A stretch of 64,000 nt of DNA from Bacteroidota bacterium (GTDB taxonomy: Bacteria; Bacteroidota; Ignavibacteria; UBA10030; UBA8401), in contig DATJPT010000003.1 in assembly GCA_035506275.1 (NCBI GenBank), positions 124,001-188,000 on the forward strand, read 5' to 3'. Position numbers and translations under genes: made by a program. The stretch's first letter is position 1; each line of letters begins with the position of its first letter. Positions 1-64,000 of this stretch are shown one piece after another. The notes under the pieces are model-generated. The model was given only the letters and a program-made list of their open reading frames with translations, ran no database searches and was not told where the DNA came from.

Positions 1-2
1 TG

Positions 3-2363
3 CAGACCGGCGTTGTTCAAAGCGATAATCAGATTCACATCCGGGGAAGCCGTGGCTACGAAAATGCCTATCTCGTTGACGGTGTTCCGGTGCAGGATAT
101 TCTCGGCGGGACCGGATTCGGCCTGCAGTTGAGCCCGGATGCGATCCAGGAAATGGAGGTCATCACCGGCGGATACAGCGCGGAGTACGGGCAGGCGACG
201 TCCGGCGTTATCAGCATTACTACCAAAGAAGGCTCGACGTCGTATCATGGCGGGGCGTCATACAAGACCGACCGTATCTGGGGGGATTCGCGGGCTAATT
301 TTAATACGGATATACTGGGCGTAACTCTCGGCGGTCCAGTCCCGTTTGCTACAGCTCTCCTTCCGGGGGATTTGAGCTTTTTCGGAACCTTCAACGGAAA
401 TATTTCCGACGGCTACACCCGCTGGGTTCAGGTGATTGGCGGCGACGGGAGGCCGATCGGCTATGAAACCGTCGCGCCGCATGACCTGCAGTCGTCGATC
501 TTCTACGGCTCTCGTTTTACACCGCGCGATGCAAACGACTATTCGTGGACGGCAAAGGCAACCTGGAAGCCTGAACCGACCGAGAAACTCTCCTACGCGT
601 ACAACCAATCGGTGACGATCGACCAAAATTCGTCCACGATACAAACTGCATTGGAATACCAGGAGCCGACGCCTGGATACCAGTACGACTTTAAGAATAT
701 TTTAGACAGTGCAAACGTGTTCACTCAGGTCAACATTCAGCAGACGCTGTCGTGGACCCATACGCTGAGTCAAAAAGCATTCTACGAAATTCGTTTGAGC
801 CATTACACCGCCCATGTTCGCGGAGATGCCAACGGCAAAGATTACACGCAGTATAATATTCCTAAAGACATTGTCACCTATCCGATCCAATACTATAATC
901 TTGGCAAGGATACGGTCGGCGTCATACCGGGAGACGGGTTCTACGACACCGGCGGGCCGTTCGAGTGGCGGGACCATTACATCAGCGACTACAGCGCAAA
1001 GGTGGATTTCACGAATCATTTTACCGAAAAGAATAAATTCAAGACCGGCATCGAAACCCATTTCCAGCACCTGCAGATGATCGACATCACCGACCCGTGG
1101 ATCAAGCCGCTGGGCCTGAACAACGATATCTATAATGTCAATCCGGCCTCGGGCGATCTCTATGCCCAGGACAACATTACGATCCACGGCATGATCCTGA
1201 ATTTCGGGATGAGGTTCGACTACTGGTTCCCCGGCAAATATGTTGATGACGCCGTCAACAACCCGAACGTTCCGCTGGCGTCGGACGAGATTCGGCAGCA
1301 ATATCTTCAAAGCACGTTTTCGTTCTTCGGCCACCGGTGGAAGGGGAGGATCAGTCCGCGTCTCGGAATTTCGCACCCTGTATCCGACAACCAGACCCTC
1401 TTTTTCTCGTACGGCCATTTTTCAAAGCTTCCGCAGCCGACCTATGTCTATTCGAAGCTGACCTCTAGCAGCGCACAAACGACGGAACAGACCGTCGGCA
1501 ACCCGAACCTGAACCCCGAAACGACCGTTGCATACGAGCTCGGGCTGCGCAATCAAATCACCGAGGACGATGTGCTGACGGTGACCGCGTACTACAAGGA
1601 CATCTTTGATTATATCACCGCTCGCACGGTCCAGGCGACGAGCGTCCGGTTTTCGAGCGGAACCTATACGACGTATATCAATTCGGATTATGCGAGAACG
1701 CGCGGTATTGAGCTCGAGTATGACAAAAGGATCTCGAATAACTTCAACGCGACGTTATCGGGTTCATATTCCATCGCGACCGGAAAAAGTTCGGCGTCGA
1801 ACCAGGCGCTTTACGACCTCGTCACAACCGGCGTCGAAACAACAATTAAAGAAAGCTACATGCCGTGGGATAGGCCGGTACAAGCTTCGCTCAACCTTAC
1901 GTATAAGGTCCTGAAAAACGATCCATTATTCGGGTTTGCCCCGGGCGTGTTGGACGATTATACTTTTTTCATCCGGTTCTTTTATGAGTCCGGCATGCGG
2001 TACACTCCTCTTTTGCCTGCCGGCTACGACGATACGGGCCGTCCTCTGTACGTTACCGATTACAACAACATTGACGGTTCGGTCGGGCAAAATTGGTTCT
2101 ATATCAACCTCAACTTCGATAAGAATATCGATCTGGCGGGCATGAAGATGACGTTGAGCTTTGAGGTGGAAAATCTTTTCAACGACAAAAATACGCAGAT
2201 CGTGAACCCGGTGACCGGGCGCGCGTACGAATATGGAGACAATACCACCGGCAACAACCCGTTGTTTCCGCAGGTGCAGGCGCCGATCTCGCCGTACCCG
2301 TACGACCCCTCGCGCTACCTCGCTCCGCGGACGGCGAAAGTCGGATTGGGGATCCAGTTTTAA
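3..2363 (+). CDS. TonB-dependent outer-membrane receptor, 5' truncated
   Basis: The frame is open from base 3, so the gene begins before the window. The first visible residues (IRGSRGYENAYLVDGVPVQD) are typical of a TonB plug domain, where the plug lists the gating loop. They are followed by EMEVITGGYSAEYGQA and by a long series of alternating beta-strand segments that would form the 22-strand barrel. The protein ends in a phenylalanine (LGIQF), the usual outer-membrane barrel terminal signature. The role by family is energy-dependent uptake of a large or scarce solute across the outer membrane, but the substrate cannot be read from the sequence. The next gene, 17 bases downstream, is a PorV-like outer-membrane protein, so these two and the lipoprotein after them probably form one operon. 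The family is secure and the ligand unknown. Confidence 0.9.
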   Translation, partial: QTGVVQSDNQIHIRGSRGYENAYLVDGVPVQDILGGTGFGLQLSPDAIQEMEVITGGYSAEYGQATSGVISITTKEGSTSYHGGASYKTDRIWGDSRANFNTDILGVTLGGPVPFATALLPGDLSFFGTFNGNISDGYTRWVQVIGGDGRPIGYETVAPHDLQSSIFYGSRFTPRDANDYSWTAKATWKPEPTEKLSYAYNQSVTIDQNSSTIQTALEYQEPTPGYQYDFKNILDSANVFTQVNIQQTLSWTHTLSQKAFYEIRLSHYTAHVRGDANGKDYTQYNIPKDIVTYPIQYYNLGKDTVGVIPGDGFYDTGGPFEWRDHYISDYSAKVDFTNHFTEKNKFKTGIETHFQHLQMIDITDPWIKPLGLNNDIYNVNPASGDLYAQDNITIHGMILNFGMRFDYWFPGKYVDDAVNNPNVPLASDEIRQQYLQSTFSFFGHRWKGRISPRLGISHPVSDNQTLFFSYGHFSKLPQPTYVYSKLTSSSAQTTEQTVGNPNLNPETTVAYELGLRNQITEDDVLTVTAYYKDIFDYITARTVQATSVRFSSGTYTTYINSDYARTRGIELEYDKRISNNFNATLSGSYSIATGKSSASNQALYDLVTTGVETTIKESYMPWDRPVQASLNLTYKVLKNDPLFGFAPGVLDDYTFFIRFFYESGMRYTPLLPAGYDDTGRPLYVTDYNNIDGSVGQNWFYINLNFDKNIDLAGMKMTLSFEVENLFNDKNTQIVNPVTGRAYEYGDNTTGNNPLFPQVQAPISPYPYDPSRYLAPRTAKVGLGIQF

Positions 2364-2380
2364 AGAGATGCTGCAAAAAA

Positions 2381-3481
2381 ATGAGAGAATGTAGAATCGC
2401 ACAGAACAAAAAAAACCGGATTTCACCAAGCGCGCTGGTCTTCGCATTGGTGCTTGGGTCTTCTGCGGCCTTTGCGCAGCTCGTCCCGAATTTAGGGGGG
2501 CAGCGTGTCGGGATATCGGCGTATCAATTCTTGAAGATCGGCGCTGACTCGCGGGGTTCGTCCATGGGAGAGGCCTACGTCGCGGTTGTCAACGACGTGT
2601 CGGCGCTTTTCTGGAACCCGGCAGCCCTCGTGAATTCTGAAACGAACCCGGCAATCGTCCGGGATACCGCCGCCTCGGCGAACGACCTTGCGTACCGGGG
2701 ACAGGCGATCTTTTCTCACACCGACTGGCTTGTCGGCGTTCAACACGAATTTTTCGGCGCCAGTTATTTCCTTACGACGAACGATGCGGTCGGAATTGCG
2801 GCAACCTCGCTCCACACCGACCCCATGAGCGTGACGACCGAGACGCAACCGACCGGTACAGGGAACTATTTTACGTACGGCGACGTGGCGATCGCCGCCA
2901 CTTATTCGCGGAGGATGACCGATCAATTCAGCTTCGGTGCGACCGTTCGGTATGTGCGCGAAACGATCGACGTGCTGCATATGGACGGCGTCCTTATCGA
3001 CCTTGGGACTTTTTATTATCTCGGACTCGGCACTTCGCGGTTCGCCGTTGTCGTCTCCAACTTCGGCGCGAATGTTCATCCGGTTGGCATGGTCACCCGC
3101 GAGGACGGCACAACCGTCAACAACTTCCAGTCGTTCTCGCCGCCGACGATGTTCCGTCTCGGCTACGCTGTGGAACCGTGGCTAGACGCACAGAACCGGC
3201 TGACGGTTTCCCTGCAGCTGAACCATCCGAACGACAATGCCGAGAATATCTCGTTCGGCGCGGAGTACGCGTACGACAGGATGTTCTTCGTGCGCGTTGG
3301 CGTCAAAAGAACCGTCGGCGAATCGTTCCTCGGCGCTTCGACTTCGACCGCACAGGATTTTTCTGCGGGAGCCGGCGTGCTGATCCCGCTTGGGATCACG
3401 ACCGCATCTCTTGATTATGCGTTTGCGAACTACAACGACCTCGGCGCAGTGAACCGTATCACTGTTTCCGTCACGTATTGA
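2381..3481 (+). CDS. PorV/PorQ-type outer-membrane barrel protein
   Basis: This 366-residue protein has an N-terminal signal peptide (hydrophobic stretch around residues 17-32 ending AFA-Q). The mature start carries LVPNLGGQRVGISAYQFL and GADSRGSSMGEAYVA, then NDVSALFWNPAAL, which is the hallmark of the PorV/PorQ (UPF0164) family. The remainder is beta-rich and the chain ends in an aromatic residue (VSVTY), as expected for a barrel of the FadL-like fold. In Bacteroidota such proteins serve as outer-membrane shuttles of type IX secretion or as uncharacterised barrels. No other type IX component lies in the window, so the exact role is open. It follows the TonB receptor by 17 bases. Confidence 0.85.
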   Translation: MRECRIAQNKKNRISPSALVFALVLGSSAAFAQLVPNLGGQRVGISAYQFLKIGADSRGSSMGEAYVAVVNDVSALFWNPAALVNSETNPAIVRDTAASANDLAYRGQAIFSHTDWLVGVQHEFFGASYFLTTNDAVGIAATSLHTDPMSVTTETQPTGTGNYFTYGDVAIAATYSRRMTDQFSFGATVRYVRETIDVLHMDGVLIDLGTFYYLGLGTSRFAVVVSNFGANVHPVGMVTREDGTTVNNFQSFSPPTMFRLGYAVEPWLDAQNRLTVSLQLNHPNDNAENISFGAEYAYDRMFFVRVGVKRTVGESFLGASTSTAQDFSAGAGVLIPLGITTASLDYAFANYNDLGAVNRITVSVTY

Positions 3482-3488
3482 TTGCCTG

Positions 3489-4574
3489 ATGAAAACATTT
3501 TGTTCGGCCATAATTCTCTTGCTTCTTGCGCTGGTCGCCGGATGCCAAACGCCGTACGACATCAATGACCTGCCGCAAACCGGCAGCTTCCATTTCACCG
3601 GCGATACCACGTACATTCAAACTGGGGCATGGACGGGCTTCAATAAGCCGAACGCCATTCTGTATGGACGCGATCAGTTGTTCTATGTCATGGACACCTA
3701 CAACAATCGGATCGTCATGTTGAATCAGGCGGGGAGCGAGTTGAGCGAGCTGAAGATTCTGCAGCCGCTCTCGGCCGCCGAAGATACCAGGCTTGACCTA
3801 ATCGTTGGTGCTTCAGCCATCGACCCGGTCATCCATGATACCATCGCCATTATTGTCCGCGTGAAGCTCTCGGAAGCGCTGGGAGTTCTCTCTTCAGCAG
3901 CGATCGACACGATATGGCGGGAGAGCGCTCATCCCCAGAGGAAATTCGTCGGGGTAGGGATCATACCGGGAGACGAATATCTCGTTGCCCGGGACGGACC
4001 GGACAACAGCAGCCCCGTCGATCCCGATGCCCGCATTCTGCTCTTTCAGTACGTGCATGAAAGTCAGACCGCGCGCAAAGATTCTTTTATCACGCCGCTG
4101 GGTGACTTGCAGACAGGGATCGGGAGTTCGATCACGTCCCTCAATCACCCGACCGGGCTCGCGACATTCCCGGGGAAATCGGATTTTGTCGTTGTCCAAA
4201 AATCGAGCGGCGTGCAGTACGAGGCCTTGTGGATGGTCTACTCAAAGACCGTGGATTTTGAAGGATGGCTTCCGAAGTTCGACCCTGCGGCCGGGCAGGG
4301 GGGAATTGATTTTATCCTGCCGAACCGATTTATCGACCCTGAAGGCGTTGCCATCGACCCGTCCAGGTCCGATATTTTTATTGTTGACGCACAGCAGGAC
4401 AGCGTTGCCCGGTTCAATGCACGCGGCTTCTTTCAAAGCTCGTCGTTCGGCGGCCATTCCCCGCAGATCACCCTTGTTCACCCCCACGGCATCGCCGTTG
4501 CGCAAAGCGTGCTGTATGTCTGCGATACCGACGAAAATAGAATCGTGATTTATACCTTGTCGACCAGCTTCTGA
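3489..4574 (+). CDS. Beta-propeller (NHL-like) lipoprotein
   Basis: This 361-residue protein has a lipoprotein signal: a short basic start, a leucine/alanine-rich core and the lipobox LVAGC at about residues 15-19, so the mature protein would be lipid-anchored. The body contains propeller-blade repeats of the NHL/6-bladed type, for example YVMDTYNNRIVMLNQAG, IFIVDAQQDSVARFNARG and LYVCDTDENRIVIYTL. It starts 7 bases after the PorV-like gene, so the two are probably co-transcribed with the receptor. Blades of this kind usually bind proteins or ligands, but no specific partner is evident. The fold is fairly secure and the function unknown. Confidence 0.75.
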   Translation: MKTFCSAIILLLLALVAGCQTPYDINDLPQTGSFHFTGDTTYIQTGAWTGFNKPNAILYGRDQLFYVMDTYNNRIVMLNQAGSELSELKILQPLSAAEDTRLDLIVGASAIDPVIHDTIAIIVRVKLSEALGVLSSAAIDTIWRESAHPQRKFVGVGIIPGDEYLVARDGPDNSSPVDPDARILLFQYVHESQTARKDSFITPLGDLQTGIGSSITSLNHPTGLATFPGKSDFVVVQKSSGVQYEALWMVYSKTVDFEGWLPKFDPAAGQGGIDFILPNRFIDPEGVAIDPSRSDIFIVDAQQDSVARFNARGFFQSSSFGGHSPQITLVHPHGIAVAQSVLYVCDTDENRIVIYTLSTSF

Positions 4575-4586
4575 CGGCGCCGCGGG

Positions 4587-5201
4587 TCACGGCGTCTTCT
4601 TCGCGATCCTGAACCGCTTACTCTCGAACAGAAGTTCGATCTCTGCGTAATAATTTCCCCCCATCCGCGCAATCGGCCGCAAGACATGCGGGTCGATCAT
4701 CCCATCTCGATACACCTCATCGCTTACGTGGAACCTGACAATTTCCCCGATGATAACGTCAGCAGGTTCGTCCCCTAATTCGAGGTGACGATGTAAAATG
4801 CACTCGAGGCTTACCGGCGCTTCTTGAATTCTCGGCGTCTTGAGGCTTGTGCTTGGAGCGTAGGGAAGTGTGCCTTGCTCAAGCTCTGCAACCTCCGGAG
4901 GAATGTCTGCCGATGCGGCGGTCATCGACCCCAGCAATCGCTCCGTCACAATGTTGACGACAAACTCTTTCGTCCGCAGAATGTTCTCCGCCGTGTGCTT
5001 CATCGCTCCGTTTTTCCGTTCCGCTGAGATCATCAACAACGGGGGGGACGAAGTGACGGCGTTAAAGAAACTGTACGGGGCAGTATTGACCTTGCCGTCG
5101 GCGTTCATCGTGGTGACGATGGCGATCGGGCGGGGGACAATGGCGCCGGTCAGAAGATGATACACTTCCTTCGGAGAAAGTTTTTTTGGGTCAAGAATCA
5201 T
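4587..5201 (-). CDS. Flavin reductase-like (flavoredoxin family) FMN-binding protein
   Basis: This 204-residue cytoplasmic protein matches the flavin reductase-like split-barrel family (DIM6/NTAB, flavoredoxin). It shows TGAIVPRPIAIVTTMNADG, then NTAPYSFFNAVTSSPPLLM, where the S/T-rich loop binds FMN phosphate, and later EFVVNIV. Family members reduce flavin or use bound FMN for electron transfer. The gene stands alone on the minus strand, converging on the lipoprotein gene with only 12 bases between the stop codons. Its upstream side faces a 278-base gap before the acyl-CoA ligase. The exact substrate is not predictable. Confidence 0.85.
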   Translation of the reverse strand: MILDPKKLSPKEVYHLLTGAIVPRPIAIVTTMNADGKVNTAPYSFFNAVTSSPPLLMISAERKNGAMKHTAENILRTKEFVVNIVTERLLGSMTAASADIPPEVAELEQGTLPYAPSTSLKTPRIQEAPVSLECILHRHLELGDEPADVIIGEIVRFHVSDEVYRDGMIDPHVLRPIARMGGNYYAEIELLFESKRFRIAKKTP

Positions 5202-5328
5202 GGCTTTTTATGGTAATGGAAATGATGCTCCAGCAATCATGGACGGCGAACGGCATCGTATGGAGTATAACGGACAGAAAAGAGTTCCTCAGACCATACA
5301 ACGGCATGGCAGAAGATAGATAAAAAAG

Positions 5329-5361
5329 TTGACAGATTAAAAGAAAAACTTTTAGTATATT
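5329..5361 (+). promoter_or_regulatory. Possible housekeeping promoter upstream of the acyl-CoA ligase
   Basis: In an AT-rich stretch, a TTGACA hexamer (5329-5334) is followed by TAGTAT (18-base spacing) and, overlapping it, TATATTCG (5356-5363), which resembles the Bacteroidota -7 element TAnnTTTG. Spacing is not ideal for the latter. The region lies about 120 bases before the probable ATG at 5480. This is a pattern match only. Confidence 0.35.
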
Positions 5362-5479
5362 CGGATTAGAGAACGATCAGGATCACACTGCTTTACTCGT
5401 GAGGGCCGGTCCCTCCCCGATATTCAATCCTTCAACGTTATTAGCTCACGGAAAAATCTCTCTCCTAAAATACTCCACT

Positions 5480-7189
5480 ATGAAAACTGCTTTTGAACTC
5501 TATCAATCGCCGGATATTGCGTCCGTCCAACAGATGATCGTCGACGCCGCATCGCGCTACGGCGAAAAAATCGCCCTTGAAGACCTCAAAGAGACTCCGA
5601 TCGCAAAGGTCACTTACCGCTCGCTTCTAAAGAACATTCTCAAATTTGGCATTGCGCTCCAGAACCTTGGGCTTAAAGAGCGGAGCCATGTTGCGGTGAT
5701 CAGCGAGAACAGAGTGCAATGGGGGATCTCGTATCTCAGCGCGATGTGCTTCAACTACATTATCGTTCCGATCGACAGAAACCTCCCGATCAATGAAGTG
5801 CTGAACATCATTCATGAAGCGGACGTTACGGCCATTATTTTTTCGGATGCGTTCGATTCGGTCTTCCGGGAGCGGAAGTCATCCCTGAAGAACCTCAAAT
5901 ATTATATCAGCATGGATCTGCCGCTTGCAAAAGGGGGCTTCCATTCCATGAGAGAGCTGATCGAGAAAAGCCCCGGCTGCAGGGAAGACGACATGCCGGC
6001 CATCCATCCGGATGAACCGGCTGAGATCATTTTTACCTCCGGGTCGCTCGGAAGGGCGAAAGGGGTGATGCTGAGCCAGAAGAACCTCGCGTCAAACCTA
6101 ATGGCCATGGTGCGGATGTTCCGGATCTATTCCGAGGACAGGTTCTTGTCGGTTCTTCCGATGCACCATACGTACGAATGCACCTGCGGCTTTTTATGCC
6201 CGCTGTACGGCGGCGCGTCCGCGCACTATGCCCGGTCGCTCAAGACCGTCGTTGAAGATCTGCAATCGGTGAGGGCCACAATGCTCCTCGGTGTCCCGCT
6301 CCTTTTCGATAAAATGTTCAAGCGGATCTATAAGACGATCAACGAAAAGAAAATTACGTCGCTCGTGATAGGACCGCTTATCAAGGTCACCGACGTCGTT
6401 GAGCGCGTCGGGTGGAAGAGCTTTAAGAAGATTGTCTTCAAGGAAATTCACCGCCGGTTCGGCGGTTCGATCCGCTGCTTCATAGCCGGCGGGGCCGCCC
6501 AGGATCCGATGGTCGCGAAAGGCCTGCGTGAATTCGGGTTCAATTTTGTCCAGGGATACGGCCTTACTGAGGCGTCTCCCATCCTCACGTTGAACCGTTT
6601 GGATCAATTCAAAGATGACGCTGCCGGCCTCCCCTTGCCGGGCGTTGAACTCCTTATTCATGACCCGGATGCCGAGGGGGTCGGCGAGGTTTGGGCGAAG
6701 GGGGAAAACATCATGGTCGGATACTATAAGAATGAAACGGCGACAAAGGAGACCTTCGATAACGGATGGTTCAAGACGGGAGATCTTGGGCGCATCGATG
6801 AAGAGGGTTTTCTGCATATCTGCGGCAGAAAAAAGAACGTCATCATTTCGAAAAGCGGTAAGAATGTCTATCCCGAAGAAGTTGAGGACGTCCTGAACCG
6901 GAGCCCGTACGTCCTTGAATCATACGTGTATGGCGAAGAGGATGCAAAGCTGGATGAGATCATTGCCGCCCAGATCGTCGTCGATGCGGAGGCTTTCATT
7001 GAGCTTTCCGAACTGAAAAATGTCAGGATCACTCCCGAACTTATTCACGAGGTGATCGCTGACGAGGTGAAGAAGGCCAACGCGGAACTTCCGGGGTTCA
7101 AGCAGATCAAAACGTTCAAGATCCGCGAGCAGGAATTTGAGAAAACCACGACCCAGAAGATCAAACGCTATCTCGTCGGGAAGAACTAA
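5480..7189 (+). CDS. AMP-dependent long-chain fatty acid-CoA ligase-type enzyme
   Basis: This 569-residue enzyme of the ANL superfamily would activate a carboxylic acid (probably a fatty acid) with ATP to an acyl-adenylate and then form the CoA thioester. The P-loop is the variant FTSGSLGRAKGVMLSQ (usual TSGTTGxPKG). Also present are GYGLTEASP (motif A5), FKTGDLGRIDEEGFL (A7), GRKKNVIISKSGKNVYPEEVE (A8) and a C-terminal TTTQKIKRYL whose lysine matches the catalytic Lys of the family. I prefer the ATG at 5480. The frame stays open to a GTG at 5399, but that leader is not family-like. No strong ribosome-binding site precedes either start. It is a single-gene unit. Confidence 0.88.
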   Translation: MKTAFELYQSPDIASVQQMIVDAASRYGEKIALEDLKETPIAKVTYRSLLKNILKFGIALQNLGLKERSHVAVISENRVQWGISYLSAMCFNYIIVPIDRNLPINEVLNIIHEADVTAIIFSDAFDSVFRERKSSLKNLKYYISMDLPLAKGGFHSMRELIEKSPGCREDDMPAIHPDEPAEIIFTSGSLGRAKGVMLSQKNLASNLMAMVRMFRIYSEDRFLSVLPMHHTYECTCGFLCPLYGGASAHYARSLKTVVEDLQSVRATMLLGVPLLFDKMFKRIYKTINEKKITSLVIGPLIKVTDVVERVGWKSFKKIVFKEIHRRFGGSIRCFIAGGAAQDPMVAKGLREFGFNFVQGYGLTEASPILTLNRLDQFKDDAAGLPLPGVELLIHDPDAEGVGEVWAKGENIMVGYYKNETATKETFDNGWFKTGDLGRIDEEGFLHICGRKKNVIISKSGKNVYPEEVEDVLNRSPYVLESYVYGEEDAKLDEIIAAQIVVDAEAFIELSELKNVRITPELIHEVIADEVKKANAELPGFKQIKTFKIREQEFEKTTTQKIKRYLVGKN

Positions 7190-7240
7190 CGTTGAAGGGG
7201 CGCCCCTGAAGGAAGATCACGAAGGGATATCTCGGGAGAA

Positions 7241-8212
7241 CTAATTCAGACTGAGGCTCATTTTTAGGCCGGCACCCCCCGGCAGAAGGGTTGGCTGGAT
7301 CGATAAAGCGTTGGAGCCGTCCTTTCCGAAGGCGGCAACATCGTATCCCTCCGGATGTGCCGCGATCATCCCGAATGTATATCCGATTGCGAGACCGAGA
7401 GGGTAATCGCTGTACCAATGGATTCCGATATTGACCATGGTAACGCCGATCGCTCCCACGATAGCGTAACCGACCGGGCGGATCCATGATATCTGCGGAT
7501 AATTTTCCGCGATGACGACGACGGTCGATATCGAAGTGCAGAGGTGGCCGGTTGGAAATGCGTCATAATGCGGGACTCTTTTGGCGTAATCGAACTGATT
7601 CGGAAAGAACCGCCAGACCCCCGCCGGAGCGGATGACACGAATGGGCTTTCTCTCCCGGTGACATGTTTTACTAGCTGCACAACGATGCCTCCGGAGAGG
7701 ATCGCCTGCACGACTTCCTCTCCCGTTCGCAAAGCACGGTTATCGTTCAGCACCAAGCCGTACAGCAAATAGCCGCTGGCGAGCGCGGCCTGTGCATCCC
7801 CCTGACCGAACTCTGTAATGAAATTGCTGACAGAACTTACCGTTGCAGATTCTTTGTCCCATTTTCTTTGCGCCTGCCACGTCGCGTTATCCGTTGCCAT
7901 CAGAATTCCGGTCATCGCCGCAATCGCCGAATACTCGCCAATCTTGTCGCTGCGAAAGGTGATGTTGTAGAATTTTGCCCAGTCACCAGGGACATTCGTC
8001 ACCATCGAATACCAGAGCGGTTTTCCGTTTGGGTTTTGCGGGAATGGCAGTGAAGAGTCGGCGGAATCTGCCCGGGGTGGTTGACTCGAAGAAGTGTCTG
8101 GACGATCGCTCGAAGGCTGGCCGGCCGATGCAATGGAGATCAGAAGAGCAGAGGAGAACAACACCGCAATAGTTCTAACAATAAAACTCGATCCCAAGAA
8201 CGTTCTACTCAA
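7241..8212 (-). CDS. PAP2-family phosphatase, exported
   Basis: This 323-residue protein begins at a TTG codon, with no ATG before residue 69. The N-terminus is hydrophobic and signal-like (residues about 12-30, ending ASA-G). The phosphatidic acid phosphatase type 2 signature is present in three parts: KHVTGRESP (KX6RP-like), DAFPTGHLCTS (PSGH variant with T for S) and GIHWYSDYPLG (the HX3D part, giving the nucleophile His and its Asp). Family members dephosphorylate lipid phosphates such as undecaprenyl pyrophosphate or phosphatidic acid at the membrane or in the periplasm. It converges on the acyl-CoA ligase. The exact substrate is unknown. Confidence 0.85.
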   Translation of the reverse strand: MSRTFLGSSFIVRTIAVLFSSALLISIASAGQPSSDRPDTSSSQPPRADSADSSLPFPQNPNGKPLWYSMVTNVPGDWAKFYNITFRSDKIGEYSAIAAMTGILMATDNATWQAQRKWDKESATVSSVSNFITEFGQGDAQAALASGYLLYGLVLNDNRALRTGEEVVQAILSGGIVVQLVKHVTGRESPFVSSAPAGVWRFFPNQFDYAKRVPHYDAFPTGHLCTSISTVVVIAENYPQISWIRPVGYAIVGAIGVTMVNIGIHWYSDYPLGLAIGYTFGMIAAHPEGYDVAAFGKDGSNALSIQPTLLPGGAGLKMSLSLN

Positions 8213-8400
8213 ATTGACCCGAAAAATTAGAGCGAAATTGCAATAAAATCAATAACGTACATCGGTAAAAGTACTGAATAATTTCGTTAGACACAATATT
8301 TGTCGATCGGTTTGAATGTACAAGGCAAGGGGGAAAAAATCGGTCAGCCCGGGCCGGCCATGGTGTTGGCGAAGGAGAGGCGGGAAGAATGGTAGAAAGC

Positions 8401-8430
8401 AAAAGGGCGGCGATGGTACGCCGCCCTTTT
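8401..8430 (-). terminator. Rho-independent terminator after the PDZ gene
   Basis: A perfect hairpin has 12-base arms (8401-8412 and 8419-8430, G+C-rich core GGGCGGCG) around a 6-base loop. It is flanked by A-run and T-run ends that work in both directions. It lies 18 bases beyond the stop of the minus-strand PDZ gene, so it most likely ends that transcript. Confidence 0.85.
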
Positions 8431-8448
8431 CTTCCTGAAATGATAGAC

Positions 8449-9393
8449 CTAAACCTTCACACGGGACATCGTGTCTCGCATCCGGTCGATCTGCAATTCC
8501 AGATTGCGCATATCCGGCATAATGTCGGGACGCGGAACTCTCAGTTGAATTCCTTCAGGTCCAAAGCCTTCCATGCCGGGAGCATTCTCGAAACGGAAAT
8601 TAAAGGAAGAAGGGGCATCGTTGTCCTCAATCTCCACGGTCAATGTCGTGGGGGCTCCTTTTCGGATGACCTGCACGTCGACTTTATCCCCGGTATCGAC
8701 GTCCTCCAGCGCATCAGAAAGGTCACGCAGTTCTTCCACCGTGTTTTTGTTGACCTTCGTGATGACATCTCCCGCCTTGAACCCGGCTTTGGCTCCCGCA
8801 CTTTTCTTGTCCACCGCTTCGACCAGCAGCCCTCTTCCGTTCGGCGCTCCAAAATATTCACCCAACTGCTCGTTCAATTCTGAGAGCTGAAGACCCCAGG
8901 TTTTTTCCATGCCGAAAATGTTCATGCGCCGTGCCATGGGGGGAGCAAAGGCGAATGCTTCCGCGTGTCTCTCATGAGGGGGTTTCCCGACTGAAATTGC
9001 GAGCGATTTCTTTTCACTATCTCGCAATACGACAACTGTGGTCTTTGTGCCTGGTTTAGTCTTTTGTACAATGTGTAAAAGCTCGCCGGCATCGTCGATC
9101 GCCTTGCCGTTGAACTCGACAATAACGTCTCCCGCTTTAACTCCTGCAGAATCTGCCGGGCTGTCGTCGAGAACGTCGCTGACATATGCTCCGTTGTTGT
9201 CCTTCAGATTCTTCTTCTTTTCCAATTTTGGTGTAATGTCCTGGATCGAAACTCCGAGCCATCCGCCGTGCTGATGGCCGCCGGTGCTGAAAACCTGGAT
9301 ATTACCGTTGTGTTCTCCCGCGTAAGCGGACGCGCCGTAGTAAAGGAATGGAACGCACGCCATCAATGCAAGAGAGAGCATCGATTTTTTCAT
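8449..9393 (-). CDS. Exported protein with two PDZ domains
   Basis: This 314-residue protein starts at the ATG at 9393, which has a clear AAGGAG ribosome-binding site 7 bases upstream. A longer reading from 9423 lacks this. A signal peptide occupies residues 1-25 (cleavage near AYA-G). Two PDZ domains follow: the first near residues 40-130 (GGWLGVSIQDI, AGVKAGDVIVEFNGKAI) and the second near 185-265 (GLLVEAVDKKSAGAKAGFKAGDVITKVN). There is no serine-protease domain, so it is not a DegP/HtrA protease itself but a possible periplasmic adaptor or substrate-presenting factor. The C-terminal tail is charged. Partner and pathway are unknown. It is transcribed alone and ends at a strong terminator. 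Confidence 0.8.
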   Translation of the reverse strand: MKKSMLSLALMACVPFLYYGASAYAGEHNGNIQVFSTGGHQHGGWLGVSIQDITPKLEKKKNLKDNNGAYVSDVLDDSPADSAGVKAGDVIVEFNGKAIDDAGELLHIVQKTKPGTKTTVVVLRDSEKKSLAISVGKPPHERHAEAFAFAPPMARRMNIFGMEKTWGLQLSELNEQLGEYFGAPNGRGLLVEAVDKKSAGAKAGFKAGDVITKVNKNTVEELRDLSDALEDVDTGDKVDVQVIRKGAPTTLTVEIEDNDAPSSFNFRFENAPGMEGFGPEGIQLRVPRPDIMPDMRNLELQIDRMRDTMSRVKV

Positions 9394-9503
9394 GATACAC
9401 TCCTTATGATGTTTGGTAAACAAACTCGTTTGGGCCCATCGTTAATCATATAGACGAGCCCGCTGGGCGTTCGTTCCATTGTTAAGAACAATATTCGGGA
9501 AAT

Positions 9504-10613
9504 TCAATCGCCGAAACATATGCCAAGGTCCCGGGCGGTCACGACGGTGTCGCAGTCGAGGGGGACTGTTTTCATCCGGTTGGTTGCTTCAGCCAGCGGC
9601 ACATACCGGACCGTCGGCGGGTCGAGTGCGACCATCACTCCTGATTTTCCCTCTTCCAGCGCCCGCACCGCAGCGGCTCCAAATCGGAGCGAGATGAGCC
9701 GGTCGAATGTTGTCGGAGTGCCGCCTCGCAGCAGATGCCCGAGAACGACCAGCCGGGTTTCTTTTCCGGTGATCTCCTGGATTTGGTGAGCGACCGTTTC
9801 GCCGGCCCCGCCAAGCCGCTCTGCGCGCCCCAATTGCTTTTCGATCACCGACGTTTTTCCGCCTATCGGCTTTGCCCCCTCGGCGACGACGACGATGGCA
9901 AAGTAACGATGCTGTTTATCCCTGTCCCTGACCTTTGCGGCGACTTTTGCGATGTCGTAGGGAATTTCCGGAATCAAGATCACATCGGCGGTTCCTGAAA
10001 CGCCGCTGTTCAAAGCGATCCAGCCGGCATAACGCCCCATCACTTCCACCACCATGACCCGTTGATGCGCCTGCGCCGTGGAGTGGAGCCTGTCGATGCA
10101 TTCAGTTGCGAACGAAACGGCCGTATCGAACCCAAATGTAATGACCGTCCTGTCGAGGTCGTTGTCGATGGTCTTCGGCACGCCGATGACTTGCAGTCCC
10201 TTCTTTTTGAATTCATTGGCTATCGTCAGAGATCCGTCGCCGCCGATCGCGATCAACGCATCGATCTTGTTCTTTTTGAACGCCTTCATGATCTCATCGG
10301 AGCGGTCCCGTTCATACCACGTCCCGTCCTTTCTTTGGGTCGGATATTTCAGCGGATTTCCTTTATTGGTTGTCCCCAAAATGGTCCCGCCGAGATGGGT
10401 GATACCCCTGACTTTGTCGTGGGTGAGATGAATTAAACCTCCGTCGGGATAGCGCTCGGGAAGGAACAATCCGTTGTATCCGTCGCGGATGCCGAACACT
10501 TCCCAGCCGCGTTTTTCCGCGGCAACCGCCGCGGCACGAATGACAGCATTAAGCCCGGGGGCATCGCCGCCCCCCGTGTTGATTGCAATGCGTTTGATCT
10601 TGTTTTTACTCAT
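9504..10613 (-). CDS. pfkA: 6-phosphofructokinase, mixed-substrate (group III-like)
   Basis: This 369-residue enzyme phosphorylates fructose 6-phosphate to the 1,6-bisphosphate in glycolysis. Recognisable elements are TGGGDAPGLNAVIR (phosphate donor site), GGDGSLTIA (D126, G127), GVPKTIDNDL (K147, catalytic base D150), MVVEVMGRYAGW and LGHLLRGGTPTTFDR. The Gly at the position of E. coli Gly104 points to ATP as donor, while Lys in place of E. coli Gly124 is the residue seen in pyrophosphate enzymes. This combination is the one found in the mixed-substrate group III clade. I choose the ATG at 10613 because the family alignment starts there and a GGAG lies upstream. The frame is open to 10715. 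It is divergent from the sugar transporter. Confidence 0.92.
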   Translation of the reverse strand: MSKNKIKRIAINTGGGDAPGLNAVIRAAAVAAEKRGWEVFGIRDGYNGLFLPERYPDGGLIHLTHDKVRGITHLGGTILGTTNKGNPLKYPTQRKDGTWYERDRSDEIMKAFKKNKIDALIAIGGDGSLTIANEFKKKGLQVIGVPKTIDNDLDRTVITFGFDTAVSFATECIDRLHSTAQAHQRVMVVEVMGRYAGWIALNSGVSGTADVILIPEIPYDIAKVAAKVRDRDKQHRYFAIVVVAEGAKPIGGKTSVIEKQLGRAERLGGAGETVAHQIQEITGKETRLVVLGHLLRGGTPTTFDRLISLRFGAAAVRALEEGKSGVMVALDPPTVRYVPLAEATNRMKTVPLDCDTVVTARDLGICFGD

Positions 10614-10717
10614 GGTGAATTCTCCGGAGAAGGTACGTCGCTTTGCACAGCGGATTCTTTTGGTTCGACGGTGCACCGATGCTGCGGACAGCATAGGTTC
10701 GTGAGAATGTATCAATA

Positions 10718-10736
10718 CGTTGCCGTAATTGCAACG
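10718..10736. promoter_or_regulatory. Inverted repeat between pfkA and the sugar ABC operon
   Basis: Six-base perfect arms (CGTTGC and GCAACG) lie around a 7-base A/T-rich spacer. The repeat sits roughly in the middle of the divergent region, about 105 bases from the pfkA start and 122 from the binding-protein start. The size and symmetry would suit a repressor dimer of the LacI/GntR kind, but no such regulator gene is in the window and chance is not excluded. Confidence 0.25.
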
Positions 10737-10858
10737 GTAAAAAGGGAGTACGGCCCGGAGCCCTTGAATATCGATGCTGCTTTATTTACATTCTTCCACA
10801 TTATTTTGACGCGGTGTTGTGCGCCGCGTGTGGTGATCGGAGCATAAACAGGTCGAGA

Positions 10859-11791
10859 ATGAAAAAGAGTATATCGGCAGGATTGATCGTCATCGGTTGT
10901 CTATTTGCATTTTCGTCGTGCGGGAAAAAAGCGGACGAGAAGAAGCACGCGAAGGTCATCGGCGTAACGCTTCTGACGCGCGGCCATATGTTTTACAAAG
11001 ACCTTGAAGAAGGCCTTCGCTCGGAAGCGGCGAAGGATGATTACGAACTGATCGTAACGGCCGCCGAGTTCGATCTTGGAAAGCAGATCGCACAAATAGA
11101 GGATTTCGTCGCACGTAAAGTCGATGCGATCATCGTTTGCCCGGTCGATTCTAAAGGCGTCGGCAGCGGGATCAAAAGGGCCAACGACGCAAAGATTCCC
11201 GTGTTCACTGCCGATATCACTGCAATGGAAGGGAATGTCGTCAGCCATGTTGCTTCCGACAATGAGTTAGGCGGAAGACGGGCCGGTGAATATATCGCCA
11301 ACCTTCTTCACGGCAAGGGGAAGGTCGCGATCATCGACCAGCCGATCCTTACCTCGGTCCTCGACCGAGTTGCCGGCTTCAAGAATGCGCTTGCCAAATA
11401 TCCGGACATCAAGCTTGTGTCGGACGTCAACGGCGACGGTGTCCGGGATAGATCGCTCGAAGCGGCATCCGATATCCTCCAGGCGCACCCCGACCTTAAC
11501 GGGATATTCGGAATCAACGATGAGTCTGCCCTCGGCGCGCTTGACGCCGTAATGGCCTTCAAGCGGATGAATATCGTCATCGTCGGATACGACGCAACGC
11601 CCCCGGCAGTCGACGCCATTCTGAAGGATACCCCGTTGAAAGCCGACATTATACAGTATCCGAAAAAGATCGGAGCTGCGACGATCTCCGCGATCAATGA
11701 CTATTTTTCCGGCGCCCCGGTTCAAAAGCGGTATGCCGTCGAAGTCGGCATCGTTGACAGGGAAGCATTACAGAGGACAACCTCGCCGTAG
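10859..11791 (+). CDS. Sugar ABC transporter substrate-binding lipoprotein (RbsB-like)
   Basis: This 310-residue periplasmic-binding protein of the ribose/galactose type (type I fold) delivers a sugar to the membrane transporter encoded next. The N-terminus has a lipoprotein signal with FAFSSC at about residues 15-20, so it is probably lipid-anchored. Typical stretches are IGVTLLTRGHMFYKDLEEGL, VDAIIVCPVDSKGV, FTADITAMEG, HVASDNELGGRRAGEYIA and the hinge-side segment IFGINDESALGALDA. The ATG at 10859 places the signal peptide correctly. It is first of three genes, with the ATPase starting 3 bases after the stop. The sugar is not predictable. Confidence 0.9.
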   Translation: MKKSISAGLIVIGCLFAFSSCGKKADEKKHAKVIGVTLLTRGHMFYKDLEEGLRSEAAKDDYELIVTAAEFDLGKQIAQIEDFVARKVDAIIVCPVDSKGVGSGIKRANDAKIPVFTADITAMEGNVVSHVASDNELGGRRAGEYIANLLHGKGKVAIIDQPILTSVLDRVAGFKNALAKYPDIKLVSDVNGDGVRDRSLEAASDILQAHPDLNGIFGINDESALGALDAVMAFKRMNIVIVGYDATPPAVDAILKDTPLKADIIQYPKKIGAATISAINDYFSGAPVQKRYAVEVGIVDREALQRTTSP

Positions 11792-11794
11792 CAC

Positions 11795-13300
11795 ATGCCC
11801 ACGTTGCTCCGTTTGCAATGCGTTTCAAAAAGCTATCCCGGCGTCCGCGCGTTGAGCGAGGTCAATTTTGAATTGCGTCCGGGAGAGGTTCATTGCCTGG
11901 TCGGAGAGAACGGGGCGGGCAAGTCGACCCTGATGAAAATTCTTTCCGGAGCCCTCGCGAAGGACAGCGGAGAGATCGCGATCAACGGCATTCCCGTTCA
12001 AATCCATTCCCCCTCGGACGCACTCAAGCACGGCATTGGCATCATCTATCAGGATTTTAAGCTCGTCCCGGAATTGTCCGCTGCAGAAAATATTTATCTC
12101 GGCAAGGAGCCCCTCCGTGCAGGTTTTCCCTTTATCGATTCGGCGGCCATGCGCGATCGTGCGGGGGCTCAACTCGCCCTATTGGGGGAAGAGTTTGACT
12201 CTGCCCTTCCGGTTCGGATGCTGAGCGTCGCCCAACAGCAGATCGTCGAAATTGCCAAGGCCATTTCCCAGAAGGTGAAGATCCTCGCGCTCGATGAACC
12301 CTCGGCCCCTCTTACCGGCAAGGAGCTTGTCAAGCTCTTTGCCATCATTCGAAGACTGACTTCGGAAGGGGTCGGTGTCATTTATATCTCGCATCGGCTT
12401 GAAGAAATTTTCCAAATTGGGCATCGTGTCACCGTGCTCCGCGATGGAAAGGTCGTTGCCAGCTGTCCCGTCGCAGAAACGGAGAAAAGCACGCTCATCC
12501 AATGGATGGTCGGCCGCGACCTGGAAGACGAATACCCTCCCGCAACGCTGACAACCGGAGAGGAGCTCTTGCGGGTCGAAGATGTTCACGCCGGGATTCT
12601 CGCGGGCATAAACTTCTCGCTGCATCGCGGGGAAATTCTCGGCTTTGCCGGACTGGTTGGCGCCGGACGAACGGAGCTCGCGCGCGTGATCTTCGCAGCC
12701 GACGCGAAAGGATCAGGCCGGATCTTCCTCGACGGAGAAGAGATTCGCCCCCGCTCGCCGCGTGAAGCGATCGATCTCGGCATCGGACTTCTCACCGAAG
12801 ACCGCAACCGGCTCGGACTCATCCCCGAGATGAATGTCATCGAGAATGTCACTCTTTCAAGCCTTTCAGATCTGGTGCGCGGCCCGTTCCTGGATACTGC
12901 CAAAGAAAACAGAGACGTTCAACGTCTGATAGAAAAGCTCCATATAAAAACGCAGGGAGGAAATAAACCGGTTGAAAACTTGAGCGGAGGTAATCGTCAA
13001 AAGGTCATCCTCGCTCGGTGGCTGCTGAAGCGGTCAAGAGTATTGATCTTTGATGAACCCACCGCCGGGATCGATGTTGGCGCAAAGTATGAGATCTACT
13101 CGCTGATCAATGCCCTGGCGCAGGAAGGAGTCGGCATTATGATGATCTCATCCGACCTTCCTGAACTTCTCGGAATCTGCACAAGAATTATTGTCATGCG
13201 TGACGGGACCATCGCCGGTGAATTTGGCCGGAGTGAGGCAACGCAGGAAAAGATCATGGCGATGGCAACCGGGTTGGCGGAGGTATCGTATGGCCGCTGA
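11795..13300 (+). CDS. Sugar ABC transporter ATP-binding protein, double ATPase (RbsA-like)
   Basis: This 501-residue protein has two ABC ATPase domains in tandem, as in RbsA/MglA. The first has Walker A GENGAGKST, signature LSVAQQQIVEIAKA and Walker B ILALDEPSAPLT. The second has the degenerate Walker A GLVGAGRTEL normal for the second half of this family, signature LSGGNRQKVILARW and Walker B VLIFDEPTAGID. It would hydrolyse ATP on the cytoplasmic face to drive sugar import. It begins 3 bases after the binding-protein stop and its last 11 bases overlap the permease start, so translation is probably coupled. Confidence 0.93.
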   Translation: MPTLLRLQCVSKSYPGVRALSEVNFELRPGEVHCLVGENGAGKSTLMKILSGALAKDSGEIAINGIPVQIHSPSDALKHGIGIIYQDFKLVPELSAAENIYLGKEPLRAGFPFIDSAAMRDRAGAQLALLGEEFDSALPVRMLSVAQQQIVEIAKAISQKVKILALDEPSAPLTGKELVKLFAIIRRLTSEGVGVIYISHRLEEIFQIGHRVTVLRDGKVVASCPVAETEKSTLIQWMVGRDLEDEYPPATLTTGEELLRVEDVHAGILAGINFSLHRGEILGFAGLVGAGRTELARVIFAADAKGSGRIFLDGEEIRPRSPREAIDLGIGLLTEDRNRLGLIPEMNVIENVTLSSLSDLVRGPFLDTAKENRDVQRLIEKLHIKTQGGNKPVENLSGGNRQKVILARWLLKRSRVLIFDEPTAGIDVGAKYEIYSLINALAQEGVGIMMISSDLPELLGICTRIIVMRDGTIAGEFGRSEATQEKIMAMATGLAEVSYGR

Positions 13301-14249
13301 TCCGCGCCGCAATTTGTTTTCATCGATGGCCGCAAAGTTCGGTATAGGATTGACATTGGCCGTCGAAGTGATCATTTTCTCCCAGCTTTCCCCGTATTTC
13401 TTTACTGCTGAAAACATCCTGAACGTTTCTCTGCAGCTATCAATCACCGCTATTATTGCCGCCGGGATGACATTCGTGATCCTCACGTCAGGCATCGATC
13501 TATCGGTGGGAGCTCTTGTCGCTTTAACGGGAGTTGTTTCCGCCAGCATTGCGAAAATCTCCCTTCCGGTCGGTGTTACTCTTCCTCTTGCGATCGCCGC
13601 AGGGTTAACCATCGGGGCGCTCTCGGGGGCATTTGCCGGCGTATGTGTCACCCGCTTTTCCATCACGCCGTTCATCGCCACGCTTGCGCTCATGACGATC
13701 TTTCGGGGCGCTGCTTATATTTTCACGGACGGGAGGCCGATTTGGGAACTCCCCTCACAATTCAGCCAGCTTGCCGGCGGGAGGGTGTACGGAATTCCCT
13801 ATCCGACGTTGATCATGGCTGTCGTTTTTGCGGTGGCATATGTCGTCTTGAAATGGACACGGTTCGGCCGTCATGTGTACGCAGTCGGCGGAAACAAAGA
13901 AGCGGCCCGGCTCGCGGGAATCGACACGGACCGAGTTCTGATCGGAGTGTACGTCATTTGCGGTGTGTTGACATCGCTGAGCGGAATTTTGCTGGCGTCG
14001 CGAGTCAATTCCGGGCAGCCGAACGCGGGGCTCATGTATGAACTGGACGTCATTGCTGCCGTTGTCGTCGGGGGAACGAGCTTGGCGGGGGGGCGGGGAT
14101 CGATCGTCGGAACATTGCTCGGCGCTGTCCTGATCGGAGTGCTCCGGAACGGATTGAATCTGCTCGACGTCAATTCGTACGTCCAGCAAGTTGTTGTCGG
14201 ATTTGTTATTCTTATAACGGTCATGATCGACCAGACGAGAAAAAAATAA
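13290..14249 (+). CDS. Sugar ABC transporter permease (RbsC-like)
   Basis: This 319-residue integral membrane protein has about eight to ten hydrophobic segments. Family signatures include TSGIDLSVGALVALTG, GRHVYAVGGNKEAARLAGI (the cytoplasmic loop that contacts the ATPase) and VVVGGTSLAGGRGSIVGT. It forms the membrane channel of the importer with the preceding two genes. The ATG at 13290 overlaps the end of the ATPase gene by 11 bases. A longer reading back to 13191 is unlikely because it is Arg-rich and lies inside the ATPase gene. The stop is 39 bases before the mannosidase. Confidence 0.93.
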   Translation: MAADPRRNLFSSMAAKFGIGLTLAVEVIIFSQLSPYFFTAENILNVSLQLSITAIIAAGMTFVILTSGIDLSVGALVALTGVVSASIAKISLPVGVTLPLAIAAGLTIGALSGAFAGVCVTRFSITPFIATLALMTIFRGAAYIFTDGRPIWELPSQFSQLAGGRVYGIPYPTLIMAVVFAVAYVVLKWTRFGRHVYAVGGNKEAARLAGIDTDRVLIGVYVICGVLTSLSGILLASRVNSGQPNAGLMYELDVIAAVVVGGTSLAGGRGSIVGTLLGAVLIGVLRNGLNLLDVNSYVQQVVVGFVILITVMIDQTRKK

Positions 14250-14288
14250 GCTGCACCATGGTGTCACTTTGATTCTAAAGGAGTCGTT

Positions 14289-17200
14289 ATGAAAAAAATG
14301 ATCTCTCTTTGTGCCGTGTTGATTTTCCCGGTCGTTCTTATGGGACAGACAACCGTCGATAGGGTTGCCCGTGCGCTCGATTCAATGGCGATATTCCAGA
14401 TGAATGACTGGAAGATGAGCTCCAACCTTAAGTACGGCGAGGTCACCGGAGATCCGACGCAACAAGGGTTCGATGATTCGCAGTGGCAAACCCTGAAGGT
14501 CTCACAGCGGGCGCGCGTCGATTCGTGCTGGCTGAGAAGGGAGATTGTGGTTCCCGAGTATATCCTCGGCAAAAAGGTCGGGGGCACCGTAAAATTTGTC
14601 GTGGCGGTCGACGAATACGGTTACGTGTGGATCAACGGGGCAAGCAAAGGATATTTTCCCGGGGACGGAGTTTTCGTTCTTTCGACCGATGCAAAGCCAG
14701 GCGACAGATTTCTTATCGCCATCCGCGCCGTCACGACGTGGGGGAGGCTCACATTACGGCGTGCAGAGATAGAGACACCGGGCACCGATACGATCCGTCA
14801 AGTGATCAAGGATTTTTCGTTGAGCATTCGCGTCGGTCAGGAACTCCTAAGCCTTGATACAAAGCAATCCACTCCTTATGACAACAAGGTGCAGGATTTC
14901 GGCATCGATAAATCGAAACTTGATAAAGGAGAGAAGATAAAACTGAACGGTCTGCTTCAGGAGCAGGCGGGGCGCCTCGACCTCGACGCCCTCCGTGCGA
15001 TGTCGATGGACAAGTTTGTCGCTTCTCTCAATGATGTCCGTTCTCACTTGAAACCTGTCGGAACATTCGCCAAACGCTTTACTCTTTTGTTTGACGCAAA
15101 TGCTCATATCGATGCCGCCTGGCTCTGGCGCGACAAAGAGACGGTCGAGGTCTGCAAGAACACCTTTACCTCGGTGCTGAACATGATGGACTCACACCCG
15201 GACTTTTCTTATACCCAAAGCGCTGCGCTCTATTATAAGTGGATGGAAGATAAATATCCTGACGTATTCAAACGAATTCAGCAGCGAGTGAAGGACGGAC
15301 GGTGGGAGGTCGTGGGCGGGATGTGGGTCGAGCCGGATTGCAATTTGCCGAGCGGTGAATCTTGGATGCACCATCTGCTCATTTCTAAAAAATATTTCAA
15401 GGAGAAGCTGGATGCCGACGTCACCATCGGCTGGAACCCGGATTCCTTCGGCTACAATTGGAACATGCCGCAATTTTACCTCAATGCCGGGATCGATGCG
15501 TTCATCACACAAAAATTGGGCTGGAACGATACGAACATTTTCCCGTACCGTGTCTTTTGGTGGGAGGCGCCGGACGGGTCGCGCATTCTTACCTATTTCC
15601 CGTACGATTACGTGAATGAGATCGCTGACCCGTTCCAGCTCGCGGAATGGATGCGCCAATTCGAGGCCAATACCGGGTTCCTGAATATGATGGTTCTGTT
15701 CGGGGTGGGCGACCACGGAGGCGGGCCGACGGTCGAAATGCTGGACCGGATAGAACATTTGAAACATCTCGATATCTATCCTTCGATCCAATACTGCACG
15801 GCGGCCGAGTACCTTGGCTGGCTCAAGAAACAAAACCCCCGAGATATTCCGACATGGAATGACGAGTTGTATCTTGAATATCATCAGGGGACGTTCACCA
15901 CCCAGGCCAAGATGAAGCTGTATAACCGGCAGAACGAGGCGCTGCTGACCTCCGCCGAAAAATTTTCAACCCTTGCGACCTTGTACGGCAAGAGTTACGA
16001 GCACCAGCTGATCAATGACGCCTGGAAGGACGTTCTCTTCAACCAGTTCCACGATATCCTTCCCGGGTCCGGGATACGGGAGAACTACATCGATGCGACG
16101 GAGCGGCATAAGGCTGCCGAAAAAGAGGGTTCGTATGTTTTGAAAAATTCTCTGGATGCGATTGCTTCCTCTATCAACACGGCGAAGATGGCGAAGGGAA
16201 CTCCGTTGGTGGTGTTCAACCCCTTGTCGTGGGACCGGACTGACGTTGCCGCGTTCAAGCTCGCTGAGGGGGATACGAACCAGTACGCAGTGTTCGAGGC
16301 GAACGGCAAAGAGATCCCTTCCCAGATCATCAGCACGGGGCTGCTGGAAAGAAAAATAATTTTTGTCGCGTCGAACATTCCATCGGTCGGATTTAGAACA
16401 TATGAACTGCGCAGACAGACGCCCGCTATTCAGGCGCGGACTCCGCTCGATAGCTCGTTGACGATCGAGAATGAGTTCTTCAAGGTGACTGTTGGGCGTG
16501 ATTCGGGCTGGGTCAGAAGCATCGTCGACAAAGTAACGGGGCGGGAATTCCTTGGGGGCAACGGCAACAAGCTTGAGCTCCTCGAAGACAAACCGAAACA
16601 ATGGGATGCATGGAACATCGGCTTGACGGGGAGGGAAAATCCCATCACGCTCCGCACGATCGAAGTGGTCGAACGAGGTCCTGTCCGAACCGTCATCCGG
16701 GTTACTCACGATTGTCTCGGCCCGAGTTTTCGGCGGGATTACCCGACGCCCGATTTCCCCAGTTCCTTTTTCACGCAGGACATCATTCTCTACAACGGAA
16801 TTTACCGCGTCGATTTCAAGACCGACGTTGATTGGTGGGAAGAACATACGATGCTGAAGGTCGCGTTTCCGCTGGCGGTGACAGACACTGTCGCGACGTA
16901 CGAAATTCCATACGGGACGATCCAGCGGTCCACGCAACTGCGGAATAGCTGGGAGAAAGCGAAGGTGGAAGTTCCCGCTGCCCGATGGGCGGATGTGTCG
17001 GGAGCATTGTGCGGCCTGAGCCTTTTGAATAGGTCGAAATACGGATACGACATCAAAGGACGCACAATGAGACTGTCGCTGCTGCGTTCTCCGTTGTGGC
17101 CGGACCCGACGGCTGACCGGGGAAAACATTCGATCGAATACAGTCTGTATCCTCATCCGGGCACATGGCGGCAGGCAAACACGGTAGGAGCGGCGTACGA

Positions 17201-17522
17201 CTACAACAATCCGCTGATCGTCATCTCGACCGGAGTACAAAAAGGAAGGCTGGCTTCCTCGGGCTCACTCGTGCAGCTCAATTCGCCGAATCTCATACTG
17301 ACGGTGTTGAAGAAAGCCGAAGATTCCGACGCATGGATCGTTCAATGGTACGAGTCAAGCGGCCAGGATTCCGAAGCGTTGCTGTCGCTTCCTGCAGCGC
17401 CGAAAAAAGTCGTGAGGTCAAATTTCCTCGAAGAGGACGGCACGCCAATTGCCGTCGAGGGAAGAATGGTGAGAGTTCAAACGAAGAAAAATTCAGTGGT
17501 GACGTTGAAGATCACCTTCTAA
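14289..17522 (+). CDS. GH38 alpha-mannosidase, exported
   Basis: This 1077-residue glycoside hydrolase has a signal peptide (residues 1-20, ending LMG-Q), so it acts outside the cytoplasm. After a jelly-roll-like N-terminal domain (SCWLRREIVVPEYI, YGYVWINGASKGYF) comes the GH38 catalytic domain. Visible are ANAHIDAAWLW, with zinc ligands H273 and D275, and GWNPDSFGYN, with probable nucleophile D385. FNQFHDILPGSG, the conserved FHD-LPGS motif, is also present, and a long beta-rich C-terminal domain follows. It releases terminal alpha-mannose from glycans or oligosaccharides. A strong AAAGGAG site precedes the ATG. It lies 39 bases after the sugar permease, which suggests, without proving, that the importer handles its products. 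Confidence 0.92.
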   Translation: MKKMISLCAVLIFPVVLMGQTTVDRVARALDSMAIFQMNDWKMSSNLKYGEVTGDPTQQGFDDSQWQTLKVSQRARVDSCWLRREIVVPEYILGKKVGGTVKFVVAVDEYGYVWINGASKGYFPGDGVFVLSTDAKPGDRFLIAIRAVTTWGRLTLRRAEIETPGTDTIRQVIKDFSLSIRVGQELLSLDTKQSTPYDNKVQDFGIDKSKLDKGEKIKLNGLLQEQAGRLDLDALRAMSMDKFVASLNDVRSHLKPVGTFAKRFTLLFDANAHIDAAWLWRDKETVEVCKNTFTSVLNMMDSHPDFSYTQSAALYYKWMEDKYPDVFKRIQQRVKDGRWEVVGGMWVEPDCNLPSGESWMHHLLISKKYFKEKLDADVTIGWNPDSFGYNWNMPQFYLNAGIDAFITQKLGWNDTNIFPYRVFWWEAPDGSRILTYFPYDYVNEIADPFQLAEWMRQFEANTGFLNMMVLFGVGDHGGGPTVEMLDRIEHLKHLDIYPSIQYCTAAEYLGWLKKQNPRDIPTWNDELYLEYHQGTFTTQAKMKLYNRQNEALLTSAEKFSTLATLYGKSYEHQLINDAWKDVLFNQFHDILPGSGIRENYIDATERHKAAEKEGSYVLKNSLDAIASSINTAKMAKGTPLVVFNPLSWDRTDVAAFKLAEGDTNQYAVFEANGKEIPSQIISTGLLERKIIFVASNIPSVGFRTYELRRQTPAIQARTPLDSSLTIENEFFKVTVGRDSGWVRSIVDKVTGREFLGGNGNKLELLEDKPKQWDAWNIGLTGRENPITLRTIEVVERGPVRTVIRVTHDCLGPSFRRDYPTPDFPSSFFTQDIILYNGIYRVDFKTDVDWWEEHTMLKVAFPLAVTDTVATYEIPYGTIQRSTQLRNSWEKAKVEVPAARWADVSGALCGLSLLNRSKYGYDIKGRTMRLSLLRSPLWPDPTADRGKHSIEYSLYPHPGTWRQANTVGAAYDYNNPLIVISTGVQKGRLASSGSLVQLNSPNLILTVLKKAEDSDAWIVQWYESSGQDSEALLSLPAAPKKVVRSNFLEEDGTPIAVEGRMVRVQTKKNSVVTLKITF

Positions 17523-17552
17523 AGGTCACAATAGAAACATACGCTCCACAAT

Positions 17553-17597
17553 GCGCCCTTTGCCGCTGCGGGCAACACTGCCGGCCGCAAAGGGCGC
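17553..17597 (+). terminator. Hairpin after the mannosidase gene, probable terminator
   Basis: Perfect 11-base arms, GCGCCCTTTGC (17553-17563) and GCAAAGGGCGC (17587-17597), enclose a 23-base loop that can itself pair in part. There is no T-run after it, so it is not a textbook intrinsic terminator. The position 30 bases after the stop and before a new promoter supports an end-of-transcript or 3'-protecting role. Confidence 0.5.
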
Positions 17598-17749
17598 TGC
17601 TATGAAACCCCGTTATCGTTCAGGTTTATTTCCATCCGCATTCCCCGCTCTAATTAGTTCAAATAAAAGCAGTTAGACCCGGGGGCGATTCATCCCCTTC
17701 ATTTTGCTTCGCGATCGGCATCTCCCCTCAAAAAATATCCTATTCTCTC

Positions 17750-17776
17750 TAATTTTTGGCCGGTACATGCCGATAA
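17750..17776 (+). promoter_or_regulatory. Sigma-28 (FliA-type) flagellin promoter
   Basis: TAAT (17750-17753), a spacer of exactly 15 bases, then GCCGATAA (17769-17776). This differs from the FliA consensus TAAA-N15-GCCGATAA at one position. It lies 86 bases upstream of the flagellin ATG, in the correct orientation. Together with the flgM-like gene downstream it implies sigma-28 control of the filament genes. No sigma-28 gene is in the window. Confidence 0.85.
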
Positions 17777-17862
17777 TAGTCTTAGAAGCTCACAAGGCTT
17801 TCACAAAAGACGGGCACGGAAGCCCACTTCAATCCACAAACCATACTTACAAGGAGGTAGTT

Positions 17863-19008
17863 ATGGCATCCACAGCTAGAATCAACACAAACATCGCTGC
17901 ATTGAACGCCCTCAACGCGTTGAATTCAGTGAACGCGGATCTTCAAGTCCACCAATTGCGGTTAGCGTCCGGTAAACGCATCAATACCGCAGCGGATGAT
18001 CCGTCAGGATTCGTTATTTCCAGCAAAATGGGCGGAACCCTCGCCGCGTTGAGTGCAGCGTCGGATAACGTCAGCTCTGCGCAGAACATCTATAACGTCG
18101 CAGAAGGCGGATATCAGACGATCGCCAACCTGATGACGCAGATCAAAGCTCAGCAAACCGAGTTCAATAACGGCGGACTCGGCACAGACGAGCAGAACGC
18201 AATCGCGACAACGATTTCGGACCTTGCAAAGGAAATCGATTCGACGATCGCCCAGACACAGTACAACGGGATAAACCTTATCAACGGGTCCTTTGTGGCT
18301 GGTGTCGGTCAGTCGGGCGGCAGTCTCACGTCTGGCGTTGCTTCAGCAGACGGAACAGTAACGGGTGTCGACGTTTCAGGAGCTAAAGCATCTGACACTT
18401 ACACCCTGAGCAACGTAGGCGCCGTGCTTACATTGACCCGGTCGAGCGATAATGCGACCGCATCAGTGACGATGGGTGCATCGACGGTAGGCGGAGCGCA
18501 AACGCTCAATTTTGCTAACCTTGGCGTTTCGATCAGCTACATGGGAACTGCGGCCGCCACGGGCGCAGCCAGTGCGACAGCGTTGGTCGGTGCCGGCACT
18601 ACGATCACCACAAATGCAGGCTCGACACCGTCGTTCCAGGTTGGCGATACGGGCGCGAATTTCGGTATGTCGCTTACGACAGCCGTAGATTCCACCTCTC
18701 TCCTCGGAACGGCAGCTGGCTCCATTACGGCAGCGCAAGTTGCCGGGCTGACCGTTGACACCGGTATGACGACCGTTCTCGATGCGATCGGCAGTATTGG
18801 TGCCCAGCAAAACCGCCTTATGGCGAAGCAGACTAACCTTTCGACCATGATCACGAACATTACGGCTTCGAAGAGCCAGATCACGGATGCTGACATTGCG
18901 GTCGAACAGATCGCGTCGGTGAAAGATCAGATCCTGCAACAGACTGCGACGGCACAGTTGGCCCAGGCCAATCAGTCACCGCAAGTCTTCTTGTCGTTGT
19001 TCAAGTAA
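17863..19008 (+). CDS. fliC: Flagellin
   Basis: This 381-residue filament subunit has the conserved N-terminal D0/D1 region (ARINTNIAALNALNALN, then QLRLASGKRINTAADDPSG) and the C-terminal one (ADIAVEQIASVKDQILQQ, ending LAQANQSPQVFLSLFK). These pair as coiled coils in the filament core. The middle (about residues 150-320) is a Gly/Ser/Thr/Ala-rich variable domain exposed on the filament surface. The ATG at 17863 follows AAGGAGG at the ideal distance. A sigma-28 promoter lies upstream and a hairpin follows. It is secreted by the flagellar type III apparatus with FliS (next gene) as chaperone. Confidence 0.97.
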   Translation: MASTARINTNIAALNALNALNSVNADLQVHQLRLASGKRINTAADDPSGFVISSKMGGTLAALSAASDNVSSAQNIYNVAEGGYQTIANLMTQIKAQQTEFNNGGLGTDEQNAIATTISDLAKEIDSTIAQTQYNGINLINGSFVAGVGQSGGSLTSGVASADGTVTGVDVSGAKASDTYTLSNVGAVLTLTRSSDNATASVTMGASTVGGAQTLNFANLGVSISYMGTAAATGAASATALVGAGTTITTNAGSTPSFQVGDTGANFGMSLTTAVDSTSLLGTAAGSITAAQVAGLTVDTGMTTVLDAIGSIGAQQNRLMAKQTNLSTMITNITASKSQITDADIAVEQIASVKDQILQQTATAQLAQANQSPQVFLSLFK

Positions 19009-19024
19009 CAGCCCATGAACGAGC

Positions 19025-19056
19025 GAGGGGCTCCGGCCGGCTGGCTTGAGCCCCTC
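19025..19056 (+). terminator. Hairpin after flagellin gene
   Basis: Nine-base perfect arms, GAGGGGCTC (19025-19033) and GAGCCCCTC (19048-19056), surround a 14-base loop and are followed by ACGTTCTT, only weakly T-rich. It may terminate most flagellin transcripts or stabilise the message while letting some transcription continue into fliS and fliD. Confidence 0.55.
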
Positions 19057-19110
19057 ACGTTCTTAGCAGAGTGTTGAAAGAGGAGAAGAGCCTGTTACTC
19101 ATAATCGAAC

Positions 19111-19539
19111 ATGAACGGCGAGGAAGACATGGAAACTGCAAATGTAAACTTGATTACGACGCTCGAAGCTGAAGAGGTGCAGCAAACACCTTCCGCTGAA
19201 CAGCATGCACAAATGATGAAGGCCGGCAGTCAGCACGCAATTGCGATCGCTGCGAATTCATACAGAAGAGAGCACCTGGTGAATCTGATGCCGGTTCAAG
19301 TGATCAAGAAACTGTACGACACGGCGATCTTCGCCCTGAAGAAAAAGGATTATGACCTTGCGCACCGGGCGATCACTCAGCTGATGCTCGGTTTGAATTT
19401 CGACTACGAGGAAATGGCGGGGGGATTGATGGGATTATATATGTACGCAAAAGAATGTATTCGCAAAGGCAAAATCGCCGAAGCGACAACCGTGCTGGAG
19501 GAGTTACGTTCCGCATGGACCCAAGCATTTAATCTCTAG
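19111..19539 (+). CDS. fliS: Flagellar export chaperone FliS
   Basis: This protein of up to 142 residues has a C-terminal two-thirds matching FliS: KKLYDTAIFALKKKDYDLAH, then ITQLMLGLNFDYEEMAGGLMGLYMYAKECI and a final LEELRSAWTQAF. All are helical, as in the four-helix bundle that clasps the flagellin C-terminus and stops early polymerisation. It has a longer, Glu/Gln-rich N-terminal extension than most FliS proteins. An alternative ATG at 19129 has GAGGAA immediately before it and may be the true start, giving 136 residues. It lies between flagellin and fliD as expected. Confidence 0.85.
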   Translation: MNGEEDMETANVNLITTLEAEEVQQTPSAEQHAQMMKAGSQHAIAIAANSYRREHLVNLMPVQVIKKLYDTAIFALKKKDYDLAHRAITQLMLGLNFDYEEMAGGLMGLYMYAKECIRKGKIAEATTVLEELRSAWTQAFNL

Positions 19540-19560
19540 AGTGGGAGTGAGGACAGGACA

Positions 19561-21072
19561 ATGGCAACCGGACCAGCGACACAAGTATCATCGACTATAC
19601 TGTCTGCTGTTCAACAATTTCAGACGGACCTGCAGACTGAAGAAGTCTCGCCTTTGCAGACTCAGGTAACGGCGATCAACGCCCAGATTTCCGCCCTTGG
19701 GACCATGAAGAACAACCTGCAGACCCTGTATAACACGTCCACTGCGATGGCGGTAACAAATAGATCGTCTACTTTTTTGACCCTCATTGCGACAAGCTCG
19801 ATGCCGAATATCGTTTCGGCGACCGCCACGGCAACCGCCGCTTCGGGAAACCATTCAATACTTGTCACGCAGCTTGCAAAGACAGACGTGGCGCTTTCCA
19901 ATCAGCTCAATAGCTCTTCTGGAAGCATTGTGACGGCCGAGGGGACGGGGGTGAAAACGATCCAGGTGGGCAATCAGACGGTCAACGTCACTCTTTCCAG
20001 CGGTGATTCCAACAGCACGGTATTGACAAATATCGCGAATGCAGTCAATGCCATGAAAGGGAATGTGACCGCATCCGTCGTAACGGATACTTCCTCGACA
20101 AGCCGGTTGGTGTTTCAATCGACTCAGACAGGCTCGGCGAACGCTATTACGCTGTCCGACACCGCCGGGACGCTTCTTTCCAATCTCGGTCTCTCGTCGG
20201 CAGTCATTTCAGCCAGAACCGCTTTTAACTCGACGACCGCCGGGTTCATGAACCAGAGTACATCGGCACTCGATGCGAACTTCAAGCTTGACGGCATCGA
20301 CATGGTCCGATCCAGCAATACGGTCACCGATGCACTTACGGGGGTGACTTTAGGGCTCGCTGGCCTTCAGAGCCCGACAGACACGCCCGCTACGATCAAT
20401 GTTGGCATCAACACGAATCAGATCCAAACGATGGTTCAGCAGTTTATCACAAACTATAATGCAGCCCTCTCATACGTCAATAATGAAACTGCGATGATAT
20501 CCGGGGCCAGCACGACGGGGAGCACTGCAACCGTGACACCGCAGATCTTTGCCGGGAACCCGACGTTCACGATGCTGAAGGTAAATCTTCAGAGCGTGAT
20601 CTGGAATCAAGTGACCTCGGCGAAACCGGGCAATCCTGAGAACCTCTTTCAGATCGGGATCACGCCGGGCGCCGACGGTACGCTCAGCATCTCGGATACA
20701 TCGAAATTCAATGCCGCCATGGCGGCCGATCCGACCGAGATCACGGATCTTTTCAATTCGTCGAACGGCGTTGCCGTGCAGATGAACAATCTTCTGAAAC
20801 CCTTTGTTACACCGACGACGGGCAGGATAGACTCGATGAATAACGTGGACACGAGCGAGGTGTCGAGCCTCAATGACAGGATCAAAACCCTCAACGCCCA
20901 GATCGCGAACCAGACAACGCAGTACCAGAACGAACTTGTGCAACTGCAGGCGGAGTATGAAGATATGCTTGCAACGCAAAATGAGATGGCGAGTATTTTA
21001 ACCGGCAGCCTGTACCCTGACACGACGACCGGCACGACCACGAGCACATCGTCAACATCGACGACAGGGTAG
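19561..21072 (+). CDS. fliD: Flagellar filament cap protein FliD
   Basis: This 503-residue cap protein forms the pentameric plate at the filament tip under which flagellin folds. The N-terminal helix begins with SSTILSAVQQFQTDLQTEEV, and the central Ser/Thr-rich beta domain includes NHSILVTQLAKTDVALSNQL, the FliD_N-type motif. The C-terminal domain has IQTMVQQFITNYNAALSYVN, FQIGITPGADGTLSISDTSK and a final coiled coil (IKTLNAQIANQTTQYQNELV). The tail is a Thr/Ser repeat (TTTGTTTSTSSTSTTG), probably disordered. It begins 21 bases after fliS. Confidence 0.93.
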   Translation: MATGPATQVSSTILSAVQQFQTDLQTEEVSPLQTQVTAINAQISALGTMKNNLQTLYNTSTAMAVTNRSSTFLTLIATSSMPNIVSATATATAASGNHSILVTQLAKTDVALSNQLNSSSGSIVTAEGTGVKTIQVGNQTVNVTLSSGDSNSTVLTNIANAVNAMKGNVTASVVTDTSSTSRLVFQSTQTGSANAITLSDTAGTLLSNLGLSSAVISARTAFNSTTAGFMNQSTSALDANFKLDGIDMVRSSNTVTDALTGVTLGLAGLQSPTDTPATINVGINTNQIQTMVQQFITNYNAALSYVNNETAMISGASTTGSTATVTPQIFAGNPTFTMLKVNLQSVIWNQVTSAKPGNPENLFQIGITPGADGTLSISDTSKFNAAMAADPTEITDLFNSSNGVAVQMNNLLKPFVTPTTGRIDSMNNVDTSEVSSLNDRIKTLNAQIANQTTQYQNELVQLQAEYEDMLATQNEMASILTGSLYPDTTTGTTTSTSSTSTTG

Positions 21073-21074
21073 AG

Positions 21075-21425
21075 ATGATGTTTCAGGATGGATCCATGAC
21101 AACAACACAACCAGTCGGCGCTCCCACGGGAGCAATGCCGCTGGACATAACAGGATCGGACAATCAAAACCAAGCTTCCAGCAAGCAGAAGAGTTCACTT
21201 TCGGCCGAGGAAATGACCGCAGCGGTACAGGAACTTAATGCGGCAATGAAGGTTGTGAACACACGTCTCTCGTTTTCGATCGACAGCATCACCAAGCAAA
21301 CGGTTGTCACAGTGACGGATGACCAGACCCATGAGGTCATTCGTCAGATCCCTTCGGAAGAAATGCTGAAAGTCTCCGAGCGCATCGCTGAGTTATTAGG
21401 AGTTTTGTTTGACCACGCAGGATAA
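21075..21425 (+). CDS. flaG: FlaG family flagellar protein
   Basis: This small protein (116 residues from 21075, or 109 from the ATG at 21096) has an unstructured Ser/Gln-rich N-terminal half. Its C-terminal half fits the FlaG family: VNTRLSFSIDSITKQTVVTV, then HEVIRQIPSEEMLKVSERIA. FlaG proteins are linked to filament length and commonly sit next to fliD, as here (2 bases after its stop). The biochemical role of the family is poorly defined. The end overlaps the next gene by 17 bases. Confidence 0.85.
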   Translation: MMFQDGSMTTTQPVGAPTGAMPLDITGSDNQNQASSKQKSSLSAEEMTAAVQELNAAMKVVNTRLSFSIDSITKQTVVTVTDDQTHEVIRQIPSEEMLKVSERIAELLGVLFDHAG

Positions 21426-21819
21426 AGGACAAGGCTCAGACCGGGCCATAGCAGCGGGTGTTCAGAATGACAAGTCTTCGTGCGGACGCGACGAAGAGCT
21501 CGCAGGTCTTTTCCAGCTGCTTTTTGAAGCGACATCCGCGGCAAACGGACAGACGTCGGGCGGAGACTTCTCCTGCATCCGGGAACTGCTTCAACAACGG
21601 CGGCACATCCTCGACCGTGTTCATGAACTGACCGCTGGAAGCAGGCCGGAGAATCGTCCGATAAGCGAGAGCTTAAGATGCCAGCTGCGAACCATGCTGG
21701 AATCGACACTACAAGAAAATATTCATATATTAAAACTTCTTCAAGAAAGGAAGAAGATCGTGCTGACGAAGATGACAGAGGTTCAAAACAGGCGGCACGT
21801 TTTTCATTATCTACGTTAG
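21409..21819 (+). CDS. Small helical protein, possible FliT/FlgN-type chaperone
   Basis: This 136-residue protein overlaps flaG by 17 bases and ends just before flgM. It has no clear family motif that I can name. The sequence is mostly helical and heptad-like (FSCIRELLQQRRHILDRVHE; LQENIHILKLLQERKKIVLT), resembling small coiled-coil export chaperones. In many bacteria the slot after fliD is taken by FliT, the FliD chaperone, which fits in size and predicted fold. The assignment to FliT is by position and helical character only. Confidence 0.5.
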   Translation: MTTQDKGQGSDRAIAAGVQNDKSSCGRDEELAGLFQLLFEATSAANGQTSGGDFSCIRELLQQRRHILDRVHELTAGSRPENRPISESLRCQLRTMLESTLQENIHILKLLQERKKIVLTKMTEVQNRRHVFHYLR

Positions 21820-21828
21820 GAGGAGGTC

Positions 21829-22095
21829 ATGGGAATCAGTGAAGTTACCGGCAGCGGCGCTCCTGTTCAACCGTCGGTTTCCAAAAAAGTGAAGGACGAA
21901 CAAGAAGCAAAAGCAGCCTCGAAAGACAAAGTGAACGTCTCCGACGCTGCGCGATCGCTGTATGAGACAGAAAAGGCGAATAAGCTGTCGCAAATTGAAA
22001 AGAAGGTCGACGAAGGTTTCTATTCGCAAAAGGACGTGATCGAAAAAGTCGCCGATGCGATGCTCAAAGACCTGAAAAAACAAGTTTCGCAATAA
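21829..22095 (+). CDS. flgM: FlgM-like anti-sigma-28 factor
   Basis: This 88-residue protein has a disordered, Lys/Ser-rich N-terminus. Its C-terminal region follows the FlgM pattern: KVNVSDAARSLYETEKANKL, then IEKKVDEGFYSQKDVIEKVA and MLKDL. FlgM binds sigma-28 until the hook-basal body is complete and is then exported, releasing the sigma factor for flagellin transcription. The presence of a sigma-28 promoter at 17.75 kb gives it a target. The ATG has a very strong TAGGAGGAGG site. The match is by motif pattern and size, so some doubt remains. Confidence 0.75.
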   Translation: MGISEVTGSGAPVQPSVSKKVKDEQEAKAASKDKVNVSDAARSLYETEKANKLSQIEKKVDEGFYSQKDVIEKVADAMLKDLKKQVSQ

Positions 22096-22099
22096 CCGC

Positions 22100-22408
22100 A
22101 TGGGACATCGTGCCGTGTCTGGAACCGAAGCACTGCTCACCAAAGCGCTCGAGCTGTGCACATACATCAATACGATAAGCGCATCGTATGGCGACGACGG
22201 GAAGGGGAAAAAGAAACTCGTTCTCTCGTTCGACCTTTATTGTCTCTTGCTCGAGTACACTTTCTACCTGAAGGGACTCAGCGATACCAACCCGAATACC
22301 ATCGAAGAATTGATCGTTTGCGACGACCTATTGTTCGAGACCCCAAACCGCCAGCTCGAAGTCAATGTTGATTTCTTTCTCCCCGCCAATACCGTTATCG
22401 TCCGGTAA
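22100..22408 (+). CDS. Hypothetical protein, last gene of the late flagellar cluster
   Basis: This 102-residue protein starts 4 bases after flgM, so it is almost certainly co-transcribed. I recognise no family. It has a mixed helix/strand pattern with a basic stretch (GDDGKGKKKLVLSF), a Leu/Tyr-rich helix (LYCLLLEYTFYLKGL) and an acidic middle (TIEELIVCDDLLFETP), and ends in a beta-type segment. There is no signal peptide or convincing transmembrane helix. Its location suggests a flagellar role, which remains untested. Confidence 0.65.
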   Translation: MGHRAVSGTEALLTKALELCTYINTISASYGDDGKGKKKLVLSFDLYCLLLEYTFYLKGLSDTNPNTIEELIVCDDLLFETPNRQLEVNVDFFLPANTVIVR

Positions 22409-22542
22409 CGATCGCCCCCAGTTTTTCACGCTCTCTGAACCGCGGCCTCATACCAGTCCGTCAAGCAGCTCCGTCTTTCCATTGTAAAATGCGTTTTGTA
22501 TATTACCCCTGAATTTCTGTCACTTATCGTGCCGGAGGCGAG

Positions 22543-24114
22543 ATGGATGGAGAAGTGCACAGCCCGGCGGGGGGCTTTATGAAACCGAATATCACGCTGG
22601 AAGACGGCGGGCATCCTCAGATCATGACCGATGCCGACCAGAAGATAGTGGATGTCAACGATCGCTTCCTTTTCTTGAGCGGGTATGGGCGCGGCGAATT
22701 GAGGGGAATTCTTTTAACGGACCTGCTCCATTCGGAAGACCGGGATAAATTTGCTGAGCACTGGCACCTCCTTGCGCAGACCGGGACCTCCGCTGTCGCC
22801 GCGCGGCTTCGGACGAAGAGCGAATTTACATTGCACGCCCGGTTTCAATCGGAGCTCGTGAAGCCCGGAGAGTTTCGGACGACCATGATCGGCACCGCAG
22901 GCGAACATTATCCTGCCGCCGAGCTTGGACGCAAGAATAGGTTTGCCCTGGCTTTGTACGAGATCGGCCGCCAGATGACCTCCAGCTTTGACGTTGAGGA
23001 GGTCTTGAAACTGGTCGTCAAGAACACGGCGTGGCTGCTGGAAAGCCATTTTGTCGCTGTCGCCCTGCTGGACAGCAAAACGTCGAGGATTGAATACCGT
23101 GAAAAGATCGGCGATCGGACGGATGTTACCCCCTCAGTTGCAGCCGGCAAAGACCGCGGACTCGCAGGAAGAGTGATCGCTTCGCAAGCCCCGTTTATTA
23201 TAGAGAAATTTCCGGAGAGACCTTTTGTTCAGCCGAAGGAATTTCCGCTGGTCGAAGCTGAATCGCTTGTCTCAGCTTTCGGCGTTCCAATCACGAACAA
23301 GGAGAGGAAGTTTGGCGCGCTTGTTGTCGGTTACCGGAACTTCCGCGAGATCCCGGAGGAGGATGTACAGCTCGTCTCGAACCTCGCTAATCAGACCGCA
23401 CTCGCGCTGGAAAATGCGATGCTCTATCAGGAAAGCGTAAAATATTCGAAAACGATGGCCGCACTCTCTTCGCGCTTGACGATGATCCAGGAGGAAGAGC
23501 GGCGGAGAATCACGCGTGAATTGCACGACGGCATCGGCCAGGCCCTCACCGGCCTGCGTTTCAACCTTGATGCGTTGGTGAGGCAGGCTTCGATCACCGA
23601 TCCTGATGCGGTCGAGCAGGTTGCGGTCATGAAACAGGTGATCGACGAGTCGCTGAACACGATTCGCCAAATCGCTTTCGACCTTCGTCCTCCGATTCTT
23701 GACGACCTTGGGTTGGTGTCGGCGCTGAGAATCTATCTGGACCGTTTTCAAGAGCGCACAAAGATCCTTCTTACGCTCTCGTGCCCCGATGACCTCAAGC
23801 GGTTCGACCCCAAGGTCGAGGCCACGATCTACCGCATCATTCAGGAAGCGCTGACCAACGTGGCAAAGCACTCCGGCGCCAAAAATGCGAAAGTTGAGAT
23901 TGAGAAACCCGAGGCGACGCTTCATGTGATGATCTCCGACGACGGCAAGGGGTTCGATCAAAATGCGGCTGGGGAATCGGGACTCTGGCCGACCGGACTC
24001 GGCATCGTGAATATGCGGGACCGTGTCGAAGGGCTCCGGGGAAAGTTCAGGCTCGCGAGTGAAAAAGGGAAGGGAACATCCATCCATATCGAAGTTCCTT
24101 TGAATGGCCGATAA
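22543..24114 (+). CDS. PAS-GAF sensor histidine kinase (NarX/DegS type)
   Basis: This 523-residue soluble kinase has a PAS domain (about residues 20-110), a GAF domain (about 135-290, starting ALYEIGRQMTSSFDVEEVLK) and a HisKA_3 dimerisation region with RELHDGIGQALTG, phosphoacceptor H328. An ATPase domain follows (EALTNVAKHSGA, SDDGKGFD, GLGIVNMRDRVEGL). No transmembrane helix is visible, so it senses a cytoplasmic signal. A GGAGG precedes the ATG. The last 11 bases overlap the response regulator gene, which is its evident partner. Confidence 0.92.
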   Translation: MDGEVHSPAGGFMKPNITLEDGGHPQIMTDADQKIVDVNDRFLFLSGYGRGELRGILLTDLLHSEDRDKFAEHWHLLAQTGTSAVAARLRTKSEFTLHARFQSELVKPGEFRTTMIGTAGEHYPAAELGRKNRFALALYEIGRQMTSSFDVEEVLKLVVKNTAWLLESHFVAVALLDSKTSRIEYREKIGDRTDVTPSVAAGKDRGLAGRVIASQAPFIIEKFPERPFVQPKEFPLVEAESLVSAFGVPITNKERKFGALVVGYRNFREIPEEDVQLVSNLANQTALALENAMLYQESVKYSKTMAALSSRLTMIQEEERRRITRELHDGIGQALTGLRFNLDALVRQASITDPDAVEQVAVMKQVIDESLNTIRQIAFDLRPPILDDLGLVSALRIYLDRFQERTKILLTLSCPDDLKRFDPKVEATIYRIIQEALTNVAKHSGAKNAKVEIEKPEATLHVMISDDGKGFDQNAAGESGLWPTGLGIVNMRDRVEGLRGKFRLASEKGKGTSIHIEVPLNGR

Positions 24115-24793
24115 GAAAAAAATCAGGATCGTCGTCGCCGATGATCATGTCATCGTCAGGAGGGGCATCGTCTCCCTCATTTCGCTCAACCCGGATTTCG
24201 AGGTTGTAGGCGAGGCGGCAAACGGCAAGATCGCCGTCGAGCTCGCGCTCGCAAAGGAGCCCGACGTTGTGTTGATGGATATCAGCATGCCCGAATTGAG
24301 CGGACTGGATGCAACCCGGCTTATCAAGAAAAAGCTCCCCGACCTGAAGATCCTCGTTCTTTCCGCGTACGACAACGAAGAATACGTTTCTCAAATCCTC
24401 CAAACCGGGGCCAATGGTTACCTCCTTAAGAATGTCGCCCCGGACGATCTCTATGCGGCGATCAAAGCCGTTGCGGAGGGGCTTGCCTTCTTCAGCCCGT
24501 CGATTTCTAAAATCATGCTGGATGGGTATCTCAAGCGGACCGCTCAAGCACCGCCAGCCGGACCGGATGAAATCATCCCTTCCTATGCCGGACCGTTGAC
24601 GACGCGCGAAAGAGAGATCCTCCAGTTGATCGCTGAAGGAAGGTCGCACCAGCAAATCGGAGAGCTCTTGTATATCAGCATACGCACGGTAGACACCCAT
24701 CGCAATAACATCATGAAAAAGCTCGACTTACACGATACCGCAAGTCTTGTAACGTACGCTATCAAACATGGAATAGCCGTCATCCCCAAGTAG
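24104..24793 (+). CDS. NarL/LuxR-family response regulator
   Basis: This 229-residue regulator has a receiver domain with the acidic pair in VVADDH and probable phosphorylation site D59 (VLMDISMPELSG), a conserved Lys in LLKNVAPDDL, and a C-terminal LuxR-type helix-turn-helix (LTTREREILQLIAEGRSHQQ, then IRTVDTHRNNIMKKL). It binds DNA after phosphorylation by the kinase whose gene overlaps its start. Targets are unknown. The gene is followed by a 266-base gap with no gene. Confidence 0.94.
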   Translation: MADKKKIRIVVADDHVIVRRGIVSLISLNPDFEVVGEAANGKIAVELALAKEPDVVLMDISMPELSGLDATRLIKKKLPDLKILVLSAYDNEEYVSQILQTGANGYLLKNVAPDDLYAAIKAVAEGLAFFSPSISKIMLDGYLKRTAQAPPAGPDEIIPSYAGPLTTREREILQLIAEGRSHQQIGELLYISIRTVDTHRNNIMKKLDLHDTASLVTYAIKHGIAVIPK

Positions 24794-25059
24794 TTCTTTC
24801 GCCGCTTCCAACCGGTTCCTTCCAAAGCTCATCGCCACTGTGGACACGCCTGCTCTCGCCCCACAGAAACTTATCCACACCTACGCATCACACCGATCCA
24901 CCTAAGAAACGACGCAATTTCTACGCGGTATAACTTAATAAAAAAATACACGATGGCGCGGATTGCATTCATATGGCTAATGCTGTAACGTTGCATACCG
25001 TTGTTCAGCCATTTGCACAATAGCGGCATCAGACGATTCACTAAAACACAGAGCATCCA

Positions 25060-26709
25060 ATGTCGACATCTCCAAGTGCCAGTATTCCGGTAGAGAAACA
25101 GCCAAGCGCATTGACAATTCTCGTCGTCGACGACGTCGAAGAAAACCTTGAGCTGCTGCAGGATTTGTTCACCGAAAGCGGATACAATGTCATCGCCGCC
25201 CGCAGCGGCGTCGAGGCGTTTGAGGTGTTCAACCGCGAAACGGTCCATCTCATCATCGCCGATGCGATGATGCCGCGGATGGACGGGTTTCAGCTTTGCA
25301 GGAAGGTGAAAGAAAATCCCAAGAACGCCAAGACCCCTTTCATTATTTACACGGGGAACTATGTCGATGAGGAGGATCAGGAATTGGCCCGCAACGTCGG
25401 CGTGGATCGGTACGTGATGAAATATGCAGGCCTGGGTTCCTTGATCGAAGCGGTCCGCGATGTCACCCTCCAGAATTACGGCATTCAGCCGGAACAGGTT
25501 CCGGAAAGCTCGGCGTCGATCGACGATCAATCGTTTCTCGAGAAGCACCACACGCTCGTGACGAAAAAACTCGAAGAAAAGATGAAAGAGCTTGAGATGT
25601 ACGCCGCCACCCTCGCCCGGAAAAACCGGGAATTGCAGGTATCCGAGCTCCGCTACCGCGCGCTGTTCGAGAATGCAAGCGTCGCGATCTTTGTCGTTGA
25701 CAGCAAAACAGAGTCGATCGTTGACGTCAACAACCAGGGGATCGCGCTGCTCGGGTACTCAAAGGATGAACTGCTCGGCCTTCCCTCGCTCCCGTTCATT
25801 GAAGGCGATCCCTTCAACGCTTCGCTCTCTCAGAGCAAAGACATCGTCGCACAGGAAGCGGCGATGAAGACAAAGGACGGCGATTCGATTGACGTCGACG
25901 TGAGCGCGGGATCGGTCTCGGTATTGAATGATTCACGAGTCATGTTATTCGTCCGAGACATTACCGAACAGAAAAAGATCCGGAACTCGCTAATGCAAAT
26001 GGAGAAAATGTCGCTCATGGGACGATTGGCCGCCGGCATCGCCCACGAGATCCGCAACCCGTTGGCAGGGGTGACTCTTAACCTCCAGTATCTTCAAAGG
26101 AAAATCGATAAGACATCCCCCGATTTTGAATCGATCGCCGCTGCGCTCGAAGGAGCAGAACGAATCCAGCATGTCATCGAAGATACTCTCGGCCTTGCCA
26201 GGGTGACCCCGCCGTCGCTCCAGCAGCACTCGATCAACGCCATCATCGCCCGCTCGCTGCATTTTGTCTCTCTGGCGCTTCAGCAAAAAGCGATTGCCCT
26301 CACGACCTCCTTCGATGAAAACGTTCCCGATGTGATGGTGGACCAAAAACAGATTCAGCAGGTAATGCTGAACATTCTGCAGAACGCGATCGACGCAACG
26401 CCGCCGAACGGAGCGATATCGGTCTCGACGAAAACTGGAGAAATGCATGCAGGAGAAGCGGCTCTGCCCTGCGTCGAGACGACCATCCAGGATTCCGGCG
26501 TCGGGATTCCGGTCGAAATGAAAGCAGTGCTGTTCGAGCCGTTCCGTACGACAAAATCCGGAGGGACCGGGCTCGGCCTGGCATTATCAAAGTACATCAT
26601 CGGACGTCATCACGGCGACATCGCGCTCGAGTCGCCGTCCGAGGGGGGAACACTGGTTCGCATTATTTTACCATCACAGCCAACAAGCAACGGAGCGTGG
26701 AATGGATAA
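25060..26709 (+). CDS. Hybrid kinase: receiver, PAS and HisKA/HATPase domains
   Basis: This 549-residue soluble protein has an N-terminal receiver (ILVVDDVEENLELLQ, phosphorylation site D68 in LIIADAMMPRMDG), a coiled linker, a PAS domain (about residues 195-310), and then a kinase core with RLAAGIAHEIRNPLAG (H329). The ATPase segment includes LNILQNAIDATPP, DSGVGIP and GGTGLGLALSKYI. A receiver in front of the kinase means it may be the acceptor of one phosphorelay and the donor of another. Its last 8 bases overlap the NtrC-type gene, the likely output partner, in the arrangement of NtrB/NtrC- or FlrB/FlrC-type pairs. Confidence 0.92.
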   Translation: MSTSPSASIPVEKQPSALTILVVDDVEENLELLQDLFTESGYNVIAARSGVEAFEVFNRETVHLIIADAMMPRMDGFQLCRKVKENPKNAKTPFIIYTGNYVDEEDQELARNVGVDRYVMKYAGLGSLIEAVRDVTLQNYGIQPEQVPESSASIDDQSFLEKHHTLVTKKLEEKMKELEMYAATLARKNRELQVSELRYRALFENASVAIFVVDSKTESIVDVNNQGIALLGYSKDELLGLPSLPFIEGDPFNASLSQSKDIVAQEAAMKTKDGDSIDVDVSAGSVSVLNDSRVMLFVRDITEQKKIRNSLMQMEKMSLMGRLAAGIAHEIRNPLAGVTLNLQYLQRKIDKTSPDFESIAAALEGAERIQHVIEDTLGLARVTPPSLQQHSINAIIARSLHFVSLALQQKAIALTTSFDENVPDVMVDQKQIQQVMLNILQNAIDATPPNGAISVSTKTGEMHAGEAALPCVETTIQDSGVGIPVEMKAVLFEPFRTTKSGGTGLGLALSKYIIGRHHGDIALESPSEGGTLVRIILPSQPTSNGAWNG

Positions 26710-28117
26710 AGGCAGAATCTTAGTCGCAGACGATGAAAGGTCGTTGACAGTTTCGGTGAAGAACGTTCTCGCCGATGCTGGATATTCGGTTGGAGTGAGC
26801 TCCAACAGGGATGAGTTCCTCGCGCAGCTCTCCTCGTTCAACCCGGATGTCATTTTGCTCGACATCTATCTCGGGGCGGCAAACGGTATCCAGATCCTTA
26901 AACAGATCAAGTTCGACGGATGGAAGGCCCCGGTGATCATGATGACGGCACACTCCGACGTTTCGCTGGCGGTGCAGGCGATGAAGGAAGGGGCGGCGGA
27001 CTTTGTCGTGAAACCCTTCGACCTCAACCACCTTATCGTTCTCATCGAGAAGAATCTCGAGTTCGCTCACCTCGAAAGCCGAGTTTCCATGCTGCAGGAG
27101 GAGCTTGAAAAGCAGCGGTCGCGGAGCGGCATCATCGGCAGCAGCGCCGCCCTCCGGCGCGTCCTCGAAGTGACGGAAAAGCTCGCCTCTGGGGAAAGTA
27201 CGACGGTGCTTATCGAAGGAGAGAGCGGAACGGGAAAGGAGCTTCTCGCGCGGTTCATCCATCAGAAGAGCGCGGTCCGCAGCAACCAGCCTTTCATCGC
27301 CCTTAACTGCGCCGCGATTCCCAAAGACCTCGCGGAGAGCGAATTTTTCGGCTACGAAAAAGGAGCTTTCACCGGCGCTACGGAAAGGATGAAGCAGGGG
27401 AAATTTGAAATGGCGAACGGAGGAACGATCCTGCTTGACGAGGTCGGCGAGTTGTCGCTTGACATGCAGGTGAAGCTCCTCAGGGTTCTCGAGGAACGGA
27501 AGTTCTATCGCCTCGGAGGAACAAGGGAAATTTCAGTCGACGTCCGGGTCATCGCCGCATCGAACAGAAATCTTGCCAACGAGGTCGAGGCTGGCAGATT
27601 CCGGGGAGACCTCTTCTACCGGTTGAATGTTGCCGTCGTGAAGATCCCGCCCTTGCGCGAACGAAAAGAGGACATTGAAGCCTTGACCTACGCATTCGTC
27701 CAGGAATTCGCACGAAAATTCAACAAACAGGTTCCTCAGATCGATCCCGATGTCAAGGAGGTACTTCTCAGGCTTCCGTGGAAAGGCAACGTGCGGGAAC
27801 TGAGAAACGCCATCGAACGCATCGTTCTGCTCAACGACACCCCCGTGATCACGAGGAACGAAATTGCCTTTCTTTCGGGGGACGAGGGGAAGGGGGATGG
27901 ATCGGCGCGGCCTGAGAACGGTGAATTCATATTGAAAGTACCCGCGAAGGGGATCGGCATGTCCGAGGTGCTTAAAGATCTTATCCTCAAGACTCTTGAG
28001 ATCACGGACGGCAATCAGGTGCAGGCGGCGAAGGTCTTGGGGATCACTCGTTCGAAGCTCCGGTACAAAATGGACCAGCTTAAGATCAAATCGGGGCAGC
28101 GGGTTTATTCGGCATAA
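26702..28117 (+). CDS. NtrC-family sigma-54-dependent response regulator
   Basis: This 471-residue regulator has a receiver (phosphorylation site D54, VILLDIYLGAANG), an AAA+ domain with Walker A GESGTGKE and the sigma-54 contact loop GAFTGA, Walker B GTILLDEVGEL, the sensor region DVRVIAASNRNL, and a Fis-type helix-turn-helix at the C-terminus (NQVQAAKVLGITRSKLRYKM). It activates sigma-54 promoters by ATP-driven remodelling. Three sigma-54-like promoters lie in this window (38.6, 45.2 and 54.1 kb), so it is a good candidate for the flagellar master activator. That link is an inference, since sigma-54 itself is not encoded here. Confidence 0.95.
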   Translation: MDKGRILVADDERSLTVSVKNVLADAGYSVGVSSNRDEFLAQLSSFNPDVILLDIYLGAANGIQILKQIKFDGWKAPVIMMTAHSDVSLAVQAMKEGAADFVVKPFDLNHLIVLIEKNLEFAHLESRVSMLQEELEKQRSRSGIIGSSAALRRVLEVTEKLASGESTTVLIEGESGTGKELLARFIHQKSAVRSNQPFIALNCAAIPKDLAESEFFGYEKGAFTGATERMKQGKFEMANGGTILLDEVGELSLDMQVKLLRVLEERKFYRLGGTREISVDVRVIAASNRNLANEVEAGRFRGDLFYRLNVAVVKIPPLRERKEDIEALTYAFVQEFARKFNKQVPQIDPDVKEVLLRLPWKGNVRELRNAIERIVLLNDTPVITRNEIAFLSGDEGKGDGSARPENGEFILKVPAKGIGMSEVLKDLILKTLEITDGNQVQAAKVLGITRSKLRYKMDQLKIKSGQRVYSA

Positions 28118-28180
28118 GAGGGCATTACAGCGGCATCCTTCAAGGTCGAAGGAAGAATTTTTGCACTACGACAAACGGTG

Positions 28181-30763
28181 ATGGAGCGTCACGGAAATAA
28201 CAGAGGCGAAAAGTCCGCGGGTATTGTTGCAGCGGCTATGGGATTTTTCCAAAGGGGATGGGAAGTCATCCGATCGCTCCCGCTCACAATAACTATTTTA
28301 CTGCTTACCATTGTCGTCGGGATCGTCGCTGCAGCGCTCGTCTATTATCGTTATCAGGAGGCTTGGAATATCCGTGAACACCAATCGGAGCTCTCTTCGA
28401 TCGCAGACCTCAAAGTCGGTCAGATTGTACGATGGCGTCTTGAACGCGAAGGGGACGGCCTTATCATTGCCCACAACAGCGCATTCGCCGTTCAGGCGAA
28501 GGCCTTCTTCGACGACGAGCGCTCAGCCGGAGAGATCCTTCAGTGGGTGAAGATCATGTGTACGCACAATGACTATTCAGGTGCCGGCCTTTATGACAGC
28601 ACCGGCAGGCTTCGGTTGTCATACGGCATGTTTGGGAAAAAGGTGGGGAAGGAGGACCATGAACTGATTGATGAATCCTTAACGAAGAAAGAGGTCGTGC
28701 TATCCGATCTCCATCTCGAAGAAAATTCGGGACAGCCTGCTGCCGATCTTGTGGTCCCCTTGCTCATGGGGGATTCGGCCGGTGGACGGCCGGTAGGATC
28801 ATATCTCTTCCATATAGATCCCCGGGCGTATCTTTTTCCGCTGGTCCGGTCATGGCCGTCGGAAAGCCGAACTTCAGAATCGCTGCTGATCCGCAGGGAA
28901 GGGGACGAAGTGGTTTATCTTAACGAACTCCGTCATCTGCGAGGGCCTGCGATGCAGTTGAGGAAGCCCGCGTCGGCAAAAGAACTCACCGCTGCCCTTG
29001 CGGTGAACGGCGCCGAAGGGGCCGTTTCCGGAATCGACTATCGGGGCGTCAACGTCATCGCTGCCGTAAAAAAAGTTCCCGGTACTTCCTGGTACTTCAT
29101 TGCTAAAGTAGACCGGGATGAGGTCGACGAAATTCTCCGCCAACAAGGATTGATGGATTCGCTGGTCGGCGTCCTTTTCATCCTCGCGACCCTTGCGATC
29201 GCAGGCTTCTGGTGGAGACATCAGCGGGTCCGCTTTTTCCGGTCCCAATTGTCGGCGGAACAAGAGCGGCGCGCACTCGTCCAGCATTTCGAGTATCTCG
29301 TCCGATTCGCAAACGACATTATCATTCTCGCCGACAAAGACCTCAAGATCGTAGAGGCAAATAACAAGGCGATGGAGGTCTATGGCTACCTGCGAGAAGA
29401 GCTGATCGGATCGAACCTGGCGACGTTGGAAGCGGCCGAGCGAGCAGACCAGTTTTCAGAACAACTGAGGTTTCTCAATTTATTTCTCGGCGCCACGTAC
29501 GAATCGATGCATCAGAAGAAAGACGGAACCACGTTTCCCGTCGAAGTGAGCGCCCGTGTCATCACCATTGAGGGGACGGTCTATTATCAGACCATCTCGC
29601 GCGATATCACTGAACGAAAAAGGGCTGAAGCGGAATTACGGGAAAGAGAATACTGGATACAGGAATCGCAGCGCGTTGGGCACATCGGCTCGTATGCATT
29701 TGATTTCCGAAAAGATTCTTGGACAAGTTCCGGCGTTCTTGACAGCATCTTCGGCATCGGACCTAAGGATGACAGGACCATTAACGGTTGGTTGAATATT
29801 GTTCATCCCGATGAAAGAGAGGAAATGCTCCGGTATTTTACCAACGAGGTGATTCGTGCGGCAAAGCCCTTCGATAAGGAATACCGGATCGTGCGGAGAA
29901 ACGACGGAGCCGTCCGCTGGGTTTGGGGGCGCGGGGAACTGAGCTTCGACACAAGCGGCGTGCTGACAGCTATGGTTGGAACGATACAGGATATTACGGA
30001 TCGCAAGGAAGCCGAGGCGGAAATCCGCAGCCTTAACGCCGAGCTCGAGCGAAGAGTGCGCGACCGGACCTCTGAACTGGAAAGCGCTAACCGGGAGCTC
30101 GAGGCATTTTCGTATTCCGTCTCTCACGACCTCCGCGCCCCTCTGCGCGGCATCGACGGATGGAGCCTCGCTTTGGCCGAGGATTATGGGCCCGCGCTCG
30201 ACGCGAAGGCAAATGAATATGTCGTACGGATTCGCAACGAGGCGCAGCGCATGGGAGCGCTCATCGACGACCTCCTGCAGCTATCGAAGGTGACCCGGGC
30301 CGATATTTCTTTAACGCGGTTGAATATTTCCGCCCTCGTCCGGACGGTCGCCGCGCGGTTACAAGAGTTTCACCGTACGCGTTCGATCGAGTTCAGCATA
30401 GAAGATGGATTGCTGGTGGACGGGGATGCGCATCTTCTTGAGATCGCCATGACCAATCTTCTTGATAACGCCTGTAAGTTTACCGGACACCGCTCGGAGG
30501 CGAAAGTGGAATTCGGGAAAAGAGATATGGACGGGAGGCGCGTATATTACGTCAAGGACAACGGCGTAGGATTTGACATGGCCTATGCCCAAAAAATGTT
30601 CGGCGCCTTCCAGCGGATGCATAAGAATTCTGAGTTTCCGGGGACCGGCGTTGGCCTCGCGACGGTCCAGAGGATCATCCGGCGCCACCGGGGCGAGATC
30701 TGGGCCGAAGCGGCCGTTGGAAACGGGGCGACGTTCTTCTTCACCTTACAGGAACCGGCATGA
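28181..30763 (+). CDS. Membrane sensor histidine kinase with two PAS domains
   Basis: This 860-residue kinase has a transmembrane helix near residues 32-56 (TITILLLTIVVGIVAAALVY), a periplasmic sensor of about 270 residues without a recognised name (it contains GAGLYDSTGRLRLSYG, as in Cache-like folds), and a second helix near 327-347. A PAS domain (about 375-485) and a PAS_3-type domain (about 495-615) follow, and then the kinase core (SYSVSHDLRAPLRGIDGW, H649; DNGVGFDM; GTGVGLATVQRII). This core resembles phytochrome-type kinases. I take the ATG at 28181, although a GTG directly before it is also possible. Its end overlaps the next regulator by 4 bases, indicating a pair. Confidence 0.9.
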   Translation: MERHGNNRGEKSAGIVAAAMGFFQRGWEVIRSLPLTITILLLTIVVGIVAAALVYYRYQEAWNIREHQSELSSIADLKVGQIVRWRLEREGDGLIIAHNSAFAVQAKAFFDDERSAGEILQWVKIMCTHNDYSGAGLYDSTGRLRLSYGMFGKKVGKEDHELIDESLTKKEVVLSDLHLEENSGQPAADLVVPLLMGDSAGGRPVGSYLFHIDPRAYLFPLVRSWPSESRTSESLLIRREGDEVVYLNELRHLRGPAMQLRKPASAKELTAALAVNGAEGAVSGIDYRGVNVIAAVKKVPGTSWYFIAKVDRDEVDEILRQQGLMDSLVGVLFILATLAIAGFWWRHQRVRFFRSQLSAEQERRALVQHFEYLVRFANDIIILADKDLKIVEANNKAMEVYGYLREELIGSNLATLEAAERADQFSEQLRFLNLFLGATYESMHQKKDGTTFPVEVSARVITIEGTVYYQTISRDITERKRAEAELREREYWIQESQRVGHIGSYAFDFRKDSWTSSGVLDSIFGIGPKDDRTINGWLNIVHPDEREEMLRYFTNEVIRAAKPFDKEYRIVRRNDGAVRWVWGRGELSFDTSGVLTAMVGTIQDITDRKEAEAEIRSLNAELERRVRDRTSELESANRELEAFSYSVSHDLRAPLRGIDGWSLALAEDYGPALDAKANEYVVRIRNEAQRMGALIDDLLQLSKVTRADISLTRLNISALVRTVAARLQEFHRTRSIEFSIEDGLLVDGDAHLLEIAMTNLLDNACKFTGHRSEAKVEFGKRDMDGRRVYYVKDNGVGFDMAYAQKMFGAFQRMHKNSEFPGTGVGLATVQRIIRRHRGEIWAEAAVGNGATFFFTLQEPA

Positions 30764-31200
30764 ACACAAGAACAATTCTGCTCGTGGAAGACAATCCAAG
30801 CGACGTCGAACTGACAAAGCGTGCGTTCGAAAAAGGAAGGATCACCAACACCTTGGTCGTCGCCGAGGACGGCCAGGATGCCCTTGACTATCTCTTCTGT
30901 GAAAGAAAATACAAGCAGCGCATGTCAACGGAAATGCCCGCGTTGATCCTCTTAGACCTTAAATTACCGAAGGTCGACGGGCTCGAAGTGCTTCGGCGCT
31001 TACGGCATGCCGAGAAGACGCACCGTCTCCCGATCGTCATGCTCACTTCTTCCAAAGAAGAGCGCGATCTCGCAACAAGCTACGATCTGGGAGTCAACAG
31101 TTATATCACCAAGCCCGTCGATTTTTCTCAGTTCGCCGATGCGGTAAAGAGCCTCGGCCTATACTGGCTTGTCATCAACGAACCGCCACCAATCGTTTGA
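30760..31200 (+). CDS. Single-domain response regulator (Rcp1-like)
   Basis: This 146-residue protein is a receiver domain alone: ILLVEDNPSDVELTKRAFEK, phosphorylation site D66 (LILLDLKLPKVDG), IVMLTSS and SYITKPVDF. The NPSDVELT stretch and the longer beta4-alpha4 region are typical of the Rcp1 group that pairs with phytochrome-like kinases. That is consistent with the SHDLRAPL kinase whose stop codon it overlaps (ATGA). It has no output domain, so it must act by binding a partner or by passing phosphate on, perhaps to the kinase encoded immediately downstream. Confidence 0.93.
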   Translation: MNTRTILLVEDNPSDVELTKRAFEKGRITNTLVVAEDGQDALDYLFCERKYKQRMSTEMPALILLDLKLPKVDGLEVLRRLRHAEKTHRLPIVMLTSSKEERDLATSYDLGVNSYITKPVDFSQFADAVKSLGLYWLVINEPPPIV

Positions 31201-31208
31201 GGTCTCTC

Positions 31209-33899
31209 ATGGACAACACACTTCGAATACTCATGGTTGAGGATTCTGAGAACGATGCAGCGCTCATCGTGCGTCAGCTCGAGAAAGCGAATTTTACGGT
31301 CGATGTCAAAAGAGTCGAGACGCGTTCACAGATGGAGGCGTCTCTTGTTGGCGAAAAATGGGATCTGATTTTGTCCGATTACACGATGCCTCAGTTCAAT
31401 GCGTTCGAAGCTTTGCAGGTGGTCCAACGGGCAGAACTGGACATCCCGTTCGTTGTCGTCTCCGGGACGCTGGATGAAGAAACGGCCGTGGAAATTATGA
31501 GGCTCGGTGCGCACGACTATCTGATGAAAGACAAACTGGCGCGGCTTGCCCAGATCGTGAAACGGGAGATCGACGACGCCCGGCTCCGCAGAGAGCGAAG
31601 GTTGACGGAGAGGGCATTGAGGGAAAGCGAGGCGCGGCTCACCACGCTCATCAACACTGCCCGCGATGTAATATTCACGATGACTCCTGACGGAATATTT
31701 ACTTCCCTGAACCCTTCGTTCGAAACGTTCACAGGCTGGCCGACCGCCGAGTGGGTCGGAAGGTCGTTCGAAGAGCTGCTCGTGGCGGAGGACGTTCCCA
31801 AAGCGCTCGACCGACTGCACAGGATTGTCAAGGGGGAACCGAACATCGTCACTGAATTGCGCATTACAACAAAGGATCGCGGCGCGACCCATGCAGAGCT
31901 TATCGTCACGAGGCATCTGCAGAACGGAGAGTTGATAGAGCTCCTCGGCATTGCGCGCGACGTCACCGAGCGGAGGGAGGCCGAAGTGAGGCTGCGCAGG
32001 AACGAAGCGCTCCTCTCCGATGCAATGAGGATCGCAAAACTTGCCCCGTGGGAATACGACATCGCCCGCGATATGTATACCTTCAACGACCATTTCTACG
32101 AGGTTTTTCACACGACCGCAGAGGAAGCAGGGGGCTACACGATGCCTTCGTCCGAATATGTCCGCCGCTTTGTCCACCCCGATGATGCGCCGTTCGTACT
32201 GCGCGAAATTGCAAAAGCAAGCAAATCACCCGAAGATCAGACGAATCATCATCTCGAACATCGCATGCTGTACGCCGACGGAGGCGTTGGCTACCTTGAG
32301 GCGAGCATTTTCATCGTGAAAGACGAACAGGGAAGGACCATCCGCCGATACGGAGTCAATCAAGACATCACCCAAAGAAAAAAGGCCGAGGAGCAGCTTC
32401 GTCAGAGCGAAGAGCGGTATCGCCAGTTTTTTGAGGACGACCTCACCGGAGACTTTATCAGCACCGTTGAAGGAAAAATTCTCTCGTGCAATCCGGCCTT
32501 TGCGCGTATCTACGGTTTTGATTCGGTCGAAGATGTCCTGAACACGAATGCGGAGTCGTTTTATTTGTCCCGCGAAGACAGGGAGAATTTCATCGATCTC
32601 CTTCGTAAAAAGCGAAAGCTTGAGTACCACGAGGAGACGGCCCGGAGAAAAGACGGAAAAATGATCTATCTCGTTTCGAACGAAATCGGGATCTTCGACG
32701 AAAACGACGAATTGGTTCAGATCAAAGGGTACATGTTCGACGACACGGAACGGCGGCTGCTCGAAGAGCAGCTGCGTCAGTCTCAAAAGATGGAGAGCAT
32801 CGGCACGCTGGCCGGAGGGATTGCTCACGATTTTAACAACATTCTCAACAATATTCTTGGATTTGTCATGCAATTGAAGAAGTATGCCCACGACCCCGTG
32901 AAGGTCGCAAAATATACCGAAACAATCGAAAAATCCGCCACGCGCGGGGCCGAATTGTCCTCGCACCTCCTCTCGGTTTCAAGGAGGAAAAAACGCGAAG
33001 ACTCGGAATTTGATGTCGGACCGCTCATCGGCGAGATCACAAATCTCTGTTCCGAGACATTCCCTCGGACCATCACGGTGAAGAAGATTCTGGGGGAGGA
33101 TCTTCTCCATCTGAAAGGAGACCGAGGATCGTTGTATCAAGTCCTGTTGAACTTGACAGTGAACGCCCGCGATGCCATGCCGAGCGGCGGGACGCTGACC
33201 ATCGCAGCCCGTACGTGCACAGTGGGAGAAGAGGTCAATCCCCGGCTTCTTCCGCCGGACGTCGTTCGATGCGTCGAGGTGACGGTCTCCGACACCGGCA
33301 TCGGGATGTCGGAAGCGGTCCGGGAGAAGATTTTTGACCCGTTCTTCACGACAAAAGAGCAGGGGAAAGGGACCGGTCTGGGATTGTCGATCGTCTACAA
33401 TATTGTGAAAGAACATCATGGCGCAATCCTCGTCGAGAGCGCAGAAAGAGAAGGGACAACATTCAAGGTCTACCTCCCTTCTCTTGAACCCGCCGCGAAT
33501 GTGTCGGATGCTGTTCCATCGGAGGGACACGGCGAGCTTATTCTTCTCGTCGATGACGAAGAGATGATGCAGGAGCTTGGGAGGGAATTGCTCGAGGACA
33601 ACGGCTATAAAGTCCTTGTCGCGAAAGACGGCGTTGAAGCCGTGGAGATGTACCAACAACGGGGGAGCGAAATCTCTCTCGTCATTCTGGACCTTGTCAT
33701 GCCCCGCATGGACGGCGGACAAACCTACATGGAGCTGAAAAAAATGAACAACGGCGTTAAGGCGTTTTTCTGTTCCGGATTTACGTCGGATAAAGTTATT
33801 ACTCAGCTGTTGGAAGAAGAGCATTTGCAGGCGATAAAAAAACCTTTCCATCCGACGGAATTCATCAGAATGGTTCAAACTACCTTGCACAGTAACTAA
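31209..33899 (+). CDS. Hybrid histidine kinase: receiver, three PAS, kinase, receiver
   Basis: This 896-residue soluble protein has an N-terminal receiver ([21 protein letters not shown]57 in [13 protein letters not shown]) and three PAS domains (roughly residues 140-255, 265-390 and 395-515). The kinase core has [19 protein letters not shown] (H540), the ATPase segment SDTGIGMSE and [15 protein letters not shown], and a C-terminal receiver with D828 ([13 protein letters not shown]). Having receivers at both ends suggests a branched phosphorelay. I use the ATG at 31209, which has TGAGG in front. A TTG at 31197 overlapping the previous stop is less likely. Confidence 0.92.
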
Positions 33900-34002
33900 A
33901 ATATCCTACAACGGAACCTCTGACGTATCTCGAGGAGCTGGAAGAATCACCGAGCGCTGATGGGGGAGTGATCTCGTGGTCCTGGGATGAGGAAATAAGA
34001 AG

Positions 34003-37000
34003 ATGGATACCACCATAAAGTTCCGCCCCGGCTCTTACCGCAGTTTTCGCAAGTACTCTATTTTCCGGTACACCTTGATGTATGTGGTCTTTTCCTGTCT
34101 TTGGATAGGATTTTCCGACCGCGTGCTCTTCTGGACCGTCTCAACCCCCAGTCTCATCACTCTTCTCTCTACGGTGAAGGGTTTCCTTTTCGTCGCCGTG
34201 ACCGCTCTGTTATGGCACAGCCTGATGGCCCATAACGCAAAGAGAATTTCGAACTCTCAATCGGCGTACAGGGCACTCTTCGACTCCAGCCCCATTCCGA
34301 TCGTCGTGAGTTCGTACTCGAACGGAAAAACCGTCGATGCCAACGACAGTTTCATCCGTTTGAGCGGCTACAGCCGAGAGGAACTTATCGGCCGCACGGC
34401 CTCTGAACTCGGAATCTATCCCGATGATGAAAATAGCGACGCTCTGCTGAAGAAACTGAACACTGAGGGAAGGGTGCATTCGGCAAGCGGCCTCTTCCGA
34501 ACCAAATCGGGAGAGACGAGGAACATCCTCCGCTGGCTCGAGCTCGTTTCATTGGATGAGAATGAGTATGTTCACGCGTTGGCAATTGATGTCACCGAGA
34601 AGCTTCGTGCTGAAAGGGAATTGAGAGAAAGTGAACAGCGTTTCGCAACGGTCTTTAACGCTAACCCAATTTGTATGAGCCTGACGAGGATGGCGGACAG
34701 AAAATTCTTCGACGTCAATCAAGAATTCCTTTCGTTATTGGAGTACGAACGCGAAGAGGTGTTGGGGAGCGATCCGCTGGCGCTGAAAATGTGGGTTGAC
34801 GAGGGGGACAGAGCCAACATGGTCCACAACCTTGTCACCAACGGAAGGGCAGATCGCTTTGAATCTCGATTTCGGACTAAGAACGGCAGCATAAAAGACG
34901 TCAGAGTTATCGCAGAGTTGATCGAGGTGGCGGGAGAAAAATATATCCTGGGGCTTTCAGAAGATGTCACGGCGCGGAAACAAGCGGATGAGAACGTTCG
35001 CCTCAGTGAAGAGAGGTTCCGCAAACTCTTTGAAGAGTCCCCGATCGGGATCGCCTTCCTTGGCCAGGAACGCGAGATCTTTCTGACCAACCAGCGCTAC
35101 AGGGATTTTCTCGGTTACACTGAAGCGGAGATTCGGAGCCTCGGACCAAAGGGCCTGCTCCACCCGGACGATTGGGAGCCGTCCCTTGCAATGAGCGATC
35201 GGTTGCGAAACGGAAGCATCCCCCTCTTCCATCTGGAGCAGCGCTATGTCCGGAAAGACGGGGCAGTTGTTTGGTCGGACACACACATCACGCCGGTCAG
35301 GGATAAGAATGGAACCATAATTCATACGATCGGATGGGTTCAGGACATCACAGATAAGAAGCGATGGTTGGAAACATTGGCGGCGAGTGAAACCAAGCTT
35401 CGCGCCATCCTTGACAACTCAAGCGAAGCGATCGGAGTCCACGTGAACGGCGTATGGGAAGAGTGCAATGCCGCCGCTATCCGGTTGTTCGGAGTTTCTT
35501 CGCCGAAGGAGTTGATCGGACAATCCATTCTCGGTGTTATCGCACCGGAAGAACGCTCGCGAATCGACGAATTTGTCAGGAGCCGTGGAGGCATGGCTGA
35601 TGCGCCAACATCGTACATCACGAGAGGCTTGAAAGCGGACGGGTCCATGTTTGATATGGAAGTTTCCCTGGCGACATATGTCCTGGACGGACGTCAGCAG
35701 GTTCTTGTTGTGCTGAGGGACGTCACCGAGCGGAAGCAGGCGGAAGAAAGGCTCCGAGAAAGCGAAGAACGATTCCGCCAACTGGCGGATGCCGCGGTGG
35801 AGGGCATCGGATTCTCTGAGAACGGCGTTTTTGTGAACGGCAACCGGCGTCTTGCCGAGATGCTGGGTTATGACCTGGAAGAGATGATTGGGCTCCCCGT
35901 GAGCGGATTCATTGCTCCAGAGGATCGTCCCCTGGTCATGAAGCATATCCGCGACAATTATGTGGGGCAATACGAGCACTCGCTGTTGCGGAAGGACGGA
36001 TCGACCCTCCCGGTAGATTCGCACGCACGCACAATGAAGTTGAAAGGGAAAATGGTTCGTGTCTCCGTTCTCCTCGACATCAACGAACGGAAGCGCAAAG
36101 AGCAAGAGCTTTCCGATGCGCTCGAGAGATATCGCCTCCTCTTTGAAATGTCGCCGGACGCGATCAGCCAGTTTGATAATGATCTTAACGTCGTGAGGAT
36201 GAATCCTGCCGCGGTCCATCTGTTCGGATTTCACTCCGAAGCCGAAAGCGTAGGACGCAACTCGCTCGACTACGTCGAGCCCGCCGATCTGGAGGACGTG
36301 ATGGGGACGGTGAGAACAGTTTTTGATAAGGGGAGTATCCAGAATGTACGCCATCGCCTGCGCCGAACCGACGGAACGTCGTTCCCGTCTGAGATGAGCG
36401 GATCGCTCCTCAGGGGGCCAGGAGGTTATCCCGCAGGAGTGATAGTGGTTATCCGGGATATTTCCAAACAAATCAATAGCGAACAGCTTCTCCGTGAAAG
36501 CAACGAAAAATTCGAAAAAATATTTCAGGCTGCCCCCCTGATGGTCAGCCTTTCGTCCGTTGAAGAGGGGAGATTTTTGGAAGTCAATGAAACTGCGGTC
36601 AGACTCTGCGGATTCAGCCGCGATGAGGTCATAGGCAAAAGCTCAACCGAGATCGGTCTGATCTCTCAAATGGATAGGGATCGTATTGCGCGGGTACTGA
36701 GGGAAAATGGCACGGTCGATGATATCCAACTTGTTCTGCATCGGAAAGACGGTACGGCATTCTTCTGCAGCTATGGAGCGAGAATTGTCAGCGTGGGCGG
36801 GAAAGACTGTCTCCTCTCGGTCTCGCAAGACATCACGGACAAGATGGAAGCAGAGGAGAGATTGAGGACACTCTCGAGAGCGGTCGAGCAAAGCCCAGCA
36901 TCCGTTGTCATCACGGACATCAACGGCGTTATCGAATACGTCAACCCCAAGTTTACCGAGGTGACCCAATACAATCTCGATGAAGCGGTAGGACGCCGTC

Positions 37001-38391
37001 CAAGCATTCTAAAGACGGGTGCGACTCCACAGGCAGAGTACGCGGCTTTATGGAAAACGATTTTGTCCGGAGAGGTGTGGCAAGGGGAATTCTGTAATCG
37101 GAAAAAGAATGGGGATCTCTACTGGGAATCGGCGTCGATCTCCCCGATCGTAGACAAAGAAGGGAACATTGTTCACTTCGTCGCGGTCAAGGAGGACATT
37201 ACAGACAAGAAGAAAGCCGAAGCGCGGCGGGCCGAGCTTGAACAGCAGTTATTTCAGGCGCAAAAAATGGAGGGCATCGGTACCTTGGCGTCAGGCATTG
37301 CCCACGATTTCAATAATATTCTCAACACCATCGTAGGGAGCGCCAGCCTTATCGAGGAACGTCCGGATCAGGTCGAAAAGGTCCGGCAACGGATCTCGCG
37401 CGTTCTGAAATCGGCCGAACGGGGTACGCAGGTCGTCAAACAGCTGATGACGTTGGCGCGCAAAACGGCGCTCCAGCGCAAAACGACTGACATGAACGAG
37501 ATGCTTGAAGAATTGGCCCGGCTCATTGATGAAACCTTCCCTGAAACCATTGAAATACGGCTGAACCTCGCTCCGTCTCTCCCTCTCATTAACGTGGACG
37601 CCAACCAAATTCACCAAGTTGTTTTGAACCTCTGCTCTAATGCCCGCGATGCCATGCCGAAAGGGGGAGAGCTGCGGCTCGAAACGAAGATGGTTCTTGG
37701 AGCTGACTTGCGTTTGAGACACCCGGAAGCGGAAGCTCACCGCTACTTGGAACTCATCGTCAGTGATACGGGAGAAGGAATTGAGGAATCAGTCCTGAAG
37801 CGGATCTTCGACCCGTTTTTCACGACGAAAGATATCGGCAAGGGGACCGGCCTCGGGCTCTCCGTGGCGCATGCGATCATCGAAAGCCATCGCGGGTTGA
37901 TCGAGGTAGATTCGTGTGTCGGCGTCGGCTCGGAATTCAGAATATTTTTGCCTGGAATGGACGGCCCCGGATTCGCGTTGCCAACGGCCGACCAAGGGCT
38001 TGACAATGTGACCGGAGGGAATGAAACGATCCTGTTCATTGACGATGACGAAAATATTCGCGACATGTCTGTGGAATTCCTGCAGGATAAAGGGTATACA
38101 GTCATCACCGCCGTGAACGGAGTCGAAGGCGTTGAGCAGTATTCAGCCCATCTCGGCGACATCGCTCTCGTGTTGTCCGACTTCGGCCTGCCTAAAATCA
38201 ACGGAGAAGAGGTCTATCGCCGCGTGAGAGCGATCAGCCCGTCGGTACCGTTTATTCTACTGACCGGCTTGATCGAGCCGGAGAAAAGATCCGAATTGAT
38301 GGCGCTCGGAATTCATGATGTCATCGAGAAGCCCTATAAGCCTGCAGACGTTCTGCTGAAGATCAGAGAAGTCTTGGACAGCGGGATGTAA
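34003..38391 (+). CDS. Giant hybrid histidine kinase with eight PAS domains
   Basis: This 1462-residue protein has two hydrophobic segments at the N-terminus (about residues 22-42 and 52-72) and then eight consecutive PAS units of about 120 residues. Their starts are recognisable at SAYRALFDSSPIPIV, EQRFATVFNANPICM, EERFRKLFEESPIGIA, ETKLRAILDNSSEAIG, EERFRQLADAAVEGIG, ERYRLLFEMSPDAIS, NEKFEKIFQAAPLMV and SRAVEQSPASVVITD. The kinase core follows ([19 protein letters not shown]1101; [24 protein letters not shown]), and then a receiver with D1393 (LVLSDFGLPKING). Membrane attachment with so many PAS units points to integration of several internal signals. Its phosphate target is not evident. 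It ends a run of sensor genes. Confidence 0.93.
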   Translation: MDTTIKFRPGSYRSFRKYSIFRYTLMYVVFSCLWIGFSDRVLFWTVSTPSLITLLSTVKGFLFVAVTALLWHSLMAHNAKRISNSQSAYRALFDSSPIPIVVSSYSNGKTVDANDSFIRLSGYSREELIGRTASELGIYPDDENSDALLKKLNTEGRVHSASGLFRTKSGETRNILRWLELVSLDENEYVHALAIDVTEKLRAERELRESEQRFATVFNANPICMSLTRMADRKFFDVNQEFLSLLEYEREEVLGSDPLALKMWVDEGDRANMVHNLVTNGRADRFESRFRTKNGSIKDVRVIAELIEVAGEKYILGLSEDVTARKQADENVRLSEERFRKLFEESPIGIAFLGQEREIFLTNQRYRDFLGYTEAEIRSLGPKGLLHPDDWEPSLAMSDRLRNGSIPLFHLEQRYVRKDGAVVWSDTHITPVRDKNGTIIHTIGWVQDITDKKRWLETLAASETKLRAILDNSSEAIGVHVNGVWEECNAAAIRLFGVSSPKELIGQSILGVIAPEERSRIDEFVRSRGGMADAPTSYITRGLKADGSMFDMEVSLATYVLDGRQQVLVVLRDVTERKQAEERLRESEERFRQLADAAVEGIGFSENGVFVNGNRRLAEMLGYDLEEMIGLPVSGFIAPEDRPLVMKHIRDNYVGQYEHSLLRKDGSTLPVDSHARTMKLKGKMVRVSVLLDINERKRKEQELSDALERYRLLFEMSPDAISQFDNDLNVVRMNPAAVHLFGFHSEAESVGRNSLDYVEPADLEDVMGTVRTVFDKGSIQNVRHRLRRTDGTSFPSEMSGSLLRGPGGYPAGVIVVIRDISKQINSEQLLRESNEKFEKIFQAAPLMVSLSSVEEGRFLEVNETAVRLCGFSRDEVIGKSSTEIGLISQMDRDRIARVLRENGTVDDIQLVLHRKDGTAFFCSYGARIVSVGGKDCLLSVSQDITDKMEAEERLRTLSRAVEQSPASVVITDINGVIEYVNPKFTEVTQYNLDEAVGRRPSILKTGATPQAEYAALWKTILSGEVWQGEFCNRKKNGDLYWESASISPIVDKEGNIVHFVAVKEDITDKKKAEARRAELEQQLFQAQKMEGIGTLASGIAHDFNNILNTIVGSASLIEERPDQVEKVRQRISRVLKSAERGTQVVKQLMTLARKTALQRKTTDMNEMLEELARLIDETFPETIEIRLNLAPSLPLINVDANQIHQVVLNLCSNARDAMPKGGELRLETKMVLGADLRLRHPEAEAHRYLELIVSDTGEGIEESVLKRIFDPFFTTKDIGKGTGLGLSVAHAIIESHRGLIEVDSCVGVGSEFRIFLPGMDGPGFALPTADQGLDNVTGGNETILFIDDDENIRDMSVEFLQDKGYTVITAVNGVEGVEQYSAHLGDIALVLSDFGLPKINGEEVYRRVRAISPSVPFILLTGLIEPEKRSELMALGIHDVIEKPYKPADVLLKIREVLDSGM

Positions 38392-38599
38392 TTCTCTACG
38401 CTGGATTTTTTTCCGGTAAGGAGTCAAAGCAGCATAACAATCCTCTCTTCGCGATTTGCAGGTTTTTTTCGTTGCACTATTGGACATGTGGCTAATAACC
38501 GCCAGCCTGCCCCCCCCTTTATTCCATTTCCCCTCTTCGATATCGCTAAAAACTCTAAGGATTTCGTAAGTATTTCACTTTCGGCCCATTATTCCCAGC

Positions 38600-38615
38600 T
38601 GGCACGCGCTTTGAA
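38600..38615 (+). promoter_or_regulatory. Sigma-54-like promoter before the Cys-rich gene pair
   Basis: TGGCACG, four bases, then TTGAA, close to the consensus TGGCACG-N4-TTGCA. The -24 GG is present and the -12 element has GA in place of GC at the correct 10-base spacing. It lies 64 bases upstream of the ATG at 38664, within a 272-base gap that otherwise holds no gene. An NtrC-type activator is encoded at 26.7 kb. Confidence 0.6.
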
Positions 38616-38663
38616 TTCTTGCATTGCAGCGACAAAAGAATCATGATTCGCGGCTAATGGACA

Positions 38664-38933
38664 ATGAGAACAAGCAAGAAGACAGTTGACCGGTCATCAA
38701 GCGCCGGGGTGTTCAAACAGTGCACGATGTGCGGCAAAAAATGGTCCACGAAGGACGCTTTTCTGGATGATAGTGAGATCCGATTGAACGGATACCAGTG
38801 GAACAAGAAGAGGCTTCGCGCAGGAGAGAATCTCGCAGGCTTATTGATTTTCACGCATGCGAAAGAAGAATGCTTTACGACGTTGGGAATAGAGGCAAGA
38901 AAATTCAAAGTTTCTTCCCGCACTGATGAATGA
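38664..38933 (+). CDS. Small CxxC protein, hypothetical
   Basis: This 89-residue protein of unknown family begins with a basic Ser/Lys/Thr-rich segment, then FKQCTMCGKKWSTKDAFL, a CxxC knuckle resembling a zinc ribbon half. Later come FTHAKEEC and a final GIEARKFKV segment. The distant His and Cys could complete a metal site (C-x2-C...H-x4-C). A sigma-54-like promoter lies upstream, and the second small Cys protein starts 48 bases downstream on the same strand. It is expressed, if the promoter is real, with flagellar or nitrogen-type control. No function can be assigned. Confidence 0.7.
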   Translation: MRTSKKTVDRSSSAGVFKQCTMCGKKWSTKDAFLDDSEIRLNGYQWNKKRLRAGENLAGLLIFTHAKEECFTTLGIEARKFKVSSRTDE

Positions 38934-38981
38934 CGAGCACTCAACTCATGTTGTCCGACGACATATTACAAGGAGGTTACG

Positions 38982-39194
38982 ATGCAATCTGAAGAGGTGG
39001 TTTCGGAATTTGTGCTGACGGTGGACGGCCGCGAGCAATGTCCTGAATGCGGGCATCTATGGACAGACGAAGGGACGGCTCATTACCATGACTGCCGTTA
39101 TTTCTTCGTTGAAGGCGACAGTGAAGAGGACGAATATTTCTTCGAAGGATCGCCCGATGACGCACACATGCCCGTAATGAAAACTGCAGCATAG
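38982..39194 (+). CDS. Small acidic zinc-ribbon-like protein, hypothetical
   Basis: This 70-residue, strongly acidic protein has a central CPECGHLWTDEGTAHYHDC: a CxxC followed by HxHxC, a plausible zinc site. The rest is Glu/Asp-rich (VEGDSEEDEYFFEGSPDDAH). It has an excellent ribosome-binding site (AAGGAGG with 5-base spacing), showing that it is a real gene. It follows the other small Cys protein by 48 bases and probably shares its transcript. The next gene, a chemoreceptor, is 219 bases away. I recognise no named family. Confidence 0.75.
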   Translation: MQSEEVVSEFVLTVDGREQCPECGHLWTDEGTAHYHDCRYFFVEGDSEEDEYFFEGSPDDAHMPVMKTAA

Positions 39195-39413
39195 GCCAAG
39201 TGTGCAAGCACCGACGTCTTCTGCGGAGCGAGCCTCGTGGACGGGAAGTTTGGGCCCAGTGATGATTCCTGTTCGGCCGATTGTTTCTCTTCTCGGCTCC
39301 CTCAGCGTTTGAAATGGCTTCTTGCGGAGCTGCTGCTGCGGTGGAGCCCCGATGAAAGCAAGTGCTGCTCATGATATATCACAATATTCTTAACGAATCT
39401 GGAGTGTCTTTCG

Positions 39414-41159
39414 ATGGCATGGTTCCATAATCTGAAAATATCGACGAAACTGCTCTTGGGATTTTCTGTGGCCTCGGTTGTAGCGTGCATCATCGCGTAT
39501 TCAGGATTACGAGGAATCTACGCCGTGAACGATTCCGCCGAATCGCTCTATCAGAATGAAACAGTGCCGGTCGGAGAGATCGGACGGATCGCAAAGGACT
39601 TTCAGCGAGTGCGTGCAAATCTGGCGTTCCTGATGTTCGTCACCGAAGACGGGGAGGTCGAGCATGATCAGCATGTTGTGGTCGCTCTGACAAAAGAAAT
39701 GGATTCTCTGGGCGCCTCATTCAGGAAAAGCCTTTCAAGCGAAGAGATGAAAGAGACGATGGCAAAATACGACCAGGCTCGAAATATCTTTCTTCCTCTT
39801 CAGGAAAAAATTGTCGCATTAGCAGTGGCGGGGAAAAAGCAGGAAGCGAAAACGCTGTTTCTTGTCGGCGATGCGCGCGATGCCGCTCATGCGATTGAGG
39901 CGGATATCGAGAAGCTGGTTGAACTCAAGCGTCAAAGTGCCGGGGCCGCAGTCCAGGCAAATAATGATGCAACATCGAAGGCTACCATTATCGTGCTTAG
40001 CTCCCTTATTGTGGGTTTATCGCTAGCAGTCTTTCTTGGATTGCTTATTGCCCGTTACATAAAACGGGGCCTCGCAGAGCTGGTGGAAAATGCGGAGGAG
40101 ATCTCTCAGGGCAATTTGACCATCGATGTCGTTCAGCGCACCAGCGACGAAATTGGAGTTCTGACCGGCGCCTTTGCGCGCATGGCTCTCAATTTGAGAG
40201 AAATATTGACGAGTCTCACGGAAGCCTCGGCCTCCATTGCGAGTGCCACGAGCCAGATCAACAGCAGCACTGAAGAGATGGCGGCGGGGGCCGAAGAGCA
40301 GACCTCACAAGCCAGCGAAGTTGCGAGTGCAGTCGAGGAGATGACAAAGACGATTGTGGAGAACTCGAAGAATGCCGGAACCACCGCCGACACGGCAAAG
40401 CAGGCGAAGGATGCCGCTGAACTTGGCGGAACCGTAGTGCAAGAGACAATTATCGGGATGAAGCGTATCGCGGAAGTGGTCAACAAATCCAGCGAGACGG
40501 TCAGAGCGCTGGGCAGATCGAGCGATCAAATAGGGGAAATTATCGGGGTGATCGACGATATCGCCGATCAGACAAACTTATTGGCGCTGAATGCGGCCAT
40601 TGAAGCTGCCCGTGCGGGTGAGCAAGGGAGGGGATTTGCGGTCGTAGCCGACGAAGTTCGGAAACTCGCGGAACGGACCACAAAGGCCACCAAAGAAATT
40701 GCAGGGATGATAAAGGCGATTCAGTCAGAGACTGGGGGCGCGGTCGCTTCAATGACCGAAGGGACACAGCAGGTGGGCGAAGGGATCAAACTTGCCGATA
40801 AAGCCGGAATATCGCTCAACGAAATAGTCAGGGTCTCTCAAATGGTGACCGACATGGTTTCACAGATCGCCGCTGCAAGCGAGCAACAATCGAGCGCTAG
40901 CGAACAAATTTCGAAAAATGTCGAAGGGATCAGCACTGTCACAAATCAGACTGCTTCCGGCGTTCAGCAGATCGCGCGTGCGGCCGAAGACCTGAATCGT
41001 TTGACGGAAAATCTACAACAGATGCTTGGTAAATTCAGACTTACCGGGAAAAAGGCAGTGAGCCCACCACAGAACGTCACCGCGAGCGTCGAGAAACCGC
41101 ATGTCAAATCAAACCTGGCCGTCCGTCATAACGGGAAGCTGGTGCACAATGGACATTAA
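39414..41159 (+). CDS. Methyl-accepting chemotaxis protein, four-helix-bundle sensor
   Basis: This 581-residue chemoreceptor has a first membrane helix near residues 13-33, a periplasmic four-helix-bundle-type sensor of about 150 residues with no Cache features, and a second membrane helix near 188-212. A HAMP domain (about 213-266) and a long cytoplasmic coiled coil follow, with the hairpin tip [20 protein letters not shown] and [13 protein letters not shown]. After the coil comes a Pro/Val-rich linker and the C-terminal motif [10 protein letters not shown], which is also present in the second receptor of this cluster. There is no NWETF-type tether. It would signal to CheA/CheW; cheW follows 22 bases downstream. 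Confidence 0.95.
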
Positions 41160-41181
41160 AACTCTTTACTAAGGAAGTATT

Positions 41182-41685
41182 ATGACGGACACGATCGATA
41201 TCAGAAACAAAGCGCAGAACAGCGGGGCCGGCGACGAACTGCTTCAACTTGTAAGCTTCAAGATCGGCGAAGAGGAATTCGGCGTCGATATCCTCAAGGT
41301 CCAGGAAATAAACAGAATGCTTGAGGTCACAAGAGTCCCCAATGCTCCGGAGTACGTCGACGGCGTGATCAATCTTCGCGGCAAGGTGATCCCCATTATC
41401 GACTTACGCCGCCGGTTCGGCATGGAGCGCCGGGAAAAAGACAAGAACACGCGCATTGTCGTGGTGGAATTGGAGGGAAAAGTCGTCGGGTTTGTTGTCG
41501 ATGCCGTCAGCGAAGTTCTCCGTATTCCCAAAAGCGTGACGGAACCGCCGCCCCCCATCGTCGCGGGGATAGAAACAGATTATATCACAGCCGTCGGAAA
41601 GCTGGAGGACAGACTGCTGATTTTGCTCGACCTGGAAAAAGTTCTTCTCAAAGAGGAATTGCATGCTGTGGAAGAAACCGCATAG
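41182..41685 (+). CDS. cheW: Chemotaxis coupling protein CheW
   Basis: This 167-residue scaffold protein links chemoreceptors to CheA. It shows the CheW pattern: LQLVSFKIGEEEFGVDILKV, then VINLRGKVIPIIDLRRRFGM and VVVELEGKVVGFVVDAVSEV. A short C-terminal tail follows. AAGGAAG precedes the ATG. It lies directly after the first receptor and is probably co-transcribed with it. CheA is encoded 9 kb further on. Confidence 0.96.
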   Translation: MTDTIDIRNKAQNSGAGDELLQLVSFKIGEEEFGVDILKVQEINRMLEVTRVPNAPEYVDGVINLRGKVIPIIDLRRRFGMERREKDKNTRIVVVELEGKVVGFVVDAVSEVLRIPKSVTEPPPPIVAGIETDYITAVGKLEDRLLILLDLEKVLLKEELHAVEETA

Positions 41686-41795
41686 CTCGGCCTCTTGCGG
41701 AGATTCTTGAATAGGCTTTCGGAGGAAGGGCGTGGTCCTCTCGCCAGCTCCAGTTCTTTTTGCACTCATCATCTATTAGAACAGAATACAATGCT

Positions 41796-42356
41796 ATGAA
41801 AAGAAAGCACGTTCATAAGAATCCGACGATCACTCTCATGTTGTTTGGCCTGATCCTCAGCGGCGCTCACCATATCGAAGCTCAGTCAAAACCGTCATAC
41901 GGGCAGCAAATTGCCGTGATCAAGATCTTGCAGCCGGACGTGAAGATCATCGGCGTTATGGGAGCAACATTGTCCGAGAAGGATGTTCAAGATATCACGC
42001 GGGCCGGACTTGCTCAGGGGATGCAAATCGTTGTCGGTCTCCCGCAGAATCCCCGTGAAATATCCGATATCTATAAAAGGTTGTTAAATGAAAAAAAGAT
42101 CCAAGTTCTGTGGGTTCCGAAAGGTAGCGACGATATGATGATGGGGATTGGCTTTGAGTATCTTCGTTCCACAACCCTTCTGGATAAAATAGCCTTGTAT
42201 ATCCCGAATCCTGACCTCCTCCCGTCCGGCGCGCTTTGCAGCGTTCAGATGGAGAGTGGAAAACTCACTGTGTACGTGAATCAGAAAATTGCGACGTTGC
42301 TCGGCGCTCGCGTCCCTGCCGAGCAAAGCGAAAGCGTAACATTCGTATCCCGATAA
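41796..42356 (+). CDS. Periplasmic protein of unknown function, paired with a chemoreceptor
   Basis: This 186-residue protein has an N-terminal signal peptide (hydrophobic residues about 11-27, then HIEAQ). The mature part reads as an alpha/beta fold: IAVIKILQPDVKIIGVMG, then LAQGMQIVVGLPQNPREI, VLWVPKGSDDMMMGIGFEYL and SVQMESGKLTVYVNQKIATLL. It is reminiscent of small periplasmic-binding or YfiR-like proteins, but no family is certain. It ends 18 bases before a chemoreceptor gene, so a ligand-binding or inhibitor role for that receptor's periplasmic domain is plausible. I chose the ATG at 41796, since a longer reading from 41760 would spoil the signal peptide. Confidence 0.75.
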   Translation: MKRKHVHKNPTITLMLFGLILSGAHHIEAQSKPSYGQQIAVIKILQPDVKIIGVMGATLSEKDVQDITRAGLAQGMQIVVGLPQNPREISDIYKRLLNEKKIQVLWVPKGSDDMMMGIGFEYLRSTTLLDKIALYIPNPDLLPSGALCSVQMESGKLTVYVNQKIATLLGARVPAEQSESVTFVSR

Positions 42357-42374
42357 TATTGCAAAGGCGCAACT

Positions 42375-44021
42375 GTGAAACTTCGAACACAGCTACTAAT
42401 CGCAATTCTGGGCGTGGTCGTATTCCAGACAGTGACGCTCAGTATTCTCCTCAGCCTGCTCGTCGGGTCCTCGAGGAATGACCAATTTCATAAACACGGT
42501 TCCTCCGTTGTGACAAGCCTCGCCTCCAACGGCAGGCTCGGAGTTCTCATGGCAGACTCCACCCAATTGACGTCGATCATGGAGTCGGCGTTCATGGACA
42601 AAGAAGTGCGGTCCGTTTCATTCTTCGACCAAAACTCCCGGCTCATCGTGCGGCGCGGGATCGACACCGGAGTTCCCGGAAAACTTGAACGGCAGGAACC
42701 GTCGGAGGTCGACACTTCGGACGGATCAGGTAATGCCATCGCGCTCTTCAGAAGTTCGGTATTCGCCCGGCAGGGGGATTCGACCGCGATCGGGTCTGTC
42801 CAGGCGGGGATCACTCTTGAAAATCTCCGCTCCGATACCCGGAATTCCGTCTTCTGGTCTCTCGTGATCTGTATTGTTTTCTCGCTGACGGGCGTTCTTG
42901 TCGTGAGTCTTATCATGAGAATCTTGCAGCCTCTCCTCTCCGGGATCGAGTTGGTCTCGACCGGGGACCTTACGATTCAATTGGAACAGAAAACGAATGA
43001 TGAAATAGGGCATCTTGTCAACAGTCTCAACCATCTTGTCGCCGGATTGCGCGGGACGGTGGAGCAGATCCGCGGGATGACCGTCGAAATCTCGAAGCAA
43101 GTTGAGCACATTACCGCTGATTCGGGGAGCATGGACGAGGGGATGCGCCGCCAGGCGGAACGGTCGTCGGAAGTAGCATCGGCTGTTGAAGAGATGACAA
43201 AGACCATCATTGGAAATTCGAAGAACGCGAGCGCTGCGGCCGAAACGGCTAAACGGGCCAAGGTCTCTGCAGAACAGGGGGGCGTTGTTGTCGAAGAGAC
43301 CGTTGCCGGCATGAAAAGGATTGCCGGCGTCGTCAACAAATCGGCGGAGACAGTCAGGACACTCGGAAAATCAGGCGACCAGATCGGCGAGATCATCGGG
43401 GTCATCGATGATATAGCCGATCAAACGAATCTCTTGGCGTTGAATGCCGCCATTGAAGCAGCCAGGGCAGGGGAACAGGGACGGGGGTTTGCCGTTGTTG
43501 CAGACGAGGTGAGAAGGCTTGCAGAACGGACGACAAAAGCGACGAAGGAAATCGCCGCGATGATAAAGAAAATCCAGAGCGAAACGAAAGGTGCCGTCCT
43601 TTCGATGGAGGAGGGGACGAGACAAGTCAGTGAAGGTATTGAACGCGCGGATAAAGCAGGGGCTTCACTTCGGGACATCGTCGAGATCTCTCAAAAGGTG
43701 ACGGACATGATTTCTCAGATTGCGGCTGCGAGCGAGGAGCAATCGAGTGCGAGTGAGCAGATTTCAAAGAATGTAGAAGAGATCAATACCGTCACCAATG
43801 AGTCGGCGATCGGCACACGGCAAATTGCACATGCAGCAGGAGATCTCAGCCGGCTTACCGATGCACTCAGGCATCTTGTCGAGAACTTCACGATTGCTGA
43901 TGATTCCGGCAACAAAAAAACCAGGATTGAAGACGCTGTTCAAACTCCGTCGCAGGAAAAATCTTTACTCGCTGTTCGGGCAAACGGATCTCTCGTCGAT
44001 CATCGGTCATCCGCTCCATAA
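42375..44021 (+). CDS. Methyl-accepting chemotaxis protein, CHASE8-like sensor
   Basis: This 548-residue chemoreceptor starts at GTG. The membrane helices lie near residues 6-30 and 157-181. The periplasmic part (about 125 residues) has the pattern [20 protein letters not shown] and [18 protein letters not shown], resembling the CHASE8 sensor of YfiN-type proteins. A HAMP domain follows, then the signalling coil with [20 protein letters not shown]. The extreme C-terminus has [10 protein letters not shown] after a charged linker, matching the first receptor's end. The preceding gene encodes a periplasmic protein, possibly its ligand-binding partner. Confidence 0.94.
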
Positions 44022-44174
44022 CATTCAAAGACGAGATGACCGGGGAGACGACGGCATCGAGCTTGTGGCTCGCCGAGGTTCAATCGAGACATCCAAAAAG
44101 GTCAGACAATGATATTGAGCGACAAGAGAAGCGTTGAGGGGGAAGGGAGTTTGATCGCAGCGCACTAAGCCGAC

Positions 44175-45131
44175 ATGATGACACCCCCCACAGATAATGT
44201 CTGGGGCCTGATACTCGCGGGTGGAGATGGAAAGAGGTTGAGGGAGTTCGTCCGGCTCCGGTTTAATTCCGAGCTGCCCAAACAGTTTTGCGCTTTTCGC
44301 GGCACGCGCTCGATGCTGACAACTACCATTGCGCGTGTCAGGAGCCGTATCGAGCGGGATCGGCTTTTCGTGACGGTCCGCAGCAGTCAGAGAATGTACG
44401 CTTTGGGTCAGCTCGAGGATGTCCCCGATGCGAACGTCATCGAGCAGCCTCTGAACAAAGAGACCGGGCCGGCTATTCTTCTCGGCCTGTTGCATATTTA
44501 TGAGCGTGATCCGAATGCAGTGGCGGCGATTTTTCCGGCAGATCATTTCGTCCGCGAAGACTCGCAGTTCATGGTCCACGTCGATTCTGCCGTTCGACAT
44601 ATCCGGCAGCATGAGGGCGATATTGTCTTGCTTGGCGCCGAAGCGCAGTATCCTGAAACGGATTACGGCTGGATTCAGGTTTCCGATGCAGTTTCTTCCG
44701 CCGAAGGAATAGAGCTGTACCGCATTAGCCGGTTCTGGGAAAAGCCCTCTTTCGAAAGAGCCTGTGTGCTGGCAAAAGCCCGATCATTCTGGAACACCAT
44801 GGTCATCATCGGTACGGTGACGGGGTTGCTCGAAAAAATTAAGCGAATTACCCCCCGATTCTTTGAATCGTTCATGCCCCTTGCTGATGGTCTCGGATTC
44901 GCATGCGAAAACGAACTGATCAGTCGGATTTTTTCGTCGATTGAACCCGTCAATTTTAGCGCCGAGATCCTCGCGCCGGAGGTTGCCGACCTTGTCGTTC
45001 TCCCGGCCCGAGGCGTATACTGGAGCGACTGGGGAAGAGCGGAGCGTATTGAAATGGACCTTTCGCTGCTGATGAGGGATGGAGAAATCATCACCGACCA
45101 CAAAAAGAATTTGTCCCACCGCCGCGCTTAA
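44175..45131 (+). CDS. Mannose-1-phosphate guanylyltransferase-like nucleotidyltransferase
   Basis: This 318-residue enzyme has the nucleotidyltransferase fold: GLILAGGDGKRLREFV is the nucleotide-binding G-loop, ELPKQFCAF holds the catalytic Lys, and ETGPAILLG, AAIFPADHFV, DYGWIQV and FWEKPSFE follow in the order of GDP-mannose pyrophosphorylases. It would form GDP-mannose from mannose 1-phosphate and GTP, although another sugar phosphate is possible. The C-terminal beta-helix domain of bifunctional enzymes is absent. Its presence inside the chemotaxis cluster is unexplained. Flagellin or surface glycosylation is one possibility. Two ATGs (44175 and 44178) are equally good. Confidence 0.82.
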   Translation: MMTPPTDNVWGLILAGGDGKRLREFVRLRFNSELPKQFCAFRGTRSMLTTTIARVRSRIERDRLFVTVRSSQRMYALGQLEDVPDANVIEQPLNKETGPAILLGLLHIYERDPNAVAAIFPADHFVREDSQFMVHVDSAVRHIRQHEGDIVLLGAEAQYPETDYGWIQVSDAVSSAEGIELYRISRFWEKPSFERACVLAKARSFWNTMVIIGTVTGLLEKIKRITPRFFESFMPLADGLGFACENELISRIFSSIEPVNFSAEILAPEVADLVVLPARGVYWSDWGRAERIEMDLSLLMRDGEIITDHKKNLSHRRA

Positions 45132-45241
45132 GATCTGAAGCCTCCTCTGCACCAATATACTCAGCTGCACGATTTCAGCCATCTCATTTCGAATACAGAT
45201 TCCAACAGAAGGTAAACGCGCTGAAAATCGATGAAATCCGC

Positions 45242-45256
45242 TGGCACAGTACTTGT
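45242..45256 (+). promoter_or_regulatory. Sigma-54-like promoter before fapA
   Basis: TGGCACA, four bases, then TTGT, one change from the consensus in the -12 element (GT for GC) with the 10-base spacing kept. It is 66 bases before a TTG start of fapA and 102 before a GTG start. The 176-base gap has no gene. Confidence 0.5.
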
Positions 45257-45307
45257 CATAGTACGGATGAAGAAGAGTTCCTCTGCAACGAGGCGTTCAT
45301 TGCAGGG

Positions 45308-46723
45308 TTGAGCCGAGGAATCCATTACTATCGCGGCGGAACGGTGCACGAACATCTCAAAATTTCAGTCTCCGATGACGGTACCCGGGCGTATGTGACA
45401 AATGATGAACTGTCAGAAAATCACGTCGCCGCCGAGGAAGAGCTTGTCAAATTCTTTGGGGAGAGGGGAATCGTGTTCGGTTTGAAAGAAGGATTGTGTT
45501 CGGCAGTCACATTGTCCGCCGCACAACGTACGCCGGTGCTCATCGCCGAAGGGATTGAACCCGTGGTAGGAAAAGACGGCTGGGTTGAATGTTTGATCGA
45601 CGTTCAGACTCCCGAACTGCTGGAGGAAAAAGGGGGAGTGGTCGATATGCATAATCTCCACCGGATCCATAATGTAAAAAAAGGGGAGAGGCTTGTGGTC
45701 ATCCATCCCCCCGAAGACGGAACTCCGGGGATGTCAGTCCGGGGGTTTCCCATTCTGCCCAAGCCGGGGAAGAAGGCCAGAGTATTCCGAGGGACGTGTA
45801 TCGCCTCCGATCCGAACCAACCGGACGTCTTGACGGCCACGGAAGATGGCCATTTCCTCGTGAAGTCGGACGGGACCATCGAAGTGCAGCCTGTCCTGAC
45901 AATACGGGGGGACGTTGATTTTTCGACTGGCGACATCGATTTCATCGGATCGCTCATTGTCACTGGTGACGTGAAGAGTGATTTCACGCTCAAAGTTAAG
46001 AAAGACATTGAGGTTCGCGGAAATGTTGGTGATGCCACGATCATGGCGGGGGGAAACGTGATCGTGAAGAGTGGTTTCCTCGGCTACGGCAAAGGATCGA
46101 TCACGGCGGAGGGGAGTGTCACGATACGGCATGTTCTTAACCAGACCGTCTTCAGCGGCAAAAACGTCACCATAGAGCGCGAGGCGGTCTGCGCTAAAAT
46201 TAACGCCGGCGACGTGATCGCTTCGCCGAAAGCGCGATTTGTGGGCTGCGTTCTTCGCGCAGGAAACGGGGTCGAAGTCTACGACCTGGGGAACGGCGAT
46301 GACACGCAGGCGATTGTCCGCGTCGGAAGGCGGGGAGAGCTTTTGGAAAAATGCAATTCCATCAACAACAGTGTCGCACAAATTCATAAGCAAGCGGGCG
46401 AAGTGAAAGAATGTCTCTTCAAGCTCATCCGCATGCAGTTAGATGCTCCTTTGAGCGCAGAACAAAATGCCCTTCTCACGAAGCTGCAAGGACTTCAATC
46501 CGAATTTCCGTCTGCGCTCGTAAATCTTCAACAGGAAAAAACGGAGGTTGAAGGAGCGTTGCAAGCGGCCGAGTCGGCGCGCGTTGTCGCCCGCGGGACG
46601 GTCTACGTCAACGTTCTTCTGGAAATCAACGGTACAAAAAAGCTCGTTCAGAATGCGCTTAGGGAAGTTATGTTTACCGAGAAAAATGGGAAAATTGAGG
46701 AGCAATCGGCCACTGTTTCCTGA
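45308..46723 (+). CDS. fapA: FapA (DUF342) family polymer-forming protein
   Basis: This protein of up to 471 residues belongs to the FapA/DUF342 family. It has an N-terminal domain (LKISVSDDGTRAYVT), then KGERLVVIHPPEDGTPGMSV, and a beta-helix body made of short repeats (IDFIGSLIVTGDVKSDFTLK, IEVRGNVGDATIMAGGNVIV). A coiled-coil C-terminal part follows. FapA-type proteins are linked to sigma-factor control and flagellar placement in some bacteria. The start is unclear: TTG at 45308 or GTG at 45344, the latter beginning nearer the usual family start. The frame is open further upstream without ATG, GTG or TTG. It precedes a HEAT-repeat gene by 39 bases. Confidence 0.82.
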   Translation: MSRGIHYYRGGTVHEHLKISVSDDGTRAYVTNDELSENHVAAEEELVKFFGERGIVFGLKEGLCSAVTLSAAQRTPVLIAEGIEPVVGKDGWVECLIDVQTPELLEEKGGVVDMHNLHRIHNVKKGERLVVIHPPEDGTPGMSVRGFPILPKPGKKARVFRGTCIASDPNQPDVLTATEDGHFLVKSDGTIEVQPVLTIRGDVDFSTGDIDFIGSLIVTGDVKSDFTLKVKKDIEVRGNVGDATIMAGGNVIVKSGFLGYGKGSITAEGSVTIRHVLNQTVFSGKNVTIEREAVCAKINAGDVIASPKARFVGCVLRAGNGVEVYDLGNGDDTQAIVRVGRRGELLEKCNSINNSVAQIHKQAGEVKECLFKLIRMQLDAPLSAEQNALLTKLQGLQSEFPSALVNLQQEKTEVEGALQAAESARVVARGTVYVNVLLEINGTKKLVQNALREVMFTEKNGKIEEQSATVS

Positions 46724-46762
46724 TTCGAAAGTGTTCTTACATGTCAATTCTTCTGATCCACA

Positions 46763-48205
46763 ATGAAAAATGAATTACGTGAGAAACTCGCTGCACTCCT
46801 CTCCGCCGAGGATCCGTCGCTCCGAAGGCGGGCTGCTGAAGAACTTGCGGAAACGAAAGGGTTCACTCCGATCGCTGCGCTGGCCGCCGCGTTGCGCGAT
46901 GAAAATAAAGGAGTTCGCGATTCTGCGCTACGCTCTCTATCGATAATCGGTAGCGAGAACGTTGCGCACGCCGCCGTCGAATATATTGCCGATGAGAATA
47001 TTGTAACGCGAAATCTTGCAGCAGAATTGCTGCTTAAATTGAAAAGTTCTTCTGTCGGCGCTCTTCTCCCGTACCTGTACGATGTCAACCAGGATGTGCG
47101 AAAATTCGCTGTTGATATCCTCGGCCTCATCGGGAACGAGCAGACCGTCGACCATATTCTGCCGTTGCTTGATGATGCCGACGAAAATGTCGTCGTCTCG
47201 GCCGCCGAAGCCCTCGGGAATATCCGCAGCACGCGTGCCGTTCCCCACCTTGTGAGAATTTTTAAGCTGCACGATTTTGCCAAGACGACGATCGCCGAAG
47301 CGCTCGGGAAAATCGGCGGTGACGAAGCGAGCGAATTCCTGCTGAAGTATTTTTCAGCGATGGTCAGCCGGCAGGATATTGACCCCCTTGTTCTCTATGC
47401 GGTTGCCGATTCCATTGCCCTCATCGGGTCCGAAGACGCGCTTCCGATCCTCCGGAAGAGCTTGCCAAGTGTTAAAGGGAGCGTCCGGTATGTTCTGGTG
47501 CATGCGATGGTGAGGATTCTCGAGCGGTACCGGCATCCATTCGGCGAGCTCGAGGAACTTCAAGGCGATCTGGTACACGCGCTTGAATACGACAACATCG
47601 CGGTGAAGATGAGCGCGGCGATGGCATTGGCCGACATGGATGGCGTGGAAGTGACCATGGCGCTTGCCGGCGTTGTCGGGTTGTCGGAGGAGCTCGATGA
47701 CCTTGTTATCCCTATCCTTCTCCGGCGGAATGAAACCTTTGGCGCCATTGTAGAGCTTGCGCGCCGCGGCAGGATCGTCCCTGTGAAGGAAATCATCACG
47801 CTGATCGGCAGGGTCTCGGCAGGCGTCGACTACCACAGCCTGTCTCCTCAATTACTCGACCAGCAGCTGGACCAGTTGCAGCGTGCGTTTGATTTCGTTA
47901 CGACCGCGTGGAAGGATGGGAATGAAGAGACCCGCGGCGCTGTCATCGATACGATGTTCCGTCTCGACGGCGACCGGGCATTCGAATATCTCTCCAAGGT
48001 CACCGAAGAGCCAGACCCGTGGCTGCGGATTCATGTCATCGAACTTGTCGCTTCGCTCGAAAACCGGGGTATTTCCGACTTCATCGTCCGCTTTCTCGGC
48101 GACGACGACGAAATTGTCCGCGGGGTGGCGGCGGCGACGTTAGCATCAAGAGAGAATAATCCCCGTTTAGCGTCCGCAGCCTCAAGTCCAATTGACCACC
48201 GTTAG
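46763..48205 (+). CDS. HEAT-repeat protein in the chemotaxis cluster
   Basis: This 480-residue protein is built of about 30-residue helical repeats, for example LRRRAAEELAETKGFTPIAA, VRKFAVDILGLIGNEQTVDH and VVSAAEALGNIRSTRAVPHL, typical of HEAT/PBS-lyase-type scaffolds. There is no signal peptide or catalytic motif. Such solenoids usually bind other proteins. The gene follows fapA by 39 bases and precedes cheR by 9 bases, so it is probably translated with the chemotaxis proteins and may organise the array or link FapA to it. That role is an inference from position only. Confidence 0.85.
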   Translation: MKNELREKLAALLSAEDPSLRRRAAEELAETKGFTPIAALAAALRDENKGVRDSALRSLSIIGSENVAHAAVEYIADENIVTRNLAAELLLKLKSSSVGALLPYLYDVNQDVRKFAVDILGLIGNEQTVDHILPLLDDADENVVVSAAEALGNIRSTRAVPHLVRIFKLHDFAKTTIAEALGKIGGDEASEFLLKYFSAMVSRQDIDPLVLYAVADSIALIGSEDALPILRKSLPSVKGSVRYVLVHAMVRILERYRHPFGELEELQGDLVHALEYDNIAVKMSAAMALADMDGVEVTMALAGVVGLSEELDDLVIPILLRRNETFGAIVELARRGRIVPVKEIITLIGRVSAGVDYHSLSPQLLDQQLDQLQRAFDFVTTAWKDGNEETRGAVIDTMFRLDGDRAFEYLSKVTEEPDPWLRIHVIELVASLENRGISDFIVRFLGDDDEIVRGVAAATLASRENNPRLASAASSPIDHR

Positions 48206-48214
48206 GAGATTGTT

Positions 48215-49096
48215 GTGACTGCACCTTTGATGACAACAATGCAATTGCCGGGCGTTCCGGCCGCGCCGAAGATGACCGACGAGATGTTCCGGACGATGCG
48301 GGATTTCATCTATCAGAACACCGGAATTTATTTTCAAGACAACAAAAAATACCTGCTTGAAGGAAGGCTCGGCAAGAGGCTTCAGATGCTCGATATCGAT
48401 GATTTCGACAAGTATCTCCGGATGGTTCGGTGCGGCACCGACAGAAGCGCTGAAATGAAGTTTCTTTATGACGCCGTGACGATCAACGAGACTTTTTTCT
48501 TCCGGAATGAGCCCCAATTCGAAGCGTTCGAGCGCATCCTGGTCCCCAAATTCATCGCTGCCAAAGGAGGCGGTAAGACAGCGCTGCGGGTGTGGAGCGC
48601 TGCATGTTCGTCCGGTGAAGAGGCTTATACCATCGCTATGATCTACCTCGAACGGCTCCGGCCGAAATTTCCGTCGTTGGACATTGAAATCGTCGGCACT
48701 GATATCAGTCCTTCGGTGCTCGACACCGCGCGGGCGGCAATCTACCGCGAGTATTCGGTGCGCAATACCCCAAAGCTGTTTCTCGAAAAGTATTTTGACG
48801 CCGTGGACGGACGTTTCCATCTTGCTTCGGAGGCGAAACGGCTTGCCCGGTTCTATCATTTGAATCTTTATGACCGTCCAAAGATGCGGGGCGTGGGACG
48901 GTTCGATATAATCTTCTGCGCCAACGTGCTCATCTACTTCGACCAGCAATCGAAAATCCAGGTTGTGTCCGACCTGTACGACAACCTCAATCCCGGCGGG
49001 TCGCTGTTTATCGGGTATGCCGAATCGCTGCACGGGATATCCTCAGCATTCAAAGTCATGAATTTTCCGAAAACAGTAGCGTATCAAAAGGAGTGA
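48215..49096 (+). CDS. cheR: Chemotaxis protein methyltransferase CheR
   Basis: This 293-residue enzyme methylates glutamates on chemoreceptors with S-adenosylmethionine. The N-terminal helical domain (FRTMRDFIYQNTGIYFQDNK) is followed by the methyltransferase domain with LRVWSAACSSGEEAYTIAM (SAM site), IVGTDISPSVLDTAR and FDIIFCANVLIYFD. The start is GTG with TTAGGAG at good spacing. No obvious insertion for a pentapeptide-binding beta-subdomain can be judged by eye. It sits between the HEAT-repeat gene and two CheY genes. Confidence 0.96.
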   Translation: MTAPLMTTMQLPGVPAAPKMTDEMFRTMRDFIYQNTGIYFQDNKKYLLEGRLGKRLQMLDIDDFDKYLRMVRCGTDRSAEMKFLYDAVTINETFFFRNEPQFEAFERILVPKFIAAKGGGKTALRVWSAACSSGEEAYTIAMIYLERLRPKFPSLDIEIVGTDISPSVLDTARAAIYREYSVRNTPKLFLEKYFDAVDGRFHLASEAKRLARFYHLNLYDRPKMRGVGRFDIIFCANVLIYFDQQSKIQVVSDLYDNLNPGGSLFIGYAESLHGISSAFKVMNFPKTVAYQKE

Positions 49097-49103
49097 ATTC
49101 CCT

Positions 49104-49478
49104 ATGGGTAAGGAAGTACTTGTCGTCGACGATTCCGCCACCGTAAGGAAGTTTGTCTCGGTCTCCCTCAGCATGCAGGGATTCACCGTTACCACGGCCT
49201 GCGACGGGATGGATGCCCTTGAAAAGATCTCCAAGCAGAAATTCAGCCTCGTCATCACCGACCTGAATATGCCGACGATGGACGGGCTTGAATTTATCAG
49301 GGCGCTCCGCGAAAACCCTGAATTCAAAGATCTCCCCGTCATTATTCTCACGTCGTTGAAGGACCGGGAGACGCGGGAAGAAGGAGTGAAGCTCGGCGTC
49401 AATTCATACGTCGTCAAGCCGTTTAGCCTTGAAAAGGTCCAGTACGAAGTTTCGAAATATCTGAGCTGGACCGATTGA
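49104..49478 (+). CDS. CheY-like response regulator (first copy)
   Basis: This 124-residue stand-alone receiver has VLVVDDSATVRKFVSVSLSM, the phosphorylation-site segment LVITDLNMPTMDGLEF, VIILTSL and SYVVKPFSLEKV. It starts 7 bases after cheR. With a second CheY-type gene 66 bases downstream, one of the two probably binds the flagellar switch and the other may be a phosphate sink or control another output. Sequence alone does not decide which. Confidence 0.94.
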   Translation: MGKEVLVVDDSATVRKFVSVSLSMQGFTVTTACDGMDALEKISKQKFSLVITDLNMPTMDGLEFIRALRENPEFKDLPVIILTSLKDRETREEGVKLGVNSYVVKPFSLEKVQYEVSKYLSWTD

Positions 49479-49544
49479 CGTCAATGAACGTCGCAAAGGT
49501 TCGGCAAACACAGGAACCACAAAGAACGGAAAAGGAAAGGACGC

Positions 49545-49931
49545 ATGGGAAAGTTTCTTGTTGTAGATGATTCGCTCACAATGAGGCGCATTGTCGTCAA
49601 TGCGTTGAAGACTCAGGGTTTCGACGACGTGATAGAAGCAGGGGATGGAAAAGACGCCGTCGCCAAAATTCTCAGCGAGGGGGCCCAGTTTGTCATTACC
49701 GATTGGAACATGCCCGAAATGAACGGCCTCGAGCTTGCGAAATGGCTCAGATCGAATCCTCAGTTCGAAAGCATTCCGATCCTGATGATCACCACACGGG
49801 GCAATAAGGACGATGTCATCGAGGCCATGAAGGCTCGTGTCAATAATTATATCGTGAAGCCCTTTACGCCTCAGGGCTTGAAGGAAAAGATCGACCAGGT
49901 CATGAAAACGGCAGAATTGAAATCTGCGTAA
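49545..49931 (+). CDS. cheY: CheY response regulator (second copy)
   Basis: This 128-residue receiver has KFLVVDDSLTMRRIVVNALK, FVITDWNMPEMNGLELAKWL, ILMITTRG and NYIVKPFTPQGLKEKI. DWNMPEMNG around the phosphorylation Asp and NYIVKPFTP are the standard CheY forms, so it is the better candidate for the motor-binding CheY. CheA would phosphorylate it and the CheZ encoded next would dephosphorylate it. Confidence 0.95.
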   Translation: MGKFLVVDDSLTMRRIVVNALKTQGFDDVIEAGDGKDAVAKILSEGAQFVITDWNMPEMNGLELAKWLRSNPQFESIPILMITTRGNKDDVIEAMKARVNNYIVKPFTPQGLKEKIDQVMKTAELKSA

Positions 49932-49998
49932 CCACACTGTACCGTGCCGCCGGCTTTCAACGGCGCACTCTCTTAAGGATAACATTGGAGCCACTTCC

Positions 49999-50742
49999 AT
50001 GGATAGCCCATTTTTCGCGTCACCGGTGAACCCCGAGGAACAAGTTCAGAGAGACAACGGCGGGGCGTCGCTCAAGGACTTTATTCATTTGTTGCATGAG
50101 ATCGTTCCGCTGCTCGAGAACGTCAGGAACTCCATCGAGGAGAGCTCTCATCGGATTCCCAAGGCAACCAAACAGCTTTCAAAGGTGAACCAGGAAACCG
50201 AGGACGCCGCAGTTGAAATTCTCAATGTGCTCGAGGCGATGACCTCGAGAATCTCGGAGGCTGAAGCTCAGGTCACGCAGCTGAAGGAAATCATTCAGGG
50301 CTTCAAGATTTCATCGAAGAGGATCGCAGACGGGCTGACCAATGGGAACGCAGAAGCCGGGGCGTACTCGTCGACCGAACTCGTCACAGTGATTGTGAAT
50401 GAGATCGTCAGCAGGATCGATGGAAGTGAAGCTCTTCCAGCAATAGAGAATGTTCTGCGAAGAACGAAGGAAGATTCGATGAATATTGCCATGGCATTGC
50501 AGGTTCAGGACATCGCGAGCCAGCAGATATCCAGTGTCGCTCATACCATTGAATCGGTCGAAGCCCAACTTGTCCATGCGCTGAGCCGCTTTGAGCATGG
50601 AGATACAAGCGACATCGTTCACGATAATGCCGAGGAACTGCCCGCGGCACCTGTCTTCGATGTCGATGCCCGGTACTCGCCGACGGATGAGCGCCAGGAT
50701 ATCGCGGACGAAATCGTGAAACAATTTTCAGAAAAGAAATAA
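49999..50742 (+). CDS. cheZ: CheZ-like CheY-P phosphatase
   Basis: This 247-residue all-helical protein has a long coiled region (LLENVRNSIEESSHRIPKAT...) and the segment ALQVQDIASQQISSV. This matches the CheZ active-site pattern QD-x3-Q (E. coli D143 and Q147), giving D171 and Q175 here. The C-terminus (DIADEIVKQFSEKK) would be the CheY-binding tail. It speeds CheY-P hydrolysis and so sets the swim/turn balance. It lies between cheY and cheA. Overall similarity to proteobacterial CheZ is low, and the call rests on the motif, helical character and context. Confidence 0.85.
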   Translation: MDSPFFASPVNPEEQVQRDNGGASLKDFIHLLHEIVPLLENVRNSIEESSHRIPKATKQLSKVNQETEDAAVEILNVLEAMTSRISEAEAQVTQLKEIIQGFKISSKRIADGLTNGNAEAGAYSSTELVTVIVNEIVSRIDGSEALPAIENVLRRTKEDSMNIAMALQVQDIASQQISSVAHTIESVEAQLVHALSRFEHGDTSDIVHDNAEELPAAPVFDVDARYSPTDERQDIADEIVKQFSEKK

Positions 50743-50815
50743 ACGGTCTCATCGCGGCTGCGGCCGAAAAAGAATCCGCCCGACGCGATGAACAAATCTA
50801 CTGGAACGCGCTCAT

Positions 50816-52651
50816 ATGGCAACTGAAAAATCATCCTCTGAAGGAAATCAGGCATCTCACGCATTCGACGGCGAAATGGCCGAGATTCTCGAGAGTTTTA
50901 TCGTTGAATCGAATGAGATCCTTGAAAAACTCGGGCAGAATCTGCTCGAACTCGAAAAGAATCCGGCTGATTCAGAACTGCACAATGTCATCTTCCGGGC
51001 GGTTCACACGCTGAAGGGAACATCCTCCTTTCTCGGATTCGAACAAACAACCGCGCTGGCCCATTCATTCGAGGATGTTCTTAATAAAATTCGCAAAGGA
51101 GAGCTCAAGGTATCTTCAGAGAAAATGGATGTGATGTTCGAAGCGTACGACCTCCTCAAGGAATTAATGCATCGAATAGAGAACCACATCAACGATCCGC
51201 TTGATCTTGCCGGCGTGATGCTCAGGCTCGATGCAATCAGCGCTAACAGGGACGAGGGCATATCCGCCGGGCGGGAGAGAGGGACGCAACCGGCATCGGC
51301 GGACACCCGGATTCCGGGGGGCGAACAGCAACAAGCAGAAACTGCTGCGGCAAGCGAGCATGAAGAGAAATCGACTCATGAATTAGGTTCCGCTCAAATC
51401 GCCGCATCGTCGATGCAGGCAAAATCGGGGGATTCGACGATCCGAGTCGACGTTGCGCGCCTTGATGCACTCATGAATCTGGTTGGCGAATTGGTGCTTG
51501 GCCGGAACCGCTTGTCCCAGGTCGCGCATCAGTTGAACGAAGAGTACGAGGGGGAGTCGTTGATGCATGAACTCGGCGAAACCAACGCGCATATCGATTT
51601 CATCACCACCGAACTACAGATGGCCGTCATGAAGACGCGCATGGTCCCCATCGCAAAAGTGTTCAACAAGCTCCCCCGCTTGGTGAGGGAATTATCGAAA
51701 GAAACGGGGAAAGAGATCGAGCTTAAGCTGGAAGGGGAAGAAACTGAGCTTGATAAATCGCTCATTGAGGAATTGAACGACCCGCTGATCCATTTGCTCC
51801 GCAATTCGGCGGATCACGGGATCGAGGTTCCATCAGAGAGAGCGCGCGCCGGAAAGGTGTCAAAAGGGACGATCACTGTGAGGGCTGAGCAGGAAGGGAA
51901 CCATATGGTCATCTCGATTCATGATGACGGCCACGGCATGGACCCCGAAACGCTGAAAGCAAAAGCAGTGGAAAAAGGAATGATCACAGAAACCCAGGCG
52001 CGGGAGATGACGCAGGCCGAGGCATTCAACCTTATCTTTGCCCCGGGCTTCAGCACGGCTCAAAAGGTAACGAATGTCTCCGGACGCGGCGTCGGAATGG
52101 ACGTTGTGCGGACGAACGTCGAAAAGTTGAAAGGGAATATCCAGATTCAATCCGAGCTGAACGTCGGAACCAAGATCATCATCAAGCTCCCGCTGACGCT
52201 GGCGATCATTCAAGCCCTTCTTGTGGAAGCGAAGAAAGAGATCTTCAGCATACCGCTCGATTCGGTGCGGGAAGTCGTCCGGGTGAATAAAAAGGAAATA
52301 GCAACCATCAGCGGCAGCGAGGTCATCCGGCTTCGCGATTCGGTCCTTCCCCTGGCTCATCTTTCACGCGTCCTTGGATCCGGCAGCGACCAGGGATGCG
52401 CGGAATGGATGTACATCGTTGTCGTCGGCGTGGGGGAGAAGAACCTTGGGATTGTCGTCGACTCGCTCCTCGGTCAAAAGGAAGTGGTGATCAAGACGAT
52501 CGGTGAGTACCTCGGGAATGTGCGGGGAATTGCGGGGTCCACGATCCTGGGGGATGGCAGGGTGATCATGATCATCGATATCGGAGAGTTGATGAAGCTT
52601 TGTTCGGAACAGCCCAGAGCGATGCATGCGGAAGCGCGGGTGACCCTATGA
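50816..52651 (+). CDS. cheA: Chemotaxis histidine kinase CheA
   Basis: This 611-residue kinase phosphorylates CheY and CheB in response to receptors. The domains are P1 phosphotransfer (IFRAVHTLKGTSSFLGF, H64), a disordered linker about residues 140-205 rich in Glu/Gln/Ser, and P3 dimerisation (RLDALMNLVGELVLGRNRLS). The P4 ATPase follows (HLLRNSADHGIE, IHDDGHGMDPE, SGRGVGMDVVRTNVEKL) and then P5 CheW-like (ILGDGRVIMIIDIGELM). No P2 domain is visible between P1 and P3. The stop overlaps the cheB start by four bases (ATGA). Confidence 0.96.
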   Translation: MATEKSSSEGNQASHAFDGEMAEILESFIVESNEILEKLGQNLLELEKNPADSELHNVIFRAVHTLKGTSSFLGFEQTTALAHSFEDVLNKIRKGELKVSSEKMDVMFEAYDLLKELMHRIENHINDPLDLAGVMLRLDAISANRDEGISAGRERGTQPASADTRIPGGEQQQAETAAASEHEEKSTHELGSAQIAASSMQAKSGDSTIRVDVARLDALMNLVGELVLGRNRLSQVAHQLNEEYEGESLMHELGETNAHIDFITTELQMAVMKTRMVPIAKVFNKLPRLVRELSKETGKEIELKLEGEETELDKSLIEELNDPLIHLLRNSADHGIEVPSERARAGKVSKGTITVRAEQEGNHMVISIHDDGHGMDPETLKAKAVEKGMITETQAREMTQAEAFNLIFAPGFSTAQKVTNVSGRGVGMDVVRTNVEKLKGNIQIQSELNVGTKIIIKLPLTLAIIQALLVEAKKEIFSIPLDSVREVVRVNKKEIATISGSEVIRLRDSVLPLAHLSRVLGSGSDQGCAEWMYIVVVGVGEKNLGIVVDSLLGQKEVVIKTIGEYLGNVRGIAGSTILGDGRVIMIIDIGELMKLCSEQPRAMHAEARVTL

Positions 52652-53742
52652 GCGGAATCATTAGAGTCATCGTTGTCGACGATTCTGCCTTTATGAGGAA
52701 ATCTCTTTCGATGCTTCTGGAATCCGACCCGGGCATAAAGGTGGTGGCAACCGCACGCGATGGGAAGGAAGGGATCGAAAAGATCAGGGAGTTCAAGCCG
52801 GATATCGTCACGATGGACATCGAAATGCCGGTAATGACCGGCCTTGAAGCGCTGGCGGCCATCATGAAGGAGATGCCCCTCCCTGTTCTGATGGTCAGCT
52901 CGTTGACGACCGAAGGAGCTCAGGCGACCCTCGATGCGCTTGCCCTTGGAGCTGTCGATTTCATCTCGAAAGAGCTCTCATATGTCTCTTTGGATATCGT
53001 CAAAATTAAGGACGACCTGATTTCAAAGGTCAAAGAAATTGTCCGCAGCCGTTCCATCATCTTTCGCCTGCAGCGAATCAGAGCTGTGGGCCAGCATATC
53101 CAGGCACCGGCAGCAAAAAGGCCTTCGGTGCGGCCGTCCGTCTATGCTCCCCCGGAGAATAGAGAATTCAAAGCCGTCGTGCTTGGAATTTCAACGGGAG
53201 GGCCGTTCGCCCTCCTTGAGACAATTCCGAAGCTTCCGGAGAACTTTCCCCTGGGTATCGCCGTTGTGCAGCACATGCCCCCCCGTTTTACGTTTTCGCT
53301 TGCGGAGAGGCTGAACGGTTTGAGCCGGGTTCACGTGAAAGAGGCCGCTGACGGCGATCCTCTGGAGCCCGGAGTTGTTTACATCGCCCCGGGGGGAAGG
53401 CACATGACCTTTGCGCGATCGGCTAGAGCTGTCCGGATAAGGATCTCCGACGAACCGAAAAATGTTCTGTACCATCCTTCCGCCGATATTATGATGACTT
53501 CTGCAGCCGAAACTATCGACAGCCCTTTACTGGGAGTCATCATGACCGGCATGGGGAAGGATGGTCTTGAAGGGCTGAAGTTGATACGAAAAAAACGGGG
53601 CTATGTCATCGCGCAGGATCAGGAATCGTGCGTTGTTTACGGAATGCCGAAGGCTGCCATCGACGAGGGAGTTGCAAACATGGTTGTGCCTCTTGACTCA
53701 ATGGCCGATACGATTGTCAAGGTTGTGCAGGGAGCTGATTGA
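52648..53742 (+). CDS. cheB: Receptor methylesterase CheB
   Basis: This 364-residue enzyme has a receiver (VIVVDDSAFMRKSLSMLLES, D57 in IVTMDIEMPVMTG), a linker, and the methylesterase domain with GISTGGPFALLETI (nucleophile Ser), AVVQHMPPRFTFSLAERL (His) and GVIMTGMGKDGLEG (Asp). It removes methyl groups from chemoreceptors and opposes CheR. The ATG at 52648 overlaps the cheA stop, so translation is coupled. The last base overlaps the next small gene. Confidence 0.96.
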   Translation: MSGIIRVIVVDDSAFMRKSLSMLLESDPGIKVVATARDGKEGIEKIREFKPDIVTMDIEMPVMTGLEALAAIMKEMPLPVLMVSSLTTEGAQATLDALALGAVDFISKELSYVSLDIVKIKDDLISKVKEIVRSRSIIFRLQRIRAVGQHIQAPAAKRPSVRPSVYAPPENREFKAVVLGISTGGPFALLETIPKLPENFPLGIAVVQHMPPRFTFSLAERLNGLSRVHVKEAADGDPLEPGVVYIAPGGRHMTFARSARAVRIRISDEPKNVLYHPSADIMMTSAAETIDSPLLGVIMTGMGKDGLEGLKLIRKKRGYVIAQDQESCVVYGMPKAAIDEGVANMVVPLDSMADTIVKVVQGAD

Positions 53743-54011
53743 TGAGAAAAAGTCAAGAGCAAAGACCTTCTTCGTTTGTCGATTTTGCCTCCTTTCAGAA
53801 TGTCCGCGTCGCGAAAAGAGGGGGGAAGGGCAATGTCCTCAAAGCCGACGCTGTAGACTCAAACGGAGCCGTGAAAATTGAGGTTGAAGCCACCGAATCT
53901 GGCCAGCCCGGGATCATTCTCCACCGCAACGGTGAATTTATCGAGAGTATCGAGGTCGTTTGCACCTGCGGCAAGCATGCAGAGATCAAACTTGAGTATG
54001 ATGGTGATTAG
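53742..54011 (+). CDS. Hypothetical small protein after cheB
   Basis: This 89-residue protein has an ATG that shares a base with the cheB stop (TGATG), so it is translated with the chemotaxis genes. It has a basic first part (VAKRGGKGNVLKAD), a beta-rich middle (GAVKIEVEATESGQPGIILH, then FIESIEVV) and CTCGKHAEIKLEYDGD at the end, a CxC pair. I know no family for it. A role in chemotaxis or motor control is suggested by position only. A 98-base gap follows before the sigma-54-like promoter of the basal-body operon. Confidence 0.75.
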   Translation: MRKSQEQRPSSFVDFASFQNVRVAKRGGKGNVLKADAVDSNGAVKIEVEATESGQPGIILHRNGEFIESIEVVCTCGKHAEIKLEYDGD

Positions 54012-54109
54012 TTGACACCTGCCTCATATTAACCATCACCGTCTTCGATCGCCTCCCGTCCAAAAGATAGAACACCCCTAAATGCTAAAGAACCGCCCCT
54101 ATCCCACTT

Positions 54110-54124
54110 TGGCATTCTTCTTGC
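54110..54124 (+). promoter_or_regulatory. Sigma-54-like promoter of the flagellar basal-body operon
   Basis: TGGCATT, four bases, then TTGC, with both invariant pairs GG (-24) and GC (-12) separated by exactly 10 bases. It is on the + strand, 46 bases before the ATG of a 51-residue membrane protein and about 250 bases before flgB, in a gap with no other gene. It fits known sigma-54 control of class II flagellar genes and the NtrC-type activator encoded at 26.7 kb. Confidence 0.72.
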
Positions 54125-54169
54125 CGACTAATATAGAAAATTGAGTTGAACCGAGCGGAGGATAAAGAC

Positions 54170-54325
54170 ATGGTTTCGACAGGAAGTTACAGGAAGGGAT
54201 TCGGGCTGTTCATCAGCGTAGTTACCGCTCTCATTGCCGTTGTGACTCTTTTTTCCGGCAAGCATCATGTACGGCGGGGCAACACGACCCGGTATGAAGG
54301 CTGGTATGACAGCCTAGGAATCTGA
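54170..54325 (+). CDS. 51-residue single-span membrane protein, hypothetical
   Basis: This small gene has a good ribosome-binding site (CGGAGG, 9 bases before the ATG) just downstream of a sigma-54-like promoter. The product has a basic N-terminus (YRKG), one hydrophobic segment from about residue 11 to 29 (FGLFISVVTALIAVVTLFS) and a polar tail (KHHVRRGNTTRYEGWYDSLG). I recognise no family. It could be a membrane protein of the basal-body operon or a leader peptide. Small size makes it uncertain, but promoter, ribosome site and membrane segment all agree. Confidence 0.6.
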   Translation: MVSTGSYRKGFGLFISVVTALIAVVTLFSGKHHVRRGNTTRYEGWYDSLGI

Positions 54326-54372
54326 TTTCTGAGCAAGAACAGTCCATCTCCTCAATTTTTTAAGGATGTGCA

Positions 54373-54801
54373 GTGAAACTTTTCGACACGACCAAAGTCC
54401 CGCTTCTTGGAAAAGCCCTGGATGTCTACACCCTTCGTCAGAAAGTAATCGCTTCAAACATTGCCAACATCACCACGGTAGGATATCGCGCCAAAAGCGT
54501 CACGTTCGAAGACCAGATGGCCGGGTCGCTCCAGCGGGGAGGAACGAACCAGGCAGTGACGAATGAAGGGCATCTTTCAGGAACACCCGCCAATGTTGCT
54601 AATGCCGACCCTCAGATCATCGATGCGCCGACGGAGAATTCGCTCAGCGGCGATCCTCTTGCAAGCGGCCTCAACAATGTCGACATCGACAGCGAAATGG
54701 CAAACCTCGCTAAAAACCAGATCCGGTTCAAATTTGCGGCGCGCCTTTTGACCGATACCTTCAGGGATATTCAGGACAGTATTAAGGGCACACAAACATG
54801 A
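54373..54801 (+). CDS. flgB: Flagellar rod protein FlgB
   Basis: This 142-residue proximal rod subunit has the rod-family N-terminal motif with IASNIANITTVGYRAKSVTF, the equivalent of the ANxxT region of rod and hook proteins. Its C-terminus is MANLAKNQIRFKFAARLLTD, which forms the coiled coil with other rod subunits. The start is GTG, preceded by TTTAAGGA. It is first of the standard basal-body genes, and the flgC start overlaps its stop (ATGA). Confidence 0.95.
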   Translation: MKLFDTTKVPLLGKALDVYTLRQKVIASNIANITTVGYRAKSVTFEDQMAGSLQRGGTNQAVTNEGHLSGTPANVANADPQIIDAPTENSLSGDPLASGLNNVDIDSEMANLAKNQIRFKFAARLLTDTFRDIQDSIKGTQT

Positions 54802-55295
54802 AATTAGATAAACTTTTTTCAGGGTTTAACATCAGCGCAATGGGGCTTACGGCGCAGCGCAAGAGGATGAACGCCATCGCCAATAACATGGCGAACGCAG
54901 AAACGACAAAAACGGAAGACGGCGGACCATACCGCCGTAAAATCGTCGTCGTGAAGGGAACCTCGGATCAGTCGTTCTCTTCTACCTTGAGTACGATGAC
55001 CATGAAACTTGCCACGACGAACGAGGGGCATATTTCCGATGCAGCGGACGGAACCGCATCGGAAGGCGGTGCGAGCGGCAGCGTTCAATCGTCGGAGGAG
55101 GTCGACAGCTCTCCGTTTAAGATGGTTTACGATCCCGGGCATCCCGACGCGAACAAAGACGGCTATGTGAAGATGCCGAACGTCAACGTTGTGACTGAAA
55201 TGGTGGATATGATTTCGGCGACGCGTTCATACGAAGCGAACGTGACGGCGATCGACGGGGCAAAGACCATGGCTAAAGACGCACTGGAGATTTGA
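54798..55295 (+). CDS. flgC: Flagellar rod protein FlgC
   Basis: This 165-residue proximal rod subunit, typical in length, has ISAMGLTAQRKRMNAIANNM ANAETTKTEDGGPYRRK at the start and VVTEMVDMISATRSYEANVT at the end, the standard FlgC termini. A Gly/Ser-rich stretch in the middle (DGTASEGGASGSVQSSEEVD) is unstructured. It overlaps flgB by 4 bases and is followed 2 bases later by the ATG of a small unknown gene. Confidence 0.96.
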   Translation: MKLDKLFSGFNISAMGLTAQRKRMNAIANNMANAETTKTEDGGPYRRKIVVVKGTSDQSFSSTLSTMTMKLATTNEGHISDAADGTASEGGASGSVQSSEEVDSSPFKMVYDPGHPDANKDGYVKMPNVNVVTEMVDMISATRSYEANVTAIDGAKTMAKDALEI

Positions 55296-55297
55296 CG

Positions 55298-55585
55298 ATG
55301 GAAGTGAACGATATTTCTTCATCCGCAATGCAGATCATCCCGCAAAAGAGCGGCGTTTCCGCGCAGCCCGAACAATGGCAGAAGGCGCTGGAGAGTGCCG
55401 GGAGCGGAAAAACACCGCAGACGCAATACACGAGTCCGAGTGCCACGCTGACGCGCGCGGAACAGACGTATTTCGAGGAGCTCTTCCCGTCCTCTGCGCC
55501 GGAGCTTCAGGCGTATTCCCTGTACAAGCAGGACGGATCGCGATCCGCTTCAGCGCTGGGAACAGTGGTCGATCGTAAAGGATAA
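55298..55585 (+). CDS. Hypothetical small protein between flgC and fliE
   Basis: This 95-residue protein starts at an ATG 2 bases after the flgC stop, with the next gene 4 bases away, so it is part of the operon. The N-terminal half is Ser/Gln-rich and disordered (PQKSGVSAQPEQWQKALESA). The C-terminal half has LTRAEQTYFEELFPSSAPEL and YSLYKQDGSRSASALGTVVD, with a pattern that looks conserved and structured. No signal peptide is present. I cannot name a family. A rod- or export-related role is possible from context. Confidence 0.75.
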   Translation: MEVNDISSSAMQIIPQKSGVSAQPEQWQKALESAGSGKTPQTQYTSPSATLTRAEQTYFEELFPSSAPELQAYSLYKQDGSRSASALGTVVDRKG

Positions 55586-55589
55586 TTCG

Positions 55590-55898
55590 ATGAAAATCAA
55601 TCAAGCGCTCACGCTGCTGCCGAATGTCGGCGGTCCCTCAAATGGGAACGAGATCAACGGCGCCCTGAAGGAATCGGGGGCTTCGTTCGGTCAAACGCTC
55701 TCCCAGGCGATTACCGACGTCAACAACCTCCAATCCGAAGCGGGTAAGGCGGTGGACAGCATGGTAGCAGGGGAAGGGACCGACCTTCACGACGTGATGA
55801 TCGCCGTTGAAAAGGCGCGGACCAGCTTCGATCTCCTCATGGAGATCCGCAACAAGACGATCGATATGTACCAGGAAATAATGAGAATTCAGGTGTAA
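55590..55898 (+). CDS. fliE: Flagellar hook-basal body adaptor FliE
   Basis: This 102-residue protein joins the MS ring to the rod. It matches FliE in length and in its C-terminal motif: HDVMIAVEKARTSFDLLMEI and DMYQEIMRIQV. The N-terminal third is variable, as is normal. It follows the unknown gene by 4 bases and precedes fliF by 3 bases. Confidence 0.95.
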   Translation: MKINQALTLLPNVGGPSNGNEINGALKESGASFGQTLSQAITDVNNLQSEAGKAVDSMVAGEGTDLHDVMIAVEKARTSFDLLMEIRNKTIDMYQEIMRIQV

Positions 55899-55901
55899 GG
55901 C

Positions 55902-57440
55902 ATGGCAGAAACTCAATCGGTGAATCAACTCACCCAATTTTTCCGCAGGCTTACCTTCCGACAGCGAGTGATGTTCGGCACCGTGGCCGTTGTTGCGGCT
56001 GTCGCGATCTCGAGCCTCGTCAGCGTTGTGAACCGTCCTTCCTACGCGACCCTCTTCAGCAACGTCAGCCCGCAGGATGCTTCGAAGATCGTCGACAAGT
56101 TGAAGGAGAAGAATGTTCCATACTCGCTCGAGGACGGCGGAAGGTCGATCCTTGTCCCCAAGCAGCAGGTCTATGACCTGCGTCTGTCGCTTGCGGGCGA
56201 GGGGCTGCCTCAGTCGAGCGTGATAGGGTATGAAATTTTTGACCGGACCAATTTAGGCATTTCGGATTTTGTGCAGAAGATCAACTACCGGCGGGCGCTT
56301 GAGGGGGAGCTTGCAAGGACGATCCTGGAGCTTGAGGAGGTCGAAGGGGCGCGCGTCCACATTGTGGTGCCGGAGAAAGCCCTGTTCAAGGAGGACGAAA
56401 AAACCGCGACGGCATCGGTGGTCCTCAAGCTAAAATCCGGGAAACCGCTGCGCCAGGAAACGATCCAGAGCATTGCGCATCTCGTCGCGAGCAGCGTCGA
56501 AGGGCTGGAGGCGAACAATGTGACCATCGTCGATTCGCGCGGCGCTTTACTCTCCGAGAACACAAAACCGAACTCGCTGACCGCGCTGACATCCACGCAA
56601 TATGAGCTCCAGCAAAAAGTCGAATCATATCTTGCCCAAAAAGCGCAAAACCTCTTGGAAGGAGTCGTCGGCCCGGGAAACGCCCTGGTGCAGGTGAATG
56701 CAGATCTGGATTTCACGCAGGCGGAAAAGAACCTCGAGCAGTATGACCCGGAAAACACCGCAGTGCGCAGCGAGCAGACCTCGGAAGAGAAGAATTCGCT
56801 GAGCGACTCTCTTCCGCCGTCCACGCACACGAGCTCGGTGACGAACTATGAGATCAACAAGACGGTCGAGCACATTGTTGAAAGCGTCGGCTCGGTCAAA
56901 CGCCTCTCCGTCGCGGCGATGATCAACGGGACACAAAAGACGGTCGAGAAGAACGGACAGAAGACCGTTGAGTATACCCCGCTTCAAACGGAAGAGCTCA
57001 ATCAGCTGACGGACATCGTCAAACGTGCGGTCGGATACGCTCCCCAGCGGAACGATGAAATTTCGGTTGTCAACCTGCAGTTTGGCAATGCCTTGCAGCA
57101 GGAAGATCTGGTGTACAAGGATCAGCCGGGAGCCGATTGGTATGACATCGGCGAGAAAGCTCTTCTTGTAGGATTCATGCTCGCGGCGCTCTTTATCATC
57201 CGTTCGCTTGTCAACAAAACGGTCGTGCATTCCAGAGAAGATGAAGCGGCCTTTGAAATGAGAAACCCTGAAGGCGTTCTCGTCTCAAAGAAATCGTCCA
57301 TTCGTCTTCCTTCTCCTGAAGAGGAGATCTCAGAGGATGCGCTTCTCAGGGCGGAGAAAAGAAAGCGGATCGCGGAGTACGTGAACGACAAGCCCGAAGA
57401 CGCGGCACGACTGCTTAAAGTGTGGTTGGCGGAAGAATAA
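55902..57440 (+). CDS. fliF: Flagellar MS-ring protein FliF
   Basis: This 512-residue membrane protein forms the MS ring. The first transmembrane helix is near residues 25-43 and the second near 425-443 (ALLVGFMLAALFIIRSLV). The periplasmic ring-building part contains VVNRPSYATLFSNVSPQDAS and LEGELARTILELEEVEGARV. The cytoplasmic C-terminus (KRKRIAEYVNDKPEDAARLL) is the FliG-binding segment. It lies 3 bases after fliE and 15 before fliG. Confidence 0.96.
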   Translation: MAETQSVNQLTQFFRRLTFRQRVMFGTVAVVAAVAISSLVSVVNRPSYATLFSNVSPQDASKIVDKLKEKNVPYSLEDGGRSILVPKQQVYDLRLSLAGEGLPQSSVIGYEIFDRTNLGISDFVQKINYRRALEGELARTILELEEVEGARVHIVVPEKALFKEDEKTATASVVLKLKSGKPLRQETIQSIAHLVASSVEGLEANNVTIVDSRGALLSENTKPNSLTALTSTQYELQQKVESYLAQKAQNLLEGVVGPGNALVQVNADLDFTQAEKNLEQYDPENTAVRSEQTSEEKNSLSDSLPPSTHTSSVTNYEINKTVEHIVESVGSVKRLSVAAMINGTQKTVEKNGQKTVEYTPLQTEELNQLTDIVKRAVGYAPQRNDEISVVNLQFGNALQQEDLVYKDQPGADWYDIGEKALLVGFMLAALFIIRSLVNKTVVHSREDEAAFEMRNPEGVLVSKKSSIRLPSPEEEISEDALLRAEKRKRIAEYVNDKPEDAARLLKVWLAEE

Positions 57441-57455
57441 CGGAAAACGGAACCC

Positions 57456-58466
57456 ATGCCAGAAGCGCAATTATCCAGCAAACAAAAAGCGGCGTTACTC
57501 GTTCTCTCTCTTGACGTCGAAGCGGCGACGCGCATCATGCGGAAACTCAGCCAGCAGGAGATCGAAGACCTGACGCTCGAGATCACGAACGTGAAAGGCG
57601 TCTCGTCGCACGTGATCGATAACGTCGCTGACGAATTCCATCAGCTCATTGTTGCGCAGCAGTACGTTGTTCAGGGGGGATTGGATTACGCCCAGCAGCT
57701 CCTCGAACATACGCTCGGTTTCGCCAAGGCCGCGGACGTGCTGGAGAAGGTCAAGGTGCTCTCTCACGTGACCGGCTTCGATATGTTGAAAAAGGCCGAC
57801 CCGAAACAGCTCGCGGGGTTTCTCCAAAAGGAGCATCCCCAGACGATCGCTCTGATCCTTTCCAACCTGAGCCCGGAACAGACCGCCCAGGTGCTTTCGG
57901 AATTTTCCGACGAGCTCCGCAACGATGTCACGTTCAGGATCTCGACCCTGGGCAAAGTGAACCCCGCGCTCCTTTCGGAAATGGAGGCAGTCCTTGAAGA
58001 TATTGCCGAAGCCGAGATCAGCCAGAGCATGAGCTCGCTGGGAGGGACAAAATCGGTGGCGGCCATTCTCAACCGCTGCAGCACCGCGGAAGCGAAGATC
58101 ATTCTTGAAAGCATCGAACAGAAGAACCCGCAGCTTGCCGGAGAGATCAAACGTCTGATGTTCCTGTTCGAAGACCTCCTCTTCGTCGACGATAAAGGGA
58201 TTCAGCGTATCCTTCGCGAAGTGGATAAGAAGGACCTGGCGATGTCGATGAAGGTCTCCGAGGACAAATTGAAGCAGAAGATTTTCAGCAATATGTCCGA
58301 ACGAGCGCAGGAACTGCTCAAAGAGGAATTGCAGTATATGGGTCCGGTTCGTCTCAAGGATGTGGAGATGGCGCAGACGCGCATCGTCGAGATCGTCAAA
58401 CAGCTTGAGGACCAGGGAGAAATCGTTGTCGCCGGAAGAGGCGGCAAGGAGGAAGTGTTTGTCTGA
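57456..58466 (+). CDS. fliG: Flagellar motor switch protein FliG
   Basis: This 336-residue rotor protein has the N-terminal FliF-binding domain (QKAALLVLSLDVEAATRIMR), the middle domain with the conserved EHPQTIALILSNL motif, and the C-terminal torque domain (LMFLFEDLLFVDDKGIQRIL, RAQELLKEELQYMGPVRLKD) carrying the charged residues that contact the stator. The length is normal. The fliH GTG begins right after its stop. Confidence 0.97.
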   Translation: MPEAQLSSKQKAALLVLSLDVEAATRIMRKLSQQEIEDLTLEITNVKGVSSHVIDNVADEFHQLIVAQQYVVQGGLDYAQQLLEHTLGFAKAADVLEKVKVLSHVTGFDMLKKADPKQLAGFLQKEHPQTIALILSNLSPEQTAQVLSEFSDELRNDVTFRISTLGKVNPALLSEMEAVLEDIAEAEISQSMSSLGGTKSVAAILNRCSTAEAKIILESIEQKNPQLAGEIKRLMFLFEDLLFVDDKGIQRILREVDKKDLAMSMKVSEDKLKQKIFSNMSERAQELLKEELQYMGPVRLKDVEMAQTRIVEIVKQLEDQGEIVVAGRGGKEEVFV

Positions 58467-58467
58467 G

Positions 58468-59205
58468 GTGATCAAATTGCGCAGGCTCGTCGGGAGCGCC
58501 AGGCTGACCCGCTATGAGGTGACCGACATTCCATTCCCGGAATTGACGCCGAGACCCGAGGCGGAGCCGATGAATTCGGTGGAAACGCCCGCCGCGCTGG
58601 TGGATGAAGAAATGGTCTCAACGGTCCTCATGAAGCGTAAAACTATCGAAGGAGACGGGATGATCCAGCGCTCCCTCGACCACGAATATCAGCGGGGGTT
58701 CGACGACGGCTGCAAGTCCGTTGAGAAGAGGCTGCGGGAAGAATTTGAAACGCGTGTAAGCGATGAGCGAAAAAAGACAACCTTCAAGGTGATCGTCCAG
58801 CTCGAGTCGCTGATGGAGAATATCAGAAAAGAATTTTCTCAGATGCAGCAACGGTCCGAAGAGATCGTCATCAGGTTTACGCTTGCCGTGGCAGAACAGA
58901 TCCTCCGCCGGGAAGTGATCCTCGATAATACGGTGGTGCTGCAACAGATCAAAGAAGGCCTGCGGAGGGTCCTCGGCGTGGACAATATCAAAGTACGCGT
59001 GAACCCGGTCGATGAAGCGATGGTGAGGGAACACCGTGCAGCGATCGCGTCGGGTTCCGATTCGCTGAGGGACATGCTGATCGAAGCGGACGAAAAGGTC
59101 GAGCGCGGGGGCTGCATTCTCGAAAGTGATTCGGGAAATGTCGATGTCCGTATCTCGACCCAAATGAAGAAAATCGAGGCGGCGCTGCTCGAGAATATCC
59201 AATGA
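58468..59205 (+). CDS. fliH: Flagellar export regulator FliH
   Basis: This 245-residue protein binds and regulates the export ATPase FliI. The middle has the FliH-typical helix (YQRGFDDGCKSVEKRLREEF) and the C-terminal domain has VAEQILRREVILDNTVVLQQ and VERGGCILESDSGNVDVRIS, shared with V-type ATPase stator subunits. I choose the GTG at 58468, one base after the fliG stop, which has GGAGG upstream. An ATG at 58360 would overlap fliG by over 100 bases and is unlikely. The stop overlaps the fliI start (ATGA). Confidence 0.9.
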   Translation: MIKLRRLVGSARLTRYEVTDIPFPELTPRPEAEPMNSVETPAALVDEEMVSTVLMKRKTIEGDGMIQRSLDHEYQRGFDDGCKSVEKRLREEFETRVSDERKKTTFKVIVQLESLMENIRKEFSQMQQRSEEIVIRFTLAVAEQILRREVILDNTVVLQQIKEGLRRVLGVDNIKVRVNPVDEAMVREHRAAIASGSDSLRDMLIEADEKVERGGCILESDSGNVDVRISTQMKKIEAALLENIQ

Positions 59206-60626
59206 AACGGGTTTCCACCATGCCGGATGTTTTAGAAAATCTCCAAGCAAGCGAGCTGATGACGCCGCCCCATGAGAATGGGACGGGCGGGATCGATGAG
59301 CGGAAGTTCGACCTGTTCAATAATTTCGAAGGCTATTTGGCAAAGCTGCGCAACCTCGACCTGATCAAAGTGAACGGACGTGTCACCCAGGTGATCGGCC
59401 TGGTGATCGAATCGATCGGGCCGAATTCGTCGCTCGGAGAAGTGTGTATCGTGAAGTCGAAAGGGGGAGAAGATGTCTGTCTGTCGGAAGTCGTCGGCTT
59501 CAGAAATAACCGCGTGCTCTCGATGGTGCTCGGCGAGGCGAATAGGGTCAGCCCGGGAAGCGAAATAGTTGCCACCGGAAAGACCTTGTCGGTGAACGTC
59601 GGCGACGCATTGCTCGGTAGAGTCATCGACGGTCTCGGACAGCCGATCGACGGGAAAGGGCCGCTGCAGACCTCGGAAATCCGTTCGATCTATAATGCGC
59701 CGCCGAGCCCGCTCGAACGCCGGCGCATTACGGAGCCGATCGTCACCGGGATCCGGTCGATCGATTCTCTCCTCTCCTGCGGCAAGGGGCAGCGCATCGG
59801 AATCTTTGCAGGAAGTGGTGTCGGCAAAAGCGTGACGCTCGGGATGATCGCACGGGATACCAGCGCCGACGTCAACGTGATCGCCCTCGTCGGAGAGCGG
59901 GGAAGAGAGGTAGGGGAATTTCTCGACAGGGAGCTTGGCGCCGAAGGGTTGAAGCGTTCCGTGGTCGTCGTGGCGACAAGCGACCAGGCGGCATTGATCA
60001 GAATTAAAGCGGCATTCATGGCGACGAGCATCGCCGAATATTTTCGCGACCAGGGAAAAGATGTCATGCTCCTCATGGATTCCGTCACCCGTCTTGCAAT
60101 GTCCCAGCGCGAGGTAGGACTGGCTATCGGCGAACCGCCGACGACAAAAGGATATACCCCTTCCGTCTTTGCGATCCTGCCCAAGCTTCTGGAGCGCGCC
60201 GGTAATGCGAAAAAGGGAAGCATCACGGGATTATACACCGTGCTCGTCGAAGGAGACGATATGAACGAGCCTGTCGCAGACGCGGTCCGGTCGATCCTGG
60301 ACGGCCATATCGTTCTTTCGAGGCGGCTCGCTTCGGCGGGACACTACCCGGCCGTCGATGTCCTCGAAAGTGTCAGCAGGGTCATGCCGGCAATAACGAC
60401 GCCCGAGCACCGGCAAGCCGCACAGCGCCTGTTGGACCTGATGGCAACGTATCGCGAGGCCGAAGACCTTATTAACATCGGGGCGTACGTGAAGGGGAGC
60501 AATCCCCGCATCGATGCCGCGGTTGCAAAGATCGAGGCGATCAGGACGTTCCTGCGCCAGGCCCCGGATGAAAAAGAAGATATGAAAGAAAGCATTCAAC
60601 GTTTGATCGGTTTGATGAAAGTGTAA
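59202..60626 (+). CDS. fliI: Flagellum-specific ATPase FliI
   Basis: This 474-residue hexameric ATPase powers substrate entry into the flagellar type III export gate. It shows the P-loop GIFAGSGVGKSVTLGM, ALVGERGREVGEFL, the Walker B segment DVMLLMDSVTRLAMSQREV and EPPTTKGYTPSVFA, as in the family. Its N-terminus is somewhat extended before the beta-barrel domain. The ATG at 59202 overlaps the fliH stop; a second ATG at 59220 is possible. A 53-residue membrane protein follows 27 bases downstream. Confidence 0.96.
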   Translation: MKRVSTMPDVLENLQASELMTPPHENGTGGIDERKFDLFNNFEGYLAKLRNLDLIKVNGRVTQVIGLVIESIGPNSSLGEVCIVKSKGGEDVCLSEVVGFRNNRVLSMVLGEANRVSPGSEIVATGKTLSVNVGDALLGRVIDGLGQPIDGKGPLQTSEIRSIYNAPPSPLERRRITEPIVTGIRSIDSLLSCGKGQRIGIFAGSGVGKSVTLGMIARDTSADVNVIALVGERGREVGEFLDRELGAEGLKRSVVVVATSDQAALIRIKAAFMATSIAEYFRDQGKDVMLLMDSVTRLAMSQREVGLAIGEPPTTKGYTPSVFAILPKLLERAGNAKKGSITGLYTVLVEGDDMNEPVADAVRSILDGHIVLSRRLASAGHYPAVDVLESVSRVMPAITTPEHRQAAQRLLDLMATYREAEDLINIGAYVKGSNPRIDAAVAKIEAIRTFLRQAPDEKEDMKESIQRLIGLMKV

Positions 60627-60653
60627 CGTGTCGGAGAGGAAGGAGGGAATACG

Positions 60654-60815
60654 ATGACAATTGCAGTGATCGGCATCGCGTATTGCGTTATCATTCTTGG
60701 CTTGACCCGTCTTGTGCACGTTCTTCGCGAGCAGGAAAGCCAGTTAAGGGAAAAGTTGCATGGAACATCTGAGGAAATGATCTCTGTCCGGACAAATTCG
60801 GAAGTCGGGATCTAA
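60654..60815 (+). CDS. 53-residue single-span membrane protein between fliI and fliJ
   Basis: This short gene has an excellent ribosome-binding site (AAGGAGG, spaced 7 bases). The product has an N-terminal hydrophobic segment (IAVIGIAYCVIILGLTRLV, residues 3-21) and a charged helical tail (LREQESQLREKLHGTSEE), like a small single-pass protein with a cytoplasmic coiled coil. Its place in the operon is unusual, since fliJ normally follows fliI directly. I know no family for it. Confidence 0.65.
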   Translation: MTIAVIGIAYCVIILGLTRLVHVLREQESQLREKLHGTSEEMISVRTNSEVGI

Positions 60816-60861
60816 AAACAAGAAGTTTGGTCAGCGAAACTTAATTGTTACGGTGAAGAGA

Positions 60862-61296
60862 ATGCAATTTGTAGACACTGGTCTGGCAACTGTACTCAAA
60901 GTCAAGAAGTATCAGGAAAAGAAGGCGCACGAAGAACTCGTTCATCTCCTTCGCTCAAAAGACGTCGAACAGGCGGCGCTCTCCGATCTGAATGACCGGA
61001 GAGAAAATGCCATGTCGGAGGCGGTGCGCGTTTCAAGGTCCAGGGCGCTGGAATTGCAAACGAGCCGTGCTTTTTTGAAGACCCTTTCGACCGAAATTCG
61101 CCAGAAGGAGAAAAAAGTCAATGAGATCCAGCTTCAGGAGAACGATAAGCGTTCCGAGCTCGTCGAACGAACGCAGTCAAAACAAATGGTAGAAAATCTC
61201 GACCAGCGGAGGCAGGCGGAATTCATACGTGAGGCGGACCGGAAGGAACAACGACTTATCGACGTTCTCGCTCAACGCGTAACTCGGGAGATCTAG
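60862..61296 (+). CDS. fliJ: Flagellar export chaperone FliJ
   Basis: This protein of about 144 residues is a continuous coiled coil (VLKVKKYQEKKAHEELVHLL, IRQKEKKVNEIQLQENDKRS, LDQRRQAEFIREADRKEQRL), as in FliJ, the central stalk of the FliI ring and chaperone escort. The length is typical. The start may be ATG 60862 or GTG 60853, three codons earlier. It is followed 3 bases later by a MotE-like gene. Confidence 0.87.
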   Translation: MQFVDTGLATVLKVKKYQEKKAHEELVHLLRSKDVEQAALSDLNDRRENAMSEAVRVSRSRALELQTSRAFLKTLSTEIRQKEKKVNEIQLQENDKRSELVERTQSKQMVENLDQRRQAEFIREADRKEQRLIDVLAQRVTREI

Positions 61297-61299
61297 GTA

Positions 61300-61836
61300 A
61301 TGAAGCCAGCGCTCACATACGTCGTGCTCTGGGTCGTAACGCTTGTGCTTGCAGTGCAGGTGGTTCTGGTTCTCTATTATTTCAAACCGGAGGCGTTCAC
61401 GGTGCTGAACAGCCCGCCGGCTGCGCAGGCCGCTCCTCCGCCGAAGCCCGCGGACTCGATCATTGCGAAGGTCGACTCTCTCCGAACCGAACCGAAGGAT
61501 TCGGTCTCTTTTGATGTCAAACAAGTGACCGTGGTCTCGGCCTCTAGCGACAGTCTCAAACTGCTCTCCAGCAAACTCAATGCTGAGATCCAAAAGGAGG
61601 AATTGTTGGAGAAAAAAGTGCTCACCCAAACGACCGGCGCCGACAGCGCACACGCGAAAGAAATAAAGGGAACGGCGAAACTCCTGGAGTCTATGAGCGC
61701 GGAAAATGCGGCGAAAATTCTTCAGAACCTTAAATTGTCGGAAGCGAGACAAGTGCTGATGGCGGTCAAGAAAAAACAGGCCGGGAAGATCCTCAGCGCG
61801 ATGGAGCCGAAACTGGCGGCTAAAATGATACGGTAA
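61300..61836 (+). CDS. MotE-like flagellar protein with MgtE-N-type repeat
   Basis: This 178-residue protein has one transmembrane helix (about residues 5-27), a Pro/Ala/Lys linker, a coiled segment, and a C-terminal helical unit: KLLESMSAENAAKILQNLKL and KKKQAGKILSAMEPKLAAKM. The MgtE-N-type repeat and the arrangement resemble MotE, a periplasmic chaperone of stator proteins, and similar genes near fliJ. There is no stator gene in the window. The family is likely and the exact role inferred. Confidence 0.75.
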   Translation: MKPALTYVVLWVVTLVLAVQVVLVLYYFKPEAFTVLNSPPAAQAAPPPKPADSIIAKVDSLRTEPKDSVSFDVKQVTVVSASSDSLKLLSSKLNAEIQKEELLEKKVLTQTTGADSAHAKEIKGTAKLLESMSAENAAKILQNLKLSEARQVLMAVKKKQAGKILSAMEPKLAAKMIR

Positions 61837-61854
61837 TCATTGCACAGGCAACGG

Positions 61855-64000
61855 ATGACTATCTTAAATATTTTCGGAATGCTCTCTCCTAACCAAAAGA
61901 ACGGCGGCGTTCAAGCGCAGTCAGGTCCGGCGCCCGTTGCTTCTCAGCAGTCGCTCTTTTTGCCGATGCTCCTGCAATTTTTTACGAAAACGCCGACGAT
62001 GCCGATCCAACCTGCGGTTTCAGCGCAGCCCGTGACTCAAACAGCACAGCCAGCTGCAGGCAGCGGTCAATCGGCCAAGCCCGCTGCAAACCGGATCTCC
62101 GCTGGTTCCGACACCTCAGTGGCAGGATTAGAATTGCTGGCCAACGGAATGCTCCCTTTGGGAACGGTGATGAATACGATTCAGTATCAGAAGATCGACG
62201 GCGTCCCGCCACATGACGGATCTCCGGCATCAAACGAAATTGAGAATGCGTTCAATCCCAAATCGATTTTAGGAGATCAATCACCGAAGAAAGAAATAAG
62301 TATTACAGCAGAAATAACGCCGGACACAAAAACCGGTATGCCTTCTTCGTACGCATTGAATGAGTATCCGGGATCACCTTCCCCTGAAACTCCATCAAGC
62401 GGGAAAACTGAGCAGCCCGAGACGAATACGCTTTTTTCCAATTCTGTTCAATTTTCATCACAGGAAGAGGTGAAGCCGGCTTCTGTTGAGGGAGGCATTC
62501 CTCTTAATGGATTTGAGATTACTCAAAATGCTCCTCTTCATGGAGAAATGCTGAACGATTCCAATCCCTCCTCGAAAATGCTAACGCCCAGGACAACGGA
62601 TTCGGTTTTGTCAGCAGAGACAGTTTCTATCCCACTGGATCCTGATGCATCAGCCTCCAGAACTTCCGGTCTTCCGAATAGACCTCTCGAATTTCACGTG
62701 CCCCGCGCCCAAGCAGCAAATTCAATAGTTCAACAGACGCAGGGGGAAGCTTTAACTGATGAAGCAGCAGAGATCATCCCGCCCAGATGGACTCCCGGGG
62801 AATCGACCCAGCCAACTCGGAGCACAGGGAGTCCGGACCTGTCCATCAGAACAATCATTACGAGTGAATCTTCTGAACGCTCTCCTCGGAATTCAACGTT
62901 GACGTCTACAATATCATCAGGACAGATAATTCAGGGAGCCGCAGTTGACCTGCTTGCTGGTTTGTCCCCCCAAGAGGGGAAGAACATTCAAACAATTACG
63001 CTCCCTTCGCCGTCATTGGCGAAAAAAGTTCCAAATGCCGATGTCATGCCGCATGGAACGATGACAAGTAAGAGCGTTGCGGATGAGGGTCTCTCCGATA
63101 TTACCCCTACAGTTGCAACATCACCTTCCGCTACTATTGGAACAAACCAGGGAACCAAGAACAGGGACGATGGAACAATCGTGCTGACTTCTACCGGCCA
63201 GGGGAATATTGGAAAGCAGCCAGCGCAAAACGGCGGAATCGAAAATGTGAAGAATGCTATTTCATTGTCGCAAGAGCAGAATAACATTCCCACATCGATC
63301 CCCGACGGAACCGACAATATCTTCGATTCATTGTCAAAGGGAATCCGGGGCGATGCTCAACCAAATCCCGTTACAAGCAACGAGAGGGTTGAATCTGCGC
63401 CTTTCATTGCGCCGGCAGCTCCGCTTACCCAAAATATGCAGGTTGAAGATGTGTCTGAGCCAAAGGGCATCACAAGCAGGGAACCAATTGCCCAGCAGGT
63501 CGACTCATCTTCAAACCTTGGATCACCATCATCTACGGATGCCGGGGAAGATAACGGTGCTCAGCAAGAGATATCTGACCAACAAATCTCTGTTCCAATT
63601 CTTCGATCACCGGCTCCGTTCATTGATGCGGAAGCCCAAAGAGAATTACCGGCACAATTTGGAATTACAGGTCAGACGAATCTTCATTCTCAATACGGAC
63701 GGGAACCTGTTCGGGTATCCGACGTGGAAAGAGACGGGAATGTTTTCACCCCTCGAATCGCTACCGAAATTCCCCCTCAGGAAATTGATCAACCCATAAC
63801 GCCGAACGAAAATATTCCATTAAGGCCCGCGGGATTTAACGTCGATGACAAATCGGTGGGATCGAAGGGGGCATATAATACGGCTCCAGCAGCAACGAGC
63901 GCCCAGCCGCAGCTGTCCCCGCAGCAGACTGAAAATGTCACGCTCATCCCAAATGTGAAGGCTGAACCAATTAAGCCGGCGATGAATACTCTCCCGGTGG
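61855..64000 (+). CDS. fliK: FliK-like hook-length control protein, 3' truncated
   Basis: A frame from the ATG at 61855 stays open for 715 codons to the end of the window, so the gene continues beyond it. The visible part is low-complexity and disordered, rich in Ser, Thr, Pro, Gln and Asn, with no fold. The usual FliK C-terminal domain would lie outside. The position after fliJ and the MotE-like gene is where fliK is normally found. From about 62250 on, codons are more A/T-rich (TCA, CCA, ACA) than in the neighbours. The assignment rests on position and composition. Confidence 0.65.
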   Translation, partial: MTILNIFGMLSPNQKNGGVQAQSGPAPVASQQSLFLPMLLQFFTKTPTMPIQPAVSAQPVTQTAQPAAGSGQSAKPAANRISAGSDTSVAGLELLANGMLPLGTVMNTIQYQKIDGVPPHDGSPASNEIENAFNPKSILGDQSPKKEISITAEITPDTKTGMPSSYALNEYPGSPSPETPSSGKTEQPETNTLFSNSVQFSSQEEVKPASVEGGIPLNGFEITQNAPLHGEMLNDSNPSSKMLTPRTTDSVLSAETVSIPLDPDASASRTSGLPNRPLEFHVPRAQAANSIVQQTQGEALTDEAAEIIPPRWTPGESTQPTRSTGSPDLSIRTIITSESSERSPRNSTLTSTISSGQIIQGAAVDLLAGLSPQEGKNIQTITLPSPSLAKKVPNADVMPHGTMTSKSVADEGLSDITPTVATSPSATIGTNQGTKNRDDGTIVLTSTGQGNIGKQPAQNGGIENVKNAISLSQEQNNIPTSIPDGTDNIFDSLSKGIRGDAQPNPVTSNERVESAPFIAPAAPLTQNMQVEDVSEPKGITSREPIAQQVDSSSNLGSPSSTDAGEDNGAQQEISDQQISVPILRSPAPFIDAEAQRELPAQFGITGQTNLHSQYGREPVRVSDVERDGNVFTPRIATEIPPQEIDQPITPNENIPLRPAGFNVDDKSVGSKGAYNTAPAATSAQPQLSPQQTENVTLIPNVKAEPIKPAMNTLPV

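Follow-up and report, generated by a model that had tools for sequence, protein, structure and literature searches.

The two small adjacent genes described here, A and B, probably encode cytoplasmic proteins that are folded around zinc, switched on by a sigma-54 activator and employed as accessories in the programme for flagella and chemotaxis, perhaps as adaptors or regulators. They lie in a stretch of 64 kb (hereafter the window, meaning the whole stretch of DNA that was analysed) belonging to an assembly of 3.7 Mb in 20 contigs. The relatives used for comparison are, where they carry names, metagenome bins of the Ignavibacteriae or 'Bacteroidetes'; a genome was taken as flagellated when it had a FliG match below 1e-30, and 53 near-complete genomes were counted.

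The locus and its two small proteins

According to a reading of the sequence with partial Pfam checks, A and B are enclosed by one large flagellar and chemotaxis cluster, which runs from flagellin and fliD (17704–21072) through an NtrC-type activator and multi-PAS kinases to A and B, then through the genes for a chemoreceptor, CheW, FapA, a HEAT protein, CheR, CheZ, CheA and CheB and, after a 90-aa CxCG protein, to flgB, flgC, fliE, fliF, fliG and fliI. The genes around A and B are:

38664..38933, + strand: gene A, 89 aa, CxxC...HxxxxC zinc-knuckle family
38970..38976, + strand: ribosome-binding site of gene B, AAGGAGG, read from the sequence
38982..39194, + strand: gene B, 70 aa, CxxCxH...HxxxC zinc-knuckle family, acidic (pI 4.1)
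39414..41159, + strand: chemoreceptor (MCP), directly 3' of B
41182..41685, + strand: CheW

The gap of 48 nt between A and B, the 64 nt between the promoter-like element and the ATG of A, the coordinates, the lengths of the two proteins, the ribosome-binding site and the Cys/His motifs are all as claimed in a preliminary description of this DNA. No intrinsic terminator was found between B and the chemoreceptor gene, and the joined arrangement A-B-chemoreceptor occurs both in the window and in the sister genome G036.

Three other products of the cluster deserve mention in their own right. A 198-aa protein (41760–42356), encoded between cheW and a second chemoreceptor gene, has a weak ABC substrate-binding match, and its homologues adjoin chemoreceptors in relatives. 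The 480-aa HEAT-repeat protein (46763–48205) recurs in the che operon of the lineage beside cheR. A third small Cys protein, of 90 aa (53739–54011) and with the C-terminal sequence CTCGKHAEIKLEY, is encoded between cheB and flgB; it has no match in Pfam, it occupies the same place in five f1 relatives (G003, G007, G012, G016 and G017), and a CxCG protein resembling it precedes flgB in G024.

Homologues of A were found in 15 of 60 related genomes (its own genome counted) and strong homologues of B (E < 1e-12) in 14, with a weaker one in G025. For A, pairwise dN/dS is 0.05–0.16 in the four closest pairs and rises to at most 0.37 as the pairs become more distant. The two B pairs that allowed a calculation gave 0.09–0.20, the other listed B pairs being saturated at silent sites. 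With values well below 1, A and B are, to judge from these comparisons, real conserved genes under purifying selection.

The preliminary description had taken A and B for small proteins of a metal-binding type, a reading that would fall if their Cys and His residues were not conserved in homologues. These residues are invariant: among 14 aligned members, A has the ligand set C20, C23, H65 and C70, together with the equally invariant F17, W27, F33, L34, D36, Y44 and G59, and B, again among 14 aligned members, has C20, C23, H25, H34 and C38. Cys/His sets of this kind are typical of zinc sites, and zinc binding by A and by B is likely on the strength of this conservation. In the AlphaFold2 model of A (mean pLDDT 75.6), the core consists largely of beta structure and the region of the knuckle is predicted with high confidence; B is poorly predicted (model pLDDT 59). 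A is basic in the window genome (pI 9.6), its pI ranging from 6.3 to 9.9 across the relatives.

Searches of Pfam, NCBIfam, PHROG and the PDB with A and B gave chance-level matches, none of them significant, in agreement with the earlier view that the two proteins correspond to no standard flagellar or chemotaxis component; the structure search was run with the model of A. A falls short of the C2H2 zinc-finger profile (PF13894), for which it scores 13.4 bits where 27 are required. When A was compared with the beta-tent folds (yippee, cereblon and Mis18), nothing stood out: the Mis18 yippee domain gave a Z of 3.1 over 62 residues, and a cereblon isoform was a weak match (Foldseek E 0.6). Kinship between A and B is not supported: a profile comparison aligned only the 16-residue CxxCGxxW knuckle, with a probability of 39%.

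Promoter, upstream palindrome and candidate activator

The regulatory features of the window are:

26702..28117, + strand: NtrC-type sigma-54 activator with receiver, AAA+ and Fis domains, candidate palindrome binder
38489..38504, no strand assigned: enhancer-like near-palindrome TGGCTAATAACCGCCA, 111 nt before the -24 box, best match in the 64 kb
38600..38615, + strand: sigma-54-type -24/-12 element TGGCACGCGCTTTGAA before A, predicted start at about 38626
45242..45257, + strand: sigma-54-type element 66 nt before fapA (matrix from other genomes)
54020..54035, no strand assigned: second copy of the palindrome, before flgB
54110..54125, + strand: sigma-54-type element 263 nt before flgB, flgB operon (matrix from other genomes)

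Taking TGGCAC-N5-TTGC(A/T) at -24/-12 as the criterion for a sigma-54 promoter, the element at 38600 reads TGGCACG-N4-TTGAA. The term 'near-consensus', which had been applied to it, is apt: the -24 half is perfect, and the -12 half, TTGAA, falls short of perfection by one core mismatch, an A in place of C. The -12 box also deviates in G036 and L134 (TTGGA). The 38600 element is more than a chance occurrence. When both strands of the 64 kb are scanned with a hand-set sigma-54 matrix, no other site scores as well. With a matrix built from other genomes only, it ranks third in the window, after the sites before flgB and fapA, and scores 13.6 bits versus 16.3–22.1 for all of the other genomes' sites used; about 0.0017 such sites are expected per 300 bp. 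A sigma-54-type element was found 38–81 nt upstream of the matched stretch in 13 of the 15 A genes, the distant A genes of G024 and G029 having none directly upstream, and all 12 flgB genes in the loci examined have one. Across the genome, the strict pattern TGGCAYN5YTGCW is no commoner than its reversed control, nor do flagellated relatives stand clearly apart from non-flagellated ones in how often they contain TGGCATN5TTGC. Since these genome-wide counts are undistinguished, the frequency of promoters proves nothing by itself, and the case is carried by conservation and by pairing with the palindrome.

The palindrome, which is absent from the preliminary description, was found by a dyad search followed by a pattern search and has the consensus TGGCTAATATTAGCCA. 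With a matrix trained on other genomes, the site at 38489 scores 16.2 bits, the next unrelated site in the window scores 10.6, and the two strong palindromes of the window, at 38489 and 54020, are those before A and flgB. In relatives, the palindrome lies 107–118 nt before most A promoters, 85–97 nt before B promoters and 75–79 nt before most flgB promoters; in G036 it is weak (6.5 bits). Pairs of palindrome plus promoter numbered two in the real window and zero in 20 simulated ones. The raw count of palindromes over the whole genome is no higher than that of the reversed control, so it is the pairing with promoters that constitutes the evidence. Within three mismatches, there are three palindromes in the whole 3.7 Mb; the third, outside the window (contig C9 near 239838; L216 839–1189, minus strand), is followed at 101–116 nt by a strict sigma-54 site and then by a gene for 116 aa, a homologue of the gene directly 3' of A in G030 and G035. 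In relatives, the homologue of this gene lies directly 3' of A and upstream of HDOD.

Between the palindrome and the promoter of A, a run of eight C (38510–38517) is the only G/C run of at least eight in the window. Slippage at this run would alter the spacing between enhancer and promoter, and phase variation is conceivable.

The genome encodes RpoN (PF04552 match at C19:393955–394428, E 8e-56). The flagellated genomes among those compared have orthologues of the NtrC-type protein at 26702–28117, with 53–76% identity, and the only FliG-positive genomes lacking one are G034, which is 62% complete, and G058, which has a fragment of the activator at a contig end. Among near-complete FliG-negative genomes, only G028 has a match, at 44%. 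For all of the NCBIfam models listed, those of FlbD and FlgR among them, the protein scores less than the curated cutoff. We infer that it is the natural binder of the palindrome. The element before A had been described as a flagellar-type promoter; this description is borne out by a promoter class common to A and flgB, by the presence of RpoN and by a flagellum-linked activator of the NtrC type, and sigma-54 regulation of A and B is a well-supported prediction.

Occurrence with flagella, gene context and origin

A is present in 12 of the 18 flagellated genomes and in none of the 35 other near-complete ones (Fisher P = 7e-8), and A or B in 16 of the 18 versus 0 of the 35, counts that come from related and hence non-independent genomes, some of them incomplete. 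Two near-complete flagellated genomes, G005 and G055, have neither gene, which argues that A and B are not essential for flagella but are accessory parts.

Directly 3' of A lies cheW (at 12 nt or overlapping), a chemoreceptor gene or the gene preceding HDOD, so that A heads operons running on into cheW, chemoreceptor or HDOD genes; it is also found just upstream of the flgB operon. B commonly heads an operon of receiver, HEAT, cheR, cheZ, cheA and cheB genes, another of its placements being between cheB and chemoreceptors.

The family of A extends well beyond this lineage. A search with a DNA pattern yielded 117 stretches, all or nearly all of which match the A profile, from the Desulfobacterota, Nitrospirota, Kiritimatiellota, Planctomycetota and others; outside the Bacteroidota group, matches to the profile reach 1e-24. 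The family of these other phyla (FKxCxxC...W...FLxD...GYQ...H...C) has the same domain as A, but its proteins tend to be longer and to carry a Cys-rich tail, and most of its genes lack the promoter element and flagellar or che neighbours. Its neighbourhoods have no common partner; two-component genes recur in them, an enrichment not being demonstrated. This large family of many phyla (L059–L176) often carries a CPGYCL...CECA tail and occurs in tandem copies in L061, L071 and L169; three of its members were searched against Pfam and NCBIfam and had no match.

When 395 genomes of the phylum were searched with the profile, A turned up almost exclusively in the same order, with a single marginal match besides. 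In a tree built from 92 columns, which gives little resolution inside branches, the flagellum-linked A branch and two Kryptonia sequences stand apart from the rest with 98% SH-aLRT. Because the broad family mostly lacks the promoter and the flagellum-linked branch is separate, A appears to be a zinc-knuckle protein of wide distribution, so far undescribed, that was recruited into the flagellar regulon of this lineage, perhaps once.

Mechanism, alternatives and related systems

In the mechanism that we favour, the activator (26702–28117) would bind the palindrome at 38489–38504 and activate RNA polymerase–sigma-54 at 38600, and A and B would thereby be made together with the early flgB basal-body operon. 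Each would be a small cytoplasmic protein, probably folded around one zinc held by Cys and His, and would serve as a protein–protein adaptor or regulator on the chemosensory or flagellar side; a structural part of the flagellum is less likely. The adaptor or regulator role, suggested by the usual place of A or B at the start of an operon that goes on to genes for chemoreceptors, CheW or HDOD or to the che genes, is the least certain part of this explanation and is a guess guided by the operons. A bolder version, which we hold only tentatively, is that A and B form an undescribed zinc-dependent checkpoint or coupler from the chemoreceptors or the activator to flagellar assembly, recruited from the widespread zinc-knuckle family.

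Many small zinc-finger proteins bind nucleic acid and regulate genes, and the size and knuckle motifs of A and B, with the basic charge of A in the window genome, would suit direct regulation of flagellar or chemotaxis genes at the DNA or mRNA level; this is nevertheless quite unlikely, given that the charge of A varies among relatives, that B is strongly acidic here and that the searches gave no DNA-binding family or fold. Another alternative has A or B controlling the sigma-54 regulon by protecting RpoN or acting as the feedback partner of the activator. Its precedent is FlgZ (HP0958) of Helicobacter pylori, a DUF164 protein whose zinc ribbon serves to protect RpoN in the control of flagella (PMC3372290) and which resembles A and B in being a small protein of zinc-ribbon type connected with sigma-54-dependent flagellar control. 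Both A and B belong to the predicted sigma-54 regulon and have zinc-knuckle motifs, and an activator-like gene lies directly 5' of A in G018 and an activator near A in G030, G035 and G043. However, FlgZ has two CxxC motifs (PMC3372290), whereas A and B have one each plus His/Cys (HxxxxC in A), and with no DUF164 among the Pfam matches at E<=1, their membership of that family was rejected; moreover, RpoN is kept in flagellated genomes without A or B, and cheW or a chemoreceptor gene adjoins A more often than the activator does. We consider this alternative unlikely. A view of the promoter-like element as a leftover without function, and of A and B as mere bystanders in a flagellar cluster, would fit the imperfect -12 box and the few flagellated genomes without both genes, but it is very improbable in view of an element, a palindrome and a spacing that are conserved between families of the order, of the purifying selection on both genes and of their absence from all 35 near-complete FliG-negative genomes.

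NtrC-type flagellar activators include FleQ/FlrC in Pseudomonas and Vibrio, FlbD in Caulobacter and FlgR in Campylobacter. The link between sigma-54 and flagella has been discussed (PMC12316311), and no description of sigma-54 flagellar control in Ignavibacteria was found in the open-access papers searched. The circuit proposed here resembles such systems in its -24/-12 element, upstream palindrome, RpoN, basal-body operon within the promoter class and receiver/AAA+/Fis activator encoded in the flagellar cluster; it differs from those known in its palindrome, TGGCTAATATTAGCCA, and in a promoter predicted to drive two undescribed small proteins as well. That tiny zinc-finger proteins can matter for motility follows from the one-domain zinc finger micro-proteins of Haloferax volcanii, some of which are needed for swarming or biofilm formation (PMC6562870). 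They are tiny, single-domain and of the zinc-finger type, as A and B are, but they are archaeal and have no link to sigma-54 or a flagellar operon, and comparison with A and B gave no significant match, the HVO_0758 model reaching E 0.26 against one member of the B family.

The sequence alone outlines an apparently complete flagellar circuit, with activator, enhancer palindrome, sigma-54 promoters and targets, for a lineage within the Bacteroidota group. With promoter and enhancer predicted to the base, the model is directly testable. Two small protein families that track flagella can now be named. Members of the A family occur in many phyla, and neither Pfam nor NCBIfam contains it, so that a single finding on its function would allow many unnamed genes to be annotated. 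The switch shared with flagellar genes and the fact that, among 53 genomes, all carriers are flagellated make it likely that A and B are overlooked accessory parts of the swimming and chemotaxis system in flagellated Ignavibacteria-like bacteria.
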